DNA of 64,000 bases from Zasmidium citrigriseum (lineage: Eukaryota > Ascomycota > Dothideomycetes > Mycosphaerellales > Mycosphaerellaceae): assembly GCA_002786025.1 (NCBI GenBank), contig NHNW01000046.1:248001-312000 (forward strand), in the 5' to 3' direction. Numbering within the stretch: the stretch's first letter is position 1; every line of letters starts with the position of its first letter. The position numbers were made by a program, and so were the translations under genes. The notes below the pieces were generated by a model, which saw nothing but the letters and a program-made list of their open reading frames with translations, ran no database searches and was not told the origin of the DNA. Positions 1 to 64,000 of this stretch are shown here, one piece after another.

Positions 1-412
1 CAGCCAACATATCTGGTAGGACACATTTTGTAGACCAGAACGCCCCGAAGAGATTGATCTTCGTGAACTGCTCGAATTCGCTGGACTCCGTCTCCAGTAT
101 CTTCCGGCCGTTGACACGACGAGCACCCGCATTATACACCAGAACCTGGACAGGCCCCAGCTCGTCGCGGATCTTCTTGAAACTCGAAATGACAGACTCC
201 TCAACTCTCAGATCTGTAATATAGTATCGTGCTGTCCCTTTCCCATAGTCGGCGTCGATCCCCTGGGCCATCGTCTGGAGCTTGTCTTCGGTCCGGGCGA
301 GGAGTGCCACCACGAATCCTTCTGCAGTGAATCGGCGAGCGACAGCCTCGCCAATGCCTGGACCCGCACCCACAACCGCAATCACAGGCTTCTTTGAACC
401 GTTGAAGGACAT
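1..412 (-). CDS. Short-chain dehydrogenase/reductase, N-terminal part (cut by window edge)
   Basis: About 137 codons are visible from an ATG at 410-412; the gene continues beyond position 1. The N-terminus has the Rossmann nucleotide-binding pattern of SDR enzymes (VVGAGPGIGEAVARRF, residues about 14-29, a GxGxGIG-type glycine motif). An LVYNAGA stretch near residue 99 matches the family NAG motif. The Ser-Tyr-Lys catalytic residues would lie in the missing part. The family uses NAD(P)H to reduce or oxidise carbonyl and alcohol groups; the substrate cannot be inferred. No intron is seen in the visible part. Confidence 0.85.
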   Translation of the reverse strand, partial: MSFNGSKKPVIAVVGAGPGIGEAVARRFTAEGFVVALLARTEDKLQTMAQGIDADYGKGTARYYITDLRVEESVISSFKKIRDELGPVQVLVYNAGARRVNGRKILETESSEFEQFTKINLFGAFWSTKCVLPDMLA

Positions 413-1112
413 GGTGGTTAGTCGTGGGGAAAGTGGCTGCTCGTCAGCAGTCGAAGGTGGTCCTTTTCAATGGACGTGACGTTGAAGTCGTCGGCTCGTT
501 TGTCATCCTCGGACCCGTTGACGGCATGTCATTGGCTGGCTAAGGAGTTCTGCTTCCAAACATGGCAAAGCCCGAGCCAGGGCTTCGGTATGATGAGTGA
601 ACAGAAAGGTTGAGTTTCATGGTCAAGTACTTTGTGGGTGAAAATTGCGTGCTGTTTCGTGGCAGTGAAACCGAGAATGAATAAATACATACTCATCAAT
701 TTTCGCTAACTCCCATTGTCCAGGTGCATTGGCCGCTCGTCGACTCCGGCCACCGGGCGAATCGTAGATGTCCAGGAATTACGAAACATGGAAAGCCAGG
801 TGAGAAAGAAGCACGTTGACATCCAGAACAGTCGATTCGGTATCATCGACACTACTCTCATCTCGAATGAAGCCGCGCCAACACTATGTCGGTGTGCAAC
901 GACCGGTATTTGGATAAAGCCCACTCGTCGTTCATCGCCGGGAGTATATCGAGTTGAAGGTGGGTGGCGTTGCAAGTGAAGGAACTGTCTGGGAGTCGAT
1001 CGATTGCTTCGTCAAGCTTGACCCATATTTCGGTACTGACATCCGCTTGAGAAACCCCGTCCATGAGGTATTCCGAAAGGTTTGACATCCCCAACGCGTC
1101 ATTGCCCACCCT
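413..1112. other. Intergenic region, no supported gene
   Basis: This 700-bp stretch lies between the start of the dehydrogenase gene and the stop of the next minus-strand gene. It should contain the dehydrogenase promoter and the 3' end of the mitochondrial-protein gene. Open frames of 80-90 codons occur on both strands, but they overlap one another and show no recognisable domain, so I do not call them genes. Confidence 0.5.
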
Positions 1113-2387
1113 TTACAACCAAGATGTCCTTCGTCCTGGATCGCCTGACTGTGACCTCAACAACCCTTCAGCCTGTCTTGTTCTCTGGTCCAATATCCGG
1201 GAGACATCATTGAGGGTCTCTCTCGCCAGCTGCTCAGCATCCGCACTCTTGGTCTCAGCTGCCTCCTTGAGTTGCTGAAGCTGGGGAAGAATCTTCGATC
1301 CGTCTGGTAGTCTGCTGAGCCAGTTCGAGAGACTGCCACTCGAATGCTGCTGAGACCTCTTGGTGATGTCCTTGATGTACCGCTCGAGCTCCCCTGTGCT
1401 GCCACTCATGACTGCTTGTCTAATTTTCTCTGACACCTCTTTGGCACGCCCCAACCTGAGAGTATCCATGTTCTCGTCCACGATACGCTTTACCCTTGGG
1501 TTCCGCTCAAGCATCGGCTGCATCTGCTCCATGGCGACAAACCAAGCCTGCTCGCTTCTGGATTTGATCTGGCGGGCCTTGTCCTGCACGATGGTGTTAA
1601 TTCGATCCACGGTGCCTCCGTCGACGCCCTGTTTGACAATGTTGGAAACCTGGCAGAAGGTCTCATCGACTTCTCTCTTCGCGCCCGGTCCAAGTCGGTC
1701 ACCAAGTCTTCTCAGCTGCTCGAAAGAGCCATCCAACCTGTCTCTCATCTCTGGGTGTTTGTCCAGGATTTGCTCCGCCACATCCCCTGCCAGGGATGAT
1801 AGCTCTTCCAGTCTTCGAGAGAGGATATACCAGGTCTCGTTGACCGTTTCTAAGCTCGTGCCTTTCCTTGTTGAGACATCGCGCAGCTCCTCGTACGTGT
1901 CGCGTACGATCTCATTGACCTCCGTCTCGTGTTTCTCCCTTACTCTTTCCAGATCTTTGAACGATTTCTCAACAAACTCATGTCCACCAGGTATCCAGGG
2001 AGAGTACTTGTCGGCCACCTCTTTGAGTGCTTTGATGACTTCATCTGTCGGTCCGGGAGTGATTTCCCTGAACTGCACCTTGAACTGCTCCGGACCAGGA
2101 CTCAAAAACTTTTGGACTTGGTCGACATGTTGACTTGTGGGACGCGGATCGAAATAGTTGTCCCAGAGGAACCATGCCAGCAGGACGACACCTCCTCCAA
2201 CGCAACCTCCCGTCACCGCTGGGCCGAAGCGGCTGGTCTGGCTGTGAGAGTGTCCACGATCGGTCCAGGCGTTGTGTCTAGGTCGTGTAGTGCCAAAACT
2301 CCGCTGGCAGAAGGGTCTGGTGGCGTCTCGCCTGGCTTGAAAGCGGATGGTATTCAAGGCGCGTGCAGTAGCTTTGCTTGACACCAT
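1113..2387 (-). CDS. Predicted mitochondrial membrane protein with long helical coiled-coil region
   Basis: A 424-residue intronless frame. The open frame extends further upstream, but only through a GTG and sequence that does not look coding. I start at the ATG at 2385-2387 because it begins a typical mitochondrial presequence rich in Arg, Ser and Ala (MVSSKATARALNTIRFQARR). A glycine-rich hydrophobic segment (AVTGGCVGGGVVLLAWFLW, about residues 61-79) is a likely single membrane span. The remaining 340 residues are charged and helical, with heptad-like repeats of Leu/Val and Glu/Arg, resembling apolipoprotein-like or coiled-coil proteins. I do not recognise a named family. A position in the inner membrane with the helical domain on one side is inferred. 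It shares its upstream region with APL3. Confidence 0.7.
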   Translation of the reverse strand: MVSSKATARALNTIRFQARRDATRPFCQRSFGTTRPRHNAWTDRGHSHSQTSRFGPAVTGGCVGGGVVLLAWFLWDNYFDPRPTSQHVDQVQKFLSPGPEQFKVQFREITPGPTDEVIKALKEVADKYSPWIPGGHEFVEKSFKDLERVREKHETEVNEIVRDTYEELRDVSTRKGTSLETVNETWYILSRRLEELSSLAGDVAEQILDKHPEMRDRLDGSFEQLRRLGDRLGPGAKREVDETFCQVSNIVKQGVDGGTVDRINTIVQDKARQIKSRSEQAWFVAMEQMQPMLERNPRVKRIVDENMDTLRLGRAKEVSEKIRQAVMSGSTGELERYIKDITKRSQQHSSGSLSNWLSRLPDGSKILPQLQQLKEAAETKSADAEQLARETLNDVSRILDQRTRQAEGLLRSQSGDPGRRTSWL

Positions 2388-3538
2388 CCTCTGTGTCGTT
2401 CGCGGAGTAGCTGCGTAACGCCCAAGGAGTCTAATGTGTGGTCGAAGGGAGAGAAGGAAAGAAAGAGAGGCCAAAACAACAGACTTACAAAACTTTTCTC
2501 TCGGCATACAGAGATTCACATGCTCGTCATGGTCATCCGATTTCGCATTGCTCGAGGTGACGCTAGAAAGATCGAGCTGGGTATGCAGGTACACGAACGT
2601 GGCGACGTCTTCCGATGTCTTTCCGAGCGTGTGAGGATGCGCGGCAGGGATAACGGCCAGTCACATGCGAGGGAGGGTGAAAGATCTTATCTGATAAGAT
2701 TTTCTGGTGCCACAGTCCTCACGGACGGTCCACGTCGTCTCAGCGATGATTTAAGGTGTGCTGGAGTGCATGGCGGTATTGCGGTGTGACTGAGTTGTAC
2801 AGTATGGTGTCTGTGACACGGGCTGTGTATTGCGCACGGCAGGCAGGCTCTGCCAGAAGAGAGCAGACCACACAAGTACAGCTCCGTTCCCGATTGCCAG
2901 TAGTGAGGCCAGTATACATGATGGGCAAGCAAAGTGTCGAGACCCCTTGAGCGTTGGTGGCGAGCATTTGCGGCCTTATGAGCAGTACGTCTGCTTTCCG
3001 CTGCCGTCATCCTGTCCCGCAACGATGATAGCATCGAATAGTCCCCATGAGCTGCGATGAGGGCGTCCGGAATTCCGTCAAGTCAATGATGGTTGACATG
3101 GCATTGTTCGCGTTGTTGTTGGCAGCCGAAGAAGCCAGAGACGCGGAGCTGACGCCGGGGCAGCGAAGCCCGGAGCTTGGACTGCACTTGCCGAGCGCAG
3201 GAGAGGCTTCAAATATGACATATCCATCCCATATTGCTGCTGGAGTATGTGTCGATGAGATGAAACGCTCCTGACACGCCCTGCAAGCTGCTCGCGCACT
3301 GCTGCACGCCACCATCCCTCATCCCTCCCGCCAGCCCGCGCGCCAAGCCCTGACCTGAGCCAGCTTCCGCCGCGCAACGACGCCTGCTGTGGGACTCCTC
3401 CGTCCCTCCCTCCCCCTTCGACTTCCGCACCGCTACGTCTCTCCTTCCGCCCGCCGCGACATCGATCCTGCCCCCGCGAGCCTCGCGCTTGGCTGGCCCC
3501 CTCGCTGACGGATCCGCCCTGGAGGCGCCGTCGCCATC
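2388..3538. promoter_or_regulatory. Bidirectional promoter region between mitochondrial protein gene and APL3
   Basis: This 1,150-bp gap separates two divergent starts, so it must hold both promoters. Its APL3-proximal part (about 3,290-3,500) is strongly pyrimidine-rich (runs of ccctccc/cttcc), as is common just upstream of fungal start codons. No TATA box or specific factor site can be named. Short overlapping frames in it lack any domain. Confidence 0.5.
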
Positions 3539-6442
3539 ATGGCCGCCGCCGCGTCGGCCATCTTTAACAGGGGCATGGGCACCGCCGGAAAGGAGAATAC
3601 CATGCGCGGGCTCGTCTCCTTCATCGCCGACCTGCGCAATGCGCGCGCCCGTGAGCTGGAGGAGAAGCGCATCAACAAGGAGCTCGCCAACATTCGCCAG
3701 AAGTTCAAGCAGGGCAACCTCTCCGGTTACGACAAGAAGAAGTACGTCTGCAAGCTGCTGTACATCTACATCTTAGGCTGGAACGTCGATTTCGGTCACC
3801 TCGAAGCCGTCAACCTCATATCTGCCACCAAGTACTCCGAAAAGCAGATAGGCTACCTTGCCGTTACCCTCTTCCTGCACGAGCAACACGAGCTGTTACA
3901 TCTGGTCGTCAACAGCATCCGAAAAGACCTCGCCGACCACAACGAGCTCAACAACTGCCTGGCCCTGCATGCAATCGCCAATGTTGGAGGGAAAGAGATG
4001 GGCGAGGCTCTCTGCGCCGAAGTACACAGACTTTTGATATCTCCAACCTCAAAACCGTTCGTCAAGAAGAAAGCCGCCCTCACTTTGCTGCGGCTGTACC
4101 GGAAAGTACCCACAATCGTTCAGCCGGAATGGAGCGAGCGGATAATCGCCATCATGGACGATCCGGACATGGGTGTTGCTTTGTCAGTGACATCTCTGGT
4201 CATGACCCTGGCCCAGGACGATCCAGACTCTTACAAGGGCTGCTACGTGAAGGCTGCGCAAAGACTGCGTAAGGTGGTGGTCGAGCACGAGTATTCTGGA
4301 GACTACGTATACTACAAGGTGCCATGTCCTTGGCTGCAGGTGAAGCTTTTGCGGCTGTTGCAATACTTCCCTCCTTCAGAAGACTCGCATGTACGGCAGT
4401 TGATGCGCGACTCTCTCCAAGTGATTTTGGATAACGCCATGGAATCGCCCAAGAACGTCCAGCAGAACAATGCCCAAAACGCCGTCCTTTTTGAAGCGAT
4501 CAATCTAATTATACATCTGGACACCGAGCGAGACTTGATGGTTCAAATCTCTACCAAATTAGGCAAGTTCATCGGGTCGCGCGAGACGAATGTGAGGTAC
4601 TTGGGCCTCGAAGCCATGACCCATCTGGCCGTGCGCGCCGAAACCATGGATCCTATCAAAAAGCATCAGCAGATCATCATCGAGTCGCTGCGCGACCGCG
4701 ACATTACAGTACGGCGGCAAGGTCTGGATCTCTTGTACAGCATGTGTGACGCCACAAATTCCCAGAAGATTGTACATGAACTCCTCAAATATCTGCAATC
4801 CGCAGATTACGCCATCAGAGAAGAGATGGTCCTCAAGATCGCCATTCTCACCGAGAAGTATGCTACCGATGTGAAGTGGTACGTCGATATTTCGATGCGA
4901 CTCATTGCTATGGCCGGCGATCACGTCAGCGATGAAGTATGGCAGCGAATCATCCAGATCGTTACCAACAACGATGAACTGCAAGTATACGCCGCCCAAA
5001 ATATCCTCCAGTACTGCAAGGCGGACCACTGCCACGAAACGCTGGTCAAGATAGGCAGCTACATCTTGGGCGAGTTCGGTCATCTTATTGCAGACGTCAA
5101 GGGTTGCAGTCCCATCGAACAATTCATGGCTCTGCAAGCCAAATTCGGATCCAGCCCACCGAATACGAGGGCGATGATTCTATCTGCATTCATCAAGTTT
5201 GTGAACTTGTTTCCGGAGATTAGACCTCAGCTTCTGCAAGCGTTCCGCACGTACAGCCACTCGCTCGACTCGGAACTCCAGCAGCGAGCCTGCGAATATC
5301 TCACGATAGCCACCATGCCCGACGATTCACTTCTACGGACGATATGCGACGAAATGCCACCTTTTCCAGAGCGGGCGTCAGCCCTCTTGTCGAAGCTGGA
5401 CAAGAAGCAAGGTGCTGTGGGCGACAAGAGAACTTGGGCAATCACTGCGAAAGATGGCCTGCCGAGCTTGGACAGGAGTGGAACTCTCAAGCGGAATTTC
5501 TCTGCGGGTGCGACGGCCACCTTGCAATCGAATGGTGCCGCGAACGGTCTCAATGGATCGCATGCCAATGGTGCGGTCAAGACACCCATCGACGAGCTGG
5601 CGGGCCTGGACCTCACCAGCGGCGGTGCTCCTAACCTGGCCAGCGCCTCGCATCTGTCTCCGGACTGGGAGCCCGGCTACAACAGATTAGTCCTCAGACC
5701 AGAGGGAATTCTCTACGAAGACATACAGGTACAAGTTGGTCTGCGATCGGAGTATCGCGCAGAAGTTGGGTGCATCATACTATACTTCACTAACAAGTCT
5801 TCGGCACCGATTCAATCATTCACCACCACCTTGGACAACCGCTCCTCCGAGCACCTCAAGCCCGATGTGAAAAGTCTTCCGGACACAACGGTACGTCCTG
5901 GTGAGCAGACTCAGCAGATGATCATGTTCGAGGCCAAAGGGGTCTTTACCGATCCGCCTACGATCCGCATCTCTTACATGGCTGGTGCATTGCAGGCCTT
6001 GACTTTGCAACTGCCCGTAGTCTTGCACAAGTACATGGACGGCGCCGTGCTCAGTGCAGACGACTTCTTCAAGCGTTGGAAGCAGATCGGAGGCGCGCCA
6101 AGAGAATCTCAAAAGATCTTCCAGGGCTATGATGTTTCATCTGAGAACACCAGAAGACTGCTTCAAGGATTCAAGTGGGGCATCCTCGATGGTGTCGACC
6201 CCAATGCGAGGAACTTCGTTGGAGCAACAGTTCTTCACACAAGTGCCGGCAAGTTTGGGTGTCTGTTGAGGCTGGAGCCGAATCATGAGAACAAGGTAAG
6301 CCACATGAACATTTCTCGCAAGTTGCAGTACTGACTTTGGCTCCAGTTTTACCGCTTGACTATACGAGCGACAGACGAGGCTGTTCCGCCTGTGCTGGCG
6401 AAGGTCATGGAGGAACGGCTGAGCCAGCCTTTTCCGCACTAG
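3539..6442 (+). CDS. APL3: AP-2 complex subunit alpha (alpha adaptin)
   Basis: Large subunit of the AP-2 adaptor, which links cargo and PIP2 to the coat during endocytosis at the plasma membrane. Exons are 3539-6295 and 6347-6442, with a 51-bp intron (gtaagc...tccag) at 6296-6346, giving 950 residues, normal for the family. The N-terminus is highly conserved (MRGLVSFIADLRNARARELE from residue 22, then the INKELANIRQKFK region of the PIP2-binding site). An armadillo-type adaptin trunk fills about residues 25-600, followed by a Gly/Asn/Ala-rich hinge (about 630-700). The C-terminal appendage domain (about 715-950) ends ERLSQPFPH. The start could be the second Met at residue 12 or 22, but the first ATG gives the longest model. 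Confidence 0.95.
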
Positions 6443-7202
6443 TATCCATTACTCTGCTTTTCGACACAGCGCTGCATCGGTTGCAAAATGATGGGTATCG
6501 CATGGGCTAATGCATTATGGCGCTGTCGGTCACGGGAACTGGGTATACCACTTGTAAAGCGTTTCGTCGTTGCTGAAATGTACAGAAGCTGTTGACACGA
6601 AAGAGATTTCGACGTCACTGCAAATCACTCTCGATTGTTTGTCTTTCATCGCGCCGTTTCCAGCACATAAACAAGGCGTTGGTCAATCAATCTGTCCTGC
6701 TCAAGCAGCTTCGCTCCCGCCTGCTCGCCGGAGAGGCTAGAGGATACCATGCCTGGCTCAGTTGTGCATTGCGAGAAGGCTGAGCACCTACCGCCGCCCT
6801 GCAACAAAGAGCGGGTCTTCGACGGGACTGACAAGATCTGCTTGGCGATTCCAATACGCCTTGGCCAGCGCACCTAGATTGAGTAGCGGCGTCTGAGAAA
6901 AGTAGGAAAGAAGAATTCAAAAGGAGCGATATCCACGGACCAAAGTCCGTGGTCATTTTCACTTGAATGAAGCTCCAACTATACCGCAAAAGGCAAGCGA
7001 TTCCTTGCCGAAGTAGGTTGGTCCCCGTCGATCCTTCAGCTGGGGCTGAACGAGTAACTTGAACTCAAGGATCGTGCAATTTGTGGCACGGACAAGCAGT
7101 GTTGTGAAGGGCGCTCGGCATTGGAAGCCTTCTCAACACTTGCAGAGCCTCTTGTCTCCTCAGAAAGGAAAACAGTCTTTGCAAATTTCCACTGCCTCGC
7201 CC
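6443..7202. other. Intergenic region, APL3 3' flank and promoter of next gene
   Basis: About 760 bp between APL3 and the transcription-factor-like gene on the same strand. I see short overlapping frames only. The reading frame of the next gene is open upstream to about 7,059, but only from a TTG, so this part is treated as 5' untranslated sequence. Confidence 0.5.
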
Positions 7203-8633
7203 ATGACAGGTATCCGCTTCGTGCCGCAGACGGGCACCAAGCACGATGATCAAGACACACGGAAGCTCATTCGACGCCATGTCATGATGGGCAAGAATCG
7301 AGGTCGAACGCCACATCCCAAGCAGCCGGCAATGCAAGGCGCCGCAGTGTTCAGGGCAAACGAAGGCCAAGATTCACAAGAGCCAATGCAGTCATCATCC
7401 GTCATCCCCGGCCGAATTGGTACAGATCTTTCATTCCTGGAGTTTGCAGACACCGTGGATCCGGCGCTTATGAACGACACCTTACTCTTCTGCTCGGCTA
7501 CGAATGAGAACATGTTCGCCCTTGCGCCTTGCATGGCCTTCAACGCCCCGGACACGTTGGCTACATGCCTGGCTAGGCTCTCCTGCGATGCACTTTACGT
7601 CAATGTTCTCGTTATGGGCACGCAGTGCTATTTGGACCAGGCTTTCCGGAATGCTTCGCCGGAGCTCAGGGGACGCTGCTTGCACCATTACGGCAAAGCG
7701 ATATCGATTCTGAGAGAGCGACTGGCAAACGCAGAGAGACACCAAGTCGGGATCTCAGACATCACAATCAACTGTGTGATGATATTGGCGATGCATGCAT
7801 TGTCGACTGGCCAGTATGAGACTGCGAAGAACCATGTCGCGGGCGTGGGCAGACTCGTGGGCATTCGAGCTGGTGGTGTCAAATCATTCGAGGACAACAA
7901 GACGAGGGACATCGTAGATGTTTTGAGGTGAGCATTGTCAATGGACATTCATGGCAGGAGTGAACTGTGTTAAGCATGATTCATCACTAGATGCGATATC
8001 TCCATCTCGCTCGCGACCGGCCAGACACCTGTGCTCTTCCCAGGCTCTTCTTGTGAAAAGATGTTCCCGCTTCCAGAGTTCTGTGCCCTTGAAGAAGTAC
8101 CAAAAGACTCCTCCTACATCGTCAACACCAAGCTTTCTCAACTCTGGGATGTTGTTCGTCGATTTTGCGCCATGGTCACCAAAGCCGCCACCGATCAGCG
8201 AAAGATCCCGGAGCGGGTGATGCTGAATGCCATGGCTGCAGTCATGTATCGACTCCTAGACATGCCTGGCCTGCAAAGCTGGACCGATGAAACGATACGT
8301 CTTGCCATGCTATCTTTCTGCGCGAGTGTTTTCCTACATTGGGGACGGCTTCATCTGCCTTTCGATTGGCTTCAGTGCACGTACAAGCGGCATCTGGACC
8401 AGCTCATGCAAAATCATTCGGCCAGCATGGAGACTGGACTACTTCTATGGTTACTGACGACATACGGGATAACCTTCTCTCCTCTCTCTGGCGAAGACGT
8501 CGCCCAAATGCGAGACTGGACGAGAACGAGCAAAGGACAGGGGCCGGACGCTGTAAGAGGCTATCTCTGGATTGACATGGTCTGCGAAAGTCCCGCACAA
8601 GCGTTATTCCGCGAGATTGGTGTACTCGAATGA
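7203..8633 (+). CDS. Fungal transcription-factor-domain protein lacking a zinc cluster
   Basis: Two exons, 7203-7927 and 7991-8633, with a 63-bp intron (gtgagc...cactag), encode 455 residues. The start is the ATG before TGIRFVPQTG. The N-terminal pattern F-x-P...D-x-D...LIRRHVM plus a basic stretch is typical of a large fungal group that carries the fungal-specific transcription factor domain (Fungal_trans_2/DUF3468-like) without a Zn2Cys6 motif. The splice restores the conserved block VLRCDISISLATGQTPVLFP. The C-terminal half is helical, as expected of that domain. No DNA-binding motif is visible, so a direct role in transcription is not shown. Regulatory target unknown. The gene is convergent with ARP9, 197 bp apart. 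Confidence 0.7.
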
Positions 8634-8830
8634 TCTGATCGTTCTTACTCATCTCATCGATAACATGTGTCCTCTGATGGTGCCATACGCCCTTCCATGG
8701 CCGGAAGTTGGCCAAGGCAACACGAGATTACATTTCGACTCCGGACGGCCAGTCAATCTTCGTAGGACTCGTGAGAGCCAATGAGACACGATTTGCTTCA
8801 TGCATTCGATTTCAATCACACTGGAGACCC

Positions 8831-10812
8831 TCATAGTACAAAATCGTGCACGCCGGACGGCCCGGAGTCATTGTAATCCGTCCTGGTCATGTAGCCTTTG
8901 CTTGCGCCGCCATCGACAATGAAGAGCAGCTTGCCTGCCACCTGCGCACCCAAGAACGCCGCCTCATCATAGCCGACCTCTTTCCACTCGGGGAAGTACT
9001 CTGGGATTTTGGCCGTCTTGATGCTGGTCGGCGTCTGGCCGTGGGAGGAGTGCATGCTTTGCTGGTGGGGCTGGGGCATTCCTTGGGCAGACGGGTGCAG
9101 CTGAGGATTTTGGGCGGTGAGCGCAGCATGTAGGAGGGGGTTCACGCCGGAGCTGTGGTGTTGTTGGCCCGGAAGCTGTGGTTGGGGAGTGTTGGCACCC
9201 GTGGCCATGGGAGTCGACATGTTGGATGGCAATTCTGAGGTGAAGATGGTCGCTGACGAAGGCGAGATGATGTACTTGGCCTGGAGGGTGGCAAGCAGCG
9301 CCTCTTTGAAGCCTCGTACCTTCGATCCGTTGCCCAATATGATCATGTTGTCCCACAGCTCACTACGCTTGCCAAGCTCGCCACATGAAAGGACAGTGCG
9401 GTGAATAGCATCTGCCAGGCGATCGAGAACGCCACCAGATGCGGCTTGGAACCTCTCCGGACCGACTTCTACCTCTCGCCTCAGGCCGCCGGTTGGAGAC
9501 GTGTCTGTGGTGCCATCAGACTTTTCGAATCCTCCATCGGCAGGCTTGTCTGATACCGCCGACTGAGGTTCTTTGTTGGCACCATCGTCCAGGGCCGACT
9601 GCATGTCAGCCATGCCCTGAGTGGACATGCCGGCCTTCTTCATCGCGTCGTGCAGCGCAAAGTCCTCGTAGGTGAAGGTATTTCGACTCCTCTTAGAATT
9701 CGGTAACCTCGCGGGCTTGTTGGCTTGGATTTGCGCTTCGCTAGCTTTTCGCTGCTGTTTTGCAACCGCTTTCTCCTGCTTCTCGCGCTCTTTCTGCGCC
9801 AGATACTCGCCCATGTTCCCGCCTGTGACGATGCTTGCGATGTCGAGAACACCTTCCTCGTCCTCCAATTTCTTCTCCTCACCAACCTCGGTTCCTGGCT
9901 CGGGGCCTCGTGGTAGTTCCCCTGCGACTGAAGGTTTCCTCTGTCCCGGGGCTGCACCATCAGCACCTGTAGATGCTGCAGCTGCAGGATTTGTGGCACC
10001 TTCTGTTGCGTCTGATTCCGGCATCTCTGCGTCGGCGGGAAGGATCTCGCAGATGCTGCTCTTCTTTAACTGCTCACAGACATCCCTCGTAAAGCCTTTC
10101 CTACCTTTGAGCAGCTCCATCAGTCTCTGCGTCATCGCCTCACCGCCGCAGTCTGGCACTGCAAGCGATCTACCCACATCTTGTCGCACGAAGTCGGCGA
10201 TACAAGTGATGTCGGCCTTGTCCAGTCCCACATCGACCACTAGGGCGGTAGGAATGCCGTAGGCATACGTCGCGGCCAGTGCAGAATCCATCATGGCCAG
10301 TCCAGGAACTTTGAACTTCTCGAAAAAGAACTGCGCGACCTTTTCGTACTCTTTGTGTGTCCAGGAAGGTTCTGATATGAGGAGAATCGGGGTGTGGAAT
10401 GGCGGGTTGACGGTGTTGTAGACATGCTCCATCAAGGCGTAGAAACAGGGCCAGTCCACTATGCTCCCTTTCTGTATGGGCCAAACAGCACCCTCTTCTG
10501 AAATGCGGTCCTCTTCCCACTCGGGCTCTTCTGTGGAGTGGTCGCCATTTGTGGCTGCTGCCTCTCCCTCAGGCTTCGGCTTCTTCTCTTTCCGTCTGAT
10601 CTTGATAGGCTCATATTCGCCGGGTTGCTCAGCGGGAAACATGCGCGATCGTAGACGGAATCGGGCGGGTGTGAATGACTCGGGCAGACCTAGTTGGGCG
10701 AGGGTGGTTTGCGAGCCTGGCGCGATGATCTAGAGCAGAGAAAGTGAGTCTATACCCTACAACGTGATATGTTGAGTCTTACGAATATCTGATCATCGCG
10801 GAAGGGCGGCAT
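8831..10812 (-). CDS. ARP9: Actin-related protein 9, SWI/SNF-RSC chromatin remodelling subunit
   Basis: Exon 1 is only 30 bp (10812-10783, MPPFRDDQIF). A 53-bp intron (10782-10730) follows, then exon 2 from 10729 to 8831, for 642 residues. The joined N-terminus (IIAPGSQTTLAQLGLPESFT) and the blocks WPIQKGSIVDWPCFYALMEH, PILLISEPSWT and VVDVGLDKADITCIADFV fit the actin fold and match fungal ARP9-type proteins in my memory of the family. ARP9 pairs with ARP7 on the HSA helix of Snf2/Sth1-type ATPases in the nucleus. A long low-complexity insert (about residues 235-400, acidic, Ala/Gln/Lys-rich) interrupts the actin fold, a known ARP feature. ARP8 of INO80 is the main alternative, but the N-terminal blocks favour ARP9. 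Confidence 0.88.
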
Positions 10813-11665
10813 GCTGGGCGACGGAGAAAGTGAGGAAGGTCAGAGTATTGGAGGGCCTGCCTTGGGCCGGCAGAGGATTTGGCGACGATTACAAGCGCGC
10901 GCGGGCCAATGCCACGAATCTCGAGACAGTAGGTGGGCGAGTATCGCGAGATTCAGTGGGCGTAATATCAAATGCAGGCGATGCGGGGTGGTGGGTTGGG
11001 ATTGTTTGCGACAGGGCGGGTGGTGCAGCAGAAGACGTGAAGTCGACGCGACAAGATCTCGCGGGAGCGGGACGCCTCCGAACAACCGATCCGACTGCCG
11101 TTTAGCTCACATCCAACCATCAACAGCAACAATGTGCAATCAGAGCAGTAATTCTATCGAAGAGAACACGAGCTATTGATTCAGAATCGCTTTTGGTTAA
11201 TCGAAATGCTCACTCGGCGTGAGAAAGAGTGCGAACAAGTCGTGATGACGTTCTCTTGGGCTCACTACATCTGCTTCACGCTACCTGAACACCCTCGAGA
11301 GATTAGTAGCGGCCACGCGATGCCTGCCAACAACAAACCCTATAGCAATTGTATACGAGCCTGATGTTGTCTATTTGTTGTCTGCGAGGCTCGCTACGGC
11401 CAAGCGACGCTCGTGAGATTTCTGTGACGCCAACGTCTCGAGGGCAGCAAAAGACGATGGCTGGGACGCGTGGCTGAGCAGCAGAGCCCAACACCACACC
11501 CGGCACCAGAAATCCACGGCGCTCCATCTCGCTCTCCAGCACCTTCACCAGACACGACAGCGTTCCCTTTTCTTTCATGACACTCATTTTGGCCCCGTAA
11601 GAATTCGATAATGCGACCAAACTCCCACTTCCCTCCCAGCATAGCGACGGCGGTGCATTTTTCCC
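10813..11665. promoter_or_regulatory. Divergent promoter region, ARP9 / DUF2235 gene
   Basis: This 853-bp stretch separates the ARP9 start (minus) from the DUF2235 gene start (plus) and must carry both promoters. I see no convincing gene or named binding site. Short frames on both strands overlap and have no domain. An in-frame TAG at 11642-11644 just upstream supports the chosen DUF2235 start. Confidence 0.5.
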
Positions 11666-13305
11666 ATGTCGAGGCTCTCGTCGGCTGAGCCCAGCATCGC
11701 CGACAGGGCCAGGAGCAGGAGTCGCACCGTCCACACTCGCTCTGGTCCCGGCGGACGGCCCAGCAAAAGAATCATTTTATGCGAAGACGGTAAGTGCATG
11801 AAATGTTGATGAAGGAACAGGAATGTCTTGCTAATGCCTGCAATCAAGGATCCTGGCTCAACTCCGATAGCGGCAGCCTCAAAGCATCCATATCCATCCC
11901 CAGCAACGTGACTCGCATCTCCCGCGCCATCAAACCCGTCAGCTCAGATGGCATTCCGCAAATCGTCAACTACCACTGGGGCGTCGGTGGCGGCGGCGGC
12001 ATCGGCAACAAAATCCTCGGCATTGCTGGCCAAGGCCTCGAGGAGATTGTCCGCGAAGGCTACAACTTCATCGCCACCAACTACGTCCCCGGCGACGAGA
12101 TCTTCATCTTTGGTTTCAGCAGAGGAGCTTTCAGTGCGCGTAGTATTGCCGGCCTAATCGGCGACATTGGAGTCTTGACGAACGAAGGCCAGCCCTTTCT
12201 CGCCGAGATATATCGCGATGTCAAACATCAGCACGACAACAATTACGTCCCCAAGAACTCGGACATCCCCTTTCCAGACAAGCCGAGCGCTTCAAACCCA
12301 AGTTACAGACGCGAGCTCCAACGACGGGGAATGACGAGACTCAATGTCCCGATCAAAGTCGTTGGTGTCTGGGACACTGTTGGTGCCCTTGGCACCCCTA
12401 AGATTGGATGGCTCCAACGAGTCGGCATCCAATCCGCACAGCAAAGAGAGCTGTCCTTCTACGATACCTCGCTCTCCGACAGCATTGAATATGCTTTCCA
12501 AGCATTGGCCCTCGACGAACGACGCTTCGCCTTCCCTCCCACGCTCTGGGAGAAATTCGAAGGAAATCCAACCGTCCTACGTCAGGTTTGGTTTCCGGGT
12601 GCCCATGCAAATATAGGTGGTGGTTATGAAGACCAGCAGATCGCCACGATCTCTTTGGCATGGATGATGGCCCAGTGCCAGCCCTTTCTGGACTTTGATC
12701 TGGATTATATCCACGACGAGTGGGAATCGGTCGAATTGTACTATGAGAAGACCAACCAGAGACCTCGACCCTGGTCGTTTGGCGAGGTCTTCAGCGGGTT
12801 ACAGGGTGTATATGCTTTGGGAGGTTCGAAAATACGGACCCCTGGCAGATACTGTGCGACTGATCCTACCAATGGGCGTCCCACATCCGACCCTTTGATG
12901 GAGACGCATGAGGTATGTATCCGATGAAATCAGCTCGACGTTTGAGATACTGATTATCTACAGTACATCCACCCCTCTGTCCGGTCGAGACTTAAGCTGC
13001 ACGGCCCTGGACTCGAGGACAGAGGTGACTACGATTGCAAAGCGCTGCGTGATTGGAAGCTCGTAGTCGAATCCGAAGACGGTGCCAAGCGGCCGACTGT
13101 ATATTGGAAAGCGAGGGACAGGCCTCCAGAAGGCTTTGTCAAAGTGTTGCCGGAAGCTCCTCTCTGGCAGCTGGAACTAGAGCTGGTGCATTATGATCCC
13201 GAAACGGAGGCGTATGTCACCAGGCCATCTGGCGTACGGCAGCGCAGAAGCCAGAAGAGGTCTCGAAGTCGGCGGAGTCCGACCATGTCACCTCCACAGG
13301 AGTGA
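11666..13305 (+). CDS. DUF2235 domain protein (alpha/beta hydrolase-like, Tle1 phospholipase-related)
   Basis: Three exons, 11666-11789, 11849-12912 and 12964-13305 (introns of 59 and 51 bp), encode 509 residues. Splicing of exon 1 restores the family's opening motif (KRIILCEDGSWLNSD, matching the usual CDGTWN block). The nucleophile elbow GFSRGAFSAR is near residue 130, so Ser132 is the predicted nucleophile. Further family blocks are VVGVWDTVGALG and VWFPGAHANIGGGY, which should supply the acid and histidine. DUF2235 domains occur in fungi and in bacterial type VI effectors of the Tle1 lipase group; a lipid or ester substrate is inferred, not shown. The C-terminus is Arg/Ser-rich. An in-frame stop 24 bp upstream supports the start. 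Convergent with the next gene across 47 bp. Confidence 0.85.
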
Positions 13306-13352
13306 GGTGCTGTAAATATCCATTGTGCGAATCGCACGATCAGAAGTCCATT

Positions 13353-14339
13353 TCAAGGCTTCGCCTTGGGCTTGCGAATCACCACGACCCCATTGTCCTG
13401 TAACTGCCATCCCACGCCAGCCTTGACAAGTGAAGTCCATTCCGCGTCTCCGCTTCGCTCGACGTAGGCCTTGTCGACATGGAGGTAGCTCTTTCCAAGA
13501 CATTTCAACGCATGCAGCTGCACCCTCTCCACAGCGAATTCCATGATCGCTCTTTGGTACCCATCAACAGCACGCTTCGTCCGCCAGAACTTGACCCAGT
13601 CGTCGTGTACCAGTGAATGAAGAATGGTGCCTACTCTGCGATCCCGGTGCTTGAAGTCCAGCTTCACCCTCAGCGCATCAGTCAACTCGTACTGTCGACA
13701 GGCCAAGTCGAGAATCCGGTAGCCTACAAATTCCTGCAGCTCCGGCCCAGAGAGTGGAGTCGTTGGATGAATTTGGTAGAGGAGATAAAGTAGCGCGGGT
13801 TGATACGATTCCCACGAGCGACTCAAGATGCTGGCATGAATGACAAACATGTACGCTCGCTGCGCGAAGTGATCCCGTCTTCGTGAGCCGAAGATGCCTT
13901 CACGGAGCTTTCGCATGGCTAGGAGGATGTTGGGTAGATCGTTCGGTCGTTCAGTCTCCGAAGGGCGATGTGTGAGAGGCGGCCTGCTCGTCGGGCCATA
14001 TTTGGTTTCGGACTGGCCAGATATTGCTAACGGAGCGGTGTTCTTGATAGACAGCGAATTGAAGGCCTCGTCGAGACTGTGGTCGATTCCTGACGAAGCA
14101 CAGAACTTCATGTACCTTTCGACGATCTTCTGGTGGTAGGCTTCTTGAGTCTTGTGGTCATGTAATCTTCACAGGAAGTCAGCTTGAGCTTTGCTGAGTG
14201 CTGGGAAGATAATGAAGAACCTCGTCTCGCCTTTGGAAGGCAGCGTGTATGCATCGAGAGGATCACTTGGGGCGGGCTTCAATCGGTTCCATGCTCCTGA
14301 CGCTCCTCGTCGTGGTTGGGGTCTCACGGATGTTGACAT
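13353..14339 (-). CDS. CSN8/PSMD8/eIF3K-like helical protein, fungal conserved
   Basis: Exon 1 (14339-14221) begins MSTSVRPQPRRGASGAWNRL. A 54-bp intron (14220-14167) with an unusual GTTCTT donor and GAAG acceptor joins codons to read GETRLHDHKTQEAYHQKIVE. Exon 2 ends at 13353, for 310 residues. Without exon 1 the frame would start at an internal Met inside an evidently coding stretch, so I prefer the two-exon model. Blocks such as LPNILLAMRKLREGIF, FVGYRILDLACRQYEL and LVHDDWVKFWRTKRAVDGYQ fit the helical CSN8/PSD8/eIF3K (PCI-related) group. Its partner, whether COP9, proteasome or another complex, cannot be decided here. Confidence 0.72.
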
Positions 14340-14832
14340 GCTGTCTCAACGTCCGAGGCGGACAAGGACCGGCTCAAATCGGGGGGCACTCAAGCTTGAA
14401 CGGAATCCGCAATACCGATATCACTCGCGAAGGGCCAGATTCTGATGGCGAGTGAAATGATGTTGTTTGTTGTTGTGTTTTGCGAGAACGAGGAAGCGAC
14501 CACGACGACGAGAGGTGCGTCAGCGGGAAGGGCAAGATTTGCCGAGCATCCTCTTCCTACCCTTCAACATCACCACCTTCTTCTCTAACTTCTTCTTTTC
14601 TTCCGCCTCGAATTCTTCCTCTATTTCTCTCCGGAAGATTGCACAACACCAGGCTCTTGAAAGGCCGATCGATCCTTTGGCCTTAGCCTGGAATCGCTGG
14701 GAAGCTCTTCAGTTTTGACCGGCACCTTGAAGATATCTTCTTCGCTACTCTCAACATAGACATAGATCGAGACAACATGCTCACAGGAAACAATACCGCA
14801 CGATAGATCTCCAAATTCGAACAATTTCGAAC
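14340..14832. promoter_or_regulatory. Divergent promoter with long pyrimidine tract
   Basis: This 493-bp region lies between two divergent starts. Positions about 14,545-14,640 on the plus strand are almost entirely C and T, interrupted by few purines. Such CT-rich tracts mark fungal core promoters and transcription starts, here probably that of the PAQR gene. No specific factor site is identifiable. Confidence 0.5.
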
Positions 14833-15909
14833 ATGGACAAGAAGAACAAGAACTCATCCGGCACGGCCGAAAATGTGGCCCATCACACCGAAAAGCTCGC
14901 CCACCAGGCAAAGACAGTCCTCTGGAACGATCTGCCAAAATGGATGCAAGACAATCACTACATCCACAGCGGCTACCGTCCCCAGTCCAACTCATACAAG
15001 AAGTGCGCTGCCAGCATCGGCTACCTATCGAATGAGACTGTGAATATCTGGAGCCATCTCATCGGAGCCGTCATGGCAGGTATCGCTGCAGGAGTCTTAT
15101 TCTGGTCCATTGCACCGCGATTCGAGCTTGCTACGAGACAGGACATCATCGTATTTTCGTGCTTCTTCCTAGGAGCAGTGACTTGCTTGGGCATGTCTGC
15201 GACGTATCATACCATCTCAAACCACTCGGAAGCTGTGGCCAAGTTTGGAAATCGTCTCGACTACATGGGCATTGTCTTTCTCATCTGGGGATCCTTCATT
15301 CCCTCGATATTCTACGGATTCAGCGCTGAGCCTCAGCTGATACGTTTATACTGGTCAATGGTGAGAAGACTTATACTCCATCATCAGTGATCCATAATGC
15401 TGACATTTTCGTAGATAACTACCATTGGAGCCGGCACGCTCGTCGTGGTCATGCATCCCAAGTTCAGATCGCCTCAATGGCGTCCTTTTCGAGCATTCAT
15501 GTTCGTCATGATGGGATTGAGTGCTGTGTTCCCTGTCATTCATGGTCTTCAACTGTACGGCTACAAGCAGCTGGAGAATCAAATTGGCCTCTCATGGCTC
15601 GTCACGCAAGGCGGACTTTACATCACAGGGGCGATCATCTACGCGGTAAGTTGTACAAGTCTCATGCGAAAAGCTCAAGAACCCATCACTGATGTAACGT
15701 AGTCTCGAGTGCCAGAACGCTGGAGGCCAGGAGCATTCGATCTTTTTGGCAGCTCCCATCAAATCTTCCACATTCTGGTGGTTCTCGCCGCGGCGGCGCA
15801 TCTCACTGGCCTTCTCAAGGCTTTCGACTACGAACACAGCTCCCGTACTGCAGCAGTGGCTGGCCAGTCCTTGCCGCAGGTGCTGAGCAAGTTGATCCCG
15901 GGTAGTTGA
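14833..15909 (+). CDS. PAQR / haemolysin III family seven-helix membrane protein (IZH-like)
   Basis: Three exons, 14833-15360, 15415-15645 and 15703-15909 (introns 54 and 57 bp), encode 321 residues. The family's metal-site elements are visible: NIWSHLIGA before helix 1, then SATYHTISNHSE and, near the C-terminus, SSHQIFHILVVLAAAAH, giving the conserved Ser/His/Asp/His/His set. A soluble N-terminus of about 70 residues ends with YIHSGYRP and YLSNETVNIW, typical of adiponectin-receptor-like members. Seven hydrophobic helices can be traced. Yeast relatives (IZH proteins) act in zinc and sterol homeostasis, and animal members have ceramidase activity; which applies here is inference. Confidence 0.9.
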
Positions 15910-17256
15910 ATGCATTGCATTCCGGTCTGCAGCTACGCCATCCTCAGCCTATCTTTCTTCGCAGAGACTTCGGGCTGGAAGCATGGAATGCATAATGCAC
16001 CAGGGGCAGCTTCGCAAGCTTGAGCGAGAGAAGTCTTGCCCGACGACTACACGGCCATATCAACGTTGACGGCATTCTCGAATGGTGCCTTGAAAGCGGG
16101 TTCTCCGATCGGTCGTCAAGGTGCCAGGCTCTCCACAGCGATGTCGTAAACTTTGTGGCTCCTCACAACGATATCTCGGATCAACGCAGCCGCTACCCAG
16201 AAGGTGCATTGCAGAAAGCCAGGCGGGCGGCGGCTGCAGCTTTCCGTAGCTTCATGATGTTTCAGAGTCAAGAGTCCTCTCAACCTTGATCAAGATTCCT
16301 GCAACGATGCGCACAACGTCAATAATCACAAGTTGCCTGCCACTAGATCTGGTGCCTCAACCCAACACGATCTGCAGGAGAATCTTTTGCCTTCGTCAAC
16401 TTCCAGGTTCCGTCTGTTCGTGCTCCGGTAGGGCAGCTGATGGGTGCGCGTGGTCGCCGCTCGTGCTACAACATCCAAGACGTTTGGTTCGTACGACGCT
16501 CAGGCAGAGGTGGTGCGCTTCCAGACGATATATCTGCAGTTGAAGTGGGTTACCACGTACTTCTCGGCAGACGCGGCCAAGAGGCGGGTCAGTTGGTAGC
16601 GAATAATGCAGGTGAATGCATGATGCAGATCATATGCAGGCCATCCTTTGCAAGGATGCCGCGTGTTACGCGTGAGAAGACGAGATCTCGCCGGTGTTCA
16701 CAAGGAGAGGATAGAAAAGAAGAATGGTGGTGATTGCACTACGTGCTGCTCGTGCGAGTCTTACACGACAGCAGACGAGCGAGCAGACAGCAATTTGATA
16801 GTGTAACAGCGCCCAATTCAGGCTGTTTATCACAGAGTTTTTCGAGGCGCGCTAAGAATAGCAACACGGTCAATTCGAAACTGGGACGTCGGCGTACCCT
16901 TGTCATGGGCCATTCTTTAGGATTATGATGGCTGCAGCGGCTGCGTGTGGTCCTCGACAACCGTCTGGGTCGGATGCTGCCATCGTCCCCAACGGCCACC
17001 GTCTTCCTGTGCCTGCCAGCCCGCCAGTTGCACGTCACCGTCGCCGTCGGGTCGAGTTGCGACATCTCCAGCTCCATCTACTCGACCTCCTCCATTACCA
17101 GCCAGCCGGCTCCAAGCCTGGTCTGCTCGCCCGCCCGAGACTGAGACCAGCCCTCACCACCACCAGCACTTGCTCGTCCTGAGCACCGCCACTCGTTTAG
17201 CATTTGTAACATGGGCAATTTTTGACCTTCCGCGCTCTTCGCCTTGCCGGCGACCC
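15910..17256. other. Long intergenic region upstream of the DUF1765 gene
   Basis: About 1.35 kb with only short frames lacking recognisable domains. The reading frame of the downstream gene is open back to about 16,945, but only from a GTG and with Pro/Arg/Ser-rich content, so I treat it as 5' untranslated sequence or an alternative N-terminus rather than a separate gene. Confidence 0.45.
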
Positions 17257-20200
17257 ATGATCAGGCCTGGACCTTCGCACCGCATGGCCACCACCGTTGC
17301 GACGGATAGAATAGGCGCACACGCAATGCGGCCTCACCGGGGTGCTTTCGACGGACATGGACGAGGCTACAAGAGAGGGAACCGCGTCACCTCGCCCAAC
17401 AGTGGGAATACGACTTCGCAAGAGCGGGAGAATGGCGAGTTGCCGCGTGCAGCCTCTTATACCTACATACCGGACGCCAAGGCCCAGCAATACGCCGACC
17501 GGGCCGTCGTCGAGATCAAGGGCTTTCCTGACGTCGCCCAAGACCAAGACGATGCCGACGACATTTCGCCGCCAGACTCCTCGCCGCCGGACTCGTCGGG
17601 TTGGAACACGCCTGACGAGCACGTGCCCGCCGTTGCCCCTCCGCAGGCTCGCGAGATCATTGCCCAGCTACGCAAGTCCCCCGCCGTGAGGCACCACGAC
17701 GAGGCCAGCGAGACTACCCGGAGTAGTGTAGAGTCGGGCACAAGTGCTGCTTCAACGCAGACAGCCTCGACTGTGGCCAGTACGCCCGCCTCCAGCCAAC
17801 ATCGCCCGTCGCTCAACAAGACCTTCTCGAAACGCTTCTCGCGACAGTCATGGTACCAATCCACGCCCTCCACGCCTTCACGATCCCCTTCTCCAACCAA
17901 GGAAGAGAAGACAAGCCGCTCAGGTTCCTTGGGAGCAGAAGTTGGGACAGGGCCCCAAGTTGCCGCAGATGGACGTAGGAAATCGCTTATTGCCAGGACA
18001 TTGACCAACAAATCCACCAAGGAGACCAAGGCGAAGAAGGAGCCGGCACAGTCAAGTGACGATCAAGAGTCTGGTAAGCACATCGCGCGCAAGGGCACAT
18101 TCTTGAGGCGGAAGAGCACACAGCGAGATTCTTCACTGTTGAAAGTGGCATCGAACGAGGCGGGTGCACAAGCTGTCCCTGGCAAGGATGCTGTACCTGC
18201 ATTGCCTGCGCTGCCAAAGTCCTTCTCGACGGATAGACTCCCCACGATACGATCGCAGTCGGCCGTGTCGGGTGCAGCTCCAGTACCACGACTGCTCTCA
18301 TCTGAGAAGCTGCACGGCCCCAGCCCACTATCAATGGCCGTGAAGAAGAAGGATCAACTTTGGAGTGAGTTTCGGGGACTGGATGCCGAATTTGCCAAAT
18401 TCTCGTCTAAATCCACCGCACTCAAGGCCAATGTCGTGCGGAACTCGTTACTACCATTTCTGCGAAACCACGCCGGTCATCCATCGAACAGAACTCTGCG
18501 ACCCGAGGACCTGGATCGCAGGACCAATATCTTGAACAAGTGGTGGACGGGATTGACTGAGCTCTTGCACGGGAGAAACAATCAGTCCATTTCTGGGACT
18601 GACAGGCCGGCCATTCTGGATGGAATCTCTGGAATAATGGAAAGGCCTGAATGGCGGCTGTCGCCATCCCCGTTTTGCCCACTTGCTGAGCGCATCAAAG
18701 TCACTCTTTCCAATGGCAGCAGGTCTAATACCTCCCTGGGATCAAGTTCTTCCGATTTTCTGGCCGATTCTGTTCATCACAACGTCCGCAACATCTTTAT
18801 TCAAAATCTGACAGCGCAAATGGCTTTTGTGGTGGATAAGATGTCGCTCCGCAATGCTTCTGCAAGTCTGGTGACTTTTTGCGGCAAGGCATGTGCGTAC
18901 GCCTTCATGTTTGTGCCAGGAATGGCTGATGTGATGGTGCGCCTTTGGGACCTGCCTATGGATACCCTGCGGCGGGTCCTCCAGGAAAATGGCATTGGCA
19001 AGTTCGAGCAGATGCCCGACTCTACGGACGACATCCTCGCCAACTTCCCGCCCGCTCTCCACCAGCTCGGTTTCGCCTCTTTGATGAAGCACGTTCGAAA
19101 GTTGAGAACCCCGCCACCTCTACCACTCGGAACGACTCATATAGAGTGGTGGGGCCACTGGGTGGAGCGGTGGAGTGGAAGAGAGAGCGATCTGTTCTAC
19201 GTTTTTGTGAAGCATTACCATATTTTAACGACAGACTTCCTACCCTCGGATTCGACCAAGAAAGAGAGAATGTGCGCGCCGGGTTTGCTCCTCGTACATG
19301 CTCAAATACTCACCAATCTCGATGCCACGATCCACAGGGACGCCAATCAAGCGCAACAGGATTCCACGACAACGGCCTCGACTGTCACTTTCGACGAATT
19401 GCTGGGCGACCCGGATGCAGTCGCGTCAGCGCTGCCAATACCACCGACCAATGCCACTCGATTGATGGCGGAGAACCGACTCATAATGTTAATACGGGAC
19501 TTTCTATCCGAGCGAACCGCAGATCACCCCATAGCGAGGGAAGTATTTGCGCAGTCATTCAATGACCTTTTGCAGGCGGCGGCGCGGGGGACCTCAATGT
19601 TCGACCATTCTGCTTGTTACACACTGCTTGACTTTCTGGAGGAAGCGCTTGCCATTCTAGTTCGCTACGAGCATCTCAGGGAGGCCGAAGGATCGCTCAT
19701 CGACTCAAACTTCTGGCATACAGTGTGCAAGAAAATGATCGACAGCGAGAACACGATGACGGAGATTCGCCTTTACGCTTTCCTGTATACTGTCTGGAAC
19801 ATGGTCATGTCTGACCCGCATCGAAAAGAGAACCTTTGCATGAAGTTGCTACTGGACCCCGAGGTCTTCGAAAGCCGCTTCAACCACTGGTGTCCGATGG
19901 TCAGGGCGTATTATATGCGGTTGCTGTGTTGGCGGATCGGTAGACACGATGGAGAAGATGATGGTAACATGGAGCTTCTGGAGACGTTGGAGCAGCGACT
20001 CCAGACGACATGGTCGTACCATGTCTTCTTGGAAGAGAAGGCGGGGCGTGAAAACACGCTGCGACCAGTTACCAATCCATGCAATCCAGCGCCCGGGCGA
20101 AGACTGCTCATCGTGCGCACAGACAACCAGATCAATCCCGGTGGCTCTTTCCTAACGTTTGATGGGCTTTTGCGCGACTCTCCATCGCAGATGCAGAAAC

Positions 20201-20838
20201 CCGCTTGGAGGCGCACCTCCTCAGCATCGACATTGCTGGATGGTGTAGACACTCGGCCAGACTCGTCGTCATCTACGCTGGATTCAGAAAGCGACTCTCG
20301 TGAGAAGGGCATCGGAGGCTTCCTGCGCAAGATGATAGGAGGGTCGAAGACACGTTCCAAATCGCAAGGGCCTTCAAAACGCAGCACCTCATCTTCGAGC
20401 GCGCCGCCGATGCCAGAAGTCGGCCAAGGGATCTCGCGAGCCGCCACCGATGGACAGCAGACGGCACGTGGAACAGGTGAGGATGCAGTCGCCAAGCCGC
20501 AACATCGAAGTCTCAGCTTCAAATTCTCACTGGAATTCCATCCCAACTACAAGCAACTTCCACCAATGCGTTTGGCCCGGCCTCGTCTCCCGACACCAGC
20601 TCAGGCGTTTCTGCAGACGGAGAAGCCAGACATGTGCGAGTCGAAAATCGAGGGCGCTGAACCGCGTGGCCAGAGCATTGCGCGGGCTAGGTACAGTGGA
20701 CGAGCACTCGCCGAGTGGACGATGGTGGTAGGGGAATGCCACAGCTTCTTTGAGAGGAGGAAAAACGAGGGCGCACCGGGCAACAAGCATGTCGAGACGC
20801 CAACTTTGGGTGTCGAAGTCTTCAAGCCGCGGTCATGA
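17257..20838 (+). CDS. DUF1765 (UPF0592-type) fungal protein
   Basis: A single 1,193-residue frame from the first plausible ATG. Residues 1-340 are disordered, rich in Ser, Thr and Pro (for example SPPDSSPPDSSGWNTPDEH) and look like phosphosites. From about residue 360 the protein becomes ordered and helical, with blocks NILNKWWTGLTELLHG, MAFVVDKMSLRNASASLVTF and FWHTVCKKMIDSENTMTEIR that match the fungal DUF1765 group. The C-terminal 200 residues are again Ser-rich and basic (KMIGGSKTRSKSQGPSKRS) and end in a short ordered segment. The biochemical function of the family is unknown. Membrane association has been suggested by the UPF0592 name, but I see no clear transmembrane helix. Confidence 0.8.
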   Translation: MIRPGPSHRMATTVATDRIGAHAMRPHRGAFDGHGRGYKRGNRVTSPNSGNTTSQERENGELPRAASYTYIPDAKAQQYADRAVVEIKGFPDVAQDQDDADDISPPDSSPPDSSGWNTPDEHVPAVAPPQAREIIAQLRKSPAVRHHDEASETTRSSVESGTSAASTQTASTVASTPASSQHRPSLNKTFSKRFSRQSWYQSTPSTPSRSPSPTKEEKTSRSGSLGAEVGTGPQVAADGRRKSLIARTLTNKSTKETKAKKEPAQSSDDQESGKHIARKGTFLRRKSTQRDSSLLKVASNEAGAQAVPGKDAVPALPALPKSFSTDRLPTIRSQSAVSGAAPVPRLLSSEKLHGPSPLSMAVKKKDQLWSEFRGLDAEFAKFSSKSTALKANVVRNSLLPFLRNHAGHPSNRTLRPEDLDRRTNILNKWWTGLTELLHGRNNQSISGTDRPAILDGISGIMERPEWRLSPSPFCPLAERIKVTLSNGSRSNTSLGSSSSDFLADSVHHNVRNIFIQNLTAQMAFVVDKMSLRNASASLVTFCGKACAYAFMFVPGMADVMVRLWDLPMDTLRRVLQENGIGKFEQMPDSTDDILANFPPALHQLGFASLMKHVRKLRTPPPLPLGTTHIEWWGHWVERWSGRESDLFYVFVKHYHILTTDFLPSDSTKKERMCAPGLLLVHAQILTNLDATIHRDANQAQQDSTTTASTVTFDELLGDPDAVASALPIPPTNATRLMAENRLIMLIRDFLSERTADHPIAREVFAQSFNDLLQAAARGTSMFDHSACYTLLDFLEEALAILVRYEHLREAEGSLIDSNFWHTVCKKMIDSENTMTEIRLYAFLYTVWNMVMSDPHRKENLCMKLLLDPEVFESRFNHWCPMVRAYYMRLLCWRIGRHDGEDDGNMELLETLEQRLQTTWSYHVFLEEKAGRENTLRPVTNPCNPAPGRRLLIVRTDNQINPGGSFLTFDGLLRDSPSQMQKPAWRRTSSASTLLDGVDTRPDSSSSTLDSESDSREKGIGGFLRKMIGGSKTRSKSQGPSKRSTSSSSAPPMPEVGQGISRAATDGQQTARGTGEDAVAKPQHRSLSFKFSLEFHPNYKQLPPMRLARPRLPTPAQAFLQTEKPDMCESKIEGAEPRGQSIARARYSGRALAEWTMVVGECHSFFERRKNEGAPGNKHVETPTLGVEVFKPRS

Positions 20839-22068
20839 TGTTTTGTGAGCGATTTGAGCGTTGTGTTGATGTTATTTGCATGTGTGTGAGCATATTGGGA
20901 GGGCGTTCTTCATCTTCGCCATTCACGAGATGGCGGATTCTTCAGCATGGCATGGTCGCGGCGTTTCTTCTTTTGAAGTGTATAATGTAATGAGCATCGA
21001 GACGGCAGAAGGATGAATATAGATAGATCGAAGGACAGTGACGGAACTCATGGGATGGGACAGGGTAAATACAGGACGCGGGCTACACTCCTTCCTCAAA
21101 CTGGCAGATCAGCTCTCTCCGCGAGAGTAAGCGTCTCCAAGCTAATAGATGCCTTGCTGCACTCTTAACCCTTCTCGAAAAAGTTGGGGATCGCTCGAGG
21201 CATCTTCCACTTTGACCGGACCACCGAGCATAGAAGACCTCAAATCAACCCCTTCCACGCCCGTCTTTGCTTGGCCAAATCAACTCAGACCACATCTGTT
21301 GGAATGTGAGCACGCCACGTTGACCCAGGGGCCATTTTGGTGGTGTGGTCATAAGAATAGGTGTTTCATCGGGCAGCAAGCAGCACGAGCGCTGTGAGTG
21401 AAGCAGCCAATCAACTCCTGGCCGGGTACGAAGTGGTAATGCCAGCCGGTGTGTCGAGATCGGTGGTTTCTAAACGACAGCGAAAGGGAATGCTGCAGCA
21501 GAGATAGGAGCGGACGTCACGTCAGAATCGTGGCAGTGATTGTAGAAAGTGATGATGCGGCACGAGTGGGCGTGGAAAGTCAAGCAGCGTCTAGCTCCAC
21601 CGCAGGAGCCTCCTGCTGCGTTGGTTTGTTCGTCATCGTTAGCCCGGCGGACGGACTGACCTGACCTGTCTTTCAGTATTGCATAGCGCGCGAAGTGTGG
21701 TGAAGAGAGGTTCGAGATTGTCCTTGATTGATTGACGGATTGATTAAGCCGGGCACCGCTGCTTTGTCTGGCCTGCCGTGTCTCGCTCGGCCTCGCCCGC
21801 CCTCGCGGAGAAGCAGCCAGCAGCAGCAAGCAAGCAATACCTGACTCTTCCACCTCCTGCTCCGCCTCCACCGCGACAGCGAGCCCTCCCACCGCCCGCC
21901 GGCCTGCTCGCCCTCAACAGCAGCGCCCCGGCCGACGCGCCCACCGCCCACGCCGCCGCACCGCCAGACAGCCGCCGCTTCGACTCGGCCTGCCTGCTGT
22001 GCTGTTCCCGCGCTGTTTCGCGGCGACAAGGCCTCGCTCGCGCGCCGCCCAACACGCACCACCGCCCC
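20839..22068. promoter_or_regulatory. YAK1 upstream region with long 5' leader
   Basis: About 1.23 kb between two genes on the same strand. The part from about 21,720 includes a short ttgattgattgacggattgatt repeat and an open, Ala/Pro/Arg-rich frame continuous with YAK1 but lacking an ATG before 22,069. I read it as 5' untranslated leader. Long leaders are common for signalling genes in filamentous fungi. Confidence 0.45.
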
Positions 22069-24842
22069 ATGGACGCCCATGACGTGAATCTCCACCCCAC
22101 CACTCCCTCCGCCGCCCAGTCCCCATTCGACACCTTCCAGTCGCCGTCGACGTCGATCGCCTCGCGCACGGCCAACATCCACCTCTCCACGCCCGCCGCT
22201 GACAAGCGTCCCACCATGGACTCGTACAATGGCTCCGAGATGGACATCGACACCGACGCCGACCCCTTCAACAAGCAGAAGTACACCCGTCCGCCCAACA
22301 CCAGTCGGCTGTCGTCGCAGTATCTGCCCACCAATGCTCAGGAAGACCGCCAGGCGCGCTATTCGCCCATGAACACCTCCACCACCTCGCCAACGTCCTA
22401 CATGAGTCCGCCGACCACCAACCCGTATGCGTCTTACACTCCTCAGCAGGCAGCGCGCCAATCGCCCAATCGCCAGAGCCAATACACCTCCCCCACGCAA
22501 CAGCGCTACTACGCCTCCCCGCCTTCCTCGTCGCGGGCCACTACTTCGCAATTGCCGCCGCTGCAACCCAGCATGTCGCCCAATGCCTACTACCCTCAAT
22601 CCGCCACACAACAATTGAATGCTGTCTTCGGCAACGAGCCTGACCCGCAAAAGCAGCAGCCTACCCAGCAGCAACCAACGCCCATGTCTGGCACCGAACA
22701 GCCTGTACCGCAGTTCACGCGAGTGCACAGCGTCAACGAGTTGCAGCCCAGAATCAACGCTCAGCCGCCATTTCGAAGAGCCCACCCTGAAGGTGGCTTC
22801 ATCAGTCCTCTGCAGGCCCTGACCACACATCTCCCGGCCACCTACCGAATATGCAATCCTGCCTTCCAGTACGAGTCATCCCGAAATCCGCGCCGCGTGT
22901 TGACCAAGCCGAGCAAAGGCGTGAAGAATGACGGCTATGACAACGAGGACAGCGATTATATTCTTTACGTGAATGACATTTTGGGCTCGGAAGAGACGAA
23001 TCACAAGAATCGGTACCTGATTTTGGACGTGCTGGGGCAGGGGACGTTCGGGCAGGTTGTGAAGTGCCAGAATCTGAAGACGCAGGAGGTTGTGGCCGTG
23101 AAGGTGGTCAAGAACAAGACCGCCTACTTCAATCAGAGCATGATGGAGGTCTCAGTACTGGATCTGCTGAATGGGAGGATGGACAAGAATGACGACCACC
23201 ACATTCTACGGCTGAAGGACACCTTCATCCACCGGCAGCATCTGTGCTTGGTGTTCGAGCTGCTCTCGGTCAACCTTTACGAATTGATCAAGCAGAACCA
23301 GTTCCGAGGATTGAGCACGACGTTGGTGCGGGTATTTGCTCAACAACTGCTGAATGGTCTTTGTCTACTCAGCAAGGCTAAGTTGATCCACTGTGATCTG
23401 AAGCCGGAGAACATTCTCCTGAAGAAGTGAGTCTCGCCAAAATGTGGGTTTGAACTTCATACTGACTTCTCACAGCCTGGAAAGCCCAATCATCAAGATT
23501 ATCGATTTTGGTTCCGCGTGTGACGAACGGCAGACTGTGTACACTTACATCCAGTCACGATTCTACCGATCCCCTGAGGTACTCCTGGGATTACCATACT
23601 CTGCAGCAATTGACATGTGGTCGCTTGGCTGTATTGTCGTCGAGCTCTTCCTTGGCCTTCCCCTGTTCCCAGGATCATCAGAGTACAATCAGGTGTCTCG
23701 AATCACCGAGATGCTAGGCCTCCCACCCAATTGGATGCTCGAAGTCGGCAAGCAGTCGGGCGAGTTCTTCGAAAAGGTGCACGACGAGTTTGGACGTAGG
23801 ACGTACAGGCTCAAGTCTATGGAGCAGTACTCGAGAGAGCACGGAACTAAGGAGCAGCCGAGCAAGAAGTACTTCCAGCAGACCCGGTTACCGGACATCA
23901 TCCGTGCGTATCCCATGCCAAGAAAGGGCATGAAGCAGAACGAGATTGAGAGAGGTATGTACAAAGACCAGCGGGTCAGATGGACAGTGCTGATGATTTA
24001 CAGAAATGGCCAACCGCGAAGCCTTCATCGACTTCGTACATGGCCTGCTCAACATCAACCCACTAGAACGATGGTCACCACAACAGGCGCGAACGCATCC
24101 CTTCATCACTCAGCAAAAGTTCACAGGGCCCTTCCAACCGCAGATGAACCTCAAGACGCAAAGTAGGTCACCTGCACCGGGCGTTCAACAGCAGCAACAG
24201 GCCGAAGCTCTCTCACGGCAACGAGCACAACAAGCGCAAGCGGCACAGGTACAACAAGCTGCCAATGCCGCGTACGGTCAAATGCACATGAGTCCAGGGT
24301 ACCCGACCAGCCCACACGTGGCTCAACAGCAACAAGCAGCGATGTACGGCAACATGTACAGTCCTAGTCACCAAGGAGCACCGCCTCCGTATCCCGCGAA
24401 TCCACCTTCAGCCTCGGCATATGGCCAGCAAGTGCCCATGATCCAACAGCCTCCTCCCGCGGCGTCTATGCACCCCTACGCCCAACAGCAGCAGCCGAAT
24501 CTCTACGCACAAGCGACGACCCGAGCAGGACGACAACGAGCGAGCACCATGGACGGAAATGGCATTCCACCCGCTTTGCAGCGTGTCGTCAGCCATCTGG
24601 ACCCCAATGCGCCGATCCGATTGCAGCCGAGTCCAGCGTACTATCCGCCTCCTCCCGAAGGACAGTCAGCGTCAGATGTGGGCAGCATTGGAGGTCGGAG
24701 AAGGACCAGTAGAGCCGGGACTGGACGACAAGGTGGTGGGCAAGGGCAGGATCGAAACTTTGTCAGAATGTTGGAAGACAGGACACTTGAAGAAGGGTGG
24801 AACAGCGGAGGGAATGGCAATGGATGGGCTGGAGGTGTGTGA
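22069..24842 (+). CDS. YAK1: DYRK-family protein kinase Yak1
   Basis: Three exons, 22069-23426, 23476-23954 and 24004-24842 (two 49-bp introns), encode 891 residues. A disordered Pro/Ser/Gln-rich N-terminus (1-310) precedes the kinase domain. Visible kinase features are the Gly loop GQGTFGQVV (about 321), the VAVKVV lysine, the catalytic loop HCDLKPEN with Cys replacing Arg of HRD as is usual in DYRK kinases, DFGSAC at about 463, and the YTY autophosphorylation motif (Tyr475 and Tyr477). The kinase ends near residue 650 with HPFITQQKF, followed by a Gln-rich tail ([15 protein letters not shown]). Yak1 restrains growth downstream of PKA/TOR and acts in stress responses. The first intron falls just after the catalytic loop. 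Confidence 0.96.
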
Positions 24843-25642
24843 ATGAGGGAAAGACGATATTGACATGATTTGACGTCGATCACACATGAAATGGTTATCA
24901 TTATGGTACGAAGCGCGTCTACCACAAAAGAAGATGTCGGACCATCCATACGTCGGCGGAGAGGCACGGCGCTGGAAGATGTCAGAAAAGTTCGCGCTCT
25001 CAAAGGGGAAGAACTCCAGGATCTGCGTGCGGAGATTGTCCATGTCACGACAGTCGTCCAACGAGCACGAGTGCGTCCGCCGTGAATCAGGCGCGGAGAT
25101 CTCCCCAAGCACGACATCACAGGGGGCGCGCCAGTCACAACTTCTCCAAATTAGAAGATATTGAAGGAGAGGCGGAAGTGGAGGGGGAAAGGAGAATGAT
25201 GATGATGATTGTTTTGCCATTCTTACATCTCACACCGTGCTTCCAATTCATTTGAAGGGAGTTCAAAAATGGTGCAGTGGGAGTGTGGATGGAGGGATGA
25301 TGTGTAGCCTGCGAGAAGTGGAAAACGCTTTTGAAACCCTTTGAAATATCTCTCTCTGCTTCTCTGTGCATTGCTGTTCTGCATCGTGCTTCTGCATCAT
25401 TTGGGCTTGCCCTACTCACTGATTCTGTGCATCATTCCCATCCCCGGGTGCCTCTGTAGTTGGCTGCTGGTTTGCTTCGTACTGCCAATGTGCCTGCCTA
25501 CCGACAATCTGAGCATGCGGTCATAGTCTTCTGCTGCTCTCCTTCGTAGCGACATGCTTGATAGATGCTGCTTCCAATCGCATGAAATGCTCATGGCAAG
25601 CTCTATGGTTCGTGGAGTGTTGTTAAAGCCCACTCCAGGCCT
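24843..25642. other. Convergent intergenic region, YAK1 / TAD2
   Basis: About 800 bp between two converging genes, expected to hold both 3' untranslated regions. It has a small gatgatgatgatt run near 25,197. Frames of 60-180 codons on the minus strand (about 24,640-25,220) overlap the YAK1 3' end, are Ser/Pro-rich and lack domains, so I do not call them. Confidence 0.45.
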
Positions 25643-26402
25643 TCACTTTGCGACTTTGACTTCGTGGGCCCCGAGGACCGGCGTGCTGATGGCCGGAGTG
25701 CCAGCTGCTGGCGTGTCGATGGGCGTGGCATTCTGAGAGACCGGCACAGGTGTCACAGTGACAGGCAAAATCTCCGTCTTGAGCTCCCTGTTCTTCTTCG
25801 GCTTCGGGTCAGGCGCTTCACCACCATGTCAGCAATCAGCATCCAAAGCACACGTGATAGAACAGAACTCACCCTTCTCATTCTCCTGCACATAAAACCG
25901 TCTCAACAACATGATGGCCTCCTCACGAAACAGACCTCCATACACCGGATACGCGCGATCAACACCCGGGTCAGCGTGGATATTCATCACGCCGCCGCAG
26001 CCTCCGAAGCGATCATTGAGACAGCCAAAGTACACAGCTCGGATGCCGTACTGCCGCAGCGCCGAGGCGCACATGATACATGGCTCGACGGTGACGTACA
26101 GGTCGGTCTCGCGGATGATGGACTGCGGGTGTTTGGCGACGATTTCGGCCAGGGCGACGAATTCGGCGTGGCGGGTGCCCTGGAAATCAGAATTAGAAGA
26201 AGGACGTCGTGTGAAGTGGATAGGTGCTTACATTGAGCGAGGCATTCGTGCCGTTGATTCCGCGGCCGATGACTTCGCCCTTGTGCACGAACACGCATCC
26301 CACGGGCGTTTCGTCGGAGGCGAGAGCGAATTCGGCCATGTCGATGGCTTTGCGCATGAAGCGCTCGTGGTAGTCGCGGTTTGGGATGGGGCCGAAGACC
26401 AT
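25643..26402 (-). CDS. TAD2: tRNA-specific adenosine deaminase catalytic subunit (ADAT2)
   Basis: Three exons, 26402-26232, 26179-25873 and 25815-25643 (introns 52 and 57 bp), encode 216 residues. The zinc deaminase signature is complete: TRHAEF supplies His61 and the proton-shuttle Glu63, and EPCIMCASAL supplies Cys91 and Cys94. With a TAD3 partner the enzyme converts adenosine 34 of several tRNAs to inosine, which is essential for decoding. The block GGCGGVMNIHADPGVDRAYPVYGGL downstream of the zinc site is typical of TAD2. The third exon adds a Pro/Thr-rich tail (APDPKPKKNRELK and onward), recovered only by splicing. The frame is open a little upstream to about 26,480, but the Met at 26402 matches the usual family start. 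Confidence 0.93.
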
Positions 26403-26735
26403 TTTGACGGTTCTGAAGAGGATTCGTTGGCTGAAGTCTTGCTTTCGTGGTGTCGATGGCAGCGCTTGGCGAGGTTGCAATGAAATGGTGTCAGAGCAGG
26501 ATTTTCAAAGTCGCCAGAGGCCGACAACACAAACACTCTATTCACATGGAAGGATCGGGGTGGGCACGGAAGCTTGCAGTGGTTGTGAATGGAAGGGAGG
26601 ATGACGCTGCAAGATGGAAAGAGGAAGTCAGAAGTCAGAATTGCTGCATCGAGAAGGTGCGACGCATGTGACGAGGGTCTGTGCGCCGAGCTAAATGTGG
26701 GTCATCCACATCGACTCATCATGTCAACGGATATG
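26403..26735. other. Short intergenic region between TAD2 start and HET gene stop
   Basis: This 333-bp region lies between two minus-strand genes and contains the TAD2 promoter. I see no gene or clear motif in it. Confidence 0.5.
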
Positions 26736-28330
26736 CTAACAGAACAAATGTATCTGCACAAATTTGTCGAATGTCTCGCCGGATTCGACGGCCTTATGTG
26801 CCTTCTTTTCCACTCGTCTCGCAACCCCGGCTCCAGACAACTTGGCATCGACCGAGGAGTGCGTTTCGTGGTCTCTGGACACCACGAATGCAGGACCAGC
26901 TAGTTCAATGCTCTTGCGTCTCGAACGGCTACCTGTGCTCTCCTCATTCGATTCGGCTCTCGAATTGATCTCAATCTTTCTTGGGATATATGGAAGACTA
27001 AATGGATCGACAGCCGAAGGATGAAACATGAGGTACTCAACGATCATGGCCTCAGCGATCTTGGCCGGATGGCCATTCGATTGGAGAATCATCTTCATAT
27101 AACGGACAGCCCGGTCATGGGTCCAGTCAAGCTTCATCATGTCGAAATACGCAAGCTGCACCTGCTGTGCGCGCCCAGTGACGGAGTGGATCGCGTTGTG
27201 AATCGTTTCTGCTGGGTCTTCGTATCCCAAACTTTCGAGACTCCTGACCAGCGAGTGGATCGCTGCGTCTCGTGAACCTCCAGATGACCAACGAGTCCGA
27301 ATGGTCGATATTATGGCCACTTGACGATGCTCCTGGGTGCAATCATCCTCGTACTGTGAGGCCACTGGTAGCAAATCAAGTGAAGCTATCTCGAATTGAG
27401 TCCGGTCAGTCTCCGGAAAAGCAGCAGACTCTTCAAAGATAGGCTGAAGATCACTGGGCATCTTCTCTGTGTCCATCTGCCCTTTCCATTTCTTCTTCTT
27501 CTTCTCTTTCTTCGCGGCCCTCTCCCCTTCCTTGTCCATAAGCTCCTTGAGCAGTCTCTTCTGGGCCTTTCTTCTCTCTCCATAAACGAGTGGCATGGAA
27601 ATGTTGAAGATGCCCAGTAAGCAGTAAGCCTTGACCTCTTCTCTGGTCGTTTCCCTGCCCACCACCCATTTCTGCTTCTCCTCGAAAGATAGACTCAGGC
27701 TTGCAGAATAGTCGTACAGCACCGCCTCAGGGATACCGGTGATTTCATGGATCGTAGCAGTCAAGTCCACCTCACTGCCAACAAAGCCCTGCATACTTCT
27801 CCTCACTCTTCCCTTAAATCCAATTCTCTCCCAGTCGGCATTGACGAAGAGGACAGTTGCAGGAGCCAGTAGCTCTTGCAGCGTCCATGCTCGAGAGAAC
27901 CATACGGCTCCTCGAAATTCCTCCATCACCTTTTCCCCGACACTCCCAACATCATTCAAGAAAGCCAAACTGCACTTGGCTTTTCTATACCATCGAAACA
28001 TGGAATTGATACTCTCTTGGAGCTCCGCACTGCTGCTCTTATCAATGCAGCAAGTATCGATCCATAGCCATTCGACGTCTGACTGAGAGCGACGAACGAA
28101 TTCTATTCATGTCATCCAATGTTCACGCTCAAAGATCATTTGGACAGCATACCACAGAACTGTTCCACCTTCCTATACCCTTCTCCCTCGGTATGCTTCT
28201 TCTTCAGCACGATCTTGTACGTAGCTTCCTGGTCGTCGGCAAGCCATCTGTGTGAGGCAATGATGTAGGGAGGCACGTGTCCCTCGTTGAACTCTTTGAA
28301 GAGCAATGTCTTGACATTGAGCAATCGCAT
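26736..28330 (-). CDS. Heterokaryon-incompatibility (HET) domain protein
   Basis: Exons 28330-28153 and 28102-26736 are joined across a 50-bp intron (gtatgc...gaatag) and encode 514 residues. The start MRLLNVKTLLFKEF is the classical HET-protein opening. Family blocks follow: YIIASHRWL, then after the splice EWLWIDTCCIDKSSSAELQE, SINSMFRWYRKAK, WFSRAWTLQELLAP, and AYCLLGIFNISMPLVYGE. The domain covers about residues 20-240. Unlike HET-E/D types there is no NACHT or WD40 part; the C-terminal 270 residues include a Lys-rich stretch (KKEKKKKKWKG) and no recognised domain. HET proteins trigger cell death after fusion of incompatible hyphae. Whether this one is an active incompatibility factor is unknown. 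Confidence 0.92.
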
Positions 28331-29023
28331 AGTCCGCCCTTCTCGTAAATGAGACCAGAGACGAAGTTATCACTGAGCTGGCGAAGCGAGACATTGCTCG
28401 GCCAGGTGTCGTGGCTGAGGCATTGCATTGCATTGCATGGTACTGCATTGGCGTGGGCGGACTAGTCCAATCTGCTCGCTGGTGGTCAGCAACCTCGAAC
28501 AATGTTGAGAGGAATTCAAAGACAGACACGTTCAATGGGTGAGCAGTCCTTGAACGGCTCATTCTTCCTCTCATAAGCTCGGTACATGCCAAAAGAAAAG
28601 TAAAACGTGGATCCTGGCAAGGTTCTCTACGCAACATATACGTACGGACCATAAAGAACAATCAATCGGCTCTCGCTATCATCAGCGGCCACATTCAGTC
28701 GCGGTAAAACTTGTTTGCGCTCAATTCCCAACAGCTCCTTCGCTGAAACATTTCGACAAGTGCAAGATTCAATCAATCAATCAATCACGCGGTTGTTCAC
28801 CAGCCGTGCTGCGCGCCGTTCCAATCCCATCCCATCCCAGCGCTGTCCCTCTGAACCCAAAACTCCTGTAGTCCTCCCTGAAAACAAACAAAACTCCAAT
28901 CTCTTCTTGCGATGCCGCTGTTTTGGCCATCAAGTCCACAAATAAAACAAAAGCCGTCAATGGTAGTAATATATGATCGTCGTAGCGAGTATCGAAAGAA
29001 AAGTCGTCGTCGTGTGTGGCAGG
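28331..29023. other. Intergenic region with short tandem repeats
   Basis: About 690 bp upstream of the HET gene and downstream of the membrane-protein gene. It contains (CATTG)3 at 28,421-28,435 and a caatcaatcaatca run near 28,770. Apart from these microsatellites I see only short frames without domains. Confidence 0.5.
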
Positions 29024-31384
29024 CTAGTCTGTCTCGCCGCTCATCCATTGGCAGTGGCAGCCGCCGGGGATCGTTCGTTTCCGTCTCGTCTGACCGGCAA
29101 CACCGGCGCTTTCATACGCTCCATAGCTTGGATCTTCCTCGTTCAGCTCCACGATGATGGGATTGCCGTTATCGTCCGCCACCCAGTTCGCACTCCAGGA
29201 GTCCAGGACCTGGTATTGTTGGCAGTATGGGTTCTGTGGGTTGTTGGGCAAGCGCCTCTCCTCAAGCTTGACAATGTAAGGGAACACTTCCATCTGGCTC
29301 CACAAGTCATTTGCGTTTTGACGCTTCGTCTTTGTGTGGCCATTGTCATCGCTGTCATGGTCTTCATAGAAGCGACGCTTGGCTTCCTCTACCCGTTCGC
29401 TGACCCATCCATTGAACGCAGAAGCAGCGCCGGTGTATGTTGCGGTCGTGAATGGTGCCGTGATGGTGCTGGTGATTACGTCCGGGGCCGGTGTCGTGGG
29501 CGGCGTGGGAGTAAGCCCGGTGGTGCTGCTCGGTGGCGGTGTAGGGGGAGGTGTGGAAGAGTTCGCAGGTGGCGTCGTCGAAGAAGCACTGCTGGAGGTG
29601 CTAGTCGCGATGGATTGCTGTACGTAGATGAAGCCTTCGAGGAAAGTGCCATTCCACACGCAGAACCACGGCTTGTCTCCGGGGGTGGCTACCTGTTTGC
29701 GATGGGTCCATTCTTCTGGAACGACGAATCCAGGAGGGTATTCACCTCGCTTCCCCTTCTTATTGCCGGACGGCATAGCTATTGCTTCCTCCGGTACGAC
29801 AACCACCTTATCGTAGAATTGTTGGAAGTAGAAGGCTGGGCCATTGCTCTTGTCGTCGTTGTCCTGTACAGTTAGAAACTGAGCAAAGCCTGTGTTCATG
29901 TAACTGAGTTGAGCGCCATAGGCGATGGTCGTGTCGTTTGATGCGTAGAACACGCTGGCGCCACTGCCCTTGCCGTTGCCTGGAACCTCGACCGAGATTC
30001 CAAGAGCGGAGTTGGGTGCTAGATTGCAATCCCAGGCCACTTGCTGTGCCCTGTTGGGAAGACACGAGCATTGTGTCTCTTCGGGTTGGCCCAAAGTCAA
30101 AGCGTAGGTGCCAGTCGGAGGCGCGCCTGACGTCGGTGAGGCGATGAGACTAGCATCGTATAGCGACGTCACGACGGTCACGGTGGCCCTGTTCACTGTC
30201 AGCACCTCAAAGTTGCACTTGTTGTAAATATGCACTTACTTGTCGCGAGCGTGGTTACCTCCAGCTACGAACCCGCCTATCACACCACCCAGTACTGCTG
30301 CGATGAAGGTCAAAACACATGCCGCCAACAGTATCCACCAGAATGGGATGCCACAGATTCGTGTCTTCCTCTTCTCTTTCCAGCTCTTTTCTTTCCAGGG
30401 CTTCTTTTCGTCGAACGTACTACCACTCCTTGAAGACGATGATGATATGAGATTCGCAGTGGAAGCACGAGATGCGTGTCTTTCTAGTGTTGAGTTATCC
30501 GCCATGGATTGTGGCGGTTGAGGGGTAGGAGATGGGTGTAGTGCGGTGTGCATGAGCGGCATGCCGGGGTCTGTGCCTGCAACAGGGGCCCTGCTGTGAA
30601 GCGCTGTCGGCAGCAATGGCATCTTCTCAGGCCCATCCTCTGGGTATCGAGTGTAAGGCGGTAACTGTTCAGTATGGCCATCCTCGCCAATTATGTCTTG
30701 ATCTTCCCCGTCCGGTCCTAGCCGTCTTGTATAGTTTTGCCCCAGGCCCGGAAACCCGACCGGTACGGGGTTTTGTCGAAGTTGCAGGGCATCGTCATCG
30801 TCGTCCAGGTCGTCATCCACGCCTTGTGGGTACAGTGCGTACGGGTGTTGCGGCCGACTTTGTGAGTACGATTGTCGCGGTGCGGGTCTCATCGTCGAAG
30901 TGGTTCCAACGCTTAGTGTCCTGGCGACACCCTGCTGATATGCGCCATAAGGATGACTTGGTCCTGCACCGAATCTGGGGCTGTTTGTCTGGGCGTAGAC
31001 GTGTGATGAGGCGGATGAGGTCGATCTCCGGGCGAGACCGTCGGGTTCGAATTCGAGGCTTTGCGGGCGTTCCTGCGTTGTGTCGTCGTCTTCGGGACTG
31101 GCAAAAGGGTTTGCGTAACTCCTCGACTTGCGCGTCGAGTTCCTCGAGGGGCCATTGGAGAAGGTTGGTGTCACCGGGCTCGTGGCATAGTGTGCAGAGA
31201 CTGTCGGTTCAGGGTGAGGAGTGACGTCGTCTTGGCGCGACTCAGCGTCTCCGTCTCGGGCGTGCGAGGGCCTGAAGCCATCCGCGACGCCGTCGAAGTC
31301 GTCGATCTCGAATTCGTCGCCGAAGACATTGGTGCGCTCATGTGTCGGGGTCGCGTCACCGTCCAGCAACGATCGCCGGTCCAT
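29024..31384 (-). CDS. Single-pass membrane protein with Ser/Thr/Pro-rich extracellular part
   Basis: Exons 31384-30240 and 30188-29024, joined across a 51-bp intron that uses the second of two nearby AG acceptors (the first shifts the frame into a stop), encode 769 residues. Residues 1-340 are hydrophilic and disordered, with acidic runs (DDDLDDDDDALQ). A basic cluster (KPWKEKSWKEKRKTR) precedes one hydrophobic helix (about 349-372, WWILLAACVLTFIAAVLGG). The basic residues on the N-side suggest N-in, C-out topology. The outer part has N-glycosylation sequons, cysteines and a Pro/Thr/Ser-rich linker (TPPPTPPPSSTTG). This plan resembles fungal cell-surface sensors or glycoproteins, but I recognise no named family, and a sensing role is inference. 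Confidence 0.75.
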
Positions 31385-32348
31385 GGTGTCGCAGACGGCC
31401 AGCCGAGGGCCGTACACAGCCTCCTTCCTCCAAATGCCTCAGCGACACTCTCCTGGGCGGTGGCGGGCGGCGTGTCGGCGAATACAGAGCGGAACCCAGC
31501 CTGCAGGGTGGAAGGGAAATGGTAGCGAGCGACGGCGGCGGCGGTGTTGGGATGCGGCGGGCAATGGGAGAGAGGAGCCTGAGGCGGGTGGTGTAGTAAG
31601 ACGAGGACGGGTCGTCTGAGGGAGTTTGGGGCAGGAGCGACGGAAACGCCAAGCCTTCGCTAGTCCAGACCAGGCAAGTTCCGCCGCCGGCTCTTGCCCC
31701 ATCAACAAGAAGTCACACTCGCTGTTGTTTGTTATGATTGATTGATAGATGCTACATTTCCGACCACTTCCTGATTCACTATCCTTTCGACCGCGCCTCA
31801 CACCTTTCGTGTAGATTGTTCTCACCGTGAGATAATTACTTCATCGCGACCAACACGTGCGCCTCCCTCTCGTCCTAGCGCGAGCAGCCGACCAATCGCA
31901 CCACGTTGGCACCGTCCGAGCTGCATTTCTCGCGCCGTCGTTCTCAAAATGCTTCGAACCCTGGCGGCATCGTCCTTAGTCACGCGCATTCTTTACAGGA
32001 AACAGATCATGGTCTTTGCTACTGTCATCAATTGTGCTGTCGGAAGTGTCTACGCTGCTACATTCAAGGCAGTCTAGCGACTTGAGCTACTGCCGTGTTC
32101 TGGCCTTCCTAAACCACCCGTCTCCGGCACTTCCACTTGATCCACCCTGCGAAGAGGAACTATGATCTCAATGGCGGTTTTCGCTCCGCGGAACGAATTC
32201 TATAACCATGGCCTGGCGACGATGAGGATGCACTCTTCCCTCTTTATCCATCTCGCCAACGCCCATAGTAAAGGTATCTCATGCAGCATGCTTATAATCG
32301 CAGATAAACAGGACTCGTCAACAGATTCGACAACATACGTTAGTCGAA
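31385..32348. promoter_or_regulatory. Promoter region of the membrane-protein gene and ERG13 3' flank
   Basis: About 960 bp. The part next to the membrane-protein start (31,400-31,640) is very GC- and purine-rich on the plus strand (pyrimidine-rich on the coding strand), consistent with a 5' leader. A 128-codon minus frame here is low-complexity and not supported as a gene. The part near 32,160-32,340 should carry the ERG13 terminator. Confidence 0.45.
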
Positions 32349-33832
32349 TCACTGCTTGACCTCGTAGGATCGCCGGAACATGTCGTCGACGTTGGTGAGG
32401 TAGTAAGTTCCTGGACGGAGCGTCTCCACGTTGCCCTGTGGCTGGTACTCCTTCTTGAGGTGCGCCCGCTCGCGGAGGTTGCACATCTCGTCGTACACCT
32501 CAGGGGCAACCGTGCGGCGGCTCTCGAGTCGGTTGTGCAAGTCGAGCTTCTGCTTCAGCTCCTCGGTGCTACCCTTAATCTTGAGCGAGAACATGGATGC
32601 CGCGAGACCAGATCCGTACGAGAAAATGGTGACGCGCTTGCCCTGAAGATCTTCGGAGGAGACGTTGCTGAGGAGGGAGACCAGGGAGCCGTAGACAGAT
32701 GCGCAGTACATGTTGCCGCACATGGTGGGGACCTCGATCGATGGCTGGACGCGCTGTGCGAATCGCTTCTTAGCCAAGCCCATGAAAGTCTTCTCAATCG
32801 TCTTGTCGGTGATAGACTGCTGGTATGCAATGTCCTTGATTTCCGCAGGCACCTCCTTGAAGAGTGGGTTCTCTGGGTTCTTGAGGTAGTCGTTGTATAG
32901 AAGGCGAGCGTAGCTCTTGGACACCAGCTTGCAGGTGGGTGCGTGGAAGCACATGTAGTCGAAGCGGTCGAGAGGTGTTTCTGGCTCTGCGTGTACGCCG
33001 TTGGCATGTCCGTTCAACTTGCTCTTGATCTGCTCTTCCCGCGCGTTGTATGCCTTGTAGCAAGCGTCAACCGCTTCGGTGTAGCACTGGAGGGAGAAGT
33101 GGCCGTCGACAAGCGGGTACTCGCTGGTCAGGTCGGCCTTGTAGAAGTCGTATGCGTGCTTGACGTAGCTGCCTCGCTGGCCAGGCTCGAAGGCCAATGG
33201 AGCGTCTGGGCCGATCAGCATGGCAACGCAGCCAGCACCTCCTGTCGGTCTGGCGTTGCCCTTCTTGTAGAGTGCAATGTCTCCCATGACGACAATCGCG
33301 TTGCGCCCGTCCCATGCGGACGACTCCATCCAGTTGATCGTGTTGAAAAGAGCATTGGTGCCGCCATAGCAGGCGTTTACAGTGTCCACACCCTCGATGT
33401 TTGTGTTGCCATGTGGTTCAAAAAGTTGCATCAACACCGTCTTGACCGACTTGGACTTGTCCAGGAGCGTCTCGGTGCCGACCTCGAGGCGGCCAATCGA
33501 CTTCGGATCGATCTCGTACTTCTTCAGGAGGGAGGAAACGGTGGTGAGGGCGAGGGAGTAGATGTCTGGTGCGGGAAGTCAGTCTTAGCGACTATGGCTT
33601 GTCGCCTCTTCGCATACCTTCACGGTCGTCGCAGAAGCTCATCTTGGTCTGGCCAAGGCCAATTGTGTATTTGCCCTGGCTGACGCCATCGAACTTCTCC
33701 AACTCTGCCTGGTCGACGCACTGGAGAGTGGTCAGTGAGTCTTCTGGTTTGAAAATTGACGCTGTGACTTACTTGGGTAGGGAAGTACAGCTCGAGGGCC
33801 TTGATTCCAACGTCTCGCGGCCGGGCGTCCAT
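32349..33832 (-). CDS. ERG13: Hydroxymethylglutaryl-CoA synthase
   Basis: Condenses acetyl-CoA with acetoacetyl-CoA to HMG-CoA, the step before HMG-CoA reductase in the mevalonate/ergosterol route. Exons 33832-33773, 33720-33618 and 33565-32349 (two 52-bp introns) encode 459 residues, near the usual eukaryotic length. Catalytic residues are all visible: general acid/base Glu86 in [14 protein letters not shown], nucleophile Cys120 in VNACYGGT, and His262 in CFHAPTCK. The C-terminal motif [15 protein letters not shown] is also conserved. The N-terminus [18 protein letters not shown] matches the cytosolic form, and no mitochondrial presequence is seen. It is the last intact gene before the RIP-mutated block, whose edge is about 900 bp upstream of its start. 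Confidence 0.96.
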
Positions 33833-34739
33833 GTTGGCGGTTGTGCTTTTCGCAGTTGTGTGAGAGGTGGAAGTTTTGAGAGGTTGCGGTGAACAATGGC
33901 TGCCAGGTGTGGGGCAGGAGACAATCTGAAGGCGAGTTCGGGGCTTTTTTCTTTGTTCAAGCCAAGAGTGTGAGGGAGAGGGAAAGACAAGAGCAACGAG
34001 TCGCCAAAAAGTGCGAGACGGGCCAGGAGATTTTGTTTGCGGCGAAGTCTAAATGAGGCCAAACGCATGAGCTGATTTTCGTCGAGCAGGCGCTGCAAGG
34101 TACATGTGCCTACTGTGGCTAAACCAGGGTCTCCAAAGGTGGTTCGATTCCACTCGTCTGCTTGCCGGCGCGCCAACTGACTGCCAGCGGCGAATTGGTC
34201 CCTCAACACTTTCGCCGTCGACGAAGATTGATTGATTCTTCTTACGCGGCACCTGCTGTGTTCTGCAACGAGTTACGAGCTCTCCTCGTTCGCAGCAGTC
34301 AGATCAGATCGCTCGTCATTGTGCTTCTCACGAGACACCCACGCCCAGAAGCGTGGCGGCGATGGGCAGCAGTCTCTTATCAGATCGAAATTCCCCGTCC
34401 ACTCGTCGTCGCCGTCGCCGCTGCCACCTTTCTCTCGCCAGCGAGTCCCGATTCCTCCCTTATTCCCCCCTCCTCGTCCTGACACCACTTGGACGTCTGC
34501 TCGTCATTTCGATTCATTCATTCACTGATTCATCCATCGCCAATGGCATCAGCCACAGTAATGACGTACGTCTCGAACAAGGTTCAGCTATGCTTCAGCT
34601 ATGCGGTGGTGGTTCGAGTCTGATTGACAAGGAAACTCTCTCGCCTCCATCTCCCGCTCCCCAATCCTCTCCTATCCCTTTGAAAAATTCGTGCGCTAGC
34701 GGCGTTCGTCGGGTAAACAGGCATTGCCTTGTCTAGTGT
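33833..34739. promoter_or_regulatory. ERG13 upstream region
   Basis: About 900 bp of normal-composition sequence between the ERG13 start and the abrupt edge of the transposon block. It should contain the ERG13 promoter; I cannot point to a sterol-response site with confidence. Frames of about 100-127 codons on the plus strand (34,162-34,736) are Ser/Pro-rich without domains. A tRNA-like stretch was examined and rejected. Confidence 0.45.
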
Positions 34740-34887
34740 CTTCTTTAGTATAGTAGTTATATAATAGAGTATCGTCGATTATAGGCGTTGTTTAGATTAT
34801 AAAGCGAGAAGCTATACTATTTCTAGCCTCTTAGCTATTATATCCGCCTTTAGAGGTAGTTAAGTATAACGAGCCTAGCCTAGTAAC

Positions 34888-35040
34888 TGTTCTAACACGT
34901 GACGCGGGTCGGCCCGGCGCGGCCCGTCCTAGGGCTTAGTACCCGATTTCCTATAACTAAGCTAACTTCCTAGCTACCTCTTAGATAGACTTATCGAATA
35001 TTTAACTATTACGCCTATATCCTATTATTAGCCCCTTATA
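34888..35040 (+). repeat. 5' LTR of element A
   Basis: It starts with an intact TG (TGTTCTAACACGTGACG) and ends CCCCTTATA, where the final TA would be a RIP-mutated CA. It aligns along its whole 153 bp with the reverse complement of the element B LTRs (shared blocks such as TTCCTAGCTACCTCTTAGAT). The orientation agrees with the plus-strand Gag that follows. Confidence 0.8.
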
Positions 35041-37591
35041 CTATATTCGACCTCTTAACTAGGCGGCCTTTCTTAAGACGCCCTCTTACTACTTATAAGA
35101 TCTAGTAATAGTAATCCTTAATACTATCTAGCGTATTAACTATATAGGTATCCTCGAAGTTATAGAAGGACTTCTTAAGCTACTAGTAGGCTCTATTATA
35201 AGACGCGACTCTCCGTAAGACGTAGTCTAGGTTAAGAGTACCTCTTACTATCTTATTATATCTTTAGACGAGATACGGGTCTAGTATCTAGCCCTTCCCT
35301 ACTATATTACCTACGACTCTCTCTTCCTTAAACTCCCCCTAGTTTAAGATACCTAAGAGACTCTACGTATAGATAATATAGAGCTAGACCTATTCGCCGA
35401 GTACGCTACTAAGTAATAGAATATCCTCAAGTTAATACTAGAAAACCCTATAGTATTAGAGATACTAAGTACCTTTAATATCCTTATATAACTAGGACTA
35501 GATAATATTAATAAAGTTATAGATAAGGTAGCTATCGACTTCGAAGATAATAGCGCTCTCGATACTCTCTATATACCTCTTAGCTAACTACGAGACCTTA
35601 CTACTAACTAGTTCCTTTAGTAAGTTAAGTTAATACTTACGTAGATTTACTTCGTACTCTATAAGGTAGAATAGGCTTATCGAGATATAGTTATAGACTA
35701 TAATACTCTCCTTAAGGCTAATAAGGTAAATAAGAAGAAGTCGGAGTAGGTACTAGAAGAGATAAAGAAATATAAGGGACTCTATAAGTATATAGATAGT
35801 AAGAAGAAGTAGTAGTAGAAGCTCTATAGAGAAGTAGAGGCTAAGAAGAACGTACTAAAGAACTAGATAGAAGACGTCGAGATAGAGCGCGATTCCCTTA
35901 TATAATAGCTATCTAACGTAGCGAAGTAACTCCCTAACGCTACTAATTATAGCCGTCCGACTAATCGCTAGCTACTAGCTCCTTAGTATTCTACGTCCTC
36001 CTTATCGCTTAAGCGCTAATAGAATAGAGCGCTACTAGTACGCTACTACCGTTCCTCGAAGACCCGAGATAACCTAGGTAGCGAACTATCTAATTCCTCT
36101 AATTCCTTTAATAATAACGAGCGCCGTAAGAATACTTATAGAACTAAGAAGACTAAGAAGGTTAAGAAGAGTAAGACTAGTAGTATCGAGCTATCTAATT
36201 CTAAAGAAGATACTAGCGACGTAGCCTCTTACGACTTAACTCTACGAGAGGGTATTAAGACGAGCCGAGACGTAAAGGACCCTAAGCCCTTCTTAGGCGA
36301 CTAGAGTAAAGGCCTAACCTTTAATAAGTAGACTAATAAGCTAGGTAATAAGCTTATTATTACCCGGTTCTATAATATCTCTATAGTACTTAACTATATC
36401 CTCTCTATAACGACTAGTACTACCTATAGTACTATTAAGAGTAAGATCCCTCTAACCCTATATCTAACGAAGACCTATAAGTTAGAAGAAGAATACTTCT
36501 AGTTAGTAAAGGAATACCTTAACTACCTCGTAGACTACTTCGCTACCTTCGACCTAATAGGCGATACCTAGTATTAAATAAACTAGCTCTCGATAGGACT
36601 AAACGAGAAGTTCTCCGAGTTCTACCCTAAGTATTAGAAGATTAACGCCTTCCTACCTAAGCTTAAGGGTAGAAATAGCGATAAGATAGAAGTTAATAAG
36701 CTATATACTAAACTTAGCTATAAGTATAAGAACGGCCTACGCCTTTAGGTCCGCGATACTCTAAAGTAGCTAGTCGAACTATACTAGCGTCTTTAATAAG
36801 AAAGTACTATCCTTAAAGATCTATACCCTAAGCCCTAGAAGGATATTAAGAAGAATAGTAATAAGAGTACTAGCGCTAGCTCTACTAGCTAGAAGGGTAC
36901 TACTAGTACTAATAGTAATAGTAGCCTTAAGCCTTAGTACGAGCGACTAGCCGAGTTCTATAACCTACCTCGTATAATACCTAAGTTAAAGGTATAACTC
37001 GAGAAGGAGAGTCGTTATAAGCGCTACTATAAGCTAGGCTATAGGCTAGACGACGCCTCGTACCTACTTATTAGATACTAGAAGCTCCCTTTCTTTAAGA
37101 AGGAGCTAACGACTACTACTACGCTACTAGCCCCTACTATCGAAGAGGTAGGAAAAGCCTAGACTATTACCTAAGCGTAATAGATAATAGTCCTTTAGGT
37201 GTATTAATATATATAGTATACGCCTTCTTACTTTCTATAGATTAAGACTATAACGCTCCTAATATCGACTAATACTTTATAGTCGAAGGTCTAGCTAATA
37301 GTACTAATATAAGTATTTTCTTAGATAACGGCTATACTATCTTTTATATTAATATATCCTTTACGTACGCTTATAACTTTAAGTTATATCCCTTAAAGGA
37401 CCCCCTACCTTTAGGGCTCGCTAACCTTTCTACTACTAGTAAGTCTATTACGTATACTACTAACGTCTACCTCGTAATTAATAGTTATTACGAGTATATC
37501 CGCTACTATATTACCGACCTTAGATACGATATTACGCTTAGCTATAACTAGTACTATAGATACTAACCGCTTAAGGATTAGGTATAAGACT
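34888..37591 (+). mobile_element. Ty3/gypsy element A, 5' part (plus strand), split by element B
   Basis: A 153-bp 5' LTR (34888-35040) is followed by a long plus-strand Gag frame with RIP stops. Gag blocks are recognisable (NEKFSEFYPKYQ near 36,605; a degraded zinc knuckle near 37,015-37,065, where Cys and His codons have become Tyr). A protease-like stretch (FLDNGYT near 37,320) follows. At 37,591 the frame is broken by element B and resumes at 44,575, continuing to about 44,795. Reverse transcriptase, integrase and a 3' LTR are not found, so A is truncated. Its LTR and its protein are clearly related to B, so the two belong to one family. Confidence 0.85.
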
Positions 37592-37596
37592 AATTA

Positions 37597-37750
37597 TATA
37601 AGGGACTAATAATAGGTCTAGACGTAATAACTAAATTCTCGACGAGTTATCTAAGAGGTAGCTAGGAAAGCGGGCTAGTTATAGTCGGGGAGGTACGCTA
37701 AGCCGGGCGTCGGCGGGCCGAGCCGCGTTACGTAATATTAACCCGTAATA
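37597..37750 (-). repeat. 3' LTR of element B
   Basis: 154 bp, direct repeat of 44416-44569. It keeps CG at the five sites where the other LTR has TA. The base just inside (37751 onward, on the minus strand) belongs to the polypurine tract, which fixes this as the 3' LTR. Confidence 0.92.
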
Positions 37751-37764
37751 CTACCCCCCCCTTT
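37751..37764 (-). promoter_or_regulatory. Polypurine tract of element B
   Basis: On the minus strand this reads AAAGGGGGGGGTAG immediately before the 3' LTR. Such a tract primes plus-strand DNA synthesis in LTR retrotransposons. Its G-run is one of the few purine homopolymers in the block and survived because RIP does not target it. Confidence 0.75.
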
Positions 37765-38199
37765 AAATTAGCTTTAGTCCTCTAAAGTCTATAACCGTAG
37801 CCTTATATAGCTATTATCGCTCGAGTAAATAGTATATTATTATCGTTTATATCTATAGCGTTATTACTATCTACGCTTAGTACTAGCGTTACGCGTAATA
37901 GCGAATCCTAGCGTCCTACTAGGTAGGTAACCTAGCTAGTACTTACGTCGATACTATTAGTAACTATATAGTAGTTATCTATTTTATTAAGATCCTCGAC
38001 GTACGTAAAGACTAGTCGTACTCTCTAAACTCGCCTAGCTAACTATTAGCTAGCTACGAGTATTAAGGAAGCTATATTAGTAGCTAGCTTAGTAGGCCCT
38101 TAAGTAGTCGAAACTAGCTTATACGCTATCTAGTTAACTAGTAGCTAAAAGCCTAACGGTATAGGTTTATACGGGTAATTATAATAGAAATTAGCAATA

Positions 38200-41100
38200 A
38201 TAGTATAAGTAGAGGTAATTATACGCGAAGCAGGCTCCTAGGTAGCCTTACTATCTAAGTATCCTTTCTACTTTATAAGTAGCTATATACTACGCCCTCT
38301 CTTTCGTAAGTCTAGTACTTAATCTACTTCGTACTACTCTTCGACTCGGTTATCGTCTTTAGTAACTTCGATTAGAGGAGGGCGTTCGCTAAGGTCGACT
38401 TTAGGTAGATAAGGTTTAAGTCTATCGGGGTAGAAGGAGTTATATACCTATATCGAGGTAGGGTTAATATCTAACTTATAGGCGCGGCCGTCGTTAATAA
38501 CTTCGAGAATTAAGACGGGTCTGTACTATTTAATATTAAGCTTCTTCGTAGGGCGAGTTATCTTCTAGTACTAGGTGTTAATATATACTCGATTACCTAC
38601 TTTATACCGCGGTAGTACGCTACGATAGCGATTAGTATACTCGGCTTATTCTTATTATACGAACTATAACTATATCCTAATAAATTACTATATATCGTAA
38701 AGGCGCTTAGCAAATTAGTCCGCTCGGTTAGCGTTAACTTATTAAGGATTTAGTAGGAGTTAACGAGGGAGTATATTAACAATTATACGGGTATTTCGTC
38801 CTATCTCGGCAAATATAGGCGATACGCTAGTAGATTTAGAGATATTATTATTACGGGCTAGTTTATATACTAGTAGCTAGTCTAGCTAGTCGTCCTAGGT
38901 ATAGTTAACGAAGGATCGTAAGTAGCGCTCTAACTCCTTATTAGTATTCTTAGCTTATCTATTAGTCTATAGGTGGAAAGTAGTTAATAAACAATAATTA
39001 ATCCTTAATAAGTCGTAGAGACGTCTCTAGAACGCGGAGATCTATTAGCTTCCTCTATTAGATACTATCTTTAGTAGTAGTCCGTAGTAGCGATAGACTT
39101 TATTAAGGTAGATATACGTAATATACTCGGCTTTAGTATTAAGTACTAGAATTATATAGCTACCCTTCCCTAGGCGGTTAGTAATAGTAAGGATATTAGT
39201 ATAGTCGTTTCTATTAGCCGTATAACGCCCCTATAGTAGTTAGACGATAAAATCTATTCCGATATCGTCCTAGAGCTAGAAAGGAATTAGTAGGGGTTAG
39301 AGAAGCCCTACGGGTTACTAATTAAGGGTCTTGTTCGAGTAGTAGTTATAGTAAGCTCGTACGGCGGCTCTAGCGGACTACGAAATCCCTAGCTAGATAA
39401 AGTTACGTTAGATAATATCTATAGTCTTTACGCGGCCTACGTAACTATACGCTAGTAATAAGTAATAGGCAGTAGCTATCTTCTTACGTAGAGAGTCGTC
39501 GGTAGTCTTAGGTACGAATACGCTATAAAGCCCGTAGCGATTCTTTAGGTAGACTAAGCCTCCGAGAGTAGCTATACTTCTATTATCTATCTTACGGCTA
39601 CGAAGGTACGGAACGGGTAGGCCTTAGTTAAGTAACCTTATTACGTCTTATATATCTACGCTCTCGGCGTATATATTACGGATCTCTTATATAAGTTCGC
39701 TACTATTATATAGATCGAGAGAAGACGAGCTTAAATTAAGTACCTACTCGGGTATAAGGATAACTCGCTCCTATTAAGTAAGTCGTAGGTCTCTAGGTAA
39801 AGGTCTATCTTAGGGACGGCGTATTAAACTATCTAGCTTAGTTCCTTAAATACTAGGCTAGTAGACTACCTTAAAGAAGAACTATAAGAGGAACTTAGCC
39901 TAGCGAGCCTATTAGTAATTTAATTATTTACTAGTTATAAAGTATTCTAGATTCTTATAATTAGAGTAGACTAGAATAGGCTAGCCTTTACTATTAGATA
40001 GGTTACTTATACCCTCGTTATCCTAGTTATAGTAATAAGATATTAGCTTAGGCTACTACTCTTCGAAGGCTTTAACGATTACTATAAGTTCCTTATCGTA
40101 GATATCGTAGTTATACTCCGTCGGGGTTATCTTCTTCGAAAGGTAAGCGATAGGTCTTAAAACCCTATCGGTACTACGTTAAGAGAGGACTACGGCGGTA
40201 ATAAAGTTAGAGGTATCGGTTTCTAGAATAGTTTCTAGACTAGGGGTAAAGTAAGTAAGTATAGTATCGCTCGTAAAGGCTACCTTTAACTACTCGAAAG
40301 CTTCCTAGTATTAAGGCGTCTATTACTATTGTCTCTTATCGGCGGTTTTCGTAAGGTTAGTAAGTAGTAACGCTATTCGAGAGAAACTGCGGATAAAGCG
40401 CCTATAGAAGTTTACAAAACTAAGAAACGATAGGACGTCCTTTATACTACGCGGCGTATACTAGTCGTATATCGCTTAAACTTTCTCGGGGTCTATACGT
40501 ATACCGTCGGTGCTAATAATAAGGCTAAGATACTTAGTCTATTAGACGTAGAACTCGTATTTGTCGATATCGAGTTAGAGGCTAGCTACGCGTAGCTTAT
40601 TAAGCACTTTACGAACGTACTAGACGTATTCTTCGTAGGTATTACTAAAGATAAGTAGGTTATCGAGGTATACGGATATAAAGTCGTTAAGGAACTCCCT
40701 AAGCGCGTTATTAATATATAACTAGAAAGTACTAGGTACGTTATAGAGGCTAAAAGGTATAGCTAGGTACTCGAACTACCTATAGCGAGTAGTAAAGGCT
40801 ATCTTCTATTCGTCGCCTTTGGTAATACGGATTCGGTTAAATACCGCTATTACGTCGAGTTTAGTATACTACTTCTTTCTAGTAATCTTATTAAGCGTAT
40901 CCTAGACTAGTAGGATTAGGTATCGGCTCTTAACCGTAAGTTTATTTAAAGCTCTATAGTTAACATAAACTCGTAGGCTACTACCTAGCTTTCTAACGAT
41001 AAGTATAGGCGTAGCGATAGGTAAGTTACTACCTCGGATATTACCCTTCTCGAGTTACTCGTCTATCTATTTCTTAATAACCTTATTCTTAACTACTAAT

Positions 41101-42100
41101 ATAGGGCGAGGGCGGATATAAGGTAGTAGCTTACCTTCCTTAAGTTTAATCTTATAGTTAGTTACTAGCTAGTACGGAGGTAGTTTATTAGTAGTACGGC
41201 GGGACTAAATATCGACCTAGTCGTAATACTCGTAAGGGATCTTAAGTATAAGGTCTTCGTTCTTATCTTTTCCTTTTATAAACTTAGCGACGTTAGAGTC
41301 TATAAGTATCGTATAAGCGTAGGCGGGATTTAAGTAGACTAAGGGCTAGCTCCTAGACTTATAGTTTATAATAATATCGTTTATAATAGGCTCTACTATT
41401 ATAGCGTAAGCGAATACGGTATATTTATATCGTATAGGCGTACTAACTATAGAATAGGTATAGAGGGCGGTAGTAGTAACTAGATCTACGGGAGATTTAG
41501 TTTTATAGTTCTCCTTCGGGTTAAGGTAATAGATAAAAGTCTCGGCTCCTTATTACTTTATATATATACTAAATACCTAGGCTCCTACCTCTATAATCTC
41601 TATCTCGTCTTTAGCAGTTAGGCTAGTATAAGATAATTATAGAAGTAGCCTATTAGCTTTTATAGGGTATCGGTTCGAGTAGCTATTCGGGCGTACGTTC
41701 TTCGTAGTAGGGATAGAGACGTTCTTATAGATCGAATAGCCTTAATAGCCGTAATCTAAGAAGGTTAGGCGATCGTAACGCTAGTCCTTTAGGGGCTAGT
41801 ACTTATAGTACTAGTCTCGGCCGAGGGAGATATTATATCTAAGCGTAGTTATATAGTACTTAAGGCTCTCGTAATATCTACCGATATTTAATTAGATAGT
41901 AGCTATATACGTAATAGTCTATACGGCTTATAATAGATCGGCTAGACCTAGGGCTAACGGTATCTTTAAGAGGACTAGGCTAATATTATATTTAGGGTCT
42001 TACGTATAAGAAGTATTAATATAAGAAGCGGTACTACTATTATTAAGGAAGATTATTATATTATAACCGTTTACCTTCCCGTCTACGACGAAATAAGCGT
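38200..42100 (-). pseudogene. Element B Pol relic: PR-RT-RH-IN-chromodomain
   Basis: Order of domains on the minus strand is as in chromoviruses. The RT motif FISVYLDNLLIFSNT spans about 40,640-40,680, and the following connection (VRKVLNKLRVASL) and RNase H start (YRRFIRSFS) are readable. Integrase shows VRAYYNYYSNKTLN (zinc finger with Cys/His turned to Tyr) and IGIDFIV. The chromodomain shows DLRKRGRSI and a KGYLDSKAT core. Stops occur every few dozen codons, nearly all TAG/TAA at former CAG, CAA or TGG codons. Boundaries are approximate. Confidence 0.88.
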
Positions 42101-42289
42101 CGATATTAGGAGGTTTAGGATCTATTTCTATAGAAGAATAAAGGAAAAGAGACGACGTATAAAGCTCGCTCTACTACTAGTAATAATAATAATAATATAT
42201 AGTAGTACCCGATACTTCTTCGGGTTAACTACTATCTATTGCGCTTAGATAGTAGTCTAAGTATTTCCCTAGCCGTTAGTAGGCGTAGG

Positions 42290-44400
42290 GGTCGTCTTAG
42301 TAGCGCTAGCGTTTACTACTAGTTAAAAGCGCTAAGAACGCTCGTAGCTAGAGAGTAGATAGGTAGCCTCGTTAGATCGATAGCTAGGGTAGCGATAACG
42401 GCGACACTTACCTTTAGTATTAAGTTAAGCTCTTAGCTTAGGAGTTATACGAGGAAGGCCCTTAAACTCGTTAGGGCGCTTAGACTAGGGTTTTAGTATA
42501 CTAGAAGAAGAGGTTATAGTAGTCGTCGTCGAGGTTATAGTTAAAGCTCTACCGCGGCTACTACGATAGCCTAGCGGGCCCTACTAGCGAGGGTAGTAAT
42601 TATCTATAATAGCGGACTCTTACTAGAGGCGCTAGTAGAGTTAAACTAGCTTCTTAGGGGTACTATAGTCTTATAAAGTAAGGCCTTTCTTATATTTAGT
42701 ATTTAGCTTAGTATATAGCTTATTAGACTCGATCTTTTTAGCGACCTTACCTCTAGGTTTAGGTAGGTATACGTTTAGCTTCTAATACTTAGGGTAGAAC
42801 TTAGAGAACTTCTCGTTCTAGCCTATAACGAGTTAGCTTATCTTATAGTAAGCGTCGCTAACTAGGTCGTAGACTCCGAACTATTCGTTAAGATAGTCGA
42901 GGTATTCGCGGACTAACTAGAAGTAGTCGTTACTTAAGTTAGTAGACTTCTTAAGCTTAATAGTAGCTAGTACTATCGACTTAATTATATTATAGGTAGC
43001 GCTAGTTATACGTAATAGGACGTAGTTTAGCGCGTTAGGTACGCTCTTAAAACGGGTAATACTAAGCTTATTACTAAGTACTAGACTCTATTCCTCGAAG
43101 GGTAAACCCTTATCTCTAGCGAACTTCTCTAGGTCTACGATATCCCTACTACTCTTTATACCCTCCTTTATAGTCGGATTATACTTAATAATATCGGATT
43201 CGTTATTAGATTCGAGGTTAGACTTATCGCTAGCGATAGCCTTCTTAGCCTTCTTTAGCTTCTTATATCTCTTAGTAGCTTTCTTCTTTAACGACTTCTT
43301 ACGAGGCTCGCTATTATCTTCGGAGGAGCTAGATAATTCGGACGAGTTAGGGTTAGAGTTCTTAATAGGCTTCGTACGCTTATTAGCGGGTAGTAGCGAT
43401 ATAGAGCTAGTACCGTTACGGCGGGCGAGTAATCGTAATACGGATAACCGAGTTTAATAGTCGTTTATACGCTAGGTTAGGCGACCGCGGTCGCCTATAT
43501 TAGTAAGTTGTTACTTAAGTTATACGACCTCCTAGACTAACGCGTCGTAATTAGCTATATCTAGAACCCCGTTAAGTTATACCGCGAGGTCTATTACTTC
43601 TATCTAGAGTTAATCGCGTTATTATTCGGCTACCTTATAGAATCCTCGATACTAGCTTATCTTCTCTAACACCTTATCTAGCTCTTTCTAAGTATTCTTA
43701 AACTTCTTCTTATTAACCTTATTAGCCTTATATAGAACCTAGTAGTCTTAGAGCGCGTCTTCGTAAGATCGCTAGATAAGGCGAAGTAGGGTATATATAT
43801 CTTTAGGTTAGCTAGTTACTAGTACGAGTAGCCTATTTAGCGTTATCTTCTAGAGTTTAGATACTAGGAGTCTAATAGTACTACTCGTTATACTATCCTT
43901 ATAGTCGATAGCCGTATAAGATAGGTCGTTAGGGTCGATATTATCTTTAAACTAAGGACTAAATAGGTCGAGGTCGTACGAGATAAGGATAAAGGTCTCT
44001 TCTTCGGGGAGTTTACTTAGAACTACCCGCTACGTCTTAGAGTATAAATCGGGCGGATCTAGTAGCGTAGACTCGTCGAGGGTAGCCTATATATTAGCTA
44101 CCTCGAGTTAAGTCGAGGGAGTAAAGAGAAGAGAGTTACGGGTTAGACGCTTTAGGAGGTCTAGGAGTAATAGGTACCGTATCTACTCGTCGTCGTTAAG
44201 GCGAGCTATAATAATAGTAAAGAAACGAGGAGCTAGAATAGGTACTTAACCTATTAGGTACGCGACTAATACGCGACTTTAGATAGTAGCGCGAACTATT
44301 ACTACTATCGAGGATACCTAAGCGAGTTATCGCTATAGCGTAAAGTAGGGCGGGTTTTCGAGAGTATCGAGTAGACGTCGTAGAAGAGCGTCTAAGAAAA
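42290..44400 (-). pseudogene. Element B Gag relic with zinc knuckle
   Basis: Read on the minus strand through RIP stops, this region has long coherent stretches, including EKFSKFYPKY near 42,800 shared with element A Gag. A Lys/Glu-rich region lies near 43,240-43,340. The zinc knuckle near 42,370-42,420 keeps its first Cys (GKCRRY), while later Cys/His codons are Tyr. Boundaries are approximate. Confidence 0.75.
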
Positions 44401-44415
44401 GGCAGTCGAGAATAG

Positions 44416-44569
44416 TATAAGGGACTAATAATAGGTCTAGACGTAATAACTAAATTCTCGACGAGTTATCTAAGAGGTAGCTAGGAAAGCGGGCTAGTTA
44501 TAGTTAGGGAGGTACGCTAAGCTAGGCGTCGGTAGGCTAAGCCGCGTTACGTAATATTAACCTATAATA
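44416..44569 (-). repeat. 5' LTR of element B
   Basis: On the element strand it begins TATTATAGGTTAATATTACG and ends CCCTTATA; the canonical TG...CA termini have both become TA...TA, as expected from RIP. It is identical to the other LTR except for five CG/TA dinucleotide differences, and here the TA state is present at all five. Confidence 0.92.
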
Positions 44570-44574
44570 AATTA

Positions 44575-44795
44575 GTTTTTAACTACTAGGATTACTATAG
44601 ATATTCTCTCTATAAAGACGTCTACGTATACGCTACCTATAACGTACGCCCTCTCCTATATCTATAACGATCCGCTAATAGGCTACTACTATAATTATCT
44701 CTAATAGAGGAGATAGAGATTAAGGAGGTAGGAGCCTAGGTATTTAGTATATTCGCTCTCTAGCCTAGTATAGTAGTATACGTATATTAAATTAG
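44575..44795 (+). mobile_element. Element A continuation after the element B insertion
   Basis: The first five bases repeat the target duplication AATTA. The sequence then continues the element A frame (protease-to-RT linker); the block around 44,698-44,745 (gagatagagattaaggagg) matches element B near 41,585-41,620 in reverse complement. The match ends just before the inverted repeat at 44,796. Confidence 0.75.
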
Positions 44796-44821
44796 GTAGA
44801 CCTTACTAAGGGAAGGGAAGG
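44796..44821 (+). repeat. Left terminal inverted repeat of element C
   Basis: 26 bp, exactly the reverse complement of 55730-55755. It is followed within 10 bp by an internal palindrome, cttccctatagggaag, absent from the right end. Confidence 0.8.
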
Positions 44822-45076
44822 TTCCCTTCCCTATAGGGAAGGGAAGTAATATAGTATCCTATAGGAAGGGTAGGAAGGTAGAAAGTAATAGAAATCCCTT
44901 CTATCCCTTCCCTTCCTATAGGAAAGGCTAGAAGTATAGAAAGGCTAGAAAGGCTAGAAGCCGTACTAGTCGCTATACTAGTTAAAGGCTATAGAAACGA
45001 CGTAAATAGAACGATTAATAATCTTAAACGATTAACGATCTTAAACGATTTAAGTACTACTATTTACTATATATAT

Positions 45077-45660
45077 AAACCTAATAACCTCGCCTTCTAC
45101 TAATAAAAGGACCTAGTAGCCTAATATAGTAGGGGGTAGAGTCTTAGAAGGGCGCGTAGCTACTCTAGTACTAGTATCGCTATATAGGTAGTAGTTCTAG
45201 GCTAAGTAAGCGTAAACTTCTATAAGCTTTACGCCTAACTATAGATAAGGGCGAGGAGGGAAAGAAGGGTCGTATCCGAAAGAAGCTCTATAAGTACTAT
45301 CTTTTTACGCTCTCTTTAGCCTTATCTATCCTTTTTAATATACTAACTAAGCTAAATATCTATTATTAAACCTAATAACCTCGCCTTCTACTAATCGGAG
45401 CTAGCCTAACCTAGCGGTAAGAAGTCTCTAAGGGCGATATAGCTACTCTAGTACTAGTATCGCTATATAGGTAGTAGTTCTAGGCTAAGTAAGCGTAAAG
45501 CCCGATAAGTTCTAACTCGATAAGGAAGACGGCGAGACTCTAGCTTATAACGACCTTTTTTTTACTATTCTTAGCCTTATCTATCGTTTTAATATTCTCC
45601 TAACCTACCTAATACTTATTATTAAACCTAATTTACTCGCCTTCGTCTAATAAGAGTCGC
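45077..45660 (+). repeat. Three imperfect tandem repeats near the left end of element C
   Basis: The block aaacctaataacctcgcctt occurs at 45,077 and 45,368, with a diverged copy at 45,624. A second shared block (ctagtactagtatcgctata followed by ggtagtagttctaggc) occurs at about 45,170 and 45,454. The spacing is about 291 and 256 bp. Subterminal repeats of this kind often serve as transposase-binding regions in hAT elements. Confidence 0.7.
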
Positions 45661-46756
45661 GAAGAGAAAGATACTATAGTATCCTTTTTTTTACTACTCT
45701 TAGCCTTATATAGTAGTTAGATATACTCTATATCTTTTTATAACGTTAATAGACTTACGTTTTATTAAGTAATAATCGTTTAGTAATTAGATAAGTTTTC
45801 GTACTAGTTACTATACTAGTCGTTATACTAGTCTACTATAAAGTACTTTTTTATAGCCTACGAGCTTCTAGTTAAGAAGACCGTACTTAAAGGTAATAGA
45901 AAGGTCGGATCGACGTATTATAGTAATAGCCTCGCTAAAGATCTAGTAGTTAATCTAGCGGTTAATTAAGAGGACTTTAAAGGATATATAGATTAGGCTA
46001 TCTACCTAACCTACGTCTAATAGGTCGTCTAACGGGTCGCTTTTTAAGAGTCCTTAACGATAGTCTATTCGGCGGTAGATTAGACTATACCTAAGGGATT
46101 CGCTACGCTTCGTATAACTAGCTTTCGAACTCCTCCTAAGCCTTCTCTTTATCGTCGTTAAAGAGTAGATTATTACCGAGGAGGCTTATAGACTTAGCCT
46201 CGAGCTCGCGCTAATCGTTATTAAGGGTAGTACGGGCTATTATTAACGCCGAGAGGGAGGTACTAGTATAGTTACGGTTATAATAGTATTAATATCTAGC
46301 TACGCTAAAAAGGCGCTTAACGGCTACTCTAGCTCTAGGTACCGCGAGGATATCTTAAGCTAATTAAGCTACCCGAGGAAACTTAGGTTTAATAGCCTTC
46401 TATTACTTAATCGGATCGCTACTATACGTTTAAATAAGGTGCTTTTAATCTATAATCGATATTAGTAAAGATAGACTAGTACGCTAACTAGTACGCTAAC
46501 TAGTACGTACCTAAGCGCCTATACTTATCGAACTTATCCTCTACTAATATCTCCTTATTATAAATAGCTTCGTCTTTATTAAATCTAAAGTTACTATCGA
46601 CTTATTAAGGCTATATCGCTAGTAATAGTCTAGCGTAGGAGACAAAGTCGGAGTACTTCTTAATAAAGAGTATCCTTATTAATAACTAGTATTTCGGTTC
46701 CTATAACCTATCTCTCTATACGGCTAATTTAAAGAAGGTATTCTTTCGTATAGGTA

Positions 46757-47153
46757 TAAGTAATATCGCGTACCTATATAAATAGCTAAGTACGAAGGCT
46801 ATAGCGGAATAATACTTAATTAGCTTAGCCTTTATAAGCTTAACTATATTAAGTAGGGCGTGCTTCTACTAGTTCTACTTCCTACGTAGGTTTAACTCGG
46901 CTTTCTCGAGTTAAATAAAGAGGTTAGAGTAGTATAAGTATATAAGGTATAGAGNTAAGTAATATCGCGTACCTATATAAATAGCTAAGTACGAAGGCTA
47001 TAGCGGAATAATACTTAATTAGCTTAGCCTTTATAAGCTTAACTATATTAAGTAGGGCGTGCTTCTACTAGTTCTACTTCCTACGTAGGTTTAACTCGGC
47101 TTTCTCGAGTTAAATAAAGAGGTTAGAGTAGTATAAGTATATAAGGTATAGAG
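46757..47153. repeat. 198-bp exact duplication around a single N (assembly seam)
   Basis: 46757-46954 and 46956-47153 appear identical base for base and are separated only by n at 46,955. An exact head-to-tail copy around an ambiguous base is typical of two contig ends that overlap but were joined without merging. Confidence 0.8.
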
Positions 47154-47233
47154 TTAGGCCTATTAACGAGCTTATTAACGATATATAGTAAGTAAACGGC
47201 TACGCGAGGTAGAGGATTTCCTAGACTTAGAGT

Positions 47234-47936
47234 AACTCGGTATTATTAACGCGGAGGTAATCCTAACCTTCCTAATATAGATACTAGTCGATAAAGCGGT
47301 ATAGATTAATATACTAGATAAGTATATAGGTAGTAGAATCCTAGTAGGTTTTAATATCTTATACTAGTACTAACGGTCTTATTTATCGACGTTTCGTATT
47401 AAATACACTCTAGCCGTAATACTTATCGCTAAACGTTTCCTCTATACGTAGTATATCTTCTTAGAGTTTTAGGAACTTCTTAAGTCGCTACGTACTAGCG
47501 AGAATCTATAAAATAGAGGCTCGGAGCTAGGCGATATAAGCTTAACTAGTACGACTAGTATAGCTTAGAATTATACTTACCTTANAACTTAGTATTATTA
47601 ACGCGGAGGTAATCCTAACCTTCCTAATATAGATACTAGTCGATAAAGCGGTATAGATTAATATACTAGATAAGTATATAGGTAGTAGAATCCTAGCGGG
47701 TTTTAATATCTTATACTAGTACTAACGGTCTTATTTATCGACGTTTCGTATTAAATACACCCTAGCCGTAACACTTGTCGCTAAACGTTTCCTCTATACG
47801 TAGCGTATCTTTTTAGAGTTTTAGGAACTTCTTAAGTCGCTACGTACTAGCGAGAATCTATAAAATAGAGGCTCGGAGCTAGGCGATATAAGCTTAACTA
47901 GTACGACTAGTATAGCTTAGAATTATACTTACCTTA
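47234..47936. repeat. 351-bp near-identical duplication around a single N
   Basis: 47234-47584 and 47586-47936 are separated by n at 47,585. They differ at a few places, mostly CG/TA dinucleotides (ctcgg/cttag, agtagg/agcggg) and single C/T changes (gtaatactta/gtaacacttg). Contig ends from two slightly different transposon copies is the simplest explanation. Confidence 0.75.
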
Positions 47937-50349
47937 GCGAGAATATATAGATATCTATATTCTTCGTTAGTAGTCCTAGCGTCTTTAATAAATTACTTCT
48001 ACTCCTTTTTATTATAGTTCCGTTTAAACTTATCGTTCGATAGACGAATCTTAAGGGCGGTATATAGATTACTAATAGCGAGCTAAATAACGTGTACGAG
48101 GCATAGTACTAGTTACGGCTATTTCTTTAACTCCTCTTTAGTTAGTTCTAAGCCTATAATAGTTATAGTTAAGCTCTACCTATCTAGAGTCGTAACCTAT
48201 ACTACTAGTAGCGCTACCTAGCCGTCCCTAGTACCTATACTACCGTTTAGGTAGGTGTTATTAGTATACGCCCGAAGATAAGAGAGGCTATAGTAATATT
48301 AGATAGGAAATAGGGGTAGTAGGCTTTTCGAGCTTATATAGTAGTATAAAGCGTCTTATTATTCGAAGCGTTATTAGTCGTAAACGCTAAGATCCGCTCC
48401 TTTAGGTTAAAGTTTATTATTATCTAATCTACGTATTAATAGAGGTTTACGCTAGTATACTACCCCTTAATCTTAGTAAAGGATAGGAGCTCCTTATAGT
48501 ACGTCTAGTCTTAATCGATCTAAAAGCCCTTAATACTAAGAAAGGCTAGTTAACAATTAGAGGTACTCTAGGCGTCGAGGGTAATAGCTACCTTCGAATC
48601 GATACTCTTAGGATAGTATAGTTTGTTACGAATCTTCTTAATAATGTTACTAGTAGTATCCTTAATCTAGTAGCAGACTGTTAATAGTAATAGTATCTTT
48701 ACGTCCTTATATAGGTACTTAAGGCTCCTCTATATATAGATATTCTTAAAAAACGTTACTAGTACGCTAGTACTAATATAAGCGTTTACCTAATAGATTC
48801 CAAAGTCGTAAGGGCTATTAGCTTCGAATCCGTCTTTATATACCGCGTTTTCGGCTAGCTTCTACCTCTATAAATCGTTAGCGTACTAGTCGGCGTACTA
48901 GTTAGCGTACTAGTTAGCGTACCTAAACTCGAAATCCCTCGTTAAGGTCGAGCTAGCGTTTCCTTCTGCTTATAGTCGATACCTGTAAGTCCTTATAAGA
49001 TTTCTTCTCTAGGTGCCGCTTTAATCTAGAGTTCCCTATATTATTAATACTCGGGTGCTTTAGTATAGTACGATAGACCTTATAGATAACCTTAGGCTCG
49101 CTATTAGAGATCTATATACCCTCTTCAAATACTATCTATTCTGTAGCCTTTTTCGTAGAGCTCTATTATACAAATCGCTTCTTCGCTTTCTCTTCTCCGA
49201 CTTATAAACGTATTAGGTTAGTATAGGGGGTGTAGCTATAGAAGTCGATAAACTACTTCTTATATTCTCGATCGAAGATATAGTAGTCCTCTCTCTTCGT
49301 AAACGTTATAGCTACTTAGGTATTGTCTTTATTAGTATTATATATAGGCGTACGCTAGCTATTAAGGGAGTTAGAGACTCGTAAACGCGTCCTTAACGAA
49401 GGACTATTATTCGTAGGCTCCTATAACGAAGCTACTACTTAATATCGTAGAGAACGCCGTAGTATATTCGTTAGTAATATAGTAAACGATAAATTGTCGT
49501 TAGGGTCGAGGTAGGTAGTAGAAAAGGCTCGGCTAGTACTACGAGTAGGTATAAGAGGGAGTATTAACTATAATATAGTATAGAAACGCGCTAGATAGTA
49601 CACGTAAATAATAGTATAGGAAGAAGGAAGGAAATAGTTATAAATTTCCTACTAGAAGTTCTAGAAGCTATAGGAACGCTCCTACTACTACTTTAATACT
49701 TAGTAGACTGCCTACTAGAGCTACTCGCTACTCGCTATGCTAGCTATACTATACGAGCTCCTTATAATAAAGATTATTATACGCTTAACTATAAAAAGAT
49801 AAGCAAGCGTTAATAGTAAAATAGCGTCGAAGTATAGAGTAGATACCTCGTCTAATAATCTCAAAATCGCGGCTCGTTATCGCTAAGCCTACTATATTAA
49901 GCCTAGTCTACTATAGCTAGCTTAACGCCTAACTCTTAGCCGTCTATACTATTTGTACTTTAGAAATAAAGGCGATCGTTTCTTAATTAATCTAGCGTTA
50001 GAGTTACAACTTAAGGGTTACTCGATTATAGCTTAGGGTTAATAGAAAGACGGCGACGATAAGGTAAGAAGACGATTAATAAGCTTAAGATTAAGCCGTA
50101 CTAGTCTATACTAGTTAGAGGAAATACTATTTTAATTTAAAGCGAATACCTTAGTATTTATAGCTACTATAGAGGAATATTACAAAATAGTATTTTTCTA
50201 AGGCTTGGATATTTACTAATTTTAAAGTAAATAAACGCGTCTTATATAGAACCCTCTTAACCTTCGTCCTTAAATATATACTAGAAGTTAAGAATTAAGA
50301 GAACGAGTAAACGTAGTCTAAGATATTTATTTTCGATTACTATACTATA

Positions 50350-51930
50350 TAGAATTAAGCCTATAATAGCTTGTCGAGGTTAGTAGAGACCTCGCGCTTC
50401 TCTACGAGCTTATTAATATCTACTTTATTATTCGCGAGGGCCTCGTAATACTTAAATAACGCCCTCGCCTATATAGGATCTAACGCTAGAATCTAGCTAA
50501 ACTCCTTAAGATAGGCCTTAATATTATTAGGCTAAACCTCTATAGGACTAGAAAGTATAATATCCTTATTATTAGCCTTAACTCGCTCTCTAATATAGTA
50601 GTAGTAGCGGCTTAACTACTAAGGGTAACGAGCGTCTAGATCCTACGATACTAAGTTACTCTATAATAATATCTCGGCCTTCGTAAAGACCTTATACGGT
50701 AGAGGTATCTAGTAGTTATTGTTTATCTAGTCGACGGCTATATTATATACCTCCTACGAATACGTTAGCTTAGCTTATTAAGAAGGCGAAGGGATACTTA
50801 CAATATTCTATAGCTCCGCCTAATAAGTATCTATAAGCTTCGGAATCTTACTAAAGAACCTAATAATCTAAAGAAGACTCTTAGGGTCGACTAGTATCGC
50901 TACGCTATAGAGATTTAGCTAGCTAAGAATACGAGGGCGGATACGCTCGTCTCGAACGACTATATCGTAGAGATACTATTTCCCGAGTAAAGATTCGCGT
51001 ATACTTATCTAGTACTTACTAGGGCTACGATCTAGGCTATCCTTTATCTCGTCGCTAGCCTACTTCCTCTAGATAATACTATTAGCCTCCTAGAAAATAA
51101 TAGTATAGTAGGCGCTAGTCTCGCTAAACTTATCGAGCTCTTTATTAATAGCCTCTTCTATAGGGTCTTACTATCCTTTATTATTAGTGTTTTCGAAGAG
51201 CTCGTTAATATCCTTATTATCGATTAGATAGCTTTATATACTATATATTTCGTTAGCTCTAGCTTAGACTAGTACGGACTAGTACGCTACTAAGGAAGAT
51301 TTTAAACTTATATTATATCCCTAGTAGCTTTCTATCCTTTCTTCTTAAATACCTTCTAGAGCTTACTACGTATATAGTTAGCTATATTTAAGACTATAAT
51401 AGAATATACTACTACTAGAAATATACTCTTCCTTACTCTCTAGCTTATTATTAATATCTATTAGGTTAGGGTAGGTAGCCTACTAGGCTATACTATATAT
51501 ACTATTAGTCTAGATCCTAACTAGTACGACTAGTACGCTACTAAAGGATTTTTAATATATAGGATCCTCTAGTTATAAACCGCTATTTTCGCGCTTAACT
51601 CGTAGGCCTACTACTTAGGGGATAGCGCGAGGTAGTCTTTATTTCTCTCGAGACGGCTAATAGCTAAACGCTTACTCGTACGCGCTTTCTCGATAGCCTT
51701 CTATCTTAGAGCTCGGTTTATACGGCGCTTGTTCTCTCTTATAGTATTCGGCTTCTTAGACTTCGCTTCTAGGGGCTTTCGCTACTATAGCGTAGTATAG
51801 AAAGGCGTCTTGTCCTTAGATTTTATACGCTTCTATAGCGTAGCTAGCGACTCGGATCTCTCTCGCTTTATTCTCTTAGGTAGGTTATACTCTATAATAG
51901 CTTTTAGGTATACGGGTAGCGATACGATTA
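50350..51930 (-). pseudogene. Unidentified RIP-degraded coding frame in element C
   Basis: Read on the minus strand from about 51,930 to 50,350, one frame stays coherent for about 500 codons apart from TAG/TAA stops explained by RIP. It begins with a basic region (KRRINRALR, KARTSKRLAISRLERNK near 51,640-51,720), passes through acidic and helical stretches (DINNKLESKEEYISS near 51,430-51,470) and ends near KREVSTNLDKLL (about 50,380). I do not recognise the family. It may be a second protein of element C or belong to another element nested in it. Confidence 0.5.
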
Positions 51931-52049
51931 ATATACAACTTATATATAAACGAGTAGCTCGATACTAGTATAAATAGCGAAGATATACGTAGGAAAGGCG
52001 TATTATTGCTTAAACTCGCTAGCGTCGCTATATTAATACTACTATTACT

Positions 52050-53007
52050 AGGTAATAGACCCCTAGTAACGACGATACCTCTTTAATAGCGATATCGAGG
52101 TTATTAATAATAAAGAAGAAGAAGAGGATAGGAAGCGACGAGAAGGTACTAATATAGTATTAGGAAGCTTATAATCGTAGGTAGTTAATATAGGAAGTAA
52201 GCTAGTAACTAACCGAAGGAACGACTTCCTTAGCTATTATAAGACTCTAAGCTAGCCCTTTAGAGTACTAAGTAACTCTTTAAAGAGGAAAGCAGTAGAT
52301 AGATCGACTAGACGAAAGATTACGAGCGAGTTAAGTATATCGAGACGTTAACAATCCCCGTAGTAGCTAGGATAATCTAGAAGCTAATATAGCCTATAGT
52401 ACTACTCGAGAAGTACTACGATCGATTCGAAGGTCCCTCCTACTAGTTATAACCTCTACGAATTTCGGTATATATTTAAAATACGAATCTCGAGGATCTT
52501 AGTAATCTAGAGCCGTAGTAGTCGCTATACTAGTCTTATCTAGCGAGGCTTAGCTAGCTCGGCTAGATCTCCGTATATACTTTAGGCTCTACCTATATCT
52601 AAGTAATATTAATTTCGATAACGATTAGATTAGCTATACGAGAGTTTAACTACTACGGTATATAGTATATAGACCTCTACCGTATAGGCCCGACTATATT
52701 ATTATAATAGGCCTTCGTCGACGCGTCTTTCTTCTATCTCCTTTTAATTAATATACCCTTTAACTAGGTCTCTATTTTAACGTAGATTAACACGATATTT
52801 ACGTATTATCGACGGCTAGCTCGAACGAAGACAGTAGTAGGTATTATAATACCTCTACTATTACCTAATATAGGCTAAGCTCTAGTAATACTAGCCTAAA
52901 AACGACCTCTAGCGAGGAAGATACTATTAAAGCTAAAGCCTAAACGTACGCTAACGAGTTGATATATAGTATCTAACTAGAGTAGCCTTCTAAAGCGAAG
53001 GACTCGA
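52050..53007. other. RIP-degraded sequence upstream of the H3-like relic
   Basis: No frame here matches a family I recognise. It lies between the minus-strand relic ending near 51,930 and the H3-like frame, and would contain any promoter the H3-like gene once had. It carries an ACTAGT-type motif cluster near 52,515-52,535. Confidence 0.4.
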
Positions 53008-53361
53008 CGATTCGGAAAACCCCTTAAAGGCAAGAAATTAATAGGTATAGCTCTAGCTAGCTAGCGTAAATAGAAACTAGGTATAGTTACTCTACGTAAG
53101 ATTCGATATATATAAAAGACTTACGATCTTATTATTCCTCGGATATCGTTTATACGACTTATTCGCGAAGTAGCCGCTACGTTTCGATATAACCTACGTT
53201 TCTAGTCTAACGTATTATTCGCTTTGTAAGAAGCCGCTAAGGCGTACCTCGTCTACGAGTTTAAATATAGTCTTAATCTTACATTATATATAAAAAGAGT
53301 AATAATTTAGTAAAGAGATATAAGGCTCGTACAAATACTACGAGATAAGATTCTTCTAATA
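53008..53361 (+). pseudogene. Histone H3-like fold relic inside element C
   Basis: In one plus-strand frame, 53,080-53,358 aligns without gaps to the core of histone H3 over about 93 residues. Landmarks: GIVTLRKIR (H3 GTVALREIR), DLIIPRISFIRLIREVA (DLLIRKLPFQRLVREIA), NLRF*S (DLRFQS), AL*EAAKAYLV (ALQEASEAYLV), IKRV (AKRV), RDIRLV (KDIQLA). By hand I count about 38 identities, and three stops fall exactly at H3 glutamines, as RIP of CAA/CAG predicts. Upstream (53,008-53,079) the frame is basic (RFGKPLKGKK) but lacks the ARTKQTARKS tail. Loop 1 has H3 length, not the longer CENP-A loop. It is a divergent H3-type histone, now broken. Confidence 0.8.
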
Positions 53362-55729
53362 GATAAGTTACTAGTATAGAGGTAAGCGGATAAGTCTACT
53401 ATCTACTTAAGATTTTATTTCCTAAGACTAGTACGACTAGTACGGACTTCCTACCTACGAGGGCCTAGCTCTAATATCGACGATATCCCTAGTACTAGAC
53501 TACCCTCCGTATCTATACTCTAATAAGACTTTTAAAGTATAGCGATAAGACCTTAAAGTATAGCGAAGAAATACTACCTCTTAAATATTAGTTACCTCTA
53601 TACTCGCCTACTATAAGGTATCTCTCTAGTTCTCGTAGGGCTTAAAGCTAATCTCGTCGGCCTAATAGATCGTTTCTTTATTATGTATTTAATAGACCTC
53701 TTCTAGTATTAACTTCGGATATATTACTACTAGTATCGACTAGATCTCTAGTCTCGGTCGTAAGAGGCTAGCGTCGCTTCTCTTTATTAATAGCCTCTAG
53801 CTATAAGCGTATATAGTAAGCTATTACGAGGACTATCTCGAAATACACTACTACTAAAAGCTACTAGTAATATATCTATCTATATATTTATCGAATCCTT
53901 CTACACTAGCTACTATACCTACCCTATCGCTATAGATATATACCGAGTTTAAGTTCTAACTACTCCGCCTACTTCTTTACTAAGGGACTCCTCGATTACG
54001 CCGTCCCCTAGGTATAAGTTTACTCTTTTAGTACGAGCTTACCGTATTACTATACTAGGGATTTATAGTAGTACTAGTATTTCGGCTTTAGACTAGTACG
54101 ACTACTACGCTAGCTCTTATATACTTTAATTAGGGCCCTTATATTCTTTAATTAGCGATTCTATAGCTTACTCCTATCTTCGCTTTAATAGGTATTATAT
54201 ATAAGACTTCGGTAAAGGAAGGAGTAAGCCGTCGCTAGCTAAGATACTATATAAAGGTATTACTAGTAACCTTAATCCTCTTCCCTTTATTATACCCCTA
54301 CTACCGACTCTTAGTCGGCTCTTTAATATACGTATAGCGGTAGCTAGTATATATTCTCTATATTACTACCTACGGTCTCGATATACTAACGATAGCGATA
54401 GCTCGCCGCCGCCCTACGTTACTATACTAACTATTACGAGCTCGCTATTAATATTTTAACGGCGAGCTCGCCTTTCGTCTAAACCTCCTATACTAACAAT
54501 TCGAAATCGCCCTTATCGCCGTTAATTATAAGTAAATCGAAGAGATATTATAGGCAAAACGAAGAGAACGAGACTAGATAATACGCCGAGGAAGAGGCTA
54601 ACGAGCGCCTTTAAGAAGACTAGAGCTATAAGACTACTAGCCCTAAATTAGCTAGTAGTAAAGAAGAAGAAGAAGTCTAGTACTTTATCTAGACTCGCCG
54701 ATAGCCCCTATTAGTACTATAGAACTCGCTTTAGAGAGAAGGTATTATTTTAGCGACTAGCTAGAAAGACTCCCTATAAGCGCCGTATATTTATACTATA
54801 ATAGTCCCCGTACTAGTCGGGATTAAGCTAATAATAAATAGGTACTAGTAATAAGCTCGTTAGATAGGCCCTCTTCCCTCTAGTCTAGGTAGCTAGTAAG
54901 TACTTCGCGTATACTCGTAAGCTATTTAACCACCTAAATAAGGAGATCTTACTCGACGTTAGTTTAATTAAGAAGAGGTTATCGAGGGATACTTCGATAC
55001 TTCTTTAGGCCGTTAGTAAAGGCTATATCGCGTACTACTTCGTAAGTATATTAACTTTCGATAGAAATTGTTTAATATATATACTAATTTAATATAGAGG
55101 TAGGTAAGATTATAACTATTCGTACTAGTCGCTTTATTAAGGAGTCGGATACGGACTAGCTATATAGATTGTTAAAGGGCACCTTAATAGAGAAGGACAC
55201 GGCGGCTTAAGAGGACTTTAAGAAACTCTAGGCGTAGGCTTTATAGGTATCGATTCTAGATAAGTACTACACGCCGTCTTTATATAGTATAGTAAAGAAG
55301 GAGTTTACGGTTAGGGCTAGTAGGCCGTTAGGTTCGCTTAGAAAGGGTAAGGGTAAGGAGAAGGAGGTCGTTCCTATAAAGAAGAAGAGACTAGTTATTC
55401 TTCTAGATAAGGACGGCGCTAACGATAGCGATAGCGATAAGTAGATAGTTCTTTAGCGCTATACCTTCTTCGCTTCGATCGAGATACCTAGTACTTACCT
55501 ATATACTAATAGCTAAATAAATTAACCTTTTAGTACTTATATTTAAGATCTTTCTAGCTCTACTTTATAATTTTAGCCTATCTATATACTATACTAGTTG
55601 CTATACTAGTCTTCCCTATAATTTCCCTTTCCCCTTTCCTTCCTAGCGTCTATAATTTCTAGCTAGACTATATATTATTTTATCTTCCCCTTCCTAATAT
55701 TAGTAGGAAGGGAAGACGAAGAACCCTTT
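53362..55729. other. Right half of element C, unidentified
   Basis: RIP-degraded sequence with ACTAGTACG-type motifs near 53,426, 54,091, 55,120 and 55,592. A glutamate/lysine-rich plus-strand stretch (about 54,540-54,690, several gaagaagaagaag runs) may be coding, but I cannot assign a domain. Close to the right end the composition becomes pyrimidine-rich, mirroring the left end. Confidence 0.4.
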
Positions 55730-55755
55730 CCTTCCCTTCCCTTAGTAAGGTCTAC
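55730..55755 (-). repeat. Right terminal inverted repeat of element C
   Basis: 26 bp, exactly the reverse complement of 44796-44821. The sequence beyond it does not resume element A in any way I can recognise. Confidence 0.8.
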
Positions 55756-55849
55756 TCGAAATATAGGACGAATAAGAGCGTAGGAGGCGTATACTACCCC
55801 TAGCGCCTACCTTTAAGATAATAGAGGCTACCGAGGATACTAAGGATAC

Positions 55850-57120
55850 TAAGGATACTATCGTAAAGACTATAGATAGTACTATCGTTAAGATAGAAGG
55901 CTAGTTACTATATAGTAAGAACGGCCGGCTAAAGAAACCCTAATTATAGGTCGTAAGTAATATTAATCGACGCCTACCCCTATCTACTATTACCCTTAAT
56001 ATATAGGCGTAGGACACCTTAATAGGTACCTCTATAAGCACCTCCGCGGGTACTATAAGTAGCCTATAGGTAATAGCTACTACTAACGCTAACAGGGATA
56101 ATAACGAGGCGAACGATCTCTTCGTTTAGGCTAGAACTACTAAAGCTAATAGCTACGATAATAAGCTAGTATTACGAACACCGCGGCGAGTATTACTACG
56201 AGCGGACTAGGCGACTCTAAGTAACGGTAGACTATCGCTATAGTTTAATAACTAGCTTCGGCTAGATATTACTACTACTAATAGTAATAACGATAATAAT
56301 AGTAAGGATAGTAATAATAGTAAAGGAGAGGCTAAACTAGAGCCTATATCGCTATCGCCGAAGGTACTAGCTCGGAAGAGAGTAAGGTTAGAGAGGTTAG
56401 CGCTAGCGCTACCCTCTATAAGTAGACCTAGGTCGTTACGGTAGAGTCTAAAGAAGAAGTAGCCGTTTTAGTCTTAGTAAGGGTATTAAGTTATAGATAT
56501 CTCGTATATATAGCGTAATAGATATTAGTTTCCTAGGTAGTATATTACTCGTATATACCTGTAGCGTTACTCGCCGTAAGAAGTTATTAGAAAGTTATTA
56601 GAGCGTAGGTAGTAGGTATATAGGTATTAAGTTAATAGACCTTCCTCGAAATACTACTAAGATAAGGCTAAGTATACTTACGTAGTAGTAGTAGCGTTAC
56701 TTATAGTAAGAGCCTATCTAGTCTAGTTTCGGCGTATATAAAGAAAGGCTTTAATATCTCTAATATCTCGGTATAGGAGTAGGTAGTTACCTATAGCTAT
56801 AGTCGTATAGGTACTCGTAGGTACTACCCTAGAGGCTTTCTATAATACGATATAGTCTAGTCCTACCTTCTATATATTAAGTAATATAATCGCCTTTCCG
56901 AGGATATAGCTAAAATAAGGCTAAGTGTACTCGCGTAGTAGTAGTAGTATTACTCGTAGTAGGGACATTTATATACTAGTCTTAGCGTATTTAAAGAAAG
57001 GTACTAGTATCTTAGTAGTAGTACCTACTACCGTAGATACTAAATAGAAGTATAGGCGTATACACGTAGAGTAGTAGTAGGCGTAGTAGTATTATTATCC
57101 GTATTAGAGGTATTAAATAG
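55850..57120 (+). pseudogene. Unidentified RIP-degraded frame with internal repeats
   Basis: Beyond element C, a plus-strand frame from about 55,810 stays coherent through RIP stops. It is Asn/Ser/Asp-rich near 56,270-56,330 and basic (LARKRVRLERLALALP) near 56,370-56,420. Two imperfect copies of a block beginning ataaggctaagt (56,661 and 56,914, period about 253 bp) lie in it and again differ by CG/TA exchanges. Its family is unknown to me. Confidence 0.4.
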
Positions 57121-57949
57121 TATAAAAAAGAAGGTATTAATTACCTAAATAATCGAATTAGCTATTAAACTTAAGAACTAACGATATCGATCGATTAATA
57201 GGGATTAAATACATTTAGATTTTCTATAGTTTAATTGAAATTAAGGGGAATTATAGATAACTAGTTTTTGTAATATACTTATCTTTATAAGGTAAAAACT
57301 AACTAAGCTATAGAAGATATACCTTAAATCGTGTATTATAGTTCGCTAGAGAGATATTACGGGTAGAGAACTTTAAAAGGTATATAATACTTCGTTTAGA
57401 GTTAATAGAAGAAGCTATAGATACCGTAATATACGTCTAATAGACGTATATTATAGTAGAAGGTATTAAAAGGGGTTAGGGGGTAGAGGTAAGATACCCC
57501 TATATATCCTTTAAAGGGCAGAGGATATAGTACTCGTAGTAAGATCGTAGCTATACTCGAGAGTATAAGGCCTTATAATATATAAGGAGCCTAATCTACG
57601 AGAAACCGTAATATTAACGCCTAAAGCTAGATTGTAAGCTAGATTGTAGGCTAGAAACTTTAAGCGATTATTTCTTTATAACTATACTAGATATACGGCT
57701 TAAACTTAGTTAGCGGAGCGTCGTATATATACATTAAATAGTATATTTTAATATAGAAGTATTTAGACGAGTAGTTATAAAGTAGTAATATCCGAGGGCT
57801 AGCTTTAGAAGCCGGCTTTAGGCTTATAAAGTTAATAGATTATAGAACTAGCTTAAATCGTCGTTTGTAGCACTTTCTAGTAGCTAGCTAATTAGAGGGC
57901 GAGAAACTCCTATTATAATTAATAAAATTAGGCTATAAGGAGGCTATTA
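57121..57949. other. AT-rich RIP-degraded spacer
   Basis: About 830 bp with no recognisable coding frame. It includes a more AT-rich stretch (57,170-57,300) with somewhat different composition from the flanking transposon sequence, possibly a non-coding terminal region of a neighbouring element. Confidence 0.35.
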
Positions 57950-58960
57950 GAGCTATAAGACTAGATTTAAGACTAGATTTAAGACTAGATTTAAGTACTA
58001 AGACAAAGCAATCGTATTTATAATAGTAGATAATACTACTATAGTAAGAGCTACCTATCTACTAACGGCCCTCCTCGAGGGTAGTAGCTATAGTAGAGTA
58101 GGCTACCGCTAAGACTTTATTTCTAAAGTCTTTAATAGCGAGCCGCTTGTCGATACGCTACGAGCGCGCCTTCTTACCGAAAAGATACTTAAAGGCTCGA
58201 AAGCCCTAGACTACGGCGTAGTTATAGCGTATAACTACCGCCTCTACCTAAGACTAAAAGCTACAAATAGTATACTCTATAGAGCCTAGGCGTAGATAAA
58301 GGTTCTTCTACTCTCGAGAGAGCGTAGTAAGACGGGTATTAGCTAGCTAAAGGCTAGTATCTAGCTCGGCTACGGACTTACTAGATTACTATTAGTACTA
58401 CCTCTATACTACGAGTATTAAAACTTACTATAGAGCCGCTACCTCTATAGAGACCTACTTAGGAGTAGGAGGAAGAGTCTCTAGCTCGTTACTAGCGTAG
58501 TAGCCCTATATAGAAGTTAGTATATACTAAAAAGTAAGCTAGAGGGCAAAAAGGTAAGTATATACTATACGATTCTTAACTTTATAGTAGGCGTAGACCT
58601 TAGAGCTACTATCCGCTAATACTATATAATCGTTATAGGCTAGACGATTTAGACGGTAATAGTAATATAGTAAAGGAGCTAATATACTAACGCCTTAAAC
58701 TTCTATAATACGGCTAGCCGTATTATACTTACGTAAGTTCGCTATAGCCGCCTTATTACCCGCCTAAACCTACGTATCCTACTAAGCTTAAGTAACGGAC
58801 TAGAACTAGCTAACTTACTAAGGACGATAGTATCTAGATTACGAGTTAGCCTACTAGCCTACTATAAGTACGAAAAGAAAGAGACTTACGTAGATATCTT
58901 AATAAGGTTAAAAGATTACTTACTTACTTACTTGTATTTAAAGTTTAAAGTTACGAGTAG
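57950..58960 (-). pseudogene. Unidentified RIP-degraded coding frame
   Basis: Read from about 58,960 to 58,000 on the minus strand, one frame is coherent apart from RIP-type stops. Recognisable segments are NLRKYNTASRIIEV, a helical coiled-coil-like stretch (SVAELDTSLQLANTRLTTL) and a basic segment (FGKKARS*RIDKRLAIKDF). It could be a Gag-like or DNA-binding transposon protein; I have no family assignment. Ends are approximate. Confidence 0.4.
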
Positions 58961-59751
58961 TGTTACGAGTACTTATAAGTGTATTTATAGTAGTATCTAA
59001 GGAAAAAAGACAAGTTAGAAAGGAAGGAAATATTTAAAGGAATTAGCTCTATTATTAACGATCGAATAATAACGATTTACTAATAATAGGCTATAGATAA
59101 TAGCTTACTACTCGGCTATTGTCCCCCTAATTAGATAATAGCTAGGCGTTTTCTTAATTAATATAAAGGTTAATTAACGTTCCTTCCTTCCTTATATTAA
59201 TTAATACTTAATTAATAGTAATATCTTTATATGCGTCTTTATATTAATCTTTAAACGCTCTAACTTTAGTAGTTTTGCCCGCTTTAGTACTAGCGTCGAC
59301 TTTAATCTTCGACGATAAGGTATATAGATTAATATCTACTTGTAGTAAATAGCGGTTAGCTAGTAGTACGACGCTGCATTATTAGTAATAGTACAATATT
59401 AATAAGTAAAGTAAAGTCGAGGGTGCTAAGCCTAGCTCCGCCTACCCGTACTAATAAGAAGGCGTATATATAAGATAACAAGGAAACACAACCTATATTT
59501 AAAAGTGTCGAGCATTGCGAGGGATATTAATCGCGGTGTGCTCGCTATAGAAATCGATATAGGTGGTAATATAGTAGATTTAAGGAAGTGGGAGGTTTTA
59601 AGCTGCGGAAGCTTTCGCGCTCCTTAATTGATTGGGGCCTTGCTTTGTTCTACCTATCCAAAAGGGCCAAACTAATCGACAGGGGCTCTACGGGCCGTGC
59701 AAGGCTGCGTCTCTAGTCTTGCTCCTGCTACATTGTAACAGAGCGTGACGA

Positions 59752-61099
59752 TCAAACAAGCCCTTCAAGCAAAGCAATCATCTCAGTGCCCAGAGCTAGG
59801 ACAGTTCCAATATCAAACCTGGTCAAAAAGACTTTCTTTGTCTTGCACCTCCCCTGATTCGACACAGCCTTCCCTTCAAGTCGAGCTGCAGCCCATGCGA
59901 AAGCCTTCGCGCTACCCAACACTGCCTCAGACCCATGATCTCCAATCAAGTCCTGCTGATACTCAATTGTTGCACCTGCTTGACAATACTTCTCAACGAG
60001 CCTGTCTGTGTTGACGCTCGGGCTGACATTGTCTCCTTTCGCAACGTATATGAACAAAGGCATCTGAGGCACAGCACGAAGTCCCATTTGTCCACCATCC
60101 CGCATCACAGCTGTAAAGATGGGGTCGTATGCGAAGCCAGGTCCTTCTGTGAAGAAAGAGAAGACGTCTTTGTTCTTTCCTCGTTTAGCGGCATCCCCGT
60201 AACAGCCATTCGCGATATGTTCGAACTCGGGCTTCTTCTCCGGGAAAGTGACGTTGTCCAAACGCTCAGCTAGTTCTGGGTATGCTTTGCCAAGTCCATG
60301 GAGTGTCGAGAAGATGAGACCAGCGCTTTCTCCTTTGTTGACCGTAAGCATGACATCGGTCGCGTTAGGGACAAGGCCACCCAGCGCAACGCCTGAGAAG
60401 TCGAGCTCCGGTGCGTACGAAGGTTGCAACTCCGCAGCCCATTCGGAGGCCAACGAGCCGCCGCTGTATCCCCACATTACATAGCGGGCTTCTGTAGAGA
60501 GGCCCACCTTGGGGCCTTCCTCGAGAGCAACTCGGACTGCATCAAGGACTGCATGGCCCGCTTGTAAACCGGCAACGAATTGTGCCTCAAGTCCTTCGTA
60601 GTCGGAAGTCAGGACATACCATCCATTATTGAGGGCAGCGATCATCTATCCTGAAGTGTCAGCTATGTACCATCGAGGTCGCAATCCTCTTTCCTGCACT
60701 TACGAAAAGCACCTCAGAAGACCGATTGCCAGACTTAGCTTGAAGCTGATATGAAGAACTACAGTCATTGTTCGCCGTGTCATATGCAGTATTGTAGACG
60801 AGAAGCTTCTGTGGATCGGGCTCGTCAGGGACAAGAAGAGACGTGACGGCAGCCACGGGCTCCCCGGAGCTGTCTGTCGTCCGGTAGAGGTACTGATGGA
60901 AACCAGCAATGTCGACTCTTGAAATGCCTGAGAGAGTCGATAGGTCTGGCTCTACCGCTCTGGTCCAAATGAGTTGTCCAGGAGTGTAGTCGCTTATGTT
61001 GCCAGGAGCTTTGTAGAAAGGGTCGTTTGATGGCAGGGTGGATGCTTGTGCATGAGCTACGGCAAGAAAAGCCGCGAGAAGGCAGACTGCGCGCTTCAT
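59752..61099 (-). CDS. Secretory lipase (LIP family), extracellular triacylglycerol lipase
   Basis: Exons 61099-60704 and 60645-59752 (58-bp intron gtaagt...gatag) encode 429 residues. A clear signal peptide (MKRAVCLLAAFLAVAHA) is followed by a mature part with family landmarks: DPFYKAPGNISDYTPGQLIW near the N-terminus, TSDYEGLEAQFVAGLQAGHA after the splice, and the nucleophile elbow MWGYSGGSLASEWA with Ser193. Asp in AKGDNVSP and His in IGDHGSEA complete a likely triad. The family (first known in Candida) hydrolyses lipids outside the cell. The gene stands alone in a 2.4-kb unmutated island between two RIP-degraded blocks, with intact codons and normal composition, so it is probably functional. 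Confidence 0.92.
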
Positions 61100-61734
61100 G
61101 ATTCGAAGTTAATGGAAGTTGTAAGATTTTCAGAGTGGATAGTCTGTATCATTGACGAGCAGACAAGATGAGGTTGAGGTGCTCGTGAGCAAGAGTGTGG
61201 TTGCACTACATCATGGTAAAGCCTATTTTGCTTAGCCATTTGCGCCTTGTGGTGGTATAGCTGATTCCTTTTCTTTGGATGAGTGTCTTTTGATTGTCGA
61301 GAATCAGCCAGTGGCGGGATTAGCATCGCAGTGGTTGCTTTTGTACGGAGTCGAAGTTTGGCGATTGAAAGAAAGCGCGAAGCCATCTCCGCTACAAAGG
61401 CGAAGTGGAAGGCACTAGTCAGATGCTACTGCCCTCGAGATGCAACTCTCTGGCCGAGATACCGATGAAGATCTCCTCGATGTGAGTGTGATATGGTAAT
61501 GGCATTGTCTTCGCAATCTTATTGTGCGTAAGCTGGAGTACATCAAGACCACAATGGCATTGTTGCATTACCAGTCATCCCAGACGTATATGTGTCGCAA
61601 GTCTCGCAACAGTAGATCTTTCTTCCTCATCGTCATTTGAGACAACAAAACCCAACCCAGTACCGTTTGCACACCGCTCCAGAGCAGGCTCAGGACGTTG
61701 CAGCAAGCGACACACCAACCTACCTCCCAAGTCA
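61100..61734. promoter_or_regulatory. Upstream region of the secretory lipase gene
   Basis: About 635 bp of normal-composition sequence between the lipase start and the palindromic element. It should hold the lipase promoter. Only short frames without domains are present, and no specific regulator site is recognisable. Confidence 0.45.
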
Positions 61735-61862
61735 GACTCAAGGGGATTAAAATGCGTTGGTTGGGTGCACACGTGATTTTGACGCTAGCTTCCGGATTCG
61801 GTTTGGTGGATTTTTTAGCTAGCCAATCACGACGCACCCAACCCTTTTAATCCCCGAGAGTC
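61735..61862. repeat. 128-bp palindromic, MITE-like element at the edge of the second RIP block
   Basis: The left arm (from GACTC..GGGGATTAAAA at 61,735) and right arm (ending TTTTAATCCCCGAGAGTC at 61,862) are imperfect inverted repeats of about 45-55 bp sharing GGGGATTAAAA, TTGGGTGC, CGTGATT and CTAGC in the same order. It could fold as a long hairpin. It is not RIP-mutated, since CA and TG are frequent, unlike the sequence that begins right after it. Confidence 0.7.
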
Positions 61863-64000
61863 TAAGGACGCTAAGTGCAAAGTGCACGCTATTAAATACT
61901 ATATATTAGTATAACTATCGTACGTATATAAAATTACCTCGAGTCGATAGTTTAGGTAATTACGATTCAAACCCTATTATTAAATTAAAAATCTAACGAG
62001 GCGCTAACGAGATATAGACTATCGTATAAGCTAGCTTCCCTAATACCTAGCTAGTTTACTATAGGCTATATAATTACTAAAAATCGACCTCTAGAAACTA
62101 GCCTATAGATACTTAGAGGCCCTTCTTTCGACTCGTCCGAATATATTAGGAGTTATCGCGATCTCTAAATTCTACCCCTTAGCCTCGATCTTAAAGCTAA
62201 AGGCTAGCGGCGGCGATAGTAACCTTCGAAATCTAGTGTTTTAAGGCTAGTAATAGGGTCGCTAAATTATTCTAATTATTTATCTTAGTAGTTATATACC
62301 CGCGCCCGCGTCTAATAGTTTAGTAACTAACCTCGAAATTTAGGCTATTACGTAAGCTATATTTAGAGAGTCCCTAGAGGCCTAAGTTATTATAGATACC
62401 CTAGTATTCGCTAAAGTACCTATTAGATCTAGTTTAAGGCTATCGTATTACTATAAATCTAGACTCTAACACTAAGATAGGTAATAACGTACTAGATAGT
62501 AGTTCGTCTAGACTATCTAACCCGCTATCGAGTAGTCTAACTAGCGAAGAGGACGAAGTCTAGTAGGCTACTAATTTACTATCCGAATCGAACCTTAATA
62601 CTCTAGATCTAGATCTAAATCTAAATCTAAATCCCCTAGCTTCCGACTTTAGTCTAGAGATAGCTAAGTAACTTAGTATAGCTATAAGTAGCGAGAAGTA
62701 GTAGGAGTAGTAGTAGCTAGAGCCTCGTTAGTCGAAGCGTAAGAAGGCGCTAGTAACGTACTAAGAGTAACCTTTAGAAGATTTCGAGGAAGAGCTAGAG
62801 CTACTAGATACTCGGCCTAGTCGTATAGATAGATTTAACCTCGAGATTAAGGCTATTAGCGAGGATAATAACGATAACGAGGAGAAAGACGAGTCTAAGG
62901 AAGAGGAAGACTTCGAGGAAGAGGAAGATAATTAGTAAGCTCTAGCTAGTAGATAGACTAGAGCGAGTACTAGAATCGCTATATAAGGTATAGCTAGAGG
63001 TAAGGCGGACGAGAGTAATTCTAAGGCCGATAAAGCCGAGCGTAAATAGTACTTCTAGTAGGTTATAGCGGCTATCGAGGAGGGTCTATTATCTATCCTA
63101 GAGATTATCTATCGCTAGATATAGAATAGTAAGCCGAAGAAGAGGTAGAAGTACTACCGCCGCTTAAAGTCTATCCTTAAGATATTCCCTAACGAGTAGT
63201 ATATCTCTCTACGTAAGATACGTAACGGATTAAAGAGTCTTATTAGCTTTAAGTTCTTTAGAGATTACTTTCTAGTAGAGCGTAGCCGCTAGACGCTAGA
63301 TCTAAATACTATTATCGACCTAGTTAAGGAGAAGGCTCTAGACTAGTACAAGATAATATTTAAGCTATTACGTAACCGTCGTATAGAGTAGACGTACTAC
63401 TAGAACCGTAGATATAAGGATCCGCGTAAGATAGTTCGTAAGCGTATTATAACTATTACTTGTATAGTCGTCTACGTACTCGTAACTAAGAGCTCTTTAT
63501 AGTAGCTAAAGGCGGTCGTAATATACTTTATACTTACTAGTATTAAGCGTCGTATTATTACAGGCTTAAATAATATAGGTGTTTATAGTTTATATCGTAC
63601 GGGCTAGATACTCCTTATAGAGAATACGAATATCTAGGAGTAGGAGTTAAAGAAGAAGGCTAAGAAGTACTATAAGTATATAGTAGTTATCTATAATAAC
63701 TTTAATCGATAGGAGAAGTACCGAGACTAGCTTATTAGAGATACTAACCGCTAGTAGAACTTTACGATATCTTATATAGTTATCTCTAAGGATATTCTAG
63801 AAGATAGCTTACGTCTAGATATACTATAGTATACCTAGGAGCTAGATCCGGCCGAGATTGTCTAGTTAATTACCTTAGATAATAAGAGCGAGCCTATTAC
63901 TCTATAGTATATCGAGTAGGCTATCTATTACTACTACCTACGCGAGGTAGATAAGATCTTCGATAAGGATCGTAAGGTAGATAAGAATATATAGCGTCTA
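61863..64000. repeat. Second RIP-degraded transposon block (runs off window)
   Basis: From about 61,890 CpA and TpG again become rare, TAG/CTA abundant, and no frame of 60 codons remains. It differs from the first block in content (acidic and basic low-complexity frame, then a DUF6589-like region). A short (atctaa)-type run, atctagatctaaatctaaat, lies near 62,605-62,630. Confidence 0.85.
62470..64000 (+). pseudogene. DUF6589-like mobile-element protein relic (partial)
   Basis: A single plus-strand frame remains coherent for about 500 codons with RIP-type stops and is cut by the window end. It starts with a very acidic region (EEEEDN-type, about 62,820-62,930), then a basic region (62,980-63,420). 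Near 63,690-63,760 it has IYNNFNR*EKYRD*LI followed by NFTISYIVISK, which resembles the YDNFNxxxxVRDQ...NFTT core of fungal DUF6589 proteins, a group associated with transposons. The identification rests on this one core pattern. Confidence 0.5.

Follow-up and report, generated by a model that had tools for sequence, protein, structure and literature searches.

Histone-bearing hAT elements of Dothideomycetes are described in PMC3538342 and PMC6710886, so that the remark in the initial annotation of the present locus that it knew of no described case does not stand. According to the account of Manning 2013 (PMC3538342), Pyrenophora tritici-repentis carries hAT elements with a histone, H3L, that fits neither H3 nor CenH3; the elements are 5.6 and 2.3 kb long and occur in 26 nearly identical copies, which are mostly intact and for which there are ESTs. 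Whether the captured gene is under selection, and for what reason, was left open in that account. Dhillon 2019 (PMC6710886) reported a RIP-dead, H3-bearing hAT element in six Mycosphaerellaceae, at 135 to 784 copies. In Pseudocercospora fijiensis this element forms one family, is 9.5 kb long, has terminal inverted repeats (TIRs) of 18-20 bp (PMC6710886) and contains DUF659, with no dimerisation domain identified in that study; the authors explained its origin by a single capture of a transcript of the host H3 gene and inferred an intronless retrocopy (PMC6710886). Repeat R25 of Stagonospora nodorum is presented in PMC3017866 as RIP-damaged and as having similarity to histone H3 together with weak similarity to a DNA transposon, and PMC12730594 reports TET/JBP-carrying fungal DNA transposons from Pucciniomycotina, Agaricomycotina and Pezizomycetes.

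As in the published definition of hAT-H3L elements, the locus studied here is a multi-copy hAT element whose TIRs enclose an H3-like gene. It lies in a stretch of 64,000 nucleotides from Zasmidium citrigriseum that was analysed as a whole (the window). The element is a member of family A (families are described below), and its features, in window coordinates, are as follows.

44797..55754, no strand: histone-bearing hAT element of family A, with an assembled length of 10,958 bp
44797..44821, plus strand: left TIR TAGACCTTACTAAGGGAAGGGAAGG, with 30 genome-wide matches
46199..48831, minus strand: degraded hAT transposase, from tblastx blocks with approximate limits, containing both assembly joints
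46238..46417, minus strand: hAT C-terminal dimerisation domain PF05699 (E 7.2e-5, 22.9 bits, cut-off 21.4)
50598..50774, no strand: segment alike at the protein level in families A and B, a possible remnant of a third ORF
51647..51820, no strand: second segment with protein-level similarity between families A and B
52798..53067, plus strand: in-frame region 5' of the histone core, basic near the core and probably in part an N-tail
53068..53349, plus strand: H3-like histone core, alpha-N to alpha-3, interrupted by RIP stops
55730..55754, minus strand: right TIR, from the inverted arms of the end search

The end search yielded inverted arms of 26 nt (44,796-44,821 and 55,730-55,755). The TIRs themselves are 25 bp long and start with TAGACC; the base outside, before TAG, differs among copies. 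With at most three mismatches, the TIR had 30 matches genome-wide, the two of the window included, and the reversed control had none. A sister copy (C133:68119-78654) is 10,536 bp long and flanked on both sides by the 8-bp target duplication AGCGCGCT. The ends at C76:179152 and C76:206751 share the 8-bp sequence CGCCGCCT across an interval of 27.6 kb, a spacing that presumably reflects nested insertions. A perfect 8-bp target duplication was thereby present in two of the three family A end pairs examined; around the window copy, whose flanks read AAATTAGG and CTCGAAAT, it is absent. The window copy contains two single-N joints, at 46,955 and 47,585, and the sequence on either side of them is duplicated, over 210 and 351 bp at 97-98% identity (window 46,748-47,156 and 47,234-47,936). 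Overlapping contigs seem to have been connected here through one N, an assembly effect that may account for the extra length of the window copy. A further copy, L029, is collinear with window 48,176-55,754 at 95% identity. Collectively, the 25-bp TIRs and the PF05699 match confirm the TIR-bounded, hAT-like element that had been proposed from the letters of the window. Elsewhere in the window, an AT-rich stretch (37,590-39,421) is 66% similar to part of L027, a locus with a family C histone; no histone match was obtained in this stretch in the genome-wide PF00125 search.

The element was originally described as RIP-mutated, in agreement with its base composition: the element has a TpA/ApT ratio of 2.04 and a substrate index (CpA+TpG)/(ApC+GpT) of 0.05, and the corresponding values for window 1-34,000 are 0.49 and 1.31. 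RIP produces transitions only. No intact histone copy was present among the repeat rows of the genome-wide PF00125 search; all 38 are broken.

At the protein level, the window transposase resembles stretches of families B, C and E (tblastx), and a homologous transposase is common to A, B, C and the single locus E. No transposase match was obtained in L028 (5.6 kb), the sole family D stretch compared. The PF05699 domain is present in family A, in further copies too, and in family C (C120:310126), and a database search with the family C transposase stretch, which is partly out of frame, returned nothing at E ≤ 0.001. Transposase and histone lie on opposite strands, 4.3-4.4 kb apart, in the collinear families A and B, whereas in family C the two share a strand, with the histone directly 3' of the transposase. 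Because of this different arrangement, independent gains or internal moves of the histone are possible. PF04937 (DUF659) matched seven times genome-wide, on G000 C63, C72, C86, C106, C109 and C64, and none of the seven matches fell at the histone-bearing stretches of the PF00125 search. With no listed histone close to these DUF659 hAT matches, the histone seems to be tied to only part of the hAT elements.

The plus-strand frame of the histone core matched PF00125 with an E-value of 2e-13 when stops were read through. In the genome-wide search, which covered six frames over the whole 44.4-Mb genome, the match extended over window 53,059-53,331 with an E-value of 8.8e-10 and contained four TAG and three TAA codons. 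The solved histone H3 chain 4jjn_A aligned to the same frame without gaps (E 1.4e-19; query residues 22-115 on H3 39-132), and the best 60 of the 175 solved sequences matched by the window core carry H3 names. The core is 41% identical to H3, RIP changes included, and its loop 1 has the H3 length and RF, without the long loop and without Trp. Besides PF00125, the only Pfam match in the family A element at E ≤ 0.1 (six frames, read through) was PF05699; no further domains were found at E 0.1 or better. The core has six stops, all but the first and the last of which fall at Gln columns of host H3, and over 35 copies 149 of 267 stops fall at Gln of host H3 or CENP-A. These 267 stops of the histone frame compare with 241 and 297 in the two other forward frames; the histone frame is not clearly more open than its neighbours and is therefore defined by homology, not by openness. 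A chance match is ruled out by the profile E-values, by 12 further DNA matches and by collinear copies. On the evidence of the sequence, the identification of window 53,068-53,349 as a RIP-killed H3 fold inside a hAT element holds.

Several statements of the initial annotation concern this core. The ungapped alignment with the H3 core that it had drawn is borne out by the read-through PF00125 match and by 4jjn_A, and the profile search that it had suggested as a check found the histone genome-wide as well. The placement of the histone about 2.4 kb inside the element is correct, since 2.4 kb separate the core from the right end of the element. Stops were indeed found at H3 Gln codons; in the core as delimited here these are the second to fifth. 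The suggested structure prediction gave four helices in the order of H3, at low confidence (mean pLDDT only 60). Finally, the lack of a canonical N-tail applies to the window copy but not to the element histones at large: in the least altered copies an H3-like tail motif is kept, KAPRK in families C and D and KALRK in one of the two family F copies.

The genome contains 49 PF00125 matches, of which 38, by our own sorting, are stop-riddled repeat copies, a number to be taken as a lower bound; four of the other 11 rows represent host H3, an H3 variant and CENP-A (two exons). The copies were assigned to families from the similarity of the DNA outside the histone, or of the histone itself where stretches were short, which gave 12 in family A (with the window copy), seven in B, ten in C, four in D, two in F and three at locus L013 (E and two G). 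The repeats of the genome hence hold at least six histone families, E and G being one locus. At the DNA level, window 53,008-53,361 has 12 other matches of 86-97% identity, one of them just 84 bases long, and four further family A copies with kilobases of flank (L018, L020, L029 and L030) carry the same histone at the same place. Both results uphold the proposal that the histone is multi-copy and part of the mobile unit; no intact ORF was found among the PF00125 rows of this genome. The histones of A and B are 56-59% identical, RIP changes included. The element ends, one of which was read per family, are related: TAGACCTTACTA (A), TAGGCATTACTA (B), TAGATACCGAGG (C) and TAGACCCCGAGG (D). The relic cores have no introns; host H3 in this genome has introns.

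Two loci have more than one histone. At L013 (G000:C1:301000-310900), three histone-like relics lie within ∼5 kb beside a related hAT transposase, and the second of them has a 16-residue insertion after alpha-2 (our count). In L028, a second short histone-like stretch (1964-2074; H3 residues 58-94; E 9e-5) is found 2.6 kb from the family D histone.

The host genes are L009, a canonical H3 with introns; L010, an unusual H3 variant that seems to have an intron; and L011, a CENP-A that in the tree joins the CENP-A proteins of Recurvomyces, Baudoinia, Zalaria and a Teratosphaeriaceae (97/80). The variant L010 (G000:C69, minus strand, ∼890-1420 of the locus) is very divergent (branch 1.24), with a KAPRKQL tail and unusual core residues. 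Among the element histones, loop 1 has the H3 length with RF in A, B and E and is longer in C, D and F; L012, the least mutated C copy, reads TRW and EAAKAFLV as in CENP-A, the Trp being read in L012 only. Families A, B, C, D and E and the protein P0052 have a Glu ahead of the Phe/Leu that belongs to the host LFE motif; this Glu is absent from F and G and from every other reference row. The motif NLLAI is common to C, D, E and P0052 and is weak evidence for grouping because P0065 and P0091 carry it too. P0052 is an intact environmental H3-like protein of 164 aa, encoded on a 1.2-kb contig and 56% identical to the family C core; it has a long loop 1 but RFQ, and groups with the element histones.

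A tree of 47 rows and 107 columns, with 19 element rows and P0052, joined A and B with a support of 99/93 and C, D and F with the same support. A branch with a support of 87/87 divided the element rows and P0052 from every H3 and CENP-A row. This separation rose to 97/95 when six long rows, two of them of family G, were left out, and was 94/92 for the remaining element rows when P0052 was omitted as well. The tree of H3, H3 variants and CENP-A proposed at the outset therefore sets the element rows apart from both, although the AU tests given below leave rival groupings standing. The 120 matches listed for a family C query are headed by fused, mostly plant, H3-type proteins, often named CSE4 as well; of the listed fungal proteins that have a name and a single histone, the best-ranking are CSE4 proteins. 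The alignment-based protein search was swamped by the fused H3 proteins. From these data a single origin of the element histones is favoured rather than demonstrated.

Transversions between families are not made by RIP, as RIP makes transitions only. Between the histones of families A and B, transversions at codon positions 1, 2 and 3 numbered 16, 10 and 32 (p 0.0012; third position against the rest, p 0.0005). The third position was highest in 14 of the 15 family pairs, with p < 0.05 in nine (uncorrected, the pairs not being independent); six pairs had no significant codon pattern, and the pair A-F had position 1 highest. One transposase block, compared between A and B, gave 14/12/35 (p 0.00034). 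No significant pattern was observed for the block beside the transposase (48,962-49,159; 13/18/21) or for the two segments at 50598..50774 (8/5/10) and 51647..51820 (16/15/24). The ratio of positions 1+2 to position 3 between A and B was accordingly 0.41 for the histone, 0.37 for the one transposase block and 0.65-0.74 for the three other blocks. Within the five multi-copy families, 0 to 4 columns had transversions, as compared with 18 to 74 columns with transitions alone. The codon pattern fits a gene that would have been read as protein while the families parted, with RIP acting afterwards on each copy. It suggests that the histone belonged to the element and was not dead cargo.

We consider it fairly likely that H3L is an old, selected, element-encoded gene of the hAT lineage, a reading that rests on the histone families, the shared transposase, the separation in the tree, the shared Glu, the related ends and the third-position transversions, and with which the transcribed, mostly intact H3L of P. 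tritici-repentis (PMC3538342) agrees. As far as sequence can tell, the histone is probably such a gene and not a recent passive copy of host H3. A recent copy is unlikely, as originally argued, because of the 41% identity to H3 and because the AU test rejected the grouping of family A with host H3 alone (p 0.025), though not that of A+B with host H3 (p 0.177). A passive transduplication would mean that an H3 transcript of the host was picked up by a hAT element and copied as cargo, that RIP killed the copies and that the histone never served the element. The intronless retrocopy inferred for P. fijiensis (PMC6710886) is in line with such an event, as are the intronless relic cores beside a host H3 with introns. 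The AU test, moreover, rejected neither A+B with host H3, as stated, nor A+B with the H3 rows (p 0.127; 0.059 and 0.172 in reduced sets), nor A+B+E with H3 (p 0.0885). We nevertheless judge passive capture to be unlikely: the third-position excess between families and the element grouping at 97/95 point to long coding evolution in the element lineage, and a host gene would hardly have accumulated differences as large as those between A and B, since H3 is almost invariant across fungal hosts.

Several captures by related hAT elements, from host H3 in A, B and E and from CENP-A in C, D and F, would explain the two types of loop 1, the CENP-A-like residues of L012, the CSE4 names among the listed family C matches and the different position of the histone in C relative to A and B; the grouping of C+D+F with CENP-A was not rejected either (AU p 0.097). 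That the families arose in this way is nonetheless quite improbable, given that the best trees join them with P0052, which combines a long loop 1 with RFQ, that the Glu before Phe/Leu is common to A, B, C, D, E and P0052, that C and D keep the H3-type KAPRK tail and, more weakly, that NLLAI recurs in C, D, E and P0052. A CENP-A origin of the window copy itself was also considered; the H3-length loop 1 with RF and the H3 names of the solved matches listed speak against it, although the AU test did not reject A+B with CENP-A (p 0.174). A stray host H3 pseudogene that came to lie inside the element by chance would suit a single locus and nothing more. Its probability is negligible: the same histone at the same place in the collinear family A copies L018, L020, L029 and L030, among the 12 further DNA matches, rules it out.

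If H3L is an old gene of the hAT lineage, it would have been taken up once, long ago, and would have been under purifying selection while the families diverged. The element may then have expressed H3L together with its transposase, and the protein may have paired with host H4 and entered nucleosomes, so that chromatin at or around the element would have become less silenced or easier for the transposase; RIP would later have broken all 38 copies. Whatever goes further than selection on the reading frame is inferred throughout, and a role of H3L in silencing or accessibility is doubtful. Somewhat less than even credence is given to the full account, in which H3L was kept as a working gene through the family split, with a partly CENP-A-like loop 1, diverged with the transposase and was used to alter the chromatin of the element, the Pyrenophora and Mycosphaerellaceae cases being branches and not separate captures. 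Should the histone have been kept by selection, a mobile element would have supplied its own nucleosome part, which would offer a transposon a direct route to act on silencing, and the published 'housekeeping gene captured and amplified' would be recast as an old element gene. The question of selection raised in Manning 2013 is made testable with sequence alone.

Taken together, the histone-bearing, RIP-dead hAT element of the window is of a kind already published for Dothideomycetes. Like the P. tritici-repentis element as described in PMC3538342, it has a hAT dimerisation domain, TIRs, an H3-like gene and, possibly, a further ORF; it differs in its length of ∼10.5 kb, in being RIP-dead and in occurring as several families, a comparison made by description. 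With the P. fijiensis element (PMC6710886) it shares the RIP-dead state, premature stops, TIRs, the hAT type, AT-rich blocks and, through other family A copies, an 8-bp target duplication, and differs from it, again by description, in the several families and in the dimerisation domain of family A. The 16 extra residues of the second L013 histone are paralleled in the second P. fijiensis copy, for which PMC6710886 does not state the insertion site. R25 of Stagonospora nodorum may be the same kind of element, although PMC3017866, in its treatment of this repeat, files it as an endogenous gene region, unlike the present element. The TET/JBP transposons, as characterized in PMC12730594, are similarly fungal DNA transposons, including hAT elements, with a gene acting on epigenetic marks; their cargo is a dioxygenase, not a histone. 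Neither several H3L families per genome nor a test of constraint on H3L was found in the literature searched (titles and abstracts of the best matches, with few subscription journals and preprints). Compared with the published elements, the present analysis adds several histone families in one genome and the codon-position result.
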